Positions 1 to 43,322 of a stretch of 43,322 nucleotides of DNA are shown here, piece after piece (positions within the stretch are counted from its first letter, which is position 1; each line of letters begins with the position of its first letter). Made by a program: the position numbers and the translations under genes. The notes below the pieces were generated by a model. The model ran no database searches, had not been told where the DNA came from, and saw only the letters and a program-made list of their open reading frames with translations. The DNA comes from Clostridia bacterium (lineage in GTDB: Bacteria > Bacillota > Clostridia > Acetivibrionales > DSM-27016): assembly GCA_026414765.1 (NCBI GenBank), contig JAOAIJ010000003.1:1-43322 (forward strand), read 5' to 3'.

Positions 1-893
1 GGATTGGTTGTGGTACTGTGGAAGCATCCCAGAATCGACACGATCTTATTGCCGTTCACGCCGGTATCTTCACGCTTGGCTGCTGCGCCAACGTGTCCGC
101 TGAATACAAATCTGATATTTGGGTATACCTTTACAAGGTTATCATACAAGTATTGAGGGGAATTTGAGCCGTAACCCCCGTTAGACTGATTAATGGAGCC
201 GTCGCCATTCAGATATGAGTGTGTCTGAATAATCACATTATGGTCCGGATGATTCTGTACAACACCTTTGGCCCAATTAATGGCTGCAGTACGCGGCCAG
301 AGCTCCAAACTAAGCACCATCCATTTTTTCCCTTCAGCTTCGAAGGTACGATAGGAGTTTTCCACCTTATTGGATTCAAACGTCACTATACCGGGAAACC
401 GTGACAAAGGAACAGCGGAGTTGAAAGCAGTCGTGTTACGAACATTAACTGAGGCATCGCCCGGCGCCGCACTGCCGCCTACTCCCGTCGCTGCCGTGTC
501 ATGATTTCCGAGGGCCGGAAGGTATGGAATGCCGGCACTGCCCAACACTTGCAAGCCTGTTGCTATAATCGGCATTTGGTCGGCATCGTGCGCAGGCCAA
601 TTTGCCAAGTCACCGGTAGCGAGAACATAGCGCAAATCCAAGGTACTTTTGTTGTTAACCAGCCACTGCGTACGGTTTTTGAACCATTCACCCGTGATAG
701 CCGCTGAATTTGTCACTTCATTTTGTGTGTCAGGGATTATTGCGATTGTAAATTTGCCATCCACGACTGGGTCTACCGCCATTACTGGCGTGAAATTTAC
801 GACTGTGAGCAGAAATACCATACAAAGTAAAAGCACCAGCCCCTTAGCTCTTTTGGGCTTTGAAAAATTTGACTTACCAGAGCGTACAAACAT
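1..893 (-). CDS. Secreted calcineurin-like metallophosphoesterase, 3'-truncated by window edge
   Basis: An open frame reads leftward from ATG at 893 and runs off the window, so only about 297 N-terminal residues are visible. A basic N-terminus (FVRSGKSNFSKPKRAKG) is followed by a hydrophobic stretch and a likely signal-peptidase site near TPVMA, so export is expected. The metallophosphoesterase metal-ligand motifs appear in order: PDTQ near residue 54, GDLANW near 94, GNHD near 128, QTHSY near 224 and SGHVG near 265. The family hydrolyses phosphomonoesters or phosphodiesters at a two-metal centre; the substrate cannot be told. The start is supported by GAGGAGGT at 902-909. Base composition is visibly more G+C-rich than all neighbours, suggesting acquisition by transfer. 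C-terminal domains (anchor, dockerin or other) lie outside the window. Confidence 0.88.
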   Translation of the reverse strand, partial: MFVRSGKSNFSKPKRAKGLVLLLCMVFLLTVVNFTPVMAVDPVVDGKFTIAIIPDTQNEVTNSAAITGEWFKNRTQWLVNNKSTLDLRYVLATGDLANWPAHDADQMPIIATGLQVLGSAGIPYLPALGNHDTAATGVGGSAAPGDASVNVRNTTAFNSAVPLSRFPGIVTFESNKVENSYRTFEAEGKKWMVLSLELWPRTAAINWAKGVVQNHPDHNVIIQTHSYLNGDGSINQSNGGYGSNSPQYLYDNLVKVYPNIRFVFSGHVGAAAKREDTGVNGNKIVSILGCFHSTTTN

Positions 894-908
894 ACTAATT
901 ACCTCCTC

Positions 909-1001
909 GTTTTTTTAGTTGTGTAACATTCTTACCGCAGTAAGACACGACTTGACCATGCAGGAGCAGACCTGCAAGGTATCAGGATTTCTAGGCCGGC
1001 T
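909..1001 (-). promoter_or_regulatory. Structured leader upstream of the metallophosphoesterase
   Basis: Between the tiny ORF at 1002-1040 and the phosphoesterase SD the minus strand has two compact hairpins: GCAGG-TCTGCT-CCTGC (about 961-976) and CTTAC-TGCG-GTAAG (about 931-944). No run of T follows either, so they are not typical terminators. I looked for the conserved cores of c-di-GMP-I, c-di-GMP-II, preQ1 and THF riboswitches and did not find them. Its role as a leader is inferred from position only. Confidence 0.35.
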
Positions 1002-1040
1002 TCACCCCCTTTGATTATAAAATTCAGTTCCTTCGCTCAT
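1002..1040 (-). CDS. Possible leader peptide of 12 residues
   Basis: ATG at 1040 opens a 12-codon frame, MSEGTEFYNQRG, ending in TGA at 1002-1004. It is preceded by AAAGGAGGTGATGAC, one of the best anti-16S matches in the window, which is the main reason to take it seriously. It sits about 110 bases upstream of the phosphoesterase start, with paired hairpins between. The GGGGG run just before the stop would allow a shift into a longer open frame of about 24 more codons; this is speculation. No homologue recognised. Confidence 0.3.
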   Translation of the reverse strand: MSEGTEFYNQRG

Positions 1041-1060
1041 ATGTCATCACCTCCTTTCAT

Positions 1061-1354
1061 AAATACAAGCTGATAAAGACTGAGTCAGTGCCCAACTTGT
1101 CCACATGTCAAGCACCAATTATTTTTCTAATATTCAACTTATAAAAAGGAAAATGTTGTAATATTCTAGAAATTCATACTACTTATTTTGATGTTTTCAA
1201 AGCACATTGTAAACTGCAAAATGGAAATATTTCTATAAATACAACTTTAAATTGGAAATATAATGGAAATGCAAAATTTTAGATAAGCCTGCTAAAAGGT
1301 CATAATTGTTCTAATAACCGAGCTTTCAAGCAACTAAACAAAAATTTTCCTACA
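1061..1354. other. AT-rich intergenic stretch, no gene seen
   Basis: This A/T-rich stretch separates the phosphoesterase leader from the terminator at 1358-1390. I see no frame with a plausible ribosome-binding site and no strong inverted repeat. It should hold the promoter for the leftward phosphoesterase transcript, but I could not choose one candidate. Confidence 0.4.
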
Positions 1355-1357
1355 AGC

Positions 1358-1390
1358 AAAAAAGTCTTCACACAATTGTGCAAGACTTTC
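1358..1390 (-). terminator. Rho-independent terminator, minus strand
   Basis: Read on the minus strand, AAAGTCTT and AAGACTTT pair around a second self-complementary core, CACAATTGTG, and are followed by TTTTTT. It lies downstream of the two very small frames at 1425-1585, suggesting that this stretch is transcribed as a unit leftward. Confidence 0.7.
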
Positions 1391-1424
1391 TGATAAACTG
1401 CTGCTTCACTTACTCTGCATCTTT

Positions 1425-1484
1425 CTATATTACTGTAATCATCCTTGTACCTTCAAACGATATCTGCGAATAATCCTCCTTCAT
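1425..1484 (-). CDS. Very short ORF (19 aa), overlaps the end of the one upstream
   Basis: The frame MKEDYSQISFEGTRMITVI starts at an ATG overlapping the TGA of the preceding 34-residue frame (ATGA arrangement) and ends in TAG at 1425. Start-stop overlap and the terminator some 35 bases downstream are the only support. No family recognised; the pair may be the relic of one longer gene broken by a stop. Confidence 0.2.
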   Translation of the reverse strand: MKEDYSQISFEGTRMITVI

Positions 1485-1585
1485 ATATCTATAACCTTTA
1501 AAACATCATAAAACACAATTCTATGCTCTATATGAAAAACACTAATCAAGTAATGTTTTTGGAGATCAACGTAGAATGTGTTCAT
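1481..1585 (-). CDS. Short ORF of 34 aa, unknown
   Basis: ATG at 1585 follows GGGAGTGATATAA, an acceptable ribosome-binding site, and opens a 34-codon frame beginning MNTFYVDLQKHYLISVFHIE and rich in aromatic and aliphatic residues. It lies between the hairpin at 1623-1647, which follows the dehydratase-type operon, and the terminator at 1358-1390. It could be a real small protein or decayed gene; no function can be assigned. Confidence 0.3.
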   Translation of the reverse strand: MNTFYVDLQKHYLISVFHIEHRIVFYDVLKVIDI

Positions 1586-1622
1586 TTATATCACTCCCAT
1601 GTATTTCTTAAAAACATTCAAA

Positions 1623-1647
1623 TAGGGCAAACACAAGGTTTGCCCTA
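1623..1647 (-). terminator. Hairpin downstream of the dehydratase/activase operon
   Basis: TAGGGCAAA and TTTGCCCTA form a perfect 9-bp stem around a 7-base loop, about 85 bases after the activase stop. The T tract on the minus strand is short (TTTG), so termination may be partial, allowing read-through into the short frames at 1425-1585. Confidence 0.6.
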
Positions 1648-1732
1648 CATTTTACTGAATAATCTGCAACATTTTTCCATATATATTTTTTAAAATAACT
1701 GTCAATTATCCTATGTCAACTTTCAACTGACT

Positions 1733-2722
1733 TCACCCCACTACCTGATTTTCACTTATCATATTTGCCCATTTACCGCACTTGTCTCCCCAACGTGCGA
1801 TTACTTCCCCGTTCGAAGCTATTTCTATGACTTCACACATATTTGAGCAATCACTGCACTCTACACTTTTTGCTTTGTAATCGTTCTGAGCTGTTTCAAA
1901 ACCATAAAAATTGGTTTTGAATCCTCCACCAGCCATTTTTTCCTTTGCAATCAAAGCTGCTCCGAAAGCCCCCATGACATCATGGTATTCGGGGATTATG
2001 ATCTTTTTGCCAAGCTGTCTTTCAAAAGCTGCTACAATACCCACATTGGCAGCAACACCACCTTGAAACACGATTGGCTCCTGAATATTCTTACCCTTGC
2101 CGAGATTATTCAGGTAATTCCTTACCAAAGCTTCACAAAGTCCGTTAATTATATCTTCCATGCTATGTCCGGTTTGCTGCTTATGAATCATGTCGGACTC
2201 GGCAAAAACTGCACAACGTCCCGCAATTCTCACAGGTGAATCGGATTTCAAGGCATACCCCCCAAACTCCTCTATGGGTATTTCAAGCCTTGCTGCCTGT
2301 CTATCCAGAAATGATCCTGTGCCGGCGGCACATACTGTGTTCATAGCGAAATCATACACAACACCACTTTTAAGAATAATTATTTTAGAATCCTGTCCAC
2401 CTATCTCCAAAATGGTTTTAACACCCGGAACCAGTTTTTGGGCTGCAACAGCATGAGATGTTATCTCATTTTTCACTATATCTGCTCCAACTATTATACT
2501 GGCAAGTTGTCTGCCACTTCCCGTTGTTCCTACACCCTTGATATTAATATTCTCTCCTATGAGTTCTACCAATGCATTCATACCATTGCGTAATGCATTT
2601 ATTGGTTGTCCGCTTGTTCTTAGATATAGTTTTTCAATAACCTTATCATTTTCATCTATAACTACAAGGTTTGTACTTACTGAGCCAACATCAATTCCCA
2701 GATAATAGCCAGTTTCCCTCAA
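1733..2722 (-). CDS. Acyl-CoA dehydratase activase (BadF/BadG/BcrA/BcrD ATPase family)
   Basis: Member of the ASKHA-fold ATPases that inject a single electron, driven by ATP hydrolysis, into 2-hydroxyacyl-CoA dehydratases and related enzymes. The phosphate-binding loop GIDVGSVSTNLVV is at the N-terminus, followed by TTGSGRQL, EIGGQDSK and FQGGVAANVG. The two cysteines that bridge a [4Fe-4S] cluster between subunits in HgdC-type activases are present in NTVCAAGTGSF and GRCAVFAE. The last 40 residues add a further cysteine set (CSDCSNMC and later DKCGKW) not needed by simple activases. I prefer TTG at 2722, preceded by AGAAGGGAG, because the family begins a few residues before GIDVGS; GTG at 2794 would add 24 residues and a long overlap. 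Last gene of a three-gene operon, overlapping its upstream neighbour. Confidence 0.9.
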   Translation of the reverse strand: MRETGYYLGIDVGSVSTNLVVIDENDKVIEKLYLRTSGQPINALRNGMNALVELIGENINIKGVGTTGSGRQLASIIVGADIVKNEITSHAVAAQKLVPGVKTILEIGGQDSKIIILKSGVVYDFAMNTVCAAGTGSFLDRQAARLEIPIEEFGGYALKSDSPVRIAGRCAVFAESDMIHKQQTGHSMEDIINGLCEALVRNYLNNLGKGKNIQEPIVFQGGVAANVGIVAAFERQLGKKIIIPEYHDVMGAFGAALIAKEKMAGGGFKTNFYGFETAQNDYKAKSVECSDCSNMCEVIEIASNGEVIARWGDKCGKWANMISENQVVG

Positions 2723-3806
2723 AAGCTGCTCTCTCCCTTCTCTTTTCCAACAAATCAATAAATGCTTCAACCCTTGTAAGATATCCTGCTTCACCTGTCA
2801 TTTCATCAATAATCAAAGTTAAAACCGGAATATTGTAATCCTTTTCAATAGCAGGCAAAATACTTTCAGCAACTATCTCAGGCATGCATGTAAGCGGATA
2901 TATCTGTATTACCCCATCATATCCATTCCTAGCGTAAAGGATTGTATTTCCTATAGTTTCCTGAGCATGCCCCCCGATCATGGTTCCCAAGTAAGGCTTT
3001 GCTGCTTCTGCATAGCTCATATCCCTCGGTAGGTGCAATGCATTCTTAATAATATGGTCTATAACCCATTCACTGACTGTAACCGACCGGTCTACTTCGA
3101 TTCCCATGTTCCCAAGTTTAATGTCAATATTGAAGCTTGTGTATGAATCTATAGTTGTGTATATTTCTCCAACAATTCCAACCTTTAATGGAACACAATC
3201 CCTCTCCATCTCTACATTCTTCAGTTCGTTTTCCGTTTCCCTTATCAGTCCTTTTATTTCCTTGGAGCCCCTTATTGCTTTTACATTATTGAGAAATGTC
3301 TTATAAATTTTATCAGTAGTGCCCTTTCTAATTTCCCTCGGTCTTACCTTATAGCTTAGTTTTTCAAGTTCATCTACCATTCTTGAAACTTGCGCTGTAT
3401 TTTTTATTGCTTTCAATAACACTGGTATATTAAGTCTTCCTGAAAGTTTTTTTATTCGGTTCGCCAGCTCTTTTATTCCCTGATCCGGCATTTCAAGAGT
3501 GATCATATCCATCTCATAACCATTATCTCTCAGTATTTCCCTCTGTATTTCACAGTAATACCCAAATCTGCAAGGACCACAACCACCAGCCATCAGGATA
3601 GTATCAGCACCATCTTCATAAGCTTGTACGTAGTTTCCCAAATTAATCTTAAGAGGAAGGCAAGCAAGTTCTGGTGCTAATTTTGTTCCTACTTCCAAAG
3701 CCTTCTTATTATTAAATGGAGGAATTACGTAATCAACCCCTAAATCGTCCAATAATGCCTTTACAGTAACGTATGTATTACCCATGTGCGGAAATGTCAG
3801 TTTCAT
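2691..3806 (-). CDS. Acyl-CoA dehydratase activase-related protein (COG3581-like)
   Basis: 371-residue protein of the 2-hydroxyacyl-CoA dehydratase-like group that travels with BadF-type activases. It starts MKLTFPHMGNTYVTVKALL and has cysteines in ELACLPLK and GGCGPCRFGYYCEIQ that are likely Fe-S ligands. Near the C-terminus, IDEMTGEAGYLTRVEAF is the signature shared with the upstream paralogue. In many clostridia these parts are fused with the activase into one protein of well over 1000 residues; here they are three separate overlapping genes. ATG at 3806 follows GGTGGAGGGG and lies inside the end of the preceding gene, indicating translational coupling. The substrate is unknown: no CoA-transferase or other pathway gene adjoins the operon. 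Confidence 0.8.
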   Translation of the reverse strand: MKLTFPHMGNTYVTVKALLDDLGVDYVIPPFNNKKALEVGTKLAPELACLPLKINLGNYVQAYEDGADTILMAGGCGPCRFGYYCEIQREILRDNGYEMDMITLEMPDQGIKELANRIKKLSGRLNIPVLLKAIKNTAQVSRMVDELEKLSYKVRPREIRKGTTDKIYKTFLNNVKAIRGSKEIKGLIRETENELKNVEMERDCVPLKVGIVGEIYTTIDSYTSFNIDIKLGNMGIEVDRSVTVSEWVIDHIIKNALHLPRDMSYAEAAKPYLGTMIGGHAQETIGNTILYARNGYDGVIQIYPLTCMPEIVAESILPAIEKDYNIPVLTLIIDEMTGEAGYLTRVEAFIDLLEKRRERAAFEGNWLLSGN

Positions 3807-4770
3807 TTTTGCCCCTCCACCTTATCATATCAATAAATGCTTCCAGTCTCGTATCCATACCGGCTTCACCCGAATGCTCATCAATAGTGAGGATGGTCAG
3901 GGGGATATCCCGTGCCCGTCTTAATTTCCTTTCTGCCAGATCAGCTACAAAAGAATCTATCCCGCACCCGAATGACATAAGAAAAATAACACCGTCAATA
4001 TCCTGTCTGTCCAATATATGAAGAGCACTTCCCATTGCCTTGCTCCCAAAATTCCAAAACATCCTTTTATTTAGCGTGCCTGACTTTTCGTTAATCAAGG
4101 ATTCGTCCATCATATCAACTGTAATGACGTTAACCCCATATCCTTCAAGTTTGCACAGCATATCCATATTTAAATAACTGTCATAAACATTATATACATG
4201 GCCTATAACTGCAACATTAAGTTTTCTCCCGTCATAAGGTAAATGCTTGTTGATTTTTCTATTTGATGTCCCGAATGGATTTGTACCATTTTTTATTTTT
4301 GCCTTATGCTCGTTATATGCTTTTAACGCGTTTATATAGGCATTCTCAATAGTCTGTCTGGAGTCAGTAAAATACTTACCTGCATCCAAAGCTGCTTTTA
4401 GTGAATTACTTTTAGATTTCCTCATATTAACTTCGACATCTATAATCTGAGGAAGATTGCTGAAAGTATGCCTCACCATATCCGGAAGGCCTCCGAACTT
4501 AGGACATATATATTCATTTTTCGAGACACTTGTAAATCTGGGAATAAACAAATAATCCACTTTATCCTTAATATTAATTATGTGCCCATGAAACACTTTC
4601 ACAGGCAGGCATGCCTCATCAACACACGATTTTACCCCGTCATCCAGTATTTTCTTTGTTGTCTGATCGGAAACAATAATCTCTGCTCCCAATTCTTCAA
4701 GGAATGCTTTCCACAAGGGATAATACTGGTAATAGAACAACCCTCTTGGAATTCCTACTTTTTTTCCCAA
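3778..4770 (-). CDS. Acyl-CoA dehydratase activase-related protein (COG3580-like)
   Basis: 330 residues, first gene of the operon. It opens with KKVGIPRGLFYYQYYPLW, carries KSCVDEACLPVKVFHGH (the conserved Cys pair of this group) and FGCGIDSF, and ends with IDEHSGEAGMDTRLEAFIDM, parallel to the same motif in the next gene. The two are therefore paralogous halves of a dehydratase-like unit served by the downstream activase. The start is TTG at 4770, with GAGGTG 7-8 bases before it; no ATG is available near the conserved N-terminus. Probable Fe-S, electron-accepting partner; actual reaction not known. Confidence 0.78.
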   Translation of the reverse strand: MGKKVGIPRGLFYYQYYPLWKAFLEELGAEIIVSDQTTKKILDDGVKSCVDEACLPVKVFHGHIINIKDKVDYLFIPRFTSVSKNEYICPKFGGLPDMVRHTFSNLPQIIDVEVNMRKSKSNSLKAALDAGKYFTDSRQTIENAYINALKAYNEHKAKIKNGTNPFGTSNRKINKHLPYDGRKLNVAVIGHVYNVYDSYLNMDMLCKLEGYGVNVITVDMMDESLINEKSGTLNKRMFWNFGSKAMGSALHILDRQDIDGVIFLMSFGCGIDSFVADLAERKLRRARDIPLTILTIDEHSGEAGMDTRLEAFIDMIRWRGKNETDISAHG

Positions 4771-4883
4771 TTGTCAACACCTCGAAAGATATTATTAGCT
4801 TTTGACAATTGAATTATTCAAACAGCTTTCAATAATAAATCCAAATACTAAACATTTGTCCTTATCCGGATAAATTTATTGGA

Positions 4884-4949
4884 ATAGTATTGTATTTGCT
4901 AAAATACTATATTAAAATAACAATATTATCTAAAAAATATTGTTATTTT
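4884..4949. repeat. Two adjacent A/T-only inverted repeats upstream of the amylase
   Basis: ATAGTATT (4884-4891) pairs with AATACTAT (4903-4910). Four bases later AAAATAACAATATT (4914-4927) pairs perfectly with AATATTGTTATTTT (4936-4949) around an 8-base loop. They lie in the 302-bp divergent region between the dehydratase-type operon and the amylase gene. They could be operators or cruciform-forming sites; there is no evidence for which gene they serve. Nothing else was identified in this intergenic region except the amylase RBS. Confidence 0.55.
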
Positions 4950-5072
4950 CAAATTTCTTCAGATTAAGCTTCCTTACCCAGAACCAAATGTTCCTTATTG
5001 CAAGTATTGCAGTTATAATTATTACCAATAATGTAACCGCTTACATAACACTAAAACAAAGGAGTTGGCAAA

Positions 5073-7001
5073 ATGAAAAAAAGAGTTCCACTATTTATTG
5101 TTTCTGCATTAGTGATACTTGTTGTAGCAGGTATTATTTTGCAGCAGCTCGGGGTATTCTCACAGAAGGAAGTCGTTGATACGGCAAAGTCAAAACAGGC
5201 TGTCACAACCGAAAAGGGTAAGGATACCGCAAATACAGCTGAAGAAAAAATAAGCGAAAAAGTAAGAATAGTAAAGGCAAATGAGTTTATCGACATCGAT
5301 GACAAAACAGTAAAATTTCTCTTCAAAACTGAAAAGGATGCTACTGTTGAGTTCTATGTAGGTGACTCGCAGGATAATCTACAGTTGGTTAAAACAGTCG
5401 ACAAATACAAATTTCAATCCGGCCTCATACTTGACTGTTTCAAACCGGGTCAGAAATACTATTATCAAATAAAGTCCAAAATCAATGGGGAAATGAATAA
5501 AACCCCTGTATTATCCTTTGAAAAGTTGGCTGATACAAAAACCGACAAAATAGCTGAGTGGGCAAAAACAGCTGTTTTTTATGAACTTCAGGTAATGAAT
5601 TTCTATGATGGTAATGGTGATGGTATAGGTGATTTTAAAGGTCTAAAACAAAAGATCAACTATCTGAAGGAACTAAACATAGATGCTTTGTGGCTCATGC
5701 CCTGTTTTGATTCACCAAGCTATCATGGGTACGATGTATCCGATTATTATAAAATAAAGCCTGATTATGGTACCATGGAAGATTTTGAAGCGTTCCTCAA
5801 GGAAGCACACGATAATAACATCAAAGTAATTCTGGATCTGGTAGCCAATCATTCTTCTTCTGAAATCAACTGGTTTAAAGAGTCAGAGGGTAATATAAAC
5901 AGCGAATACAGGAATTATTATACTTGGAGCGATCCTTTCGACGATACCAGTGAAGCCGGTCCTTTGGGTACAGCATGGCATACAAATAATAATTCGGACT
6001 ACTACTATGGAGTTTTTTGGTCTGGAATGCCCGATCTGAATTACAGGAATCATGTTGTAAGAAGCAAAATGAAAGAAATAGCTAAATTCTGGCTGGATAA
6101 GGGTGTCGATGGTTTCAGGCTGGATGCTGCCATGCATATAGATAATAAAGACAGAGATGTCACACATAATTGGTGGCAGGAATTCAACAGTTACGTTAAG
6201 TCCGTTAACCCAAATGCTTTTGTTTTAGGAGAAAACTGGACTGATACAAGTACAATAGCACAGTTTGCAGATGATCTTGATTCCTCATTCAACTTCCCTC
6301 TCAGAGATACACTGTTAAGGGTAGCAAACGGGGAATACTATGATATTCTTGAAGATATCCACAGCATGTATGAATCGTATGCAGAATATTCAACCAGGTC
6401 ATTTGATTCGACCTTTATCTCCAACCATGATGTGGGCAGGCTTCCCTCGGTGGTAGGCGGCGATACTAAAAAAATAAAGCTGGCTGCATCCTACTTACTG
6501 ACTTTGCCTGGAACCCCGTTTTTATACTATGGTGATGAAATCGGCCAACAGGGCACAAAACCTGATGAAAACATCAGAGAACCTATGGACTGGTATGCTT
6601 CTGCAAAAGGTACCGGCATGATTGATAATAATGAATGGTCAAAAAGAATCGGCAATAGTGCTTCATTTGCATATACCCTGCCTAACGACGGCGTTTCAGT
6701 AGCTGAACAAAGGAAAAAGGCTGATAGCGTATTAAATCATTACAAGAAACTTATAAACATAAGAAAACAAAATCCGATATTCTTTACAGGTGACTATAAA
6801 AAGGTTGATACTGTGGAAGAAACTTATGGCTATGAAGTCTCCGGAAGTATCCTGGTTGTACATAATATGTCAGCTGAATCTAAAAAGAGCATAACCTTGA
6901 AAAAAGACTCAGTTGACCTGTTTACAGGTAAAAAATATAAAGCAGGTGCAAATATCAGCATCACCCCGTATGATACAGTGATATTCAAATACGCCGGTTA
7001 A
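5073..7001 (+). CDS. GH13 alpha-amylase, membrane-anchored or secreted
   Basis: 642 residues. Residues 1-28 are a basic start plus a hydrophobic segment with no lipobox Cys, so either an uncleaved anchor or a signal peptide. Residues about 45-150 form a non-catalytic N-terminal region, followed by a GH13 (beta/alpha)8 barrel: DLVANHSS near 256, DGFRLDAA near 345 (Asp nucleophile), LGENW near 385 (Glu acid/base) and FISNHDVGR near 450 (third Asp). All catalytic residues are present. A C-terminal beta domain ends at 642. It should hydrolyse alpha-1,4-glucans or related oligosaccharides outside the membrane; exact specificity is not readable. ATG at 5073 follows AAAGGAG. Monocistronic, closed by a 56-base palindromic terminator, with A/T inverted repeats upstream as candidate control sites. 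Confidence 0.92.
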   Translation: MKKRVPLFIVSALVILVVAGIILQQLGVFSQKEVVDTAKSKQAVTTEKGKDTANTAEEKISEKVRIVKANEFIDIDDKTVKFLFKTEKDATVEFYVGDSQDNLQLVKTVDKYKFQSGLILDCFKPGQKYYYQIKSKINGEMNKTPVLSFEKLADTKTDKIAEWAKTAVFYELQVMNFYDGNGDGIGDFKGLKQKINYLKELNIDALWLMPCFDSPSYHGYDVSDYYKIKPDYGTMEDFEAFLKEAHDNNIKVILDLVANHSSSEINWFKESEGNINSEYRNYYTWSDPFDDTSEAGPLGTAWHTNNNSDYYYGVFWSGMPDLNYRNHVVRSKMKEIAKFWLDKGVDGFRLDAAMHIDNKDRDVTHNWWQEFNSYVKSVNPNAFVLGENWTDTSTIAQFADDLDSSFNFPLRDTLLRVANGEYYDILEDIHSMYESYAEYSTRSFDSTFISNHDVGRLPSVVGGDTKKIKLAASYLLTLPGTPFLYYGDEIGQQGTKPDENIREPMDWYASAKGTGMIDNNEWSKRIGNSASFAYTLPNDGVSVAEQRKKADSVLNHYKKLINIRKQNPIFFTGDYKKVDTVEETYGYEVSGSILVVHNMSAESKKSITLKKDSVDLFTGKKYKAGANISITPYDTVIFKYAG

Positions 7002-7042
7002 GTCTGCTGAAGTAGTGCAAGAACTGTTTAGCAAAAATAGCT

Positions 7043-7098
7043 TATAAAGTAATACAAAAGGGAGACGGTTAACCGTCTCCCTTTTGTATTACTTTATA
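7043..7098. terminator. Bidirectional terminator, 56-base perfect palindrome
   Basis: Positions 7043-7070 are exactly complementary to 7071-7098, centred on GGTTAACC, with a GGGAGACGG core flanked by A/T arms. It lies between the convergent amylase and fba genes and has T-rich tracts after the stem on both strands, so it can stop both transcripts. Confidence 0.9.
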
Positions 7099-7110
7099 TT
7101 TGATGTAATA

Positions 7111-8040
7111 TTATGCTTTGTTGTCGCAGCCTAATACGTTTACAATTTTCTTCTTAACAAGTTCTTTTATTGCAGCTCTTGCAGGGCTGAGGTACTGTCT
7201 TGGGTCAAAATGGCTCGGATTCTGAGCAAAGTACTCTCTTACTGTTCCTGTCATAGCAAGTCTCAAGTCTGAGTCTATGTTGATTTTACATACTGCCATA
7301 GAAGCAGCTTTTCTTAACATTTCTTCAGGAACTCCCTGTGCACCAGGCATATTTCCGCCGTATTTGTTGATCTTCTCAACAAACTCAGGAATAACTGATG
7401 AAGCACCGTGGAGTACTATTGGGAAACCAGGAAGTCTCTTAGCGATCTCTTCCAGTATATCAAATCTTAATTTTGGTTCACCCTTGAATTTAAAAGCACC
7501 ATGGCTTGTCCCAATAGCGATAGCCAATGAGTCAACACCTGTCCTCTTAACGAATTCTTCAACCTGGTCAGGATCAGTGAAAGCAGCGTCCTTGTCAGAT
7601 ACGTTTACATCATCTTCTATACCTGCAAGTCTTCCTAATTCTCCTTCTACAACTACACCCTTATCGTGTGCATAGTCAACAACCTGCTTTGTAAGCTTAA
7701 TGTTGTCTTCGAAGGAATGGTGCGAACCGTCGATCATAACTGACGTAAATCCGCCATCTATACAAGATTTACAAAGGTCAAAAGTATCACCATGGTCAAG
7801 GTGCAAGCAGATTGGAAGACCAGTTTCAATAATAGCAGCTTCTACAAGCTTCATTAAGTATGTATGATTTGCATACTTTCTTGCTCCTGATGATACTTGA
7901 AGAATCAATGGAGCCTTTACTTCCTTGGCAGCTTCAGTAATACCCTGTACTATTTCCATGTTGTTAACATTGAACGCACCTATAGCATAGCCGCCTTCAT
8001 AAGCTTTCTTAAACATTTCGGTTGATGTAACTAATGGCAT
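7111..8040 (-). CDS. fba: Class II fructose-1,6-bisphosphate aldolase
   Basis: 309-residue zinc aldolase of glycolysis and gluconeogenesis, cleaving fructose-1,6-bisphosphate to dihydroxyacetone phosphate and glyceraldehyde 3-phosphate in the cytoplasm. Signatures: GAFNVNNME near the N-terminus, HLDHGD near residues 79-84 (catalytic Asp and zinc His), VEGELGRLAG, IGTSHGAFKF and LHGASSV (phosphate-binding and zinc His). ATG at 8040 is preferred to GTG at 8049, because GGAGTG overlaps that GTG and serves as the SD for the ATG, and the family starts PLVTSTEMF. Stands alone on the minus strand but close to pfp, the enzyme making its substrate. Confidence 0.95.
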   Translation of the reverse strand: MPLVTSTEMFKKAYEGGYAIGAFNVNNMEIVQGITEAAKEVKAPLILQVSSGARKYANHTYLMKLVEAAIIETGLPICLHLDHGDTFDLCKSCIDGGFTSVMIDGSHHSFEDNIKLTKQVVDYAHDKGVVVEGELGRLAGIEDDVNVSDKDAAFTDPDQVEEFVKRTGVDSLAIAIGTSHGAFKFKGEPKLRFDILEEIAKRLPGFPIVLHGASSVIPEFVEKINKYGGNMPGAQGVPEEMLRKAASMAVCKINIDSDLRLAMTGTVREYFAQNPSHFDPRQYLSPARAAIKELVKKKIVNVLGCDNKA

Positions 8041-8223
8041 TTCAAACACTCCTTTGTCAATTATATATTAGCTATTTTAGCATACTACAATTTGTTAAGT
8101 TTTTATCATAATAATTTTACCAGATTTATCTTCAAAATCAAGCCTAATTTTAAAATTAACGCACTATACCTGCTAAATCAACCTCTTACAGTATCTGATT
8201 TTTGCTGCAAGTTTATTTAATAT

Positions 8224-8628
8224 TTACTTCTTACCACTGTTTAATGCATTCTCAACAGCTTCCAGTATAACCCTGCTGCTATTTGAAGCACCCGAAATGA
8301 TATCAACATCCAAAGACTGTTTATCCAGCACTTTTTGAATTATCACCTCTGCCGGTCCGCCCTTGCCATTTTTATGCTTAACCAACTCTATATCCTCAAT
8401 TCTGTGATCTTTTACAGTAACTTTTACTTCTACGTTTATAAACTCGACATCACACACGCCTGTATAAATACCATCATTGACTTTACTCAAATCAACTTTT
8501 TCTATCTTTATTTTGTTAACATTTTCCTTATAACTCCTTACTGAGGCTATATACCTCGCACCAAAAACTGCGCCTCCCAGAATTACAATCACTACTGCCA
8601 GAATAATTATTCTCTTGATATTTGACAT
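8224..8628 (-). CDS. FMN-binding domain protein, membrane-anchored
   Basis: 134 residues. After KR, residues about 6-24 form one hydrophobic segment, then an extracytoplasmic FMN-binding domain (PF04205 type). The characteristic end of the domain is DIISGASNSSRVILEAVENAL, where the usual Ser/Thr-Gly-Ala-Ser/Thr receives covalently bound FMN in RnfG/NqrC proteins; here it reads SGASNSS, so the acceptor is plausibly retained. YTGVCDVEFINVEVKVTV is the typical first strand. ATG at 8628 follows AGGGGTGC; a longer frame to 8712 lacks such support. Likely a small extracytoplasmic electron-transfer protein; no Rnf or Nqr genes adjoin. Confidence 0.82.
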   Translation of the reverse strand: MSNIKRIIILAVVIVILGGAVFGARYIASVRSYKENVNKIKIEKVDLSKVNDGIYTGVCDVEFINVEVKVTVKDHRIEDIELVKHKNGKGGPAEVIIQKVLDKQSLDVDIISGASNSSRVILEAVENALNSGKK

Positions 8629-8795
8629 TAAAAGCACCCCTAGTTTAAGTATATTAATATGTTGAACACAAGCACTATTGTCAGTTCTGATATATGTCAA
8701 CATATTTCTCAAATTATATCAGAATGTACCTTTTTTTCATAGTTGGAATTGCATTTTAAATGCTATTATGGTATATTTTATTTTGATTGTGCAGA

Positions 8796-8840
8796 ATTAC
8801 TCAGTACGCATATGATAATAATCTTCCGCCTCTGAGTAAT
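8796..8840. repeat. Inverted repeat in the pfp upstream region
   Basis: ATTACTCAG (8796-8804) is exactly complementary to CTGAGTAAT (8832-8840), with 27 bases between. It is inside the 306-bp region between the FMN-binding gene and pfp and could be an operator or leader stem. The rest of this region is A/T-rich; the pfp SD is AAGGAGGT just before its start. Confidence 0.45.
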
Positions 8841-8934
8841 CAAAAACAAGCAAATTTACATAATTATATTGAATTAAGAATTTAAAATTCTCAATTCTCA
8901 TTATTAATTTTAATAAACTAAGGAGGTACTCGAA

Positions 8935-10182
8935 ATGGCAGAATTAAAGGGTGCTGCTATATTTGGTCAGTCAGGTGGACCAACATCAGTTATTAACGCC
9001 AGTGCAGCAGGTGTTATTCAAGAAGCTCTAAAACAGGGATGCATTACAAAGGTTTACGGTGCAGCTCACGGTATCAAGGGTGTTCTTACAGAACAGTTCT
9101 ATGATATGAGCCAGGAAGATTCATATGAATTGGATTTATTAAAGACAACTCCTTCATCAGCTCTTGGTTCAGTACGTTACAAGCTTAAGAAAGCTGAAGA
9201 AGATGAAACTGATTATAAGAAACTCTTGGAAATTTTCAAGAAATATGATATCAGATATTTCTTCTATAATGGTGGAAATGATTCCATGGATACTTGCAAC
9301 AAAGTCAGCAAATATATGCAAAAAGCTGGTTATGAGTGCAGAGTAATGGGTGTTCCTAAAACAATAGACAACGATCTTTGGGGAACTGATCACTGCCCTG
9401 GTTACGGAAGTGCGGCAAAATACGTTGCTACTTCTACAATGGAAGTTTACCATGATGCAAGAGTTTATGATACAGGAATGATAACCATTCTTGAAGTTAT
9501 GGGAAGAAACGCAGGCTGGTTGACAGCAGCTACAGCTTTAGCTGCACATAAAGGAAACGGACCTGACCTTATATACTTGCCTGAGCTTCCTTTCGATATG
9601 GACAAATTCCTTGAAGATGCATCTGCAATCTATAAGAAAAACGGTAAGGTTATAGTTGCCGTATCAGAAGGTATTAAGGATAAAGACGGAAAATATATTT
9701 CAGAATACGGTTCAAACCTTGCACAATCAAAGGATTCTTTCGGACATGCTCAGCTTGGTGGTCTCGCAGCTACTCTTGCAGCTATCGTAAAAGAAAAAAC
9801 CGGTGCCAAGGTTCGTGGAATCGAATTCAGCCTGTTGCAAAGATGCGCAGCTCATGTTGGTTCATTAACCGATGTTAACGAATCCTACATGGCAGGTCAA
9901 ATGGCTGTTAAATATGCAGTAGAAGGTATTACTGACATGATGGTTGCTTTCGAAAGAGCAGCCGGTCCTGAGTACAAATGCAGTATAAAGCTTATCAACC
10001 TTACTGATGTTGCAAATACTGAAAAGAAAATACCAAGAGAGTGGATAAATGAAGCAGGAAACGGACTTAATGAGAACTTTATAAACTATGCACTTCCGTT
10101 AATCCAGGGTGAATCTCAGCCACCTTTGGAAGATGGATTGCCAAGATTCGCTAAGTTAAAGAAGGTTCTTGCTACAAAATAA
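8935..10182 (+). CDS. pfp: Pyrophosphate-dependent 6-phosphofructokinase
   Basis: 415 residues. Phosphorylates fructose 6-phosphate, most likely with PPi and so reversibly. The N-terminal donor loop is GQSGGPTSVINAS. Two diagnostic positions favour PPi over ATP: GGNDSMDT near residue 113 has Asp where ATP enzymes have the second Gly of GDGS, and PKTIDND near 142 has Lys where ATP enzymes have Gly (PGTIDND). MGRNAGW and the EGI loop complete the active site. The start ATG follows AAGGAGGT. Monocistronic with its own terminator; PPi-linked glycolysis is well known in cellulolytic clostridia, consistent with the proposed organism. Confidence 0.94.
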   Translation: MAELKGAAIFGQSGGPTSVINASAAGVIQEALKQGCITKVYGAAHGIKGVLTEQFYDMSQEDSYELDLLKTTPSSALGSVRYKLKKAEEDETDYKKLLEIFKKYDIRYFFYNGGNDSMDTCNKVSKYMQKAGYECRVMGVPKTIDNDLWGTDHCPGYGSAAKYVATSTMEVYHDARVYDTGMITILEVMGRNAGWLTAATALAAHKGNGPDLIYLPELPFDMDKFLEDASAIYKKNGKVIVAVSEGIKDKDGKYISEYGSNLAQSKDSFGHAQLGGLAATLAAIVKEKTGAKVRGIEFSLLQRCAAHVGSLTDVNESYMAGQMAVKYAVEGITDMMVAFERAAGPEYKCSIKLINLTDVANTEKKIPREWINEAGNGLNENFINYALPLIQGESQPPLEDGLPRFAKLKKVLATK

Positions 10183-10204
10183 TTCTATATTTAAAGGATA
10201 TACA

Positions 10205-10232
10205 AAAAGGGAGTAGTTGATTACTCCCTTTT
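10205..10232 (+). terminator. Terminator after pfp
   Basis: AAAAGGGAGTA and TACTCCCTTTT form an 11-bp stem around a 6-base loop, about 20 bases after the pfp stop and just before the end of the convergent zinc-ribbon gene. The A/T ends make it usable from both sides. Confidence 0.85.
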
Positions 10233-10247
10233 AATTTTACCGTATTC

Positions 10248-10604
10248 TTATGCCTTTTTTCCGCAATTCGGGCAATAAACTGCGGCTTCATCTATCTCTG
10301 ACATGCATCCTGAGCATTGCTTCAGATTTTTTATTTCAATTAACTTCAGTTTCTTTTCTTCAATACTTTTTTCAAGAGACACTATCTCGTCACATTTAAT
10401 ACTGATTTCGGCTTCAACCGCCTTACCTGAATTGTAGCCGTCAAATACCGATTTCCCTATATCGAACATAATATTTTTGATTTTATCTTCATCAGATTTT
10501 ATTGCCAGATTAATCTTTGTTGCCTCTAAAAAATCACTTGATGCTCTAACCGCCGTTCTTGTGGCATCCTTAAACTTCTGCCGGAAATTTTCTACTAATG
10601 ACAT
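10248..10604 (-). CDS. Small zinc-ribbon protein with coiled-coil body
   Basis: 118 residues. Residues 1-90 are charged and helical (LVENFRQKFKDATRTAVRAS, then an E/K-rich stretch likely to form a coiled coil). The C-terminus is a four-Cys zinc ribbon, CSGCMSEIDEAAVYCPNCGKK. This layout is common in Firmicute proteins of unknown function; the ribbon suggests protein or nucleic-acid contact. ATG at 10604 is used because AAAGGAG lies directly upstream of it; an ATG at 10622 would place that SD inside the gene. No operon partner. Function not known. Confidence 0.75.
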   Translation of the reverse strand: MSLVENFRQKFKDATRTAVRASSDFLEATKINLAIKSDEDKIKNIMFDIGKSVFDGYNSGKAVEAEISIKCDEIVSLEKSIEEKKLKLIEIKNLKQCSGCMSEIDEAAVYCPNCGKKA

Positions 10605-10742
10605 GTGCTTTTCTCCTTTCATAATACAGACCGGTGTGATAATCTATCTCTCAACATACAACCCGGTTGAACTTTATTCCTTTATTCTACATTTTATTAT
10701 ATTTTCCTTTTAAAAGCTCATTATTTTTCATATTTTTTTTGA

Positions 10743-10772
10743 TTGACAATATAATTTGGAATAAATTATACT
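10743..10772 (+). promoter_or_regulatory. Candidate sigma-A promoter for pflB
   Basis: TTGACA at 10743-10748 and TATACT at 10767-10772 are separated by 18 bases, close to consensus. Initiation near 10780 would place the riboswitch aptamer some 35 bases into the transcript. Confidence 0.65.
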
Positions 10773-10815
10773 ATATATAGTGTTGTAAAATACATTACCA
10801 ACAAAATATATTAAT

Positions 10816-10915
10816 CCATACAACTGGCGGAAGTGGAGTTTACCACAGGGAGTATGGTATGTAGCCTGAACGATTATGTTTCAAAAGCGACATTGAATTT
10901 GCCGACCGCCTGGGC
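10816..10915 (+). promoter_or_regulatory. ZTP/ZMP riboswitch (pfl motif) aptamer
   Basis: The aptamer has the two conserved parts of the pfl-motif RNA. In the 5' part, CCATAC (10816-10821) pairs with GTATGG (10852-10857), enclosing CTGGCGGAA, the hairpin GTGG-AGTTTA-CCAC and AGGGAGT. The 3' part is GCCGACCGCCTGGGC, ending at 10915. The motif was named for its frequent place upstream of pyruvate formate-lyase genes, and pflB follows here. It senses ZTP/ZMP, signals of 10-formyltetrahydrofolate shortage, and so links formate supply to one-carbon demand. Identified by eye from the conserved core; a covariance search would confirm it. Confidence 0.88.
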
Positions 10916-10944
10916 TTTATCATATTTGCCTGGGTGGTTTTATT
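10906..10944 (+). terminator. Riboswitch expression-platform terminator
   Basis: CCGCCTGGGC (10906-10915), the conserved 3' core of the aptamer, can pair over all 10 positions, including three G-U pairs, with GCCTGGGTGG (10928-10937), followed at once by TTTTATTATTT. Ligand binding and terminator formation therefore compete for the same bases, implying that ligand prevents termination and switches pflB on. Confidence 0.8.
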
Positions 10945-11008
10945 ATTTGAATAAAGGGTAAATATGAATTGAAAAAATTATCACCGGTTTTACAAGGGGG
11001 TTTTATCA

Positions 11009-13243
11009 ATGTTTGAAAAGGCCTGGAATGGATTTATACCTGGAAACTGGCAAGAAACTATCGATGTTCAGGATTTTATAAGTAAAAATTTCTCATCTTA
11101 TGACGGTAATGAAGATTTCCTTATGGATTCAAGTGTCCGGACAAAAAAGCTCTGGAGCAGGTGTAAAAAGCTTCTTCGCGATGAATACCTTAAGGGCGGA
11201 GTTCTGAATGTAGATACGAAAACAATCTCAAATATAACAAGTCACATACCCGGTTATATTGATGAAAGATATGAAGTTATAAAAGGTCTTCAGACGGATA
11301 AACCTCTAAAAAGAGCTGTCATACCTTATGGGGGCATAAGGATGGCAAAGCAGGCTTGCGAAGAATATAACTTCACTCTCTCCCAAAGAACGGAGGAGAT
11401 TTTTGAAAAACACAGAAAAACCCACAATGACGGGGTATTCAGCGCATACACCCATGAAATGCGGAATGCCAGAAAAAGTGGTGTTATTACCGGATTGCCC
11501 GATGCATATGGACGTGGAAGAATTATCGGAGATTACCGGAGAGTTGCGCTTTATGGTGTAAGTAAACTCATAGAAGAAAAGAAAATGGATCTAGATAATC
11601 TTCTTAATACGGGAATGTCAGAAGAAATCATACGTTTGCGGGAAGAAGTTACAGAGCAGATAAATTCACTAAACGAGCTTATAGCTATGGCTTCATCCTA
11701 TGGCTGTGATATATCACGCCCGGCAGAAAATGCACAGGAAGCCATTCAGTGGACATATTTTGCTTTCTTAGGATCCATTAAGGAAACGAATGGAGCAGCT
11801 AATTCACTTGGCAGAGTCAACACCTTTTTTGATATATATATTACGAGGGATCTGGATAATGGAATACTCACGGAAGCCGAAGCCCAGGAGCTCATTGATC
11901 AGTTTGTAATAAAGCTCCGGCTGGTAAGACACCTTCGCACACCGGAGTATAATGAGTTATTTGCCGGAGACCCTGTATGGGTAACAGAGTCATTGGGTGG
12001 GATGTGTGGAGATGGCAGACATATGGTTACCAAAACCTCATACCGTTTTCTGCAAACTCTGTTCAACCTTGGTCCTGCACCTGAGCCCAATCTGACAATA
12101 CTCTGGTCCGAAAAGCTCCCTCACAGCTTTAAAACGTTTTGTGCAAAAGTTTCCATGGTCACCAGTGCTATCCAGTATGAAAATGATGATATAATGAGAC
12201 CGGATTTTGGTGATGATTACGGCATTTCCTGCTGTGTATCGGCAATGCGTATCGGTAAAGACATGCAATATTTCGGTGCACGCTGCAACCTGCCAAAACT
12301 TCTCCTTCTGGCATTAAACGGCGGGAGGGATGAGATAACCGGAGAGCAGGTAGGCCCTGAATTCGAGCCCTATACTGAAGATTATCTTGACTATAAAAAA
12401 GTGCTTGCAAAATACCAGTATATGCAGAAGTGGCTGACTAAGCTCTATGTAAATACCATGAATGTAATTCATTTCATGCATGACAAATATGCTTATGAAC
12501 GCCTCATGATGGCCTTGCATGATACAAAGGTCGAAAGGCTTATGGCTTTCGGTATAGCAGGACTTTCAGTCCTTGTAGATTCCTTAAGTGCAATCAAATA
12601 TACTTATGTCAGAGCGATAAGGGATGAAAGAGGACTCATTACAGATTTCGAAATAAAAGGTCATTTTCCTCAATTCGGTAATGATGATGAAAGAGTGGAC
12701 AGTATAGCAGTAGATATTGTAAAAGGCTTTTACAACGACCTGAAAAGGTATGGCACTTATAGGAATGCAAAACATACACTTTCTGTTCTTACAATTACAT
12801 CTAATGTTGTTTATGGAAAGAAAACAGGCTCTACGCCGGATGGCAGAAAAAAGGGTGAGCCTTTCGCACCCGGTGCCAACCCTATGCATGGGCGTGATAA
12901 AATGGGTGCGCTTGCAGCACTGAATTCGGTTGCAAAAATCCCGTATGAATACTGCAAAGACGGCGTATCGCTCACACTGACACTTATCCCGAGAGCTTTA
13001 GGAAAGGACACGAAGTCCAGGCTTAATAATCTCGCTGCACTCCTGGACGGTTATTTTGTGCAGGGAGGGCACCACATAAATATAAATGTACTAGAAAGAG
13101 TAGTGCTTGAAAAGGCAATGGAAGACCCTTATAACTACCCTCAGCTTACTATCAGGGTTTCAGGCTATGCTGTGAACTTTATCAGGCTGACGCCCCAGCA
13201 GCAGAAAGAAGTTATTGCCCGGACTTTCCATAATGCCATGTAA
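11009..13243 (+). CDS. pflB: Formate C-acetyltransferase (pyruvate formate-lyase)
   Basis: 744 residues, normal length for a PflB-type glycyl radical enzyme. It converts pyruvate and CoA to acetyl-CoA and formate in the cytoplasm under anaerobic conditions. The adjacent catalytic cysteines are in GISCCVSAM near residue 407, and the glycyl radical site is RVSGYAVNF near residue 719. ATG at 11009 follows CAAGGGGG. It is transcribed alone: terminators precede and follow it and no activating enzyme (pflA) adjoins, so the radical SAM activase must be encoded elsewhere. Control by the ZTP riboswitch points to a role in supplying formate for one-carbon metabolism. Confidence 0.97.
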
Positions 13244-13252
13244 TAACTGAAG

Positions 13253-13287
13253 AGGACAAAACTATCTTTTAAAAACGGTTTTGTCCT
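13253..13287 (+). terminator. Terminator after pflB
   Basis: AGGACAAAAC (13253-13262) pairs with GTTTTGTCCT (13278-13287), followed by TTTATATAAT. It begins 10 bases after the pflB stop and may also serve the convergent acetyltransferase gene. Confidence 0.85.
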
Positions 13288-13316
13288 TTTATATAATCTT
13301 ATCTTTACCTACTGTG

Positions 13317-13826
13317 TCAATCACACGGAGCACGCAAAATCTTCTGATAGTAAACCAGATCCAGCAGTTTTCCAAACTTGCTGCCCACCTCTTTGAAGCA
13401 GGCACACCTCATATAGCCGTTTTTTTCAAAAAGCCTTATACTGCTGTTGTTTTCTCCGCATATACCTGCTATAAGGACATGTATAGCATTCCGCTTCGCC
13501 AATGTTTCTATATGCCTTACAGCCAAACTACCTATTCCCTTGCCTGTATATCCGTTTTTCAGATATACCGTAACCTCTGCAGAAATATTATAAGCTTCCC
13601 TTTTCCTGAATTGGGTTAGTATGCAATATCCGCATATTTCAGAATCATTTATTATTACAAAAGCCTTATACTTTGGATTTTCAAAGAATACAAGGTCTCT
13701 CATCCCGGCTTTATCCAACGGCTTTATATGAAAAGTGGCAGTTGAGTTGAGAACATAATAATTATAAATGTCCAATACAGCATCAAGATGTTCTTCTTTT
13801 ATCTCTTCAAATACTACTGCCTGCAT
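13317..13826 (-). CDS. GNAT-family N-acetyltransferase (phosphinothricin acetyltransferase-like)
   Basis: 169 residues with the fold order of PAT/MnaT-type GNAT enzymes: an N-terminal EEHLDAVLDIYNYYVLNSTA segment, EVTVYLKNGYTGKGIGSLA (beta4 and the acetyl-CoA pyrophosphate loop) and NNSSIRLFEKNGYMRC (motif B). The CoA loop is GYTGKGIG, slightly off the usual Q/R-x-x-G-x-G/A. Transfers acetyl from acetyl-CoA to an amine, possibly a herbicide-like amino acid analogue or methionine derivative; substrate not predictable. ATG at 13826 follows GGGGGTAAC. Probably co-transcribed with the flavin reductase upstream, 66 bases away. Confidence 0.83.
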   Translation of the reverse strand: MQAVVFEEIKEEHLDAVLDIYNYYVLNSTATFHIKPLDKAGMRDLVFFENPKYKAFVIINDSEICGYCILTQFRKREAYNISAEVTVYLKNGYTGKGIGSLAVRHIETLAKRNAIHVLIAGICGENNSSIRLFEKNGYMRCACFKEVGSKFGKLLDLVYYQKILRAPCD

Positions 13827-13892
13827 TTTTGTTACCCCCTGACTTATTACGGAAACACAGGGCAGCCTGCAAGTGCCCCTACACTTTATTAC

Positions 13893-14471
13893 TTATTTTC
13901 TTTTCTTTTTCTTTTTCATTACCGAATATCCGAATTTGCCCAATACTTTGTGCAGAGTCCAGTATTCTCCATGTGAATAGCATATTAAGTCTGCCTTGCC
14001 CAAGTGCATTTTCCCCTTTTCATCCATTAACCCTTCATCTACGTTTACTGCTACAATTTCACCTAAAAACATATCGTGAGAACCCAGCTCTATCACATTT
14101 TTCACTACACACTCAATATTAACCGGACTTTCTTTTATAAGTGGCACACTGACCTTTGAAGCTTTTTCCGGTGTCAGCTTTGCAGCCTCAAACTTATCAA
14201 CGTCCCTACCGGATTTCACACCGCAATAGTCAGTAGCAAAAGCAAGTTTTCTACTTGTAAGGTTTATAACAAACTCACCTGTTTCTTTAATCATAGGGTA
14301 TGAGTATCTTTCCTTCCGTACGGATATCGATACCATGGGTGGCTCTGAATTTATAGTACCAACCCATGCCAGAGTAATAATATTGTTTCTTCCCTGTTTG
14401 TCTGAACACGTTACCATTACAGCAGGAACCGGATTCAGGATGGTTGAGGGTTTCCATATTTGTTTTGCCAT
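13893..14471 (-). CDS. Flavin reductase-like (flavoredoxin-type) FMN-binding protein
   Basis: 192 residues of the flavin reductase-like split-barrel family (PF01613). Typical features: KPSTILNPVPAVMVTCSD at the N-terminus, ITLAWVGTINSEPPMVSISV and GEFVINLTSRKLA, with a Lys-rich tail. These proteins bind FMN and carry electrons or reduce flavin with NAD(P)H; flavoredoxin homologues work as electron carriers in anaerobes. I use ATG at 14471 because the family begins AKQIWKP, though in-frame starts at 14483 and 14498 exist and no start has a strong SD. Confidence 0.85.
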   Translation of the reverse strand: MAKQIWKPSTILNPVPAVMVTCSDKQGRNNIITLAWVGTINSEPPMVSISVRKERYSYPMIKETGEFVINLTSRKLAFATDYCGVKSGRDVDKFEAAKLTPEKASKVSVPLIKESPVNIECVVKNVIELGSHDMFLGEIVAVNVDEGLMDEKGKMHLGKADLICYSHGEYWTLHKVLGKFGYSVMKKKKKRK

Positions 14472-14522
14472 AATAACCGCCATTCCGCCGCTGTGCACGG
14501 CATTAATTTAGTATAATTTATT

Positions 14523-14554
14523 AGCTTACCATACACAGCAAGAAATGGTAAGCT
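14523..14554 (-). terminator. Hairpin between the endonuclease III-like and flavin reductase genes
   Basis: AGCTTACCAT (14523-14532) pairs perfectly with ATGGTAAGCT (14545-14554). It lies just after the endonuclease III-like stop on the minus strand. The following bases are A/T-rich but without a long T run. Confidence 0.6.
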
Positions 14555-14569
14555 GTTAACTGTATTATC

Positions 14570-15238
14570 CTAATCACCTTTATCCTTGCAAAATATATTA
14601 ACCGGACACTCGTCGCACCTCGGGTTTTTATTAAGACAGTATTCTGCTCCTACCCCATCAATCTGCGCATGAAAGTCATTAAACAATTCTACATTATGCT
14701 CAAGATTATCCATAAAGAACTTCTGCATTTCTCCATAGCTGGTATTTTTATTAAAATACCCCAGTTTGCCAAATACCCTTCTTGTATAAGAATCCACAAC
14801 AAATATAGGCTTTTCAGCAGCATACAGGATGATACTATCTGCAGTTTCCTCACCTATACCATATAATGAAAGCAATTCTTTTCTCAGACTATACAAATCC
14901 TTATCGAAGAATTTGTTCAAATCACAATTGTAATTATCCATCAGGTAACTGCAAAACACCTTTAACTTTTTTGCTTTCTGTTTATAAAACCTTGTTGCCC
15001 TAATCAGATTTTCAAGCTTTCCGGTATCTATACTGGATATCTCATTGATGCTTAGTAAGCCTTCCGCTTTCAAATTATCAATTGCCGTAGTAACATTCTT
15101 CCATGATACAAATTGAGCCAGCAATGCCCCGATAATCATTTCAAATCCGGTCTCGGCCGGCCACCAATTCCTGTGACCATCCTTATTATACATCAAATCG
15201 TATATTTTAAGTAAATCACTATTGATTTTTTTATTCAC
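14570..15238 (-). CDS. Endonuclease III-related HhH-GPD DNA glycosylase
   Basis: 222 residues with the base-excision repair layout: helix-hairpin-helix at LLSLYGIGEETADSIILYA (near residue 128), the GPD-motif Asp in FVVDSYTRRVF (near 147), and a C-terminal [4Fe-4S] loop CLNKNPRCDECPVNIFC with the C-x6-C-x2-C-x5-C spacing of endonuclease III. Bifunctional Nth has Lys in the hairpin (GVGRKTA); here it is Glu (GIGEETA), so the enzyme is probably a monofunctional glycosylase of the EndoIII-related group (COG2231 type). GTG at 15238, with GGAGGG six bases upstream, is chosen; the frame extends to 15358 but without SD or homology. Confidence 0.87.
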   Translation of the reverse strand: MNKKINSDLLKIYDLMYNKDGHRNWWPAETGFEMIIGALLAQFVSWKNVTTAIDNLKAEGLLSINEISSIDTGKLENLIRATRFYKQKAKKLKVFCSYLMDNYNCDLNKFFDKDLYSLRKELLSLYGIGEETADSIILYAAEKPIFVVDSYTRRVFGKLGYFNKNTSYGEMQKFFMDNLEHNVELFNDFHAQIDGVGAEYCLNKNPRCDECPVNIFCKDKGD

Positions 15239-15497
15239 AGATAGCCCTCCATTTATATCTCTTATGTTTCTCCCCCTGCTTATCATACCCTGATCCATGG
15301 TATACCAACTCTTATACAAAAATAGCCCGCTGCTTGCAATAATTATCATACACAACAAACATCAAGTATTCAACCTTTCATTTGACAGTATTGCTATAAA
15401 GCAGCTTTTTCTCTATAATAATATCAAGAACTCTTTAAACGTATTATCTATTAATTAACAAAATTTGCACAAAAGAATAAATTAGGGGGTCATTCCA

Positions 15498-16784
15498 ATC
15501 AAGAAGCACTTTTCACTGCTCATTGTTGCAGCAATTATTGCATTATCTTTTCCTGCGTCAGCAACCGGAAAAAACGAATTGATTTTTAATGGAAAGCAGC
15601 TCTCTGTAAGCACAAATACGATTTCTGTAGACGAAGCAGAAATGGTACCTTTAAATACCATGGCTTATCTTACCGGTATAAATACTCGAATCAATCCAAA
15701 AGAGAAGACTGTTGTTTTAAAAAATAATAAAATTGATCTTGAAATAGAAATAGGAAGCAGTCATATGATAGTAAATGGCGAGGATGTAGATACAGGTATT
15801 GCTATTCCTTTAATAAACAATATTGTCTATATTCCAGCTGACTTTGTAGAAATAGCCTCCGGTGGAACAGTAACCTGGGATGGAAAGTCAAAAAGAATGG
15901 CTTCTGTTATTGACCCAGATTTATATTTACCTGATTCTGCATCGGATAATACAGCCAGTAAAACTCAGAAGTTAAGCATAAATATCAGTAAGTCTGCATT
16001 TATCGGTAATCTTGTACTGGTTAACAAATCCAATCCTGTATCCGATAAGTTTATACCTGACGGTCTCATAAGCGCACTTGATAAGAATAAGAAGTACCTA
16101 ATACCTTGCAAGACCTCCAGTGTTAAACTAAAAAAAGAAGCGATGGATGCTGCTGTAAACATGTTTAAAGCTGCAAATAACGCAAAGCTCAAAAATCTTA
16201 TAGTATCAAATGGTTACAGGTCATATGGCCTGCAAAGTTCTTACTACAACAAAAAAATCAATGCATATAAAAAGATTTATACTGCAAAGCAAGCTGTGGA
16301 AAAGGCCTCCTTGATAGTTGCTCCCCCGGGAAAAAGCGAGCATCAGACAGGATTGGCAATCGATGTCACTACAAAAAAAATGCTCAAATCCAAGCAAGGA
16401 TTAACTCAAGGTTTTTCATCCACACCAGAAGGCAAGTGGGTTAATCAAAACTCCTGGAAATATGGCTATATTGTACGCTATCAGGCGGATAAGACAAAAA
16501 TAACAGGTATAATATCCGAACCCTGGCACTTAAGGTATGTAGGTCTTCCACACTCGGAAATTATGAATAAGAAAAAAATGTGTCTTGAAGAATATCTGGA
16601 GTACATTGCTAAATCGGGTCATATTTCATTCAAAACTGTTTCCGGGTCTGAGTACGAGATATTCTATATAAATGTGCCTGCCTATATAGAAACACTATCC
16701 TTAATCTATACGGCCAAAGAGAAATATGATGTCTCTTCATATGGAAAGAGTGGTTTTATTATAACTAAAGCAGTAAAAAAATAG
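15498..16784 (+). CDS. VanY-type D-Ala-D-Ala carboxypeptidase with stalk domain, apparent ATC start
   Basis: About 428 residues. Signal peptide (KKHFSLLIVAAIIALSFPASA), then a copper amine oxidase N-terminal-like domain (residues about 30-150, with VPLNTMAYLTG and VYIPADFVEIASGG), a linker and a VanY peptidase domain: SEHQTGLAIDV near 279 (zinc His and Asp) and EPWHLRYVG near 340 (catalytic Glu and zinc His). It should trim D-Ala from peptidoglycan stems outside the membrane. The signal peptide lies upstream of the first ordinary start (TTG at 15579). In that frame a TAG precedes AGGGGG, and 8 bases after the SD stands ATC, followed by AAG AAG, so ATC at 15498 is the only well-placed initiator. 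No ATG, GTG, TTG or CTG is available there. Confidence 0.85.
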   Translation: MKKHFSLLIVAAIIALSFPASATGKNELIFNGKQLSVSTNTISVDEAEMVPLNTMAYLTGINTRINPKEKTVVLKNNKIDLEIEIGSSHMIVNGEDVDTGIAIPLINNIVYIPADFVEIASGGTVTWDGKSKRMASVIDPDLYLPDSASDNTASKTQKLSINISKSAFIGNLVLVNKSNPVSDKFIPDGLISALDKNKKYLIPCKTSSVKLKKEAMDAAVNMFKAANNAKLKNLIVSNGYRSYGLQSSYYNKKINAYKKIYTAKQAVEKASLIVAPPGKSEHQTGLAIDVTTKKMLKSKQGLTQGFSSTPEGKWVNQNSWKYGYIVRYQADKTKITGIISEPWHLRYVGLPHSEIMNKKKMCLEEYLEYIAKSGHISFKTVSGSEYEIFYINVPAYIETLSLIYTAKEKYDVSSYGKSGFIITKAVKK

Positions 16785-16806
16785 GATGTGACTCCACATC
16801 CTATTT
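16779..16806. terminator. Bidirectional terminator between the VanY gene and ABC permease
   Basis: AAATAGGATGTG (16779-16790) and CACATCCTATTT (16795-16806) pair perfectly over 12 bp around ACTC. The stem begins in the last codons of the carboxypeptidase gene and is followed or preceded by A/T tracts on both strands; the ABC permease ends 14 bases further on. Confidence 0.85.
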
Positions 16807-16819
16807 CACACCTATATCA

Positions 16820-18496
16820 TTACGTTTCCAGTTTGCTGTAACGATGTTCAGCCAACGCAAATAGTCCGATTGCTGACGGTATGGTTAACAGAACAGTAAT
16901 TACTATAAGGCTAAGATATACTGTTCCTTCGGATAAACCTAAAAAAATCAGGAGCATGGAAATACCAAAGAGGATTCCCATCATAAACATTGTCAGAAGA
17001 ATACCGATCAATCCGTTAATATTACGTTTTACAGCCTCCTGAGGATTAGTCCATTCGAGCTTCGGTCTTATCACATCTATCATAAGATTTAGTACAATCA
17101 AGAGCACAGATGCAAGAACGGCAATCACAAACAGGATTAAAACCTTGGTTATGGCAACATTCAAAAATGCAATCAGAACAATACCTGCGATAGCAATACC
17201 TATTGCCTCGACAGCTACGCAGTGAAATATTTTTGCAAGCACCTGATATTTGGGGGAAACAGGAATCATCTTTGATATCCAGAACATCTGCCCTTCCCTT
17301 GATATGGATGTATTCGCTATAATATTCAAATTGGCTCCAAACAGCATTATGCCAAGCGCTCCAAGTGAAATATACATGCTATATCCAGGGTTTTCCATAA
17401 TCATAAGCATCTTTTTCCCGACTTCCTTGTCTGCAATAAATGGCATTATCACCAGGAACGGAGCCAATACCATCCCAAAAATCCCATTCATTACATAAAT
17501 GGGCGTTCTGATAAAAAGCTTCCATTCCTTACGGAAAAGTGCCATAACAGGACTTGCCTCAGCTGACTTCTGCCTTGCACCCTGTTTTTCCGTAAGTATT
17601 CTACGTTTTCGCACAGTCTCCTGACCGGAAACGAAACTCCTGTAGAATACCCGGTTTCCAAGCCACATAAGCGCAATATACAGTAATACTGATACTGCTA
17701 TAAACAAAAACAAGTAAGCCAGCCCTTCTGTACCTGATTTGGTTATTCCGTATGTAGCCCATAAACTTGGAGGAAATTTTTGTCCGATGCTTTCGATAAT
17801 CTTCGACTGTGTTGCCATTAGGTTGTCAATAAACTCCTGCTCGTTTCCCTTAGGCATTCTTTGAAAAAAGAAATTAAATCCTACTGCTGCAAGCAGTCCG
17901 AAAAAACCTCCGACTATAGTCAGGAGATCTTTGCTCTTACGTACATTGACAAACCTCATCAGGAGAAGAACGAAAAAGGCACCGATCAACAGTGGAATTG
18001 CCGGCATTGTAAGAAATACTACCATACTTTTTACCCAATAAATAAAGCTCTGATCTGTACCCGTTCCATATATTATGAAAGAAGGAACCATAAACAGAAA
18101 AAGAATCAGATATTCACTAAACATAATAACAGCAAATTTGCTGCCAAGTACCTGTGATGGCTTTAAAGGCAATGGTATCAGAATATTAAGATCCTTGGCA
18201 AAATAGAACGAGCCAATAATGAGAAATATCCCGAATATAAGAATAACCAACTGTCCGCCAACCAGCGACAGGGTCAATACCAGCTCAGGTTTGTTTAAAA
18301 GCTTTCCTGCTGTAAACAAGCCATACATAAACAAACTTATCATAACCATTAATGTACCGATTCCAAAAAGTGCACTAATACCTATCAGTATAGGTTCCCA
18401 GAGCCGCTTTTTTTCCTTGGTGATTCGGTATTTTAATGCAGATATTCCAAAGTGAATATTCAACGCCGTCTTAAATAAAGTAATAAATGTTTTCAT
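16820..18496 (-). CDS. ABC exporter permease, multi-pass membrane protein
   Basis: 558 residues with about 12-14 hydrophobic segments arranged in two blocks separated by a charged central region (RKRRILTEKQGARQKSAE, near residue 300). Length and topology fit the large one-piece permeases of ABC-2-like exporters in Firmicutes. Its start ATG at 18496 overlaps the TGA of the ATPase gene (ATGA), so the two are translationally coupled and should form one transporter. The substrate is unknown; an antimicrobial, lipid or peptide is possible. Confidence 0.82.
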   Translation of the reverse strand: MKTFITLFKTALNIHFGISALKYRITKEKKRLWEPILIGISALFGIGTLMVMISLFMYGLFTAGKLLNKPELVLTLSLVGGQLVILIFGIFLIIGSFYFAKDLNILIPLPLKPSQVLGSKFAVIMFSEYLILFLFMVPSFIIYGTGTDQSFIYWVKSMVVFLTMPAIPLLIGAFFVLLLMRFVNVRKSKDLLTIVGGFFGLLAAVGFNFFFQRMPKGNEQEFIDNLMATQSKIIESIGQKFPPSLWATYGITKSGTEGLAYLFLFIAVSVLLYIALMWLGNRVFYRSFVSGQETVRKRRILTEKQGARQKSAEASPVMALFRKEWKLFIRTPIYVMNGIFGMVLAPFLVIMPFIADKEVGKKMLMIMENPGYSMYISLGALGIMLFGANLNIIANTSISREGQMFWISKMIPVSPKYQVLAKIFHCVAVEAIGIAIAGIVLIAFLNVAITKVLILFVIAVLASVLLIVLNLMIDVIRPKLEWTNPQEAVKRNINGLIGILLTMFMMGILFGISMLLIFLGLSEGTVYLSLIVITVLLTIPSAIGLFALAEHRYSKLET

Positions 18497-19215
18497 CCTT
18501 CAGTCAACTCCAAAAAGATTTTTTCCAGAGATTCTGCCTGATCTCCCTGTCTTAATTCCTCCATGGTTCCCATTGCAACCAGTTTTCCCTTGTTTATAAT
18601 GCCTATTCTGTCACAAAGTTTTTCTGCTACCTCCAGCACATGGGTTGAAAAGAATACTGTGTTACCCCTTTCACAGTGTTTTCTCATTAATTCCTTTACA
18701 AGATGTGCTGATTTTGGATCAAGTCCTACCATTGGTTCATCAAGTATCCAAACAACAGGGTCATGTATCAGGGCTCCTGCAAGAGCTATTTTCTGCTTCA
18801 TACCGTGTGAAAAGCTTTTTATAAGGTCTCCAGCAGCATCTTGTAAACTGAACATTTCAAGAAAAGTATTCATGCGTTCCTTTCTGACCTGTGAAGGAAC
18901 CTGATATACATCCGCCATAAAATTCAGGTATTCAATACCTGTAAGCCTGTCAAACAAATCTGGATTATCCGGTACGTAGCTTATACTTCTTTTTGCTTCG
19001 ATTGTCTGTTTTTGGTTATCAAAACCATTAATAATGATGCTGCCTCCATCAGGATTTAAAAGCCCTACAATCATTTTGATAGTAGTAGTTTTACCTGCAC
19101 CATTCGGGCCTAAAAATCCGAATATTTCCCCCCGCTTTATTTCCAGATTCAGATTATCAACAGCTTTAACCATACCTTTATTGTAGCTTTTAGAGAGGTT
19201 GTTAATGCTAATCAT
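18493..19215 (-). CDS. ABC transporter ATP-binding protein
   Basis: 240-residue nucleotide-binding subunit. Walker A is GPNGAGKTT, the ABC signature FSHGMKQK, Walker B VWILDEP, and the switch His STHV. The C-terminal tail is short, as in exporters of the CcmA/DrrA type. ATG at 19215 is chosen because AAGGGAAGG lies 5-13 bases upstream of it; ATG at 19233 would put that SD inside the coding sequence. It pairs with the overlapping permease gene downstream. Confidence 0.92.
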   Translation of the reverse strand: MISINNLSKSYNKGMVKAVDNLNLEIKRGEIFGFLGPNGAGKTTTIKMIVGLLNPDGGSIIINGFDNQKQTIEAKRSISYVPDNPDLFDRLTGIEYLNFMADVYQVPSQVRKERMNTFLEMFSLQDAAGDLIKSFSHGMKQKIALAGALIHDPVVWILDEPMVGLDPKSAHLVKELMRKHCERGNTVFFSTHVLEVAEKLCDRIGIINKGKLVAMGTMEELRQGDQAESLEKIFLELTEG

Positions 19216-19345
19216 GCTGTGCCTTCCCTTCATTTAGTTTTAGTCGTTTCCATAGCACCTTGAATAATCTTACCAACTTCTAATTATACCATATGTGCCT
19301 ATCGATCTTTTATATTTATTACGTTTTAGTGTAGGAAAAAGTTCA

Positions 19346-19753
19346 TTAACAATCACAAATTACACCATACCTCTTCATCAGCGCCTTACATGCAGGAATA
19401 TCAGCCTCTGCCCAGTCATATATCAACAATTCGTCAATATCGACCCATTCAAGCTTTACATGTTCCTTTAAAACAGGTTCACCATGCAGAATTTCACATT
19501 CATAAACATGCAGCATGATTTTGTTTTCTCCTATTTCAGAACTTCCTGCAGCCAGAAAACCATTTACCTTTATTTCGATCCCTAATTCCTCCTGCATTTC
19601 CCTTTTAAGTGCATCAATATGTGTTTCACCTTTTTCAACCTTACCTCCTGCAAATTCCCACTTGAGGGGTGACTGCATAGCAGCAGACCTCTGTACTGCA
19701 AGAACTTTATCATTATTTACTATTGCCGCACCAACAACATGTATTTCACTCAT
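19346..19753 (-). CDS. Nudix hydrolase (MutT-like)
   Basis: 135 residues. The Nudix box GGKVEKGETHIDALKREMQE continuing to ELGI matches G-x5-E-x7-R-E-U-x-E-E-x-G-U, giving the Mg-binding glutamates. KWEFAGGKVE and the small size resemble MutT/NudG-type 8-oxo-dGTP or CTP pyrophosphohydrolases that clean the nucleotide pool. ATG at 19753 is selected because AGGAGG stands 8 bases before it; a TTG at 19759 is too close to that SD. Stands alone between the ABC exporter and the hydrogenase operon. Confidence 0.9.
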   Translation of the reverse strand: MSEIHVVGAAIVNNDKVLAVQRSAAMQSPLKWEFAGGKVEKGETHIDALKREMQEELGIEIKVNGFLAAGSSEIGENKIMLHVYECEILHGEPVLKEHVKLEWVDIDELLIYDWAEADIPACKALMKRYGVICDC

Positions 19754-19852
19754 GCACAATCCTCCTAGAAATTATTGCCCGCCCAATATGTTATGTCGAC
19801 TATATATACTTCTGGATAAAAATAACCAAACTAAAAATAATGGAATAAAAAA

Positions 19853-19894
19853 TAAAGAGGCCATGATTTTACGCAGTAGAATCCGACCTCTTTA
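19853..19894 (-). terminator. Terminator of the hydrogenase operon
   Basis: On the minus strand AAAGAGG pairs with CCTCTTT, and inside it GATTCTAC pairs, with one mismatch, with GTAAAATC around TGC; ATTTTTTATT follows. It is about 60 bases after the hydA stop. Confidence 0.8.
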
Positions 19895-19951
19895 ATAATA
19901 TACCTTTGCACTAATTTACATATTTTGTTTTTCCTTCAACTTACCTCATGC

Positions 19952-21700
19952 TTATTTCTCAGGGTAGTTTTCTCTCTTTTGATAGTGAGTATGCAAAAGG
20001 TCATGAGATTTATGGCTACCCGGCTTTTCAAAGAATTCATCATAAAGCATCTTAATTTTAGGATTTTCATGTGATTTCCTTATTGGAGCTTCACGATCTT
20101 CCTCATAAATTGCCTTTGCTCTTTCTTTTCTGAGATCTACCCAGCTTCTGACCTGTGCAGGCTGTATAGGCTGACCTCCACCATTTACACATCCGCCCGG
20201 ACATGCCATAATTTCAACAAAATGGTATTCTGCCTCTCCTTCTTTTATACTCTCAAGCAGTTTTCTTGCATTTCCAAGCCCATGTGCTACAGCAGCCTTC
20301 AGCTTCATACCGCCAGCTTCTACAGTGGCCTCTTTAATACCTTCCGTACCCCTTACAGCTTCATACTCAATCGCTGCTACCTTACCGCCGCTAAGGATCT
20401 CAGCTACAGTTCTGAGAGCGGCTTCCATAACACCGCCTGTTGCACCAAATATAACTGCTGCACCGGTAGCTTCTCCCATAGGATCGTCAAAATGTCTTTC
20501 AGGAAGTTCCGCAAAGTCAATACCTGCTTCTTTTATCATCTTAGCCAGCTCTCTGGTAGTCAATACAACATCTACATCTGCGTACCCAGTTGAAGAAAGT
20601 TCCGGTCTCTGAGCCTCAAATTTCTTAGCTGTACAAGGCATGATTGAAACAACAAATATCTTTGAAGGATCTATTCCCATTTTTTGTGCATAATACGATT
20701 TTAATACAGCACCAAACATTTGATGCGGTGATTTACAGCTTGAAAGGTTATCAAGGAATTCTGGATAGTTATGCTCACAGAACTTAATCCATCCCGGACT
20801 GCATGAAGTTATCAAAGGCAGCTTACCACCATTCTTAATTCTTTCAATGAGCTCCGTACCCTCTTCCATGATTGTGAGATCGGCAGCTGTGTCTGTATCG
20901 AATACCTTTGCAAATCCAAGGCGTCTCAATGCTGCAATCATATTGCTTGTTACCCTTGAACCGATTGGCATTCCGAATTCCTCGCCTAAAGCAACTCTTA
21001 CCGCAGGAGCTGTCTGCACAACTACATGCAGCTCCTTGTTTGCAAGTGCTTCCCAGACTTTATCTGTATCATCCTTCTCACGAAGAGCCCCAACAGGACA
21101 TACATTTATACATTGTCCACACATTGCACAAGGAACCTCGTTCAGTGATTTACCAAAGGCAGACGATACTATAGTCTTAAAGCCTCTTTCCATTGTGTCG
21201 ATTACTGACACAGTCTGTATGTTCTTACACATACTTACACAACGCCTGCATAATACGCATTTGTTTGGATCTCTGACTATAGAAGGCGATACTTTATCCA
21301 AAGGAAGTTTTGCTGATTCACCCTCAAACCTTATATCCTGTATGTTCAAATCTTCAGCAAGCTTTTGCAGCTCACAGTTTCTGCTTCTTACACATGTAAG
21401 GCACTTCTTCTCATGATTTGACAGTATTAGCTCAAGAGTCACCTTCCTTGCTTCTCTTACTGCCGGAGTCTGAGTATTTATAACAAGTCCTTCCGATACA
21501 GGATACACGCATGCAGCCTGTAAGCTTTTTGCCCCTTGTATTTCAACTACGCACATTCTGCATGCGCCAATTTCATTTATTTCCTTAAGGAAGCAAAGTG
21601 TCGGTATAGATACGTTTGCATGTCTTGCAGCTTCCAATACCGTATAATCCTTAGGAACCTGAATCTTTCTACTGTCTATTGTAATACTTACCATTTCCAT
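19952..21700 (-). CDS. hydA: NAD-linked [FeFe] hydrogenase, catalytic subunit HydA
   Basis: 582 residues. From the N-terminus: a [2Fe-2S] domain (CFLKEINEIGACRMC, then C near residue 70), a His-Cys [4Fe-4S] segment (HEKKCLTC...NC), two [4Fe-4S] motifs (CVLCRRCVSMC, CAMCGQCINVCP), then the H-cluster domain with L1 TSCSPGW near 298, L2 MPCTAKK near 353 and L3 MACPGGCVNGGGQP near 498, and the small-subunit-like tail. This is the multimeric M3-type layout. It produces H2 with electrons from NADH and, in bifurcating complexes, reduced ferredoxin. ATG at 21700 follows AAGGAGAG. Last gene of the hydC-to-hydA operon under a Rex operator; no maturation genes (hydEFG) are in the window. Confidence 0.96.
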   Translation of the reverse strand: MEMVSITIDSRKIQVPKDYTVLEAARHANVSIPTLCFLKEINEIGACRMCVVEIQGAKSLQAACVYPVSEGLVINTQTPAVREARKVTLELILSNHEKKCLTCVRSRNCELQKLAEDLNIQDIRFEGESAKLPLDKVSPSIVRDPNKCVLCRRCVSMCKNIQTVSVIDTMERGFKTIVSSAFGKSLNEVPCAMCGQCINVCPVGALREKDDTDKVWEALANKELHVVVQTAPAVRVALGEEFGMPIGSRVTSNMIAALRRLGFAKVFDTDTAADLTIMEEGTELIERIKNGGKLPLITSCSPGWIKFCEHNYPEFLDNLSSCKSPHQMFGAVLKSYYAQKMGIDPSKIFVVSIMPCTAKKFEAQRPELSSTGYADVDVVLTTRELAKMIKEAGIDFAELPERHFDDPMGEATGAAVIFGATGGVMEAALRTVAEILSGGKVAAIEYEAVRGTEGIKEATVEAGGMKLKAAVAHGLGNARKLLESIKEGEAEYHFVEIMACPGGCVNGGGQPIQPAQVRSWVDLRKERAKAIYEEDREAPIRKSHENPKIKMLYDEFFEKPGSHKSHDLLHTHYQKRENYPEK

Positions 21701-21719
21701 TTTTCACACTCTCCTTCCA

Positions 21720-23516
21720 TTAATGATTCTTGAATATTGCCTTGAACGGACATTTCTCCATACAAGCGCCACACTTGAGACATTTATCCTGTTGTATTAC
21801 ATAAGGTACTTTCTTTTCACCGCTTATACAGTTTGCAGGACATACTTTTGCACAAATGCCGCAGCTCTTACATCTTTCAGCGTTAATTACAAATTGCGTC
21901 ATTGACTTACAAACTCCTGCAGGACACTTTCTCTCATTTACATGAGCCATATATTCATCTTTGAAGTATCTCAAAGTACTGAGTATAGGGTTAGGGGCAG
22001 TCTGTCCCAATCCACAAAGTGCAGATGCCTTTATGTTTTTGGCCAGAATCTCAAGCTTTTCTATATCCCCTTCTTCACCTTTTCCTTCTGTAATTCTTTC
22101 CAGAATTTCATACATTCTCTTTGTACCTATACGGCATGGAGGACACTTACCACAGGATTCCTCAACCGTAAATTCAAGGAAGAATTTCGCAATATCAACC
22201 ATACATGTATCTTCATCCATTACGATAAGTCCACCTGAACCCATCATGGAACCTATCTGTATCAATGAATCATAATCTATTGGTGTATCTATCAACTCAG
22301 CAGGTATGCACCCGCCTGAAGGTCCGCCCGTCTGAGCAGCCTTGAACTTCTTTCCGTTGGGAATGCCACCGCCGATATCATATACTATTTCTCTGAGAGT
22401 TGTACCCATAGGAATTTCAACCAATCCGGTGTTGTTTATCTTACCGCCGACTGCAAAAACCTTGGTACCCTTACTCTTTTCAGTACCCATGCTTGCAAAC
22501 CATTCCGGACCTTTAAGGAAAATTACCGGAATATTAGCATAAGTTTCAACATTGTTCAAAATTGTTGGCTTTTGCCATAAACCTTTTACTGCTGGGAACG
22601 GAGGTCTTGGTCTCGGTTCGCCCCTCTTTCCTTCGATCGAAGTCATCAGAGCTGTTTCTTCTCCACATACGAAGGCACCTGCACCCAACCTGATTTCAAG
22701 GTCAAAGCTAAAATCTGTTCCAAATATGTTTTTACCGAGAATACCATAATCCTTAGCCTGATCTATAGCGATCTGAAGTCTCTTTACTGCAATCGGATAC
22801 TCTGCTCTAACATATATATATCCCTGATTTGAACCTATCGCATAACCTGCAATAGCCATTGCCTCTATTAATGAATGAGGGTCTCCTTCGAGAACACTTC
22901 TGTCCATGAATGCTCCAGGATCACCTTCGTCAGCATTACAGCAAACATATTTCTGATCATTCTGGGATTTGCTTGCAAACTCCCATTTCAGACCTGTAGG
23001 AAATCCTGCGCCACCTCTTCCTCTAAGGCCGGACTTCTTAACAGTATCTATTACCTCTTCAGGCTTCATTTCGGTTAACACTTTGGCTAAAGCCTTATAA
23101 CCGTCATATGCTATATACTCATCTATTTCCTCAGGATTTATAATTCCACAGTTCCTTAAGGCAACCCTTAACTGTTTTGTAAAGAAGTCTACACCCTCAA
23201 GCGACTTTGTAATATCTGCCTGTTCTTTATCACCAGCAAGTAATCTTTTTACAATTCTGCCCTTTAAGAGATGCTCCTCAACAATTTCCTTTATATCCCC
23301 TAACTGAACCATTGTATACATAGCACCTTCAGGATAAACAACAACTATGGGGCCTTCAGCACATAGACCGAAACATCCGGTTCTTACTACTTTCACTTCG
23401 TTTTCCAGTTTATTTTTTGCTAATTGTGTTCCTAGTTCAGTTATTATCTTTTCTGAATTTGAGGATGTACAACCTGTACCACCACAAACCAGAACATGCG
23501 CTCTATAAAGTTGCAT
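21720..23516 (-). CDS. hydB: Hydrogenase NADH-binding subunit HydB (NuoF-like)
   Basis: 598 residues. A thioredoxin-like [2Fe-2S] domain leads (CGGTGCTSSNSEKI, then GCFGLCAEGP), followed by the NuoF core with GRGGAGFPTGLKWEF (NADH site), GAGAFVCGEETALMTSIEG (FMN site) and the [4Fe-4S] motif ESCGKCPPCRIGTKRM. Two ferredoxin-type motifs close the protein, CKSCGICAKVCPANC and CLKCGACMEKCP. This is the diaphorase and bifurcation-site subunit passing electrons between NADH, ferredoxin and HydA. ATG at 23516 follows GGGAGGG. The stop lies 19 bases before hydA. Confidence 0.95.
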   Translation of the reverse strand: MQLYRAHVLVCGGTGCTSSNSEKIITELGTQLAKNKLENEVKVVRTGCFGLCAEGPIVVVYPEGAMYTMVQLGDIKEIVEEHLLKGRIVKRLLAGDKEQADITKSLEGVDFFTKQLRVALRNCGIINPEEIDEYIAYDGYKALAKVLTEMKPEEVIDTVKKSGLRGRGGAGFPTGLKWEFASKSQNDQKYVCCNADEGDPGAFMDRSVLEGDPHSLIEAMAIAGYAIGSNQGYIYVRAEYPIAVKRLQIAIDQAKDYGILGKNIFGTDFSFDLEIRLGAGAFVCGEETALMTSIEGKRGEPRPRPPFPAVKGLWQKPTILNNVETYANIPVIFLKGPEWFASMGTEKSKGTKVFAVGGKINNTGLVEIPMGTTLREIVYDIGGGIPNGKKFKAAQTGGPSGGCIPAELIDTPIDYDSLIQIGSMMGSGGLIVMDEDTCMVDIAKFFLEFTVEESCGKCPPCRIGTKRMYEILERITEGKGEEGDIEKLEILAKNIKASALCGLGQTAPNPILSTLRYFKDEYMAHVNERKCPAGVCKSMTQFVINAERCKSCGICAKVCPANCISGEKKVPYVIQQDKCLKCGACMEKCPFKAIFKNH

Positions 23517-23691
23517 TTATAACCCTCCCTTATTTCAGTTGACAGTTGAAAGTGGACAGCTCGATCATCTTCATACCCATGTTTTCAACGTCTATTATAT
23601 GTTAATTCCGCATTTGCACTTTCCTCGCTAATCACCAGGAAAGTTACCTTTCGGTTAATAATATTTACCTTTTTGTTTATTTCTTTTTTTA

Positions 23692-24063
23692 TTACTTCAG
23701 ATCTGATGCTCCTATAGTCAAGTCTGCACATACCCTGCCGTTTACAATATGTTCAGCTACGACTCTCACAGCTTTTTCCGAATCCATTTTAACATAAGTT
23801 ACTTTGCTGCCATCCGGATTTATCACTTCAATCACCGGTTCAAGCTTACAAACACCTATACATCCGGTCATTGTAACACTTACATTGCCTATATTCCTTT
23901 TTTTCAATTCTTCGAGTAATGTATTCATTACAGGTCTTGCTCCGGCAGCAATTCCGCAAGTAGCCATACCAACAACTATTCTCAACCCTTCCTTATTGGT
24001 TCTCAGGCTGATTTGTTCCAGTGTTTTCTTTCTTATCTCTTCCAATTCAGCTATAGATTTCAT
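23692..24063 (-). CDS. Thioredoxin-like [2Fe-2S] ferredoxin of the hydrogenase operon (HndB/HydD type)
   Basis: 123 residues. Four cysteines typical of the thioredoxin-like [2Fe-2S] fold: GMATCGIAAGA near residue 35 and TMTGCIGVCKLEP near 80. Homologues are the fourth, non-catalytic subunit of tetrameric NAD(P)-linked hydrogenases (HndB in Desulfovibrio). It begins at ATG 24063 inside the end of the ATPase gene, so translation is coupled. A 175-base gap separates it from hydB, the only sizeable gap in the operon; I see no promoter there that I would defend. Confidence 0.88.
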   Translation of the reverse strand: MKSIAELEEIRKKTLEQISLRTNKEGLRIVVGMATCGIAAGARPVMNTLLEELKKRNIGNVSVTMTGCIGVCKLEPVIEVINPDGSKVTYVKMDSEKAVRVVAEHIVNGRVCADLTIGASDLK

Positions 24064-24613
24064 CTAATACACCTCCGAATGTAATCTTTATCCCCTCATT
24101 AACGAATTCCTTAATCCAGGCTAGTACATTATACTCAGTGATAGGGACTTCTCCAAGTTTTTCTTTAACTTCAGAAGAATTAAAGCTAAAACTTTCTTTG
24201 TTACTATTCAATATAAGCTCAACCTGTATATCAGGATTTGAAAGAATAGTACTTATGACAGTTTCAGGTATATCACCCAAAGGAATCCGATCTATACTGC
24301 TTATCCTGAAACTCACTTCCAATTCTGTCCCTTTACCCTTTTCCGATCTGATTTCAAGCTTACCGCCTGCTTCTTCAGCCGAAGCTTTGAATAAAGAGAT
24401 TCCCAAGCCCACTTTTCTTGTTGTCCTTGTTGTAACAAAGGGGTTTGTCACTTGTGCCAAAAGCTCTTTATCCATTCCTGAACCATCATCCGATACAATT
24501 ATTTTCAAGCAATCCTTTGCCTGATCTGCATCTATTATCACCTTTATTCTGCCTGCCTTGGCTGTCACAGAATTCTGTATTATATCAGTCAAATGCAAAG
24601 ATATGTCCTTCAT
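24047..24613 (-). CDS. Orphan GHKL ATPase in the hydrogenase operon
   Basis: 188 residues. An N box (HLTDIIQNSVTAKA), G1 (SDDGSGM) and G2 (KVGLGISLFKASAEEAGG) define a histidine-kinase-type ATP-binding domain. There is no dimerisation/His-phosphoacceptor domain, sensor or membrane segment, so it is not a complete kinase. The last 70 residues have no motif I recognise. Similar proteins sit between NuoE-like and ferredoxin genes in clostridial hydrogenase operons; the role is unknown, perhaps a phosphorylating or anti-sigma-like regulator. Start ATG at 24613 lies 15 bases after the hydC stop; the end overlaps the next gene. Confidence 0.85.
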   Translation of the reverse strand: MKDISLHLTDIIQNSVTAKAGRIKVIIDADQAKDCLKIIVSDDGSGMDKELLAQVTNPFVTTRTTRKVGLGISLFKASAEEAGGKLEIRSEKGKGTELEVSFRISSIDRIPLGDIPETVISTILSNPDIQVELILNSNKESFSFNSSEVKEKLGEVPITEYNVLAWIKEFVNEGIKITFGGVLDEIYS

Positions 24614-24628
24614 TATATCTCTCTTTTA

Positions 24629-25123
24629 CTATTTATCCTTATATTTTTCTACTATGCCCTCTATATCATCAGGAACAAGTCTTCCATATACGTCTTCATT
24701 TACCATTATTACAGGAGCCAATCCACAAGCACCTATACACCTGCAGGCGTCAAGGGAAAATTTGCCGTCCTCTGTGCATTCACCAACCTCAATACCAAGC
24801 TTTTCCTTCAATTTATCAAGTATCGGTCCGGAACCTTTTACATAACAAGCAGTTCCCATGCAAACATTTACCTTGTATTTTCCTTTTGGATTCAATGAAA
24901 ACTGAGTATAAAACGTTACAACTCCATAAATTTCTGTAAGAGGGATATCAAGTCCTTCTGATATCTTTTTCTGAACACTCATAGGAAGATACCCGTATAC
25001 CTCTTGTGCTTCATGCAGTACAGGAATAAGTGCACCTCTAGTTGTTTTGTACTTTTCGATAATTTCCTGCAGTTTCTGCTCTTTCTCATCTACACATCCA
25101 CAGCAGCAGTTATTTGTACTCAT
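24629..25123 (-). CDS. hydC: Hydrogenase subunit HydC (NuoE-like [2Fe-2S] protein)
   Basis: 164 residues, first gene of the operon. A helical N-terminal half is followed by the thioredoxin-like NuoE fold with its [2Fe-2S] cysteines in NVCMGTACYVKGS and DACRCIGACGLAPVIMVN. The very N-terminus has an extra Cys group (NNCCCGCVDEKEQ). It relays electrons within the HydABC complex beside the FMN of HydB. ATG at 25123 follows AGGAGGT with an 8-base spacing. Promoter and Rex operator lie 140-200 bases upstream. Confidence 0.95.
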   Translation of the reverse strand: MSTNNCCCGCVDEKEQKLQEIIEKYKTTRGALIPVLHEAQEVYGYLPMSVQKKISEGLDIPLTEIYGVVTFYTQFSLNPKGKYKVNVCMGTACYVKGSGPILDKLKEKLGIEVGECTEDGKFSLDACRCIGACGLAPVIMVNEDVYGRLVPDDIEGIVEKYKDK

Positions 25124-25266
25124 TCAATCTGACCTCCTAATCTTACTTTGATAGAATTATCTTTCCTATAACCTTATCAACTTCTTTGGCTAAAACTTCT
25201 GAACTTGCTAAATAATATGTAAAACACTAGATTATACATACATGTTTGAATATTATTTAACAATGG

Positions 25267-25284
25267 TTGTTAAGTATTTAACAA
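25267..25284. promoter_or_regulatory. Rex operator of the hydrogenase operon
   Basis: TTGTTAAGTATTTAACAA matches the Firmicute Rex consensus TTGTTAA-N4-TTAACAA at all 14 defined positions. It lies 10 bases downstream of the proposed -10 box, over the start region. Rex is an NADH-sensing repressor, so this operon should be released when NADH is high. Extra half sites occur upstream (TTGTTAA at 25310-25316 and TTAACAA at 25329-25335). Confidence 0.88.
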
Positions 25285-25294
25285 TTTCATCATT

Positions 25295-25323
25295 ATTATA
25301 ACAAATATTTTGTTAATATTCAA
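25295..25323 (-). promoter_or_regulatory. Promoter of the hydrogenase operon
   Basis: On the minus strand TTGAAT (25318-25323) and TATAAT (25295-25300) are separated by 17 bases. Transcription would start near 25288, directly before the Rex operator. The remainder of this 319-bp region is A/T-rich, apart from the metA terminator at its far end. Confidence 0.75.
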
Positions 25324-25412
25324 TAAATTTAACAAATAATTATCATTAGGTAATAATTATATTATTAGCCAATAAAACTAACTAGATTATCATTGATGAA
25401 ATTGTAAAGAAT

Positions 25413-25445
25413 AAAAAACGAGGGGTACTATCCTCTCGTTTTTTA
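25413..25445 (-). terminator. Terminator after metA
   Basis: AAAAAACGAGGGG and CCTCTCGTTTTTT pair, with one G-T, around TACTAT; a T tract ends the stem on either strand. It overlaps the metA stop codon. Confidence 0.85.
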
Positions 25446-26360
25446 TTTTATGTCCTCAATATTAAATGGCGTCTCCTGGTAGACATAATAATTCAACCAG
25501 TTACAATACAATAAATTGGCATGGCTTCTCCACAGAACCAGAGGATCCTCAGCAGGATCATCTCCGGGGAAATAATTATTAGGTACGGCTATATCGAGTC
25601 CCTTCGCTATATCCCTGTCATACTCGGCTTTTAGCGTAAGGGGATCATATTCGGAGTGACCTGTTACAAAAATCTGTTTTCCGTCTTTAGTTGCCACCAC
25701 ATATACCCCTGACTCCTGAGACTCGGAAAGCACTTCCAATTCTGAAACCTTTTCTATATCTTCCCTTTTAATTTCCGTATGCCTTGAGTGCGGAACATAA
25801 AATATGTCATCGAAACCTCTGAACAACTTAATGTTTTTCTTATTCAGCGTATGTGGGAAAATACCAAACATCTTATTTTCAAGAGGATATTTGGGTACCC
25901 CGAAGTGATGGTAAAGTCCGGCCTGAGCTCCCCAGCAGATATGAAAAGTTGAAGTGACATTATGATAGCTCCAGTCCATTATCTCTTTAAGTTCATCCCA
26001 ATAATCGACTTCCTCAAACTCCATGCTTTCTACCGGTGCACCCGTTATTATAAGCCCATCAAATTTCTGTTCCCTGATTTCATCAAAGGTATTGTAAAAC
26101 TTGATTAAATGCTCTTCAGGAGTGTTTTTTGATGTATGAGTTTTGGGATGAAGCAGTACTATATCTACCTGTAGGGGTGAATTCCCCAGCAACCTCAGTA
26201 TCTGTGTTTCGGTAGTGATTTTAGTAGGCATAAGGTTAAGTATAGCTATTTTAAGCGGTCTGATATCCTGATGGAAAGCACGATGCTCAGGCATTACAAA
26301 TATATTTTCATTTAACAGTATTTCATAAGCAGGCAGATTGTCCGGTATTTTAATCGGCAT
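25443..26360 (-). CDS. metA: Homoserine O-acetyltransferase (MetA family)
   Basis: 305 residues. First committed step of methionine synthesis, acylating homoserine. Motifs: [13 protein letters not shown], catalytic Cys in [16 protein letters not shown] near residue 141, and VTGHSEYD near the C-terminus. The acyl-CoA specificity residue near 111 lies in GAPVESMEF: Glu, where succinyl enzymes have Gly (GAPLGLVEF in Escherichia coli). By the published rule for this family it should use acetyl-CoA. ATG at 26360 follows CAAGGGGGAAG. Transcribed in the same direction as cysK but from its own promoter, behind the cysK terminator. Confidence 0.94.
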
Positions 26361-26536
26361 TTCAACTTCCCCCTTGAAGTTTACAGCTCATTTCATATGT
26401 AACCACTGTTATCATAAGCCAATGTTACAATAACAGAAAATGTACCCCAAAAAGAAGATCCGAATTCTTCTTAAAGTGCAACTATTATTTTGAATATAAC
26501 AAATACTCACAATTCCGTGTTTTGTAAGTTTGCATA

Positions 26537-26558
26537 ACAGGTTAATAAATTAGCCTGT
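26537..26558. promoter_or_regulatory. Operator-like dyad downstream of the metA promoter
   Basis: ACAGGTTAAT and ATTAGCCTGT form a near-perfect dyad (9 of 10 positions) separated by AA. It falls just past the expected metA start. A related A/T-centred palindrome, GGTTAATTAAC (26582-26592), lies between -10 and -35. The regulator is unknown; no SAM riboswitch or T-box was found in this 328-bp region. Confidence 0.4.
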
Positions 26559-26570
26559 ACATATAAATTT

Positions 26571-26599
26571 ATAATACTATAGGTTAATTAACAGGTCAA
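26571..26599 (-). promoter_or_regulatory. Promoter of metA
   Basis: TTGACC (26594-26599) and TATTAT (26571-26576) on the minus strand are 17 bases apart, giving a leader of about 200 bases. Within that leader a weak hairpin, AAGAAGA/TCTTCTT (26452-26472), is followed by TTT on the minus strand and might attenuate. Confidence 0.55.
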
Positions 26600-26616
26600 G
26601 AAAATATTGCATGCAA

Positions 26617-26654
26617 AAGGCGGGATATGCTCTATTTAAGCAATTTCCCGCCTT
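26617..26654 (-). terminator. Terminator after cysK
   Basis: AAGGCGGGA pairs with TCCCGCCTT, with a further partial stem inside, and TTTTG follows on the minus strand. It stands about 35 bases after the cysK stop. Confidence 0.82.
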
Positions 26655-26688
26655 AATAACCAACTTGAGTTTTCAGATATAAGATTAA

Positions 26689-27624
26689 TCAGCTTTCCTG
26701 GAATAACACAGTCGACAAGTACCTTTCACCGGTATCAGGCAGAAGAACAACTATTGTCTTACCTTTATTCTCAGGTCTCTTTGCTATCTGAGTTGCTGCA
26801 AAGGCAGCTGCTCCTGAAGATATCCCCACCAGCAGCCCTTCACTTTTAGATAGCTTTCTTGAAGTCTCAAAGGCTTCTTCGTTTTTAACCTTAATAATTT
26901 CATCGATAACGGATTTGTTTAGAATATCAGGCACAAACCCCGCCCCTATTCCTTGAATTTTATGAGCTCCGGGGTTGCCTCCGGACAATACTGGTGAATC
27001 ATTTGGTTCAACTGCAATTATTTTTATATCAGGATTTTTTTGCTTAAGTACTTCTCCCACTCCAGTTATTGTCCCACCTGTACCTACTCCGCCGACAAAT
27101 ATATCCACCTGACCGTCAGTATCTCTCCATATTTCCTCTGCAGTAGTCCTCTTGTGAATTTCCGGATTAGCAGGGTTTTTAAACTGTTGGGGAACGTATG
27201 AATTCTGTGTTTCCGCAGCTAACTCTTCAGCCTTCCTAATAGCACCTTTCATCCCTTCAGCACCAGGAGTAAGTACCAATTCCGCTCCCAAAGCCTTCAG
27301 AAGATTCCGTCTTTCAATACTCATCGTATCAGGCATAGTCAATATTAATTTATATCCTCTTGCTGCTGCAACAAAAGCCAATGCTATCCCTGTATTACCG
27401 CTTGTAGGTTCAATAATAACCGTATCCTTGTTTATCAGACCCTTTTCTTCAGCATTCTTAATCATTGCATATCCAATTCTGTCTTTTACACTTCCTGCCG
27501 GATTGAAGTATTCAAGTTTTGCTATGAGCTTTGCGTCAATATTATTTGAACTGTTATAATTTGATAGCTCCAATAGCGGAGTATTCCCTATAAGGTCAGT
27601 TAAGTTTTTAGCTATATTTGGCAT
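26689..27624 (-). CDS. cysK: Cysteine synthase (O-acetylserine sulfhydrylase)
   Basis: 311 residues of fold-type II PLP enzymes. It joins O-acetylserine and sulfide to give cysteine. The PLP lysine is in [14 protein letters not shown], substrate loop [11 protein letters not shown], glycine loop [14 protein letters not shown], and the C-terminal Ser region [12 protein letters not shown]. Length is normal. ATG at 27624 follows GGAGGAATC. Close to metA, so the pair covers cysteine and methionine supply, but each has its own terminator. Confidence 0.95.
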
Positions 27625-27794
27625 TTAGATTCCTCCATTTTATATTCCTATAATTCCGATATGTTTTATTGGTTTTATTGTAATATAATAAGAAATAATT
27701 GTCAATATGTTTTTCAAAAATATATGTTTTATTCCGAGCGGTATACTCAAGTTTAAGCTATTTATTATTTTATTATTATGCATAATTTATGAAT

Positions 27795-28520
27795 TTAGTC
27801 AGAATTTTTACCTTCACCGAGTTTGCTTATCAAGCATTCCATACTCAATTCCTCCAGCTCAATAAAGCATTCCCTTTCAAGAATATTACCAAGTGTATGT
27901 GCATCAGAAGATCTTATAAAGTTATATCTGTTAAGATAAGAATATTTTTCAAGTAATTCTTCAAGATTACAGCTTTTAGAAATTTCTATAAATTTAAAAT
28001 CAAGATGCTGCGGAATAAGACCAAGGTTTGATATTACACTATAGGAATTTCTGTCGATATGAGCAGGAATAGCAACTCCCCCAAGCTCCTTTACCAATCT
28101 GCATGCATCATCCAAACCTATATTTACTGCAGTTATCAGCATATTTTTGTGATAGCCCACTATTTCATCATATTCATTCATCATTATTTGCTGTCCAAAT
28201 ACTTCGCTGCGGTTATCAATCTTCGGAAGCAGTTCATAGATATACTCCTGCATCCTGAAAGCAGCGACCTTCCCCGGAAAGAGGCATATCAGATGCACCT
28301 CTTCCCTGGTTTCAAGCTCCATTCCGGGGACTGCCAATATATTGGCATTTTCTGCACATTTGGCTATGGCACTATAGTTTTCCATAGAGTTATGATCGGT
28401 TACTGCAATTATATCCAATCCCTTTAAAGAGGCCATATTTACTATATTATTCGGAGTCATATCATTATCTGAACAAGGCGACAGCGCAGAGTGTATATGC
28501 AGGTCTATTGCAACCTTCAT
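27795..28520 (-). CDS. PHP-domain phosphoesterase
   Basis: 241 residues. The PHP metal motifs are present: DLHIHSALSPCSDND at the N-terminus, VTDHNSM near 40, LAVPGMELET near 65, AIPAHIDR near 155 and SSDAHTLG near 200. The fold resembles the trinuclear phosphoesterases of the TrpH/YciV group, acting on nucleotides or sugar phosphates. ATG at 28520 follows GGGGGAGG. It is the last gene of the cluster with the two DRTGG-like proteins, GHKL ATPase and hydrogenase-like protein, which argues for a regulatory rather than housekeeping role; the substrate is unknown. Confidence 0.88.
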   Translation of the reverse strand: MKVAIDLHIHSALSPCSDNDMTPNNIVNMASLKGLDIIAVTDHNSMENYSAIAKCAENANILAVPGMELETREEVHLICLFPGKVAAFRMQEYIYELLPKIDNRSEVFGQQIMMNEYDEIVGYHKNMLITAVNIGLDDACRLVKELGGVAIPAHIDRNSYSVISNLGLIPQHLDFKFIEISKSCNLEELLEKYSYLNRYNFIRSSDAHTLGNILERECFIELEELSMECLISKLGEGKNSD

Positions 28521-28594
28521 AGGAGCCTCCCCCAATAAACATAGATTTTCTTATTTCTTATATTCTATGGCCTTCGTTGGCCATAATTTCAGCT

Positions 28595-28927
28595 TTACCC
28601 TAACAAATTATGAGCCTTCCAGCATATTTCATATGCCCTCACAGTTGTTCCCAGTAAAACCACGCCTTCCTCATTTGCCTTGTTGATTGTATTTTCATCA
28701 ACTGCAATACCCTCAGGTATGATTACGCATGCAACTTCCGTAAGTAAAGCAACTGCGATGACGTTAAGATGAGTATGGACAGTTATCCATGCATCCCCCC
28801 TCGAAGCATGTGACATGACCCAACTCATCAGATCGCATACATACATACCCGAAACTTCTTTATCAAGATTCTTTTCCCCTGCAATTACCTTCATATCCAG
28901 CTTTTGTGCAAACTCTTCAACCCTCAC
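28595..28927 (-). CDS. DRTGG-domain-like protein (second of two)
   Basis: 110 residues with the alpha/beta pattern of stand-alone DRTGG proteins: MKVIAGEKNLDKEVSGMYVCDLMSWV, with a C-terminal EEGVVLLGTTVRAYEIC. It resembles the product of 30766-31119 in length and layout (AGEKNLDKEVSGMYVCDLMS against AGEENLEMDIEAACGSDLMS), so the two are paralogues flanking the ATPase and hydrogenase-like genes. DRTGG domains occur in regulators and nucleotide-binding proteins; no catalytic residues are evident. GTG at 28927 follows AGGAGC at 8 bases and comes 14 bases after the hydrogenase-like stop. Confidence 0.78.
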   Translation of the reverse strand: MRVEEFAQKLDMKVIAGEKNLDKEVSGMYVCDLMSWVMSHASRGDAWITVHTHLNVIAVALLTEVACVIIPEGIAVDENTINKANEEGVVLLGTTVRAYEICWKAHNLLG

Positions 28928-28941
28928 AAGTATCAGCTCCT

Positions 28942-30264
28942 TTAATCTTTTGAATCGGTATTCTTATCCAGAACAGGAGGCATTTTAGCTTCCAACTCCA
29001 TCATTTGGACTGCCAGATCCCTTACTTTTTCCCTTAACCTGAAAATGCAATCAGTTTCGTTTGCATTTCCTCTGACAATATCTTCAGCAAGAGCTCTGCA
29101 GCTGGGAGCACCACAGGCTCCACAATCAAGCCCGGGAAGGTTTTTGTTTATAAGCTCAAGGGCCTCAAGCTTTTTCATTGCCTCACGAATATTTTCATCC
29201 AGCTTCATAACCGGCTTATACTCTATTTTTCCTGTCCATACAAGATCATCTTCTGATTTTTCCGACTGGTCGGAAGAAAAGCATTTTTCTTTAGCTTCAT
29301 CAATTATTTTCTTTAATCTTGTCTTTGCTACATAAACATTCTCTACCGTCAAGGGCCCGCCCAGACACCCCCCGGTGCACGATAAAGCCTCAATAAAATC
29401 CACATCATCAAGTCTGTCGTTCTCAATCTCTTCAAGAATCGTTATAACATTATGAATCCCATCAACTGCCAGAAACCTGTCAGTACCCAGCGCGAGGCTT
29501 TCCCCACCGGAATTAGCCCAGCGTATTCCCTCAAACCCGGCCTGTTCAAGCCCTTCACACTGCCTTATTTTATTCATACTGTTCAAGAGTTTCATATAAA
29601 TATCTTTTATTGAAATTACCCCGTCGACAAATGAATCTTTTTTTTCATAAGGGGCTTTTACACTTGTTACTTTTGCTGCGCATGGAGTTATGAAAAACAC
29701 TCCTATGTCTTGTGCGTCAATACCTTCTGTTTTCGAAATCTTGTTTTTTGATATCTCTGCTGCTACCTCCATCGGAGATTCCAGTCTTACTATATTATCA
29801 ATAAGGTTCGGAAACCTTACCTGGATAAGCTTGACAACCGCGGGACAAGCCGAGGATATAAGCGGCTTCCTAATTCCTTTTTTTATCAAGAGCTTCCTGG
29901 TTGCCGCTGTTACTATCTCTGCTGCACGCGCCACTTCATAAACATAGTCAAATCCAATACTCTTCAACGCGGTAAGCAGCTGGTCCCTGGGGACTGTATT
30001 TTTAAACTGCCCATATAGGGATGGCGCAGGAATAGCTATCTTATACCTGAAAGACTTTATCGCACCAAACGGATCGCTTATAGCTTTTTTGGCATGATAG
30101 GGACAGACCCTGATACATTCTCCGCAATCGATACAACGTTCATTAATTATCCTGGCTTTACTTTTTCTTACTCTTATCGCTTCTGTAGGACATCTCTTGA
30201 TACAATTCGTACAACCCCTGCACTTTTCTTCATCAAGAGTAACTGAATGAAAATATGTCCCCAT
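28942..30264 (-). CDS. [FeFe] hydrogenase-like protein, putative sensory type
   Basis: 440 residues. N-terminal CRGCTNCIKRCP and CIDCGECIRVCP bind two [4Fe-4S] clusters. The H-cluster domain follows with L1 SSACPAVVK near 138, L2 TPCAAKV near 194 and L3 ALSCTGGCLGGP near 296. Four Cys ligands for the H-cluster cubane seem available, but L1 has Ala in place of the first Cys of the catalytic TSCCPxW motif, the Trp is missing, and L3 lacks the usual GGGQP. Loss of that Cys is known from sensory HydS proteins. The C-terminus has another Fe-S motif, LDCGACGAPSCRALAEDI. ATG at 30264 follows GGAGTG. Its neighbours (GHKL ATPase, DRTGG, PHP) are regulatory, so sensing H2 or redox state is likelier than H2 production. 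Confidence 0.88.
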   Translation of the reverse strand: MGTYFHSVTLDEEKCRGCTNCIKRCPTEAIRVRKSKARIINERCIDCGECIRVCPYHAKKAISDPFGAIKSFRYKIAIPAPSLYGQFKNTVPRDQLLTALKSIGFDYVYEVARAAEIVTAATRKLLIKKGIRKPLISSACPAVVKLIQVRFPNLIDNIVRLESPMEVAAEISKNKISKTEGIDAQDIGVFFITPCAAKVTSVKAPYEKKDSFVDGVISIKDIYMKLLNSMNKIRQCEGLEQAGFEGIRWANSGGESLALGTDRFLAVDGIHNVITILEEIENDRLDDVDFIEALSCTGGCLGGPLTVENVYVAKTRLKKIIDEAKEKCFSSDQSEKSEDDLVWTGKIEYKPVMKLDENIREAMKKLEALELINKNLPGLDCGACGAPSCRALAEDIVRGNANETDCIFRLREKVRDLAVQMMELEAKMPPVLDKNTDSKD

Positions 30265-30340
30265 AATGCTTCACTCCATTCTATAAGAAATACATGAAAG
30301 TTTATATCTGATTAAAAGTATATTTCCCATATCCCAGTCA

Positions 30341-30769
30341 TTAGACTATATTGACAACAATTGTCACTTTTGTTCCTTTTCCTACTTCAGTTTCAATATT
30401 CAGATAATCAGAATATCTTTTTATGTTTGGAAGCCCCAACCCTGCCCCAAATCCCATTTCTCTTATTTTATCCGAAGCAGTAGAGTATCCTTCCTGCATG
30501 GCTAACTCAACATCTACTATTCCGGGCCCCTCATCCTTAAAAACTATAGTTATTTTGTCCGCACCGATTTCTACCTCTGCAATTCCGCCGCCCGCATGGA
30601 TTACCGCATTTATTTCCGCTTCATACATGGCAATAGCAGCTTTTTTTATTGTCAAAGGATTTATTCCTAACTGATTCAAGGTTTTTTTCACATTACTGGA
30701 TGCTTCTCCGGCAATAGTAAAATCATCTGCAGGTATGGTATAGTGAAGATATATTCTGTCTTCGCTCAA
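30341..30769 (-). CDS. GHKL ATPase, RsbW/SpoIIAB-like (anti-sigma type)
   Basis: 142 residues. N box YEAEINAVIHAGG, G1 KDEGPGI, G2 GFGAGLGLPNIKR. Single-domain ATPase of the size and form of anti-sigma factor/serine kinases (RsbW, SpoIIAB, RsbT). There is no His-acceptor domain and no sigma factor or STAS antagonist nearby. TTG at 30769 overlaps the TGA of the DRTGG gene (TTGA) and has GGGGG seven bases upstream; GTG at 30775 would sit on the SD. It probably binds or phosphorylates a partner encoded in this cluster; that is inference. Confidence 0.85.
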   Translation of the reverse strand: MSEDRIYLHYTIPADDFTIAGEASSNVKKTLNQLGINPLTIKKAAIAMYEAEINAVIHAGGGIAEVEIGADKITIVFKDEGPGIVDVELAMQEGYSTASDKIREMGFGAGLGLPNIKRYSDYLNIETEVGKGTKVTIVVNIV

Positions 30770-31119
30770 TCCCACACCCCCTTTCCCGTTATGCCTGCAC
30801 TGTATAATTTACCACAGGCTGTAAACATAGGGTTTTTGGTAGTCATCACAGCAATCCCCTTTTCTCTGGCAAGCGCAATAATGCTATTATCCGGCTTCTT
30901 CCCTCTCACAAAAACTATTGCCTTTATGTCCATCATCTCTGCTGTTCTCACAACCTGAAGATTCACAAGTCCTGTGAGCATCAATACATTGTCCTTGACA
31001 TAAGCCATAACATCACTCATAAGATCCGATCCGCACGCAGCTTCTATATCCATCTCAAGATTTTCTTCTCCAGCCAGTAATTCAGCATCCAGAACTTTTA
31101 ATATTTCTTTTATTTTCAT
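30766..31119 (-). CDS. DRTGG-domain-like protein (first of two)
   Basis: 117 residues, first gene of the putative sensory cluster. Pattern: KEILKVLDAELLAGEENL, then SDLMSDVMAYV, LVNLQVVRTAEMMDIKAIVF, RGKKPDNSIIALAREKGIAV, ending TGKGVWD. Such small proteins often accompany hydrogenase-like and GHKL genes in clostridia. No membrane segment and no metal motif. ATG at 31119 follows TAGGGGTG. The Rex-like site and promoter at 31203-31231 lie about 90 bases upstream. Biochemical role unknown. Confidence 0.78.
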   Translation of the reverse strand: MKIKEILKVLDAELLAGEENLEMDIEAACGSDLMSDVMAYVKDNVLMLTGLVNLQVVRTAEMMDIKAIVFVRGKKPDNSIIALAREKGIAVMTTKNPMFTACGKLYSAGITGKGVWD

Positions 31120-31202
31120 ATACTACACCCCTACATCAAATGTTATTATTATTCGGATCTTTTATAAATCGGTACTTAACGCTTATATTCTTTGATGAAT
31201 AA

Positions 31203-31231
31203 ATTATAACACATTGTTAATTAAATAACTA
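31203..31231 (-). promoter_or_regulatory. Promoter with overlapping Rex-like site, sensory hydrogenase cluster
   Basis: TATAAT (31203-31208, minus strand) has a weak -35, TAGTTA, 17 bases away. TTGTTAATTAAATAACTA at 31214-31231 matches the Rex consensus at 12 of 14 positions and covers the -35 and spacer. If functional, Rex binding would block the promoter and tie this cluster to the same NADH signal as the hyd operon. Confidence 0.45.
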
Positions 31232-31388
31232 TCAGTAATATATAATATGTTCAAAGAAAAAGACATTGCTGCCGGTCTTTAGTTTTCCTTTGCTTTCATC
31301 TGATTTGAATAATTTGCTCATTAAAGACCTATAATAATTCCGACAAGCTCATACTTGTCCAACAAGATACAAAAAGGAGGGTTTATTA

Positions 31389-31559
31389 ATGAGAGTAGAA
31401 AAAATGGATCAACCAAATACAGGTATAAAATGTGTTGTTAATACCTGCTACTATTACATGTCAGGCGATCACTGCTCCGCTCAGAGGATAGAAGTACAGC
31501 CAAGGAATGCTGCTGATACTCAGGAAACAGACTGCGCTACTTTTGCACCAAAGGGATAA
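31389..31559 (+). CDS. DUF1540 domain small protein
   Basis: 56 residues. The DUF1540 pattern is clear: GIKCVVNTCYYYMSGDHCSA, then IEVQPRNA and ETDCATF, giving four conserved cysteines likely to bind a metal such as zinc. ATG at 31389 has AAAAGGAGG seven bases before it. Monocistronic, divergent from the sensory cluster and closed by a terminator. Function unknown; often a minor sporulation or stress-associated protein in clostridia. Confidence 0.88.
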   Translation: MRVEKMDQPNTGIKCVVNTCYYYMSGDHCSAQRIEVQPRNAADTQETDCATFAPKG

Positions 31560-31577
31560 AAACATACTATACCTGAA

Positions 31578-31634
31578 GGCTGGGGCTTGAGAGAAAAAAA
31601 GACTGAAACCCGATAACAAAATCAAGTTCCAGCC
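31578..31634. terminator. Terminator between DUF1540 and the nucleoside kinase gene
   Basis: GGCTGGGGCTTGA (31578-31590) pairs with TCAAGTTCCAGCC (31622-31634) over 13 bp with two G-T pairs, around a long loop containing A7. The stem lies between convergent genes and can serve both. Confidence 0.7.
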
Positions 31635-31646
31635 CTATTTGCTTTA

Positions 31647-33320
31647 TTAACTGTAGAATACATTTCCACCAATAAACTCTCTGATAATCGAGTTATTTGG
31701 TATATCCTTCGAATCAATAGGTAAAAAATAACTCAAGAATTCTATCAGCCTTTTAGCTTCAGAATATTCCGGCTGTGCACTGTCTACCTTTGTCAACTGA
31801 GGTTCTGCAAGAGTTTTAAGTACTCCTAGCTCATAAATCAGTGAGGAATTAAACATTATATCAGCTTCTTCCTGGAAGGGGAAAATGTTCCTTATTTCAC
31901 CCCTCCTCACAGAAGGCCACCGTTTCAATGTATTCAATGCTGAACAGCCTCTGAATTGAAAGTCTCTCACTATCCTTCTGATAACCCTTGTATCAGTTGT
32001 AGGTATTCTGTTATGGTCATCTATATTCATTGAAGTCAGTGCACTTACATATATCTTAAACTTGCTCTCCCTCGGAATTGTAGATGTAAGTTTTTCATTC
32101 AGTCCATGTATGCCTTCTATGACCATAACCTGATCATCCGCTATACACAAGTTCCTTCCCTTGCTTTCCCTGCACCCGCTGGGAAAGTTGAAAACAGGCA
32201 CTTCTACTTGCCTGCCTGAAACCAGGTCTGCCAGATGCTGATTAAATAATTTCACATCGATAGCTTCCAATGCTTCATAATCATAATCACCGCTCTCATC
32301 CCTCGGTGTATCCTCCCTGTTGACAAAATAATCATCAAGGGAAATTGTTATAGGCTTTATGCCATTAACTCTGAGCTGAATTGCCAGTCTGTTTGCAAAC
32401 GTAGTCTTTCCTGATGATGATGGGCCTGATATAAGTACAACTTTTTTCTTTTCCTTACTGTTTGAAATCATGTCGGCAATCTGGGCGATTTTCTTTTCAT
32501 GCAGCGCTTCCGATATCCTGATAAAGTCACCGATACCTCCACCTTTTATTATATCGTTTAAAGCTCCGACATTTTCCACACCTAAAATATGATTCCATCT
32601 TTTATATTCGATAAAAATATTAAAAAGTTTTTTCTGTTCTTTAAACTCAGGAAGAACACAGGGATTGCTTTTTTCCGGAAACAGAATAATCAGTCCGGGT
32701 GCATGATATTTGACAGAAAACAATTTTATGTAACTTGTATCCGGAACCATATAGCCATAAAAGTAATCATATACCCCTTCACAACTGTAAATCGTTACAT
32801 AAGGCTTTTCTCTGTATTCAATTGCATGATATCTGTCTTCCCTTCCTCCCTTTATAAAGAATTCCTTGGCATCTTCTTTGGATAAGACCTGCTTTACAAA
32901 AGGTATTTTCGCATTTACAATCTCACACATACGTTTTTCAAGCATATTTACTTCATCTTCAGATAGTGTCTTATCACCTTTAACCTCACAGTAAAGGCCT
33001 TTACTAATGCTATGGCTTATCGATACTTTTCTTCCGGGGAAAAGATCTTTTACCGCCTTTATCAATATAAAATAAAGACTCCTCCTGTATATCCGCATTC
33101 CATCTTCATAAGTCATATCAATAAATTCCACTTTGCACGGTTCACTAAGCTGAAAATTCAATTCTTTTATATCGTTATCCACCTTAGCAGCAACAATAGG
33201 AGAACTGTACTTTCCCTCATACTCACGGCTTAATTCAATCAGTGAAATGCCCTCTGGAACATCTTTTTCTTTGCCATCCTGAAAAACTATTTTGATCATT
33301 TTTGCATCGTTTTCTTTCAT
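31647..33320 (-). CDS. Nucleoside kinase with TGS and ThrRS-like domains (uridine kinase family)
   Basis: 557 residues. The N-terminal 65 residues form a TGS domain (IKIVFQDGKEKDVPEGISLI), the next 150 resemble the threonyl-tRNA synthetase additional domain (HSISKGLYCEV), and the C-terminal half is a P-loop kinase: Walker A LISGPSSSGKTTFANRL near 293, SLDDYFVNREDTPRDESGDY, and MVIEGIHGLNEKL. This fusion is the usual clostridial nucleoside kinase, phosphorylating uridine, cytidine or another nucleoside; the role of TGS is not known. ATG at 33320, with AGGGGA 8 bases upstream, is favoured; a frame extending to 33425 lacks an SD. Confidence 0.88.
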   Translation of the reverse strand: MKENDAKMIKIVFQDGKEKDVPEGISLIELSREYEGKYSSPIVAAKVDNDIKELNFQLSEPCKVEFIDMTYEDGMRIYRRSLYFILIKAVKDLFPGRKVSISHSISKGLYCEVKGDKTLSEDEVNMLEKRMCEIVNAKIPFVKQVLSKEDAKEFFIKGGREDRYHAIEYREKPYVTIYSCEGVYDYFYGYMVPDTSYIKLFSVKYHAPGLIILFPEKSNPCVLPEFKEQKKLFNIFIEYKRWNHILGVENVGALNDIIKGGGIGDFIRISEALHEKKIAQIADMISNSKEKKKVVLISGPSSSGKTTFANRLAIQLRVNGIKPITISLDDYFVNREDTPRDESGDYDYEALEAIDVKLFNQHLADLVSGRQVEVPVFNFPSGCRESKGRNLCIADDQVMVIEGIHGLNEKLTSTIPRESKFKIYVSALTSMNIDDHNRIPTTDTRVIRRIVRDFQFRGCSALNTLKRWPSVRRGEIRNIFPFQEEADIMFNSSLIYELGVLKTLAEPQLTKVDSAQPEYSEAKRLIEFLSYFLPIDSKDIPNNSIIREFIGGNVFYS

Positions 33321-33587
33321 ATGCCATGTCCCCTTATGTGTAAGTATTATTATTTCTGCTCTGATATAGTATTCTATACCGATATTATAAATTCCTTCTT
33401 TATGTTTAATACATTGAATGAACACTTCTCAGGTGTACCGCTAGTCGGCGTGCGTTTTTTCCGTTCCTGTTGAGCTTATTTATATAGCTTATATTAATAG
33501 CTTCTGTTTTAAACCCAGCATCACTACACAAAGTAAATTTCATATTTGGTCAATAAGAAAATATACGTTTCATAAATCCCATATTAA

Positions 33588-33615
33588 TTGACAGAATACT
33601 TGACTATAATATAAA
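33588..33615 (+). promoter_or_regulatory. Candidate promoter of prfC
   Basis: TTGACA (33588-33593) and TATAAA (33610-33615) are 16 bases apart. A TATAAT at 33605-33610 is too close to this -35. Initiation near 33622 would give a leader of about 125 bases. Confidence 0.5.
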
Positions 33616-33626
33616 ATGAAATACGT

Positions 33627-33681
33627 CTGTGATGCGGACAACAGGCTTTTAGTACCGGGTCGCCGCAGCAATACAGTTTTT
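33627..33681 (+). promoter_or_regulatory. Unassigned structured leader of prfC, terminator-like
   Basis: CTGT (33627-33630) pairs with ACAG (33673-33676) and GCGG (33634-33637) with CCGC (33663-33666), enclosing a G+C-rich core with ACCGGGTCG; TTTTT follows the outer stem directly. It is much more G+C-rich than its surroundings and begins right after the proposed start site. It could be an attenuator or a short RNA. I checked fluoride, preQ1, guanidine and purine riboswitch cores and none fits. The rest of the 427-bp gap (33321-33587) shows nothing definite. Confidence 0.4.
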
Positions 33682-33747
33682 CTAGCAAATTTATTGTATC
33701 AGCACCTATAAACATAATGATTTAGAACTATAAATGTGGAGGTATAA

Positions 33748-35349
33748 ATGCAAGATATAAAAAGCAAGATAGGCAATGAAGTATCCAGAAGAAAAACTTT
33801 TGCCATAATATCTCACCCTGATGCAGGAAAAACAACTATGACCGAAAAGCTTCTGCTTTACGGTGGGGCCATCAGGCTGGCAGGATCGGTAAAAGCGAGA
33901 AAGGCAAATAAATATGCAGTATCGGACTGGATGGAAATTGAAAAGCAAAGGGGTATTTCGGTAACCTCCAGTGTAATGCAGTTTGAATATAACAACTATT
34001 GTATAAATATTCTTGATACCCCGGGTCATCAGGACTTCAGTGAAGACACTTACAGGACTCTTGTTGCAGCTGATAGTGCCGTAATGCTTATTGACGGTGC
34101 AAAAGGCGTAGAAGAACAAACCATAAAGTTATTTCATGTATGCCGTATGAGAGGAATACCTATTTTCACTTTTGTCAACAAAATGGATAGAGCCAGCAAA
34201 GACCCTTTTGAACTGATGGAAGAGCTGGAAAATGTTCTGGGTATACGTTCATATCCAATGAACTGGCCTATAGGTATAGACGGGGATTTTAAAGGAGTAT
34301 ATAACAGAAAGCTGTCGCAAATAGAATTGTTTGATGGCGGAAATCATGGTCAAACAGCCGTTTCTACCATTACCGGCAAAGTTGAAGATCAGGTGTTTGC
34401 TGATTTTTTAGGTGAACACTATCACAAAAAGCTACGGGAAGAAATTGAACTTCTGGATATAGCAGGAGACGAGTTTGATAAAAAGAAAATCTTAATGGGT
34501 GAATTGACACCTATGTTTTTTGGAAGTGCTATGACAAACTTCGGAGTTCAACCCTTTCTTGAAGAATTTCTTGACCTGGCCCCATGTCCTGGAATAAGGA
34601 CTGCATCAACAGTGGAAGTAGATCCTGAAGGAGAAAAATTTTCAGGATTCATATTTAAAATTCAAGCAAATATGAACCCTACTCATAGAGATAGACTGGC
34701 TTTTATGAGAATCTGCTCCGGACGCTTCTCACGCGGTATGTCTGTCTACCATGTACAAGCCGGCAAAGAAATAAGACTATCCCAGCCACAGCAGTTTATG
34801 GCTCAGGAACGTACTATTATAGAAGAAGCATATCCCGGTGATATAATCGGTCTCTTTGATCCCGGAATATTTAACATAGGTGATACGTTAAGTGAGGGCA
34901 ATAACCAGCTTAAATTTGACGGTATACCCATATTCCCTGCCGAACACTTTGCAAGGGTATCAGCCTCTGACTCAATGAAGCGCAAACAGTTCCAGAAGGG
35001 GATTACCCAGCTTTCAGAGGAAGGTGCTGTACAAGTATTCAAACAGGTGGATATCGGTATAGAAGAGCTTGTGATAGGTGTCGTTGGAGCACTCCAGTTT
35101 GAAGTGCTGGAACACAGATTAAAGGGGGAATACGGAGTTAGCTTGAGAATACAACATCTTCCTTTCAGGTTTGCACGCTGGATTGAAAATGAGGGCTTGG
35201 ATCCAAAAACTCTAAACCTGACCAGCTCGACAATGATTGCCACAGATAAGCTTGACCGCTATGTACTGCTTTTTGAAAATGAGTGGTCTATTCGCTGGGC
35301 AGAAGATAAAAATAAGGATTTAAAACTACTGGATATTGCAAAACAATAA
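33748..35349 (+). CDS. prfC: Peptide chain release factor 3
   Basis: 533-residue translational GTPase that recycles RF1/RF2 from the ribosome after peptide release. G1 is SHPDAGKTTMTEKL, switch region GISVTSSVMQFEY, G3 DTPGHQDFSEDTYRT and G4 NKMDR. The RF3-specific C-terminal region with GALQFEVLEHRLK is complete. ATG at 33748 follows GTGGAGG. Monocistronic, with a structured leader and a clear terminator. Confidence 0.96.
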   Translation: MQDIKSKIGNEVSRRKTFAIISHPDAGKTTMTEKLLLYGGAIRLAGSVKARKANKYAVSDWMEIEKQRGISVTSSVMQFEYNNYCINILDTPGHQDFSEDTYRTLVAADSAVMLIDGAKGVEEQTIKLFHVCRMRGIPIFTFVNKMDRASKDPFELMEELENVLGIRSYPMNWPIGIDGDFKGVYNRKLSQIELFDGGNHGQTAVSTITGKVEDQVFADFLGEHYHKKLREEIELLDIAGDEFDKKKILMGELTPMFFGSAMTNFGVQPFLEEFLDLAPCPGIRTASTVEVDPEGEKFSGFIFKIQANMNPTHRDRLAFMRICSGRFSRGMSVYHVQAGKEIRLSQPQQFMAQERTIIEEAYPGDIIGLFDPGIFNIGDTLSEGNNQLKFDGIPIFPAEHFARVSASDSMKRKQFQKGITQLSEEGAVQVFKQVDIGIEELVIGVVGALQFEVLEHRLKGEYGVSLRIQHLPFRFARWIENEGLDPKTLNLTSSTMIATDKLDRYVLLFENEWSIRWAEDKNKDLKLLDIAKQ

Positions 35350-35368
35350 GTAAGTGAAAAAATTTAGT

Positions 35369-35410
35369 CACCTCAAATATCAGGATCATCTGGTATTTGG
35401 GGTGTTTTTA
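35369..35410 (+). terminator. Terminator after prfC
   Basis: CACCTCAAATATCAG pairs with CTGGTATTTGGGGTG over 15 positions (three G-T), around GATCAT, and TTTTT follows. It starts 20 bases after the prfC stop. Confidence 0.88.
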
Positions 35411-35557
35411 CTTCATGCTCCACTTCTCAGATAGTAAATTTATTTCACAATTACTTTATATTCAAAATAACTTTTGACTTTTGTTGTATATACAATTATA
35501 CTATTTACAACAGGAATAATTATGCAAGAGTAAAACATTTTTATTAGAGGTGTCTTT

Positions 35558-36007
35558 ATGTCACAGTTGCGGCAGGGCGGTTTCTTAATCTCCAAAATAC
35601 ATCAGCTATCGGGAAGGATATTTTCAAAAAAACTAAAAAAACATAATATAAATGAAATCAATCCGGCACAGGGCAGAATACTCTTTGCCCTATGGCAGAA
35701 AGACAATATACCCATACAGGAACTGGCAAGGATAACAGCACTTGGCAAGTCTACACTGACGCGCATGCTGGACAGGCTTGAAGAGTCCGGACACCTTATG
35801 CGCAGATTTCCAAGCAGTGACAGACGTAAAGTACTGATACAATTAACGGATGAAAATAAGAAAATGAAAGCAGCCTACGAACAGGTATCCAGCGACATGA
35901 CAGATTTATTCTACAAAGGCTTTGAGGATACTGAGATATTGCAGTTTGAAGGATACCTTAAAAGAATATTTAGCAACCTGGCAGATTTTGAGGGTAAAAA
36001 AGAGTAA
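35558..36007 (+). CDS. MarR-family transcriptional regulator
   Basis: 149 residues. A helical N-terminal dimerisation segment, winged helix-turn-helix at residues about 45-100 (IPIQELARITALGKSTLTRM recognition region), wing with SDRRKVLIQLT, then a C-terminal dimerisation helix. Likely a ligand-responsive repressor of its own operon. ATG at 35558 follows AGAGGTG. The next gene begins 12 bases after its stop, so it is the first gene of a three-gene operon with DUF2461 and a PNPOx-like protein. Confidence 0.92.
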   Translation: MSQLRQGGFLISKIHQLSGRIFSKKLKKHNINEINPAQGRILFALWQKDNIPIQELARITALGKSTLTRMLDRLEESGHLMRRFPSSDRRKVLIQLTDENKKMKAAYEQVSSDMTDLFYKGFEDTEILQFEGYLKRIFSNLADFEGKKE

Positions 36008-36019
36008 AGGAGAAGCAGC

Positions 36020-36721
36020 ATGACAAAAAAAACAAACAACCTATCAAATGTTTTCACACCAAAGACTGTTGAATTTCTTGCAGAGCTAAAAATTAACAAC
36101 AGTAAGGCTTGGTTTGAGGAAAACAGGGAGACATACAATCAATATGTGCTTGGCCCTATGCAAAACCTGGTTATGAGCCTGAGTGGTTTTATGCTGTCAA
36201 TCGACCCCTGTATTGAAACAACTCCATCCGTGGGAAAAACCATATCCAGAATACATCGTGATATACGGTTTTCCAATGACAAATCTCCTTACAGAAGCAA
36301 TGTATGGATTACCTTCAAAAGGCCTTCCAGGGAATGGCAGGACGCTCCGGCCTTTTTCTTTGATTTATCCCCCTCCTCCTACTCTTATGGAATGGGCTTT
36401 TATGCGGCTGATAAGAAAACCATGGAGAAGTTCAGAGCAATAATAGAGAGCAGGCACGATGAGTTTAGAAACGCAGTTTCAGTCTTCTCTAAACAGGATA
36501 TCTTTGCAGTAGGCGGAGAAAAATACAAGAGAATTCTGAACAAGGATATCCCTCAGGATTTACTTGACTGGTATCAAAGAAAAGACCTTTATTTTATTTG
36601 CAGCAAAAACATAAGCGAAAATCTTTTCAGCAGCAGCCTGGCAAAAGACCTGATAACAGACTTAAGCCTGCTTGCGGATTTTTACAGCTACCTGTACAAG
36701 ATAAAAGATACAAAATTGTAG
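36020..36721 (+). CDS. DUF2461 family protein (TIGR02453)
   Basis: 233 residues. Recognised from TVEFLAELKINNSKAWFEEN at the N-terminus, then RIHRDIRFSNDKSPYRSN and GMGFYAADKKTMEKFR, the conserved features of TIGR02453/DUF2461. No catalytic residues are established for this family, which is widespread and cytoplasmic. ATG at 36020 follows AAAGGAGAAG. Middle gene of the MarR operon. Function unknown. Confidence 0.9.
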   Translation: MTKKTNNLSNVFTPKTVEFLAELKINNSKAWFEENRETYNQYVLGPMQNLVMSLSGFMLSIDPCIETTPSVGKTISRIHRDIRFSNDKSPYRSNVWITFKRPSREWQDAPAFFFDLSPSSYSYGMGFYAADKKTMEKFRAIIESRHDEFRNAVSVFSKQDIFAVGGEKYKRILNKDIPQDLLDWYQRKDLYFICSKNISENLFSSSLAKDLITDLSLLADFYSYLYKIKDTKL

Positions 36722-36774
36722 ATTAACCTGCTCAACAAGTTTATAAGTTAATAAATAAGAAAGGACGTATATAT

Positions 36775-37266
36775 ATGTCAGGTGTATATTCTTTTGAAAA
36801 TGTAGTCAATCTTGCAAAGGAAACATCATCCAAAGATGAATTATCGGCTGAAATCGAAGAAATCCGCTGTAAGTCACTGCAACTCATTGAAAGCTGCGGT
36901 ATAGCGATGGTAGGTTCAAGTGACGGAGATGGATATCCTAATATCAAAGCAATGCTGAAAATGGAGACAGAGGGTCTGAAAACATTCTGGTTCAGCACCA
37001 ATACCTCCTCCAAGAGAGTAAAGCAGTTTAAGGATAATCCCAAAGCCTGTGTTTATTTTTCTGATCAAGCTAGTTTCAAAGGTTTGATGTTTGTAGGCGA
37101 AATGGTAGTTCTCTCTGATTATGAGTCCAGAAAAAGGCTGTGGAGAGAGGGATTTGAAGTTTATTATCCTCAAGGAGTAAATGACCCCGACTATTCGGTA
37201 CTATGCTTCACCGCAAATTGGGGCAATTATTATCACGGCTTAAGCAATATAAGTTTTAAAGTATAA
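36775..37266 (+). CDS. Pyridoxamine 5'-phosphate oxidase-like FMN-binding protein
   Basis: 163 residues of the PNPOx-like split barrel (general stress protein 26 type). Features: CGIAMVGSSDGDGYPNIKAM, FWFSTNTSSKRVKQFKDNPK and CVYFSDQASFKGLMFVGE. These proteins bind flavin (FMN or F420-like) and act as small oxidoreductases; substrate unknown. ATG at 36775 follows AAAGGACG. Third gene of the MarR operon, suggesting a stress or drug response unit. Confidence 0.87.
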   Translation: MSGVYSFENVVNLAKETSSKDELSAEIEEIRCKSLQLIESCGIAMVGSSDGDGYPNIKAMLKMETEGLKTFWFSTNTSSKRVKQFKDNPKACVYFSDQASFKGLMFVGEMVVLSDYESRKRLWREGFEVYYPQGVNDPDYSVLCFTANWGNYYHGLSNISFKV

Positions 37267-37288
37267 AAGGCGTAGTCATACGCCTTTT
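37265..37288. terminator. Terminator of the MarR operon
   Basis: AAAAGGCGTA and TACGCCTTTT pair perfectly around GTCA. The stem starts in the stop codon of the PNPOx-like gene. The nitroreductase gene converges from the right, so it may act both ways. Confidence 0.88.
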
Positions 37289-37342
37289 ACTATGCTAATT
37301 AAATGTATTTTCTTAAAGACAGCCTTGCAAAGCTATTATCTT

Positions 37343-37906
37343 CTATAGCCATTTTACTACCGGTTCACGTCTTTTTGACTCTTCAGGAAACCCTTGTGCA
37401 GGATAGCCGAATACTATAGGCCCAAATATTTCTTCATCCCCTTTTATTTCCATTGATGCTCTTATGTCATCCGTTAATCCCATTTGACCGAATCCCAGCC
37501 AGCAGCTGCCTATTCCCAGTGATTTTGCAGCCAGCATCATATTTTCACATACCATAGGGCAATCATAGGCGTATGAAAGTACTTTCTTACCAATAACAAA
37601 GACTATTGCGGGGGCTGAATAATAGATCGAGTCTTCAAGCATTTCGTCAATAGATTTTCTCATCTGTTTGAAGGATTCATCCGCATGCTTCATATAATTC
37701 TGATATACGGGTTTTGCGTTTTTTGCCAGCTCTTTTCTTATCTCTTCACTCTGTATTACAACAAATCTCCAGGGCTGCAAATTGGCACCTGTAGGAGCAT
37801 AGTTCCCTGCTTCAATAATAAGTTCCATGTCTTCCCTGCTGATAGGCTGTATACTAAAAAATCTTACAGACCTGCGTTCTTTTATGTTGCGTATTACCTG
37901 ATTCAT
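37343..37906 (-). CDS. Nitroreductase-family FMN oxidoreductase
   Basis: 187 residues. RRSVRFFSIQPISREDMELI (FMN-phosphate Arg/Ser region), NYAPTGANLQPWRFVVI, MLAAKSLGIGSCWLGF and FGYPAQGFPEESKRR are all typical. It should reduce nitro-compounds, quinones or flavins using NAD(P)H and FMN. ATG at 37906 is chosen because AAAGGA is 9 bases before it; ATG at 37915 would overlap that SD. Convergent to the MarR operon. Confidence 0.9.
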   Translation of the reverse strand: MNQVIRNIKERRSVRFFSIQPISREDMELIIEAGNYAPTGANLQPWRFVVIQSEEIRKELAKNAKPVYQNYMKHADESFKQMRKSIDEMLEDSIYYSAPAIVFVIGKKVLSYAYDCPMVCENMMLAAKSLGIGSCWLGFGQMGLTDDIRASMEIKGDEEIFGPIVFGYPAQGFPEESKRREPVVKWL

Positions 37907-38020
37907 TTTTATCATCCTTTCCCGTCTGTCAAAAGACTTTTTATAATAATATTAATTATAGTATATAGATTTTTCTGAAACCCGGCTTTTAAAATACAAC
38001 CAAATATTTATATAATACTA

Positions 38021-38078
38021 TCATAATAAAGCAAAACACTGGTAACCCATAGATTACCGGTGTTTTGCTTTATTATGA
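38021..38078. terminator. Terminator of the MerR gene, 25-bp stem
   Basis: Arms 38021-38045 and 38054-38078 are complementary at every position but one (a T-G pair), with an 8-base loop. The stem contains GCAAAACACTGGTAA. It ends at the base before the MerR stop codon and is one of the longest stems in the window. Confidence 0.85.
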
Positions 38079-39065
38079 CTATTTTAATTTTGGTTTTACA
38101 GGAATTAACAGATCTAATTGCATGCATTTATCAAGTTCCTCGTTGCTTAAGTGAAATTTATTAATGTAGTTCAGATGCTCTTCCAAAAGACCGCCCATAC
38201 ACTCGGAGTTACCCCAATCAGGTTCATATTCCTCATTGTTTTTTGCCCATTCACAAAGCCATCCCCATTCTTCAAAATTCCCCATCTGTATCATATGAGC
38301 AGCATATAAACCCCCAGCAAATTTCTTTTTTATAAATGGCTCATGTACTTCCATATTGTCGGGAATTGTGACCCATCTCTCATAACCATGATCGCTCCCG
38401 TCTGGGTTGCTTCCATCCGGATGGTTAAAACCGTATTGACGCAAGTCAGGTTTTATTTTATGAAGTTCTGTCTTATCCATGAATTTCTTAAGTTCATATG
38501 CCGTATCGTATTCAGGTGTACCACCTATGCGCTGAATAGATGCCACAGTTGCGGGCGGAATATATACTATCCTTACATCAGTTAACTTTGACAGCTTGTC
38601 GCTTGCTTTCTTTAAATCATCCATTGTTTTTTCCTCCTTAAAATTAATTTTTGTTACAGTTAATGCATCAATGATTTTAAGTAAGGACTCATCAGCCAAT
38701 AATCTGTGCTTTATATTTACTTCAGTGTTCTCTTTCAGGCGCGATACAAACTCTTCTAAAATAGATTTTATCGTGGATAAAGCAGTTATTTCATCAGATA
38801 GCTCTCTTATCTTATCCAGAAAAATTCTTATCGCATCCGCAAATTCTTCCCTTTGCAGAATTAGTTGAATATCCCGTAACGGAATTCTGAGTTTTCTTAA
38901 AATAATAATCTGTTTCAGCCTGTTAAGAGAATTTTCATCGTACGAACGATATGCATACCCGTCCATTTTTACACTTTGAATTAATCCGATCTGCTCATAA
39001 TATCTTATGGTTCTGGTAGATATATTAAAGCTTTTCGATACCATGCTTATTGTCTGTAAGTCCAT
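38079..39065 (-). CDS. MerR-family regulator with GyrI-like effector domain
   Basis: 328 residues. N-terminal MerR DNA-binding domain with FNISTRTIRYYEQIGLI and GYAYRSYDENSLNRL, a coiled-coil dimer helix (residues about 75-125), then a linker and a C-terminal effector-binding domain (VYIPPATVASIQRIGG, YERWVTIPD, KKFAGGLYAAHMI) like BltR/BmrR or GyrI. It should sense a small lipophilic ligand and activate a promoter by DNA distortion. ATG at 39065 follows AAAGGGGG. Its own promoter has the 19-bp spacer typical of MerR control. No efflux pump adjoins, so the target beyond itself is unclear. Confidence 0.9.
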   Translation of the reverse strand: MDLQTISMVSKSFNISTRTIRYYEQIGLIQSVKMDGYAYRSYDENSLNRLKQIIILRKLRIPLRDIQLILQREEFADAIRIFLDKIRELSDEITALSTIKSILEEFVSRLKENTEVNIKHRLLADESLLKIIDALTVTKINFKEEKTMDDLKKASDKLSKLTDVRIVYIPPATVASIQRIGGTPEYDTAYELKKFMDKTELHKIKPDLRQYGFNHPDGSNPDGSDHGYERWVTIPDNMEVHEPFIKKKFAGGLYAAHMIQMGNFEEWGWLCEWAKNNEEYEPDWGNSECMGGLLEEHLNYINKFHLSNEELDKCMQLDLLIPVKPKLK

Positions 39066-39086
39066 AGTATCCCCCTTTCAGAAATC

Positions 39087-39117
39087 AGTATAAAGTGCGA
39101 CGCGACGTCAAAGTCAA
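39087..39117 (-). promoter_or_regulatory. MerR-type promoter with 19-bp spacer
   Basis: On the minus strand TTGACT (39112-39117) and TATACT (39087-39092) are 19 bases apart, two more than optimal, which is diagnostic of promoters twisted open by MerR proteins. The spacer contains GACGTCGCGTCG, with a near-symmetric ACGT-C-GCGT centre. It should drive the MerR gene itself (autoregulation). Confidence 0.75.
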
Positions 39118-39381
39118 GTGCCAAGTGAATATTTATTTAGCTTTGATTTACAGATTTTTTTATCCGGCAAATTGTTTTACATTGCAATTCAGTTATCCCG
39201 ACAAACACATCCATAAATTCCAGCATTCGTTTGAATATATCAAAATGTTTTCCTATAACCATACAAAAATTTCTTATCCATTACTACTATCCAATAGTTC
39301 TTTAACGTATCATCAGGTACTAATTCTCAATTATATCAATTTACCATAAGCTAGCAGCAGCTTCAATACCTTTTCAGAAGT
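39118..39381. other. Intergenic stretch, no gene seen
   Basis: A/T-rich stretch between the MerR promoter and the first tRNA-Lys remnant. Short open frames here lack ribosome-binding sites and recognisable content. I see no repeats. Confidence 0.4.
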
Positions 39382-39464
39382 AAAAAAACGTGACTTCCAA
39401 TTTGGAAATCACGTTTTTGGTGAACTATCCGTTACTCGAACGCAAGACACCTTGATTAAAAGTC
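39382..39464 (-). repeat. Degenerate tRNA-Lys 3' half plus terminator (att-like copy A)
   Basis: The terminator hairpin CGTGACTTCCAA/TTGGAAATCACG (39389-39412) is followed by a tRNA 3' half reading CCA end, acceptor strand, T arm and anticodon loop with TTT. It is the same arrangement as at 42790-42875, but the T stem has several C-to-T and G-to-A type changes, so it is a decayed copy. Identity with the other copy stops within the anticodon stem, near 39464. It marks the left edge of an island. Confidence 0.8.
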
Positions 39465-39509
39465 GCGTGTATTAAAACATTCGTTATAAATTCGCTGATT
39501 GTGCGTATT

Positions 39510-40772
39510 TCACACTCTATTCTTTCTTAAACATCCATATTTCCATTTCTTTCCACTCCAATTTTCAGCTACTGTTTTGACTAACTTGTCCGATGTATCA
39601 CAGTTTAATGGCATAACCCTACCGTGGTAAACATAATAAATTAAGTATGAGTGCAAAACTTCATATCCTCCCTTATCATATTCTTCAGCGGTTGGAAGAT
39701 AACCGTCACATCCATTTGTATATCCTCCAAAATAGAAAAAGTTACTACTGGATGCCTTAACTGCATTAACAGCAAGTTCACACATTATTTCATTTGCAAC
39801 GCCACAGAAACACCCATCATCAACAATGAAATACTGAATCTCTATATCTACACTTTGTTGTTTTACGTTTTCATTGTGCAATCGAGCAACCTCTTCAAGC
39901 CACTGTGTACCATCAATATTGTTTTCCCTCATGGCTTCCTCTGAAATTGCCTTGGCTCGTTCTAGTGTAGGAACATCTGCAAAGAAAGTTTCCTTTTGTG
40001 AAAACATAGATAGTATATTAATTTTGTTGGGCTTAAGGCTATCAACACAAGTAGCGATAGCATCCCTAATGGCAAACGCCATATTATCCAAAGCTTCTAA
40101 TGAACCATTATATTTGGGTTTGACATTCCCAGAGGCACCTTGTGTTATCATAACTTTGCATCCATATTTTTCTTCAAGCAGTTCTCTTGTAACTCCAAAA
40201 AAATCTGACGATATCAGGAAGTTATCTTGAAGCAACACATTAGCATGAGCTGTAACTCTTAAAATAAGTAATCGTAACTGTTTGGTGTCAGTATCTACAA
40301 TTTTAAGAACACCTACACGTCTATCTAAAATACCATGAGCATTACGTCGGTTTAGTCCAATATCAGCTTCTGCCATCCCCCATACTGCTTTGATTGATGA
40401 AGTGTTTTTTTCTGCCTCACTCACTCCGAACAGAATCTGTTTACAAAGGAAGTTAAAATATTCTGGTTCGAGGCTGATATTAGGTGCACTATGCGTATGA
40501 CTAAAGCATAACATAACCTTTTCACGTGTAATACCAAGCTTGTTTCCTATCTCATCACGTAACAGGTTTGCATCCCGGCACATAAATCCTATATGGTCGA
40601 TAGCTACAAGACAGCACATTCCTTCATTTGAATGCCATACTGAGATCTGGGCAAACAGTCTGTGCAGTATTCCCCTTGATAAATTATCTTTTCTGTTAAA
40701 ACCAACGGTTTGAACATTAGACGATGGAGTAATATCCACCTCTGCGAATCCTAATAATATGTTGTTTTTCAT
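39510..40772 (-). CDS. Neutral ceramidase-like domain protein
   Basis: 420 residues. The N-terminus, LGFAEVDITPSSNVQTVGF, and the motifs AIDHIGF, FSHTHSAPN, NRRNAHGILDRRVGVLKI, VTAHANVLLQ, SSDFFGVTRELLEEKYG and GASGNVKP match the neutral/alkaline non-lysosomal ceramidase N-terminal domain, including the zinc His residues in SHTHS and the conserved GA-S-GN. True ceramidases are exported and larger; this one has no signal peptide and lacks the C-terminal Ig-like domain, so it probably works in the cytoplasm on an unknown amide. ATG at 40772 follows TTAAGGAGC. Lies alone between the two tRNA-Lys remnants, so it is island cargo. Confidence 0.83.
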   Translation of the reverse strand: MKNNILLGFAEVDITPSSNVQTVGFNRKDNLSRGILHRLFAQISVWHSNEGMCCLVAIDHIGFMCRDANLLRDEIGNKLGITREKVMLCFSHTHSAPNISLEPEYFNFLCKQILFGVSEAEKNTSSIKAVWGMAEADIGLNRRNAHGILDRRVGVLKIVDTDTKQLRLLILRVTAHANVLLQDNFLISSDFFGVTRELLEEKYGCKVMITQGASGNVKPKYNGSLEALDNMAFAIRDAIATCVDSLKPNKINILSMFSQKETFFADVPTLERAKAISEEAMRENNIDGTQWLEEVARLHNENVKQQSVDIEIQYFIVDDGCFCGVANEIMCELAVNAVKASSSNFFYFGGYTNGCDGYLPTAEEYDKGGYEVLHSYLIYYVYHGRVMPLNCDTSDKLVKTVAENWSGKKWKYGCLRKNRV

Positions 40773-41171
40773 AACTTTGCTCCTTAAATAAAAAATTTGG
40801 TATTTAAGAAATGCAAAGCCCAATTTTGGACGGTAGGTCTTACCGCTCCATACAACCACCGTCCTATATCAGACAATGCATGGAGCAAAAACAATGCACA
40901 ACGGCTGTAAGCTCATAGTAAACACCTCGATTTCGTTTGCTCTTAAGCTACTAAATCCTTTGCCTGGCTATAACAATATTAATAGTATCATAATTATTAT
41001 GGAAAAAAAAGAAAGAAAAATTGTACATATTTCACCGTTTCAAGTGCTGTAACACACACCGTTATTACCCGATTTCATACTTTTATTAAGACGGTTTTTA
41101 CGGTAGGTTGCAACGGGAGGATTTATTATGATAGATATATGAGTTGCTCTGAATGAGCGTTTTTATATTTG
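40773..41171. other. Intergenic stretch inside the tRNA-Lys island
   Basis: No gene with credible start and content. A small hairpin, CGGTA-GGTCT-TACCG (40831-40845), and the flanking GGACGG...CCGTCC pair lie upstream of the ceramidase-like start and may belong to its leader. A strong SD (CGGGAGG near 41115) leads only to a 4-codon frame, probably a relic. Confidence 0.4.
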
Positions 41172-41201
41172 TTGACTGTAAAATAGTAGCAATGATATAA
41201 T
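41172..41201 (+). promoter_or_regulatory. Promoter upstream of the methyltransferase
   Basis: TTGACT (41172-41177) and TATAAT (41196-41201) are 18 bases apart, giving a start near 41209, upstream of the 13-codon frame and the methyltransferase gene. Confidence 0.65.
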
Positions 41202-41238
41202 CAGTCGATGGTTAAGTATTATGAGAGGAGGCGGTTCT

Positions 41239-41280
41239 ATGGCAACAAAAGTCAAAAAATATGAGGTGCTTGATTTATAA
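41239..41280 (+). CDS. Very short ORF, MATKVKKYEVLDL
   Basis: 13 codons from ATG at 41239, with GAGAGGAGGCGG just upstream, an excellent SD, and the promoter above. It ends in TAA 70 bases before the methyltransferase. It may be a leader peptide or the start of a gene truncated by a rearrangement, such as a transposase or regulator; the sequence is too short to tell. Confidence 0.3.
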   Translation: MATKVKKYEVLDL

Positions 41281-41350
41281 ACTTCTCTTTTCACCATAAC
41301 CATGTGAATTGAGTATAGTTTATAATATATTTACAAATAAGGAGATTATT

Positions 41351-42148
41351 ATGGACTATATAAAATCCAATAAGGAAGCCTGGGAAGAAGCGTTTGAACA
41401 CCGCTCACGAGGGTGGGGGGAGGACTTATCCATAAGATTACAAAATGAACCCTACCCTTTTCTCGAAAAAGAGCTTATTGAGGAACTACATGAATTCGAT
41501 TTCACTAATAAGACTATAGGTCAATTTTGCTGTAATAACGGTAGAGAATTACTATCAATTATGAAATTTGGTGCTAAACAAGGCATAGGATTTGATATCG
41601 CTGAAAATATGGTTGCATGGGCTAATGAGACTGCACAAAAAACAAAATCAAATTGCTCCTTTGTCGCATCGAACATTCTTAATATTGGCGAGAAGTATTA
41701 TAACAGCTTTGACTTTATCTTTGTAACCATCGGAGCCTTAACATGGTTCCATGACTTAAGTTTATTTTTTGAAAAGGTAACTTATTGTCTAAAAGCTGGT
41801 GGAATGTTGATTATCAATGAAATGCACCCTGTTACAAATATGCTTGCATTTGCAGGGGAAGAAAATTATGATGAAGAAAACCCGAGCAAACTGGTAAATT
41901 CCTATTTTAGACAGGAACCATGGGAAGAAACCAATGGTATGGGCTATATGTGTGAATATCCATATAAATCAAAAACTTTTTATAGCTATTCCCATACTTT
42001 TTCTGACATCGTAAACGCATTAAGTTCCAATAAAATAATGCTTTCAAAGCTACGTGAATTCCAACATGACATATCCGGTAGCTTTGGAAATTTAAACAAT
42101 CTCGGCATACCCCTATCCTATATTCTTATAGCTAAAAAGTTAGGTTAG
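41351..42148 (+). CDS. Class I SAM-dependent methyltransferase
   Basis: 265 residues. The SAM-binding motif I region is IGQFCCNNGRELLSIMKFGA, in place of the usual E/D-x-G-x-G-x-G, followed by GIGFDIAENMVAWANE (motif II acid) and DFIFVTIGALTWFHDL. Then KAGGMLIINEMHPVTNML is the typical post-motif strand. It resembles Methyltransf_11/25 proteins acting on small molecules; substrate unknown. ATG at 41351 follows AAGGAG; an in-frame ATG-like start at 41309 has no SD. Cargo of the tRNA-Lys island, read toward the second remnant. Confidence 0.87.
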   Translation: MDYIKSNKEAWEEAFEHRSRGWGEDLSIRLQNEPYPFLEKELIEELHEFDFTNKTIGQFCCNNGRELLSIMKFGAKQGIGFDIAENMVAWANETAQKTKSNCSFVASNILNIGEKYYNSFDFIFVTIGALTWFHDLSLFFEKVTYCLKAGGMLIINEMHPVTNMLAFAGEENYDEENPSKLVNSYFRQEPWEETNGMGYMCEYPYKSKTFYSYSHTFSDIVNALSSNKIMLSKLREFQHDISGSFGNLNNLGIPLSYILIAKKLG

Positions 42149-42205
42149 TGTGTATCCGTAATAAAACTCTATATAAATAGCCGGATTGTTTTGTAATAGC
42201 TACAT

Positions 42206-42265
42206 AAGTGAGATTTCCTTTGAGGCGAAAGTTTAAATGACTTTTGTCTTTTTTCATACTCACTT
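42206..42265 (+). terminator. Nested stem-loop after the methyltransferase
   Basis: Outer stem AAGTGAG/CTCACTT; inner stem GGCGAAAGT/ACTTTTGTC (two G-T) followed by TTTTTT at 42249-42254. The inner part is a usable Rho-independent terminator about 75 bases past the methyltransferase stop. Confidence 0.65.
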
Positions 42266-42781
42266 TTAAGCAAACACTTTGCTCTTACCTGTTAAATTCA
42301 AAACAACATAACAGCAACATTTAGTATAGAATCATAAAACTATAGCGTATATTTTTGACAGGCTTAATCCAATATCAGACACGGGGTACTCCCCGCCATA
42401 CAGTAGGGCGTACATAACGTCATTCCGACAAATATAACGGAACGAATTATATACACCCACCACAGTCCACTAACCACCGTATCACACGCCCATATCATTA
42501 CTTGCAACTATATTGTCCCTTTGAAAATTGGGACATTTCGGAATTTATGCAAATACTCTCGGCTCTCATTTTCGCAAATGTGTGGTATTAAGAGGTCTTA
42601 TGAAGGTTCCGGCGCTTATTATACTTCATCATAGCGTGTTTGGAGCCGTCCACAGTCAGCTGTCCACCATATAAGCATAAAAGGATTGACTTAATTTAAC
42701 AGGTAATTGGCGTTTGATTAACGAAAAAAGCAGACACTATGATTAGGTCAAAACACATAAAAATCTGATTGCTGGAATTTC
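42266..42781. other. Non-coding stretch of the island, higher G+C
   Basis: About 500 bases with no convincing gene on either strand. Composition is less A/T-rich than usual intergenic DNA. It contains a small hairpin, CGGGG-TACT-CCCCG (42382-42395). It may be the decayed remainder of island genes; I recognise no coding remnant. Confidence 0.4.
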
Positions 42782-42789
42782 AATGAAAA

Positions 42790-42875
42790 GAAAAAACGTG
42801 ATCCCCAATTTGGAAATCACGTTTTTGGTGAGCTATCCGCGACTCGAACGCGGGACACCTTGATTAAAAGTCAAG
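42790..42875 (-). repeat. tRNA-Lys(TTT) 3' half plus terminator (att-like copy B)
   Basis: On the minus strand a complete anticodon arm (CTTGA-CTTTTAA-TCAAG), variable loop, T arm (CCGCG-TTCGAGT-CGCGG), 3' acceptor strand ATAGCTC and encoded ACCA end at 42826; a terminator hairpin, CGTGATCCCCAA/TTGGAAATCACG, follows. The 5' half with the D arm is absent, so this is not a functional tRNA gene. Sequence identity with 39382-39464 marks both as integrase attachment remnants, each carrying the tRNA end and its terminator. Confidence 0.85.
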
Positions 42876-43322
42876 TCGTTAACTTTTTCAATTCTCAGAA
42901 AATGGCAAACCCCACAACGTGCTATTTCAAGCCATTTCTTTGATTGGCACTTCCCCATTTTCCAGCAACTTCAAGCACAAGTCAAGGGCAAGGGTGATAA
43001 GGAGCGAATTGTACCTCTTGGAACATATACCCAAAAAGCTATGTTAAAATATCTTAATTTCCTACGCCCCCAGCCCGCTCTTGATAGTATCAAGAATTTA
43101 CTGCTTTGCAGTGATGGCAAGCCGACAACTAAGGAAACAGTAAAATCTATGGTTGTTAGGCTATCAAAAGCGATTAACATTCCCGGCCTCCATCCACACC
43201 TATGCCGCCACACATTCGTAACACGGTATCTAATGGCAGGAGGCAACCTGTTCACTCTACAGAACATCCTAGGTCATACAAGTCTTGAAATGGTGCGGAA
43301 TTACTCACACCTAGCTGCCAGC
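42864..43322 (+). pseudogene. Tyrosine recombinase/integrase, C-terminal fragment
   Basis: An open frame without start codon runs from after a TGA at 42861 to the window edge. From about 42981 it is plainly integrase: VKGKGDKERIVPLG (beta-hairpin Lys), HPHLCRHTFVTRYL (His-x-x-Arg-His), ILGHTSLEMVRNYSHLAA (second His and catalytic Tyr). The N-terminal arm and core-binding domains and the first catalytic Arg are missing, so the gene is truncated at its 5' end. The residues before 42981 do not look like integrase and probably come from the junction. It directly follows the tRNA-Lys 3' half, the expected place for an element integrase. The protein's end may lie beyond the window. Confidence 0.85.

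Follow-up and report, generated by a model that had tools for sequence, protein, structure and literature searches.

The closest described system is TamHydS of Thermoanaerobacter mathranii, a group D (M2e) [FeFe] hydrogenase that turns over H2 reversibly and at low rates (PMC8163306). H2 induces a secondary-structure change in this protein and does not reduce its C-terminal cluster (PMC13104023). Changing the proton-path Glu E252 of TamHydS abolishes H2 oxidation. Both the group D class and the proximity of its genes to a GHKL ATPase gene and to operons for bifurcating hydrogenases are already in print. How these hydrogenases transmit their signal is left open, by their own statement, in the TamHydS publications of 2020 and 2026; as partners, the portions available name nothing beyond an ATPase and a presumed AraC gene, and they mention no DRTGG or PHP protein.

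The window analyzed here, a stretch of 43,322 nucleotides, contains five adjacent genes (Table 1) that probably encode a slow, H2- or redox-sensing hydrogenase relative and four dedicated partners. This hydrogenase-centered module is conserved across many fermenting bacteria, often beside an H2-producing enzyme. A preliminary description of the same DNA had listed five co-directional reading frames with their family names; all five are found, and every family name is supported by a Pfam match above the gathering score. Of the three tight or overlapping joints it had reported, only two hold (−10 and 14 nt), the joints in module order being −10, 76, 14, and 59 nt. For the PHP gene, family conservation (M6 in 97% of 73 sequences) favors the ATG at 28520 over the TTG at 28535, which would give 246 aa; with the ATG start the preceding joint is 74 nt. 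A Pfam search found no DNA-binding domain in the five module proteins.

Table 1: Module genes, neighboring genes, and candidate operators in the window
Feature	Coordinates	Strand	Evidence or position
DRTGG-domain protein A (DRTGG-A), 117 aa, module's first gene	30766..31119	-	PF07085 35.1 bits (cutoff 25.2)
GHKL ATPase, SpoIIAB/RsbW-like, 144 aa	30341..30775	-	PF02518 41.7 bits (cutoff 26.4)
HydS, group D (M2e) [FeFe] hydrogenase-like, 440 aa	28942..30264	-	PF02906 132.9 bits (cutoff 22.1), PF04060, Fer4
DRTGG-domain protein B (DRTGG-B), 110 aa, GTG start	28595..28927	-	PF07085 29.3 bits (cutoff 25.2)
PHP-domain protein, 241 aa from ATG	27795..28520	-	PF02811 41.0 bits (cutoff 26.4)
cysK	26689..27624	-	between module and hydrogenase operon
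metA	25443..26360	-	between module and hydrogenase operon
NuoE/HydC-like subunit, first gene of bifurcating hydrogenase operon	24629..25123	-	PF01257, TIGR01958 over cutoff
Second GHKL ATPase, 188 aa, inside hydrogenase operon	24047..24613	-	PF02518 65.4 bits
Thioredoxin-like [2Fe-2S] protein, 123 aa	23692..24063	-	PF01257 21.2 bits, under cutoff
NuoF/HydB-like subunit	21720..23516	-	PF01512, PF10589; NF010120 over cutoff
Catalytic group A6 [FeFe] hydrogenase HydA, 582 aa	19952..21700	-	NF040763 942 bits (cutoff 765)
Rex-type operator candidate, 2 mismatches	31214..31231	.	~95 bp upstream of module
Rex-type operator candidate, exact palindrome	25267..25284	.	upstream of nuoE

The 440-aa protein fits the published sequence criteria of group D [FeFe] hydrogenases, a putatively sensory class. 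The sensory assignment made earlier is thus retained, while the claim of a new kind of protein is not supported, TamHydS having been characterized and its gene neighborhood being in print. The previously reported motifs L1 SSACPA (A139, C140), L2 TPCAAK, and L3 CTGGC are all present, and both the loss of the Trp after L1 and the missing GGGQP are confirmed. Beyond the motifs described before, HydS carries a pair of [4Fe-4S] motifs at its N-terminus and, at its C-terminus, a Cx2Cx4Cx16C Fe-S domain (PF04060; C381, C384, C389, and C406). It resembles TamHydS in domain order (two [4Fe-4S], H-domain, C-terminal [4Fe-4S]), in the C-terminal Cys motif, in the lost C299 and the Thr/Ser replacing M353, and in the alternative proton path, where E255, E292, S252, and D268 correspond to TamHydS E252, E289, S249, and D265.

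Among 153 distinct HydS sequences, all keep the four H-cluster Cys (C140 in L1, C195 in L2, C296 and C300 in L3), and the 12 accessory Cys are conserved, two being lost only in one shortened sequence. The proton-relay position C299 (CpI), A139 in the window, is never Cys (A in 139, S in 9, D in 2, N in 2, and L in 1). T193, which we take from the PC motif to be the CpI M353 position, is T or S in 152 of 153. L294, two residues ahead of the first L3 Cys, presumably occupies the M497 position of the CpI motif, Leu in TamHydS too. Foldseek matches of the AlphaFold model (pLDDT 88.4) are [FeFe] hydrogenases. In the tree, with HydS of Thermoanaerobacter wiegelii as a stand-in for TamHydS, 24 HydS rows lie on one side of a branch with support 73/81, below the starred threshold; HydA has 100/100.

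Assignment to catalytic group A6 was rejected (NF040763 108.3 bits versus a cutoff of 765), as was assignment to sensory group C. The group C (M2f) proteins TmHydS, HfsB, and R. albus HydS are proposed sensors that have lost C299 as well, and they share two N-terminal and one C-terminal [4Fe-4S] with HydS (PMC8163306); the group C Hfs operon includes a serine-phosphatase homologue (PMC11837493). Group C proteins, however, have a fused PAS domain, for which HydS gives no match at E 0.01.

As for the gene neighborhood, the TamHydS locus resembles the window in its ATPase neighbor and the bifurcating hydrogenase downstream. In contrast to that locus, cysK and metA separate the module from hydABC here. 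The T. wiegelii HydS, from the same genus as TamHydS, carries 17 of 17 published TamHydS landmark residues under the same numbers and is ~55% identical to the window protein; its locus shares the TamHydS-type gene order with the window. There, HydS is followed downstream by a DRTGG protein of 111 aa in which no HTH domain is matched. In T. mathranii, the gap between Tmath_0862 (HydS) and Tmath_0865-0869 (hydrogenase) fits exactly a DRTGG and a PHP gene (PMC3608648). Judged from T. wiegelii and these tags, the gene beside TamHydS that was reported as "AraC" probably encodes a DRTGG protein.

In the gene-neighborhood check that the preliminary description had proposed, all five genes stand side by side in 69 of 74 testable loci of one set and 66 of 72 of another, overlapping set; the refuting case it had named, a non-conserved cluster, is not what is seen. 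The unit of ATPase, DRTGG, and PHP proteins that it had postulated is borne out by this order, by near-perfect co-occurrence, and by an ATPase-HydS core. Across 148 genomes (93 with HydS and 55 without; plain counts, uncorrected for shared descent), the ATPase is found in 91/93 versus 0/55 and PHP in 90/93 versus 0/55. Both are missing from 32 genomes that have HydF and no HydS; presence of the set therefore tracks HydS itself, not [FeFe] maturation at large. The core is nested, the ATPase being the most constant HydS partner: the 19 Spirochaetota loci read all have the ATPase-HydS pair, 11 have DRTGG-A upstream, and none has DRTGG-B or PHP. In some outlying loci the pair is preceded by a receiver-domain gene at 29 bp (L200, L243) or a CheW gene at 11 bp (L177), and in L235 and L237 a STAS gene heads the same apparent operon ~2 kb upstream, with two ECF-transporter-like genes between. 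Such signaling neighbors are confined to a few outlying loci, others having transporter or unrelated genes.

Regarding the partner proteins, the nearest solved structures to the ATPase are SpoIIAB (E 1.8e-5), and it shares family, size, and N, G1, and G2 boxes with SpoIIAB/RsbW anti-sigma kinases. The boxes are intact, with E52, N56, D81, G83, G85, and G108/G110/G112/G114 at 100% of 79 sequences; we equate the Glu, from alignment and general knowledge, with the catalytic Glu of SpoIIAB. The family models themselves are not matched, the scores being far below the cutoffs (51.9 versus 135 bits for TIGR01925, SpoIIAB; 24.3 versus 145 for RsbW), and unlike in those kinases its partners are HydS and DRTGG. 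The usual partner of a SpoIIAB-type ATPase is a STAS protein; Pfam recognizes no STAS antagonist or sigma factor among the five module proteins, and STAS relatives occur in only 2 of 179 loci, the two named above (phmmer, one query).

The DRTGG-A model (pLDDT 90.5) has the fold of the DRTGG domains of CBS-pyrophosphatases, AF1212, and the HPr kinase N-domain, with TM 0.83 to 2ioj (the best PDB match), 0.71 to 3l2b, and 0.66 to 1ko7. Unlike in those proteins, the domain stands alone in the module, without fused CBS, pyrophosphatase, or kinase domain. S35 is invariant in both DRTGG proteins, accompanied in A (S35 in 78/78) by T49 and T59 at 99% and in B by D32, L33, T49, and N55 at 100% of 78; we know of no DRTGG domain that serves as a phospho-acceptor. 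The PHP-domain protein is predicted to be a probable metal-dependent phosphoesterase, with H13, H15, D47, H48, E73, H81, H159, D211, and H213, metal-ligand-type positions, at 100% of 73. It shares such positions (E 4.8e-4) with the PHP phosphoesterase 2yb1, deposited as an amidohydrolase, which we take to be a 3',5'-nucleoside bisphosphatase. Unlike known PHP phosphoesterases, it scores far below the specific NCBIfam cutoffs, and it has an invariant stretch of its own around LSPCxDxDMTPNNI. The literature searched yielded no experiments on any group D partner protein.

Rex-type sites with at most one mismatch precede 15 of 136 modules and 21 of 82 nuoE genes, compared with 0.0 in shuffles and 0/133 and 1/85 before internal control genes; 121 of the 136 modules have none at this threshold. 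In the window, the candidate before the module is by itself not above chance, and the nuoE palindrome lies just past a TG-extended promoter-like site (25323-25295, minus strand). Both operons thus look Rex-controlled in part of the genomes, judging by these motifs.

We give roughly even chances to the module being a dedicated signaling unit of fermenting bacteria that runs from HydS through the ATPase to DRTGG and PHP; gene context and motifs suggest this order. HydS would do the sensing: its H-cluster and Fe-S chain would come to equilibrium with H2 and with the low-potential electrons of the cell, its shape would shift with that state, and the ATPase would read HydS directly. In Clostridia the ATPase would have the small DRTGG proteins as its target and would work, most likely, as a Ser/Thr kinase or as a nucleotide-gated binding switch; the PHP enzyme would reset the switch by stripping phosphate or degrading a phosphorylated product. 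The output would probably be at the protein level, e.g., on the neighboring bifurcating hydrogenase, and not direct transcription, because the module has no recognized DNA-binding domain and the operator motifs point to Rex as a transcriptional regulator of both operons in some of the genomes. More tentatively, HydS may control a SpoIIAB-type Ser/Thr kinase that phosphorylates stand-alone DRTGG proteins, with S35 as candidate site and PHP as the reset. Such an H-cluster-driven partner switch would let a hydrogenase gate a phospho-switch that needs neither PAS nor histidine kinase nor transcription factor, and lineages would have added different outputs to the HydS-ATPase core: DRTGG and PHP in Clostridia, and elsewhere only DRTGG, a receiver, CheW, or STAS.

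H2 as the signal, as first proposed, is not secure. The E252-equivalent Glu is missing in 9/153 HydS sequences and the L2 Lys is Arg in 5, while the accessory Cys stay conserved. The published TamHydS result that H2 leaves its C-terminal cluster unreduced also counts here. In 12 of the 93 genomes with HydS (one is a single contig), HydF finds no match at E 1e-60 and neither HydE nor HydG exceeds its cutoff; all three maturases are likewise missing from the genomes of L152, L177, and L200. Together with the Rex-type sites, which link part of the operons to NADH/NAD+, this makes it possible, if still doubtful, that HydS senses ferredoxin or low-potential electron pressure via its Fe-S chain, H2 being one route and some lineages having dropped H2 turnover. 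The maturase absence may be technical, however, since proteins matching PF02906 as strongly as group A does (>310 bits) occur in 10 of the 12 genomes and in those of L152, L177, and L200. In the window's own genome the HydG, HydE, and HydF genes lie within a 5.5-kb stretch (C21), and H-cluster Cys in every HydS are hard to explain without an H-cluster.

That the partners merely load, protect, or switch HydABC, with no cell-wide signal, is rather unlikely: a co-directional HydA gene lies at most 9.5 kb downstream in 42/63 and 35/49 testable loci, and both operons have Rex-type sites and a GHKL ATPase, but in the 19 Spirochaetota loci the sequence read beyond HydS, on its downstream side, contains no recognized NuoE or HydA gene, and ATPase and PHP are absent from the 32 HydS-free genomes, chosen by HydF and not by HydABC. 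A classical H2-sensing transcription switch, in which HydS and the ATPase act on a DNA-binding regulator, would agree with an AraC gene beside TamHydS; we consider it improbable given the re-reading of that gene as DRTGG and the domain content of the five proteins. Least credible by far is a residual low-rate hydrogenase with accidental neighbors, which the reversible turnover of TamHydS would allow; gene order and co-occurrence are far beyond chance, and the group A proton-relay Cys is lost. For the signaling unit, the four co-inherited partners, with the ATPase as core, are good candidates for passing on the HydS signal and give a short list for pairwise tests; the module bears on the fermenters' choice of H2, ethanol, lactate, or acetate under H2 build-up. 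New here are the co-inherited unit, its nested core, the "AraC" re-reading, the Rex-type operator enrichment, and the HydS Cys, Glu, and maturase counts.

The hydABC operon, not mentioned in the preliminary description, lies 2.7 kb downstream from the module. The intervening metA and cysK are probably unrelated to the module: in a set of 80 other loci no ORF matches cysK (phmmer only) and metA is matched in 3. The NuoF/HydB-like subunit reaches 523.5 bits with TIGR01959, under the cutoff of 558.65. The operon carries a GHKL ATPase of its own, and the thioredoxin-like [2Fe-2S] gene recurs at the same place in many other loci.

The five-gene unit is best seen as a form of sensor-kinase-phosphatase signalling, whose mechanism we infer from gene context and motifs. 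The five co-directional genes of the preliminary description are all present as minus-strand ORFs confirmed by Pfam; the joints between them measure −10, 76, 14, and 59 nt in gene order, with the ATG at 28520 as the more probable start of the PHP gene. Our searches of the open-licence literature gave no description of the unit as a signalling system whose dedicated partners are defined, and neither DRTGG nor PHP proteins were found as hydrogenase-linked signalling partners in the portions of that literature available.

Coordinates of the features discussed, in the window or, where an L-number is given, in HydS loci of other genomes
Feature	Position	Strand	Remark
Module ORFs: DRTGG (DRTGG-A), GHKL ATPase, 440-aa [FeFe] hydrogenase-like (HydS), DRTGG (DRTGG-B), PHP	31119 down to 27795	-	Pfam, each above its cut-off
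Rex-type site candidate, 2 mismatches	31214-31231		before module
hyd operon: nuoE, second GHKL ATPase, thioredoxin-like [2Fe-2S] protein, nuoF, hydA	25123 to 19952		2.7 kb downstream of module
Rex palindrome, exact	25267-25284		before nuoE
Second GHKL ATPase of hydABC operon	24047-24613		
MetA	25443-26360		
ZMP/ZTP riboswitch	10810-10922	+	
744-aa ORF	11009-13243		
STAS-domain gene heading apparent operon	L235:5858-6352	-	Spirochaetota
STAS-domain gene heading apparent operon	L237:6280-6774	+	Spirochaetota
Hydrogenase-chemoreceptor fusion	L141:11404-13317	+	[FeFe]-hydrogenase, C-terminal Fe-S, MCP domain
Hydrogenase-chemoreceptor fusion	L143:14004-15836	-	[FeFe]-hydrogenase, C-terminal Fe-S, MCP domain

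Judged from its sequence, the window hydrogenase is a further member of the known group D (M2e), a class described in the accessible part of PMC8163306 as having two N-terminal [4Fe-4S] clusters, an H-domain, a C-terminal Cx2Cx4Cx16C, no PAS, C299 lost, and M353 replaced by a hydroxyl residue (CpI numbering). The window HydS fits this description, with A139 at the C299 position and T193 at the M353 position, and the idea of a new hydrogenase class was dropped on these features. Group D itself is known: the class is labelled 'putative sensory' in print, and the nearness of kinases and bifurcating hydrogenases to it was noted in 2012-2013 (PMC3561251, PMC3608648; accessible parts). The proton path of TamHydS, the group D protein of Thermoanaerobacter mathranii (E252/E289/S249/D265 in the accessible part of PMC10407848), corresponds to E255/E292/S252/D268 in the window HydS, and the T. 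wiegelii orthologue agrees with TamHydS at 17/17 landmark residues tested, with identical numbering. The 161 HydS rows from two overlapping locus sets comprise 153 distinct sequences. All four H-cluster Cys are invariant in 153/153, which speaks against a pseudo-hydrogenase lacking the H-cluster, a reading dropped for this reason, and the 12 accessory Cys are conserved, save in one truncated row. The C299 position holds Ala in 139, Ser in 9, Asp in 2, Asn in 2, and Leu in 1; the M497 equivalent of the window protein is presumably L294. The predicted HydS structure (pLDDT 88.4) matches [FeFe] hydrogenases, among the matches listed. As for the HydS tree, one HydS clade is moderately supported (73/81), and a row on a very long branch (L104_other832) is probably a misread sequence.

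HydS scores split the 148 related genomes sharply: 93 have a match of at least 402.8 bits, and the best match to any other gene reaches 151.5, a 160.6-bit match being the second part of a split HydS in one genome (G030). Searches with the window ATPase and the window PHP found these proteins in 91 and 90 genomes, respectively, all within the 93 with HydS and none among the 55 without it; 32 of these 55 have HydF, yet neither partner. Fisher p values for this co-occurrence are not probabilities, because the genomes are related. Of the five misses (ATPase in G105 and G139, PHP in G057, G093, and G126), four fall where the contig ends beside HydS on the relevant side; the fifth, G093, is a true absence. 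Gene order was read in 80 of the 93 genomes. According to the locus tallies (two overlapping sets of 80 with at least 8 contigs in common as judged by length, counting for each partner only loci with sufficient flank or a match), the ATPase lies upstream of HydS in 78/78 and 77/78 testable loci, the sole miss (L152) being a start-codon artefact of ORF calling. The gene-neighbourhood analysis proposed in the preliminary description found the cluster conserved, with all five genes adjacent in 69/74 and 66/72 testable loci; a HydA gene in the same orientation lies further downstream in 42/63 and 35/49. One locus with an overlong HydS ORF (L053) was excluded from the first tally. Gaps and upstream windows are approximate, since the ORF caller picks the first start codon. 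Gene fusions were rejected as contact evidence: the first-start rule produced long ATPase ORFs in L142, L182, and L196 that overlap the DRTGG gene out of frame, and these were left uncounted.

The constant part of the unit is the ATPase-HydS pair. In Spirochaetota, HydS occurs at E 1e-90 in 20/392 genomes, and the tally of all 19 loci read gives the ATPase upstream of HydS in 19/19, DRTGG-A in 11/19, and DRTGG-B and PHP in 0/19 (14 with at least 2.2 kb of downstream sequence); L239 is an identical contig to L169, and the wider contexts of L241-L242 were seen in part. Among outlying loci, a receiver-domain gene lies 29 bp upstream of the ATPase in L200 and L243, a CheW gene 11 bp upstream of it in L177, and an [FeFe]-hydrogenase-MCP fusion gene 101 bp downstream of HydS in L141. 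Such fusions were seen in two loci (see table). Two related Spirochaetota loci (L235, L237) have an apparent operon STAS - ECF ATPase-like - CbiQ-like - ATPase - HydS, the STAS domain being the usual partner of SpoIIAB-type kinases. Single-query phmmer searches found STAS relatives in 2/179 loci and close CheW relatives also in 2/179, with only one CheW gene adjoining HydS; receiver domains in the remaining loci are more distant from the module. Signalling neighbours are thus not the rule, since other outlying loci carry transporter genes (ECF riboflavin transporter in L137) or seemingly unrelated ones.

Regarding the partner proteins, the GHKL box residues are intact across 79 sequences of the module ATPase, and nine metal-ligand-type positions, which we take to be metal ligands, are conserved across 73 PHP sequences. 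In DRTGG-A and DRTGG-B, D32 and S35 are invariant and T49 nearly so (78 sequences each); that S35 is the phospho-acceptor is a guess. The predicted DRTGG-A fold resembles 2ioj and 3l2b, and a Pfam search for a DNA-binding domain in this protein gave no match. An AraC regulator is named beside TamHydS in the accessible part of Land 2020; the corresponding position in T. wiegelii holds a DRTGG gene without HTH, and the T. mathranii locus tags (0862 for HydS, 0865-0869 for the hydrogenase; PMC3608648, accessible part) would, taken alone, fit the T. wiegelii order. AraC-type transcription output was dropped, given that the DRTGG neighbours in T. wiegelii lack an HTH.

Instead of simple H2, the HydS signal is possibly redox or mixed. 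The E252 equivalent is lost in 9/153 HydS, being Gln in seven (L111-L116, L118), which also have Asp, Ser, Asn, or Leu at the C299 position, and Ala in two (L081, L131); in TamHydS, Val or Asp at E252 leaves H2 oxidation under 0.01% (PMC10407848, accessible part). The L2 Lys is replaced by Arg in 5/153 HydS, and five of the nine E252 variants carry this change. The loci of the nine mostly retain the module genes, and these proteins may be natural variants that do not oxidise H2. Maturases point the same way: HydF was undetected at E 1e-60 in 12/93 HydS-containing genomes (11 searched again at 1e-10 gave sub-cut-off matches only); in none of the 12 does a HydG or HydE match pass the cut-off, weaker matches being seen in G034, G138, and G139, and the genomes of L152, L177, and L200 likewise lack HydE/F/G above cut-off. 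Against this, PF02906 proteins above 310 bits, the strength of catalytic enzymes, occur in 10 of the 12 and in the genomes of L152, L177, and L200; G057 (55% complete) and G138 have none above this score. Either HydE/F/G are missing from the assemblies, or their absence has some other cause. HydF absence is weakly associated with E252-equivalent loss (3/8 vs 6/72, p 0.04, kinship uncorrected), and G124 has HydE and HydF without HydG. Eight genomes (G118, G016, G072, G112, G077, G080, G068, and G038) each have at least one PF02906 hydrogenase above 320 bits and no HydE/F/G above cut-off, which could reflect missing contigs, though G118 is a single contig.

Rex-type sites are clearly enriched across loci: at ≤1 mismatch they occur in 15/136 module and 21/82 nuoE upstream regions (0.0 expected), compared with 0/133 before PHP and 1/85 before nuoF. 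The window alone has 10 at ≤3 mismatches, not above shuffles (mean 7.9; 27/100 reach 10). Rex control of the module, judged from predicted sites, is lineage-bound, since most modules have no site at ≤1 mismatch. The source genome (4.56 Mb, 53 contigs) encodes a Rex-type N-terminal domain (PF06971), three PF02906 proteins, and HydG, HydE, and HydF grouped on one contig (C21). The five-gene hyd operon is under Rex control in C. bescii and C. thermocellum, and the accessible parts of these accounts make no mention of the HydS module (PMC6391272, PMC8457756).

With an NF040763 score of 942 bits (cut-off 765), the window HydA belongs to group A6. The second GHKL ATPase, inside the hydABC operon, differs from the module ATPase and accompanies the Trx-like [2Fe-2S] gene there in many loci. 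Genes cysK and metA separate the module from the hyd operon; MetA scores above the cut-off of the acetyltransferase model (516 vs 460.5 bits) and below that of the succinyltransferase model (453.7 vs 495). Elsewhere in the window, a ZMP/ZTP riboswitch (50.2 bits) lies immediately 5' of the 744-aa ORF.
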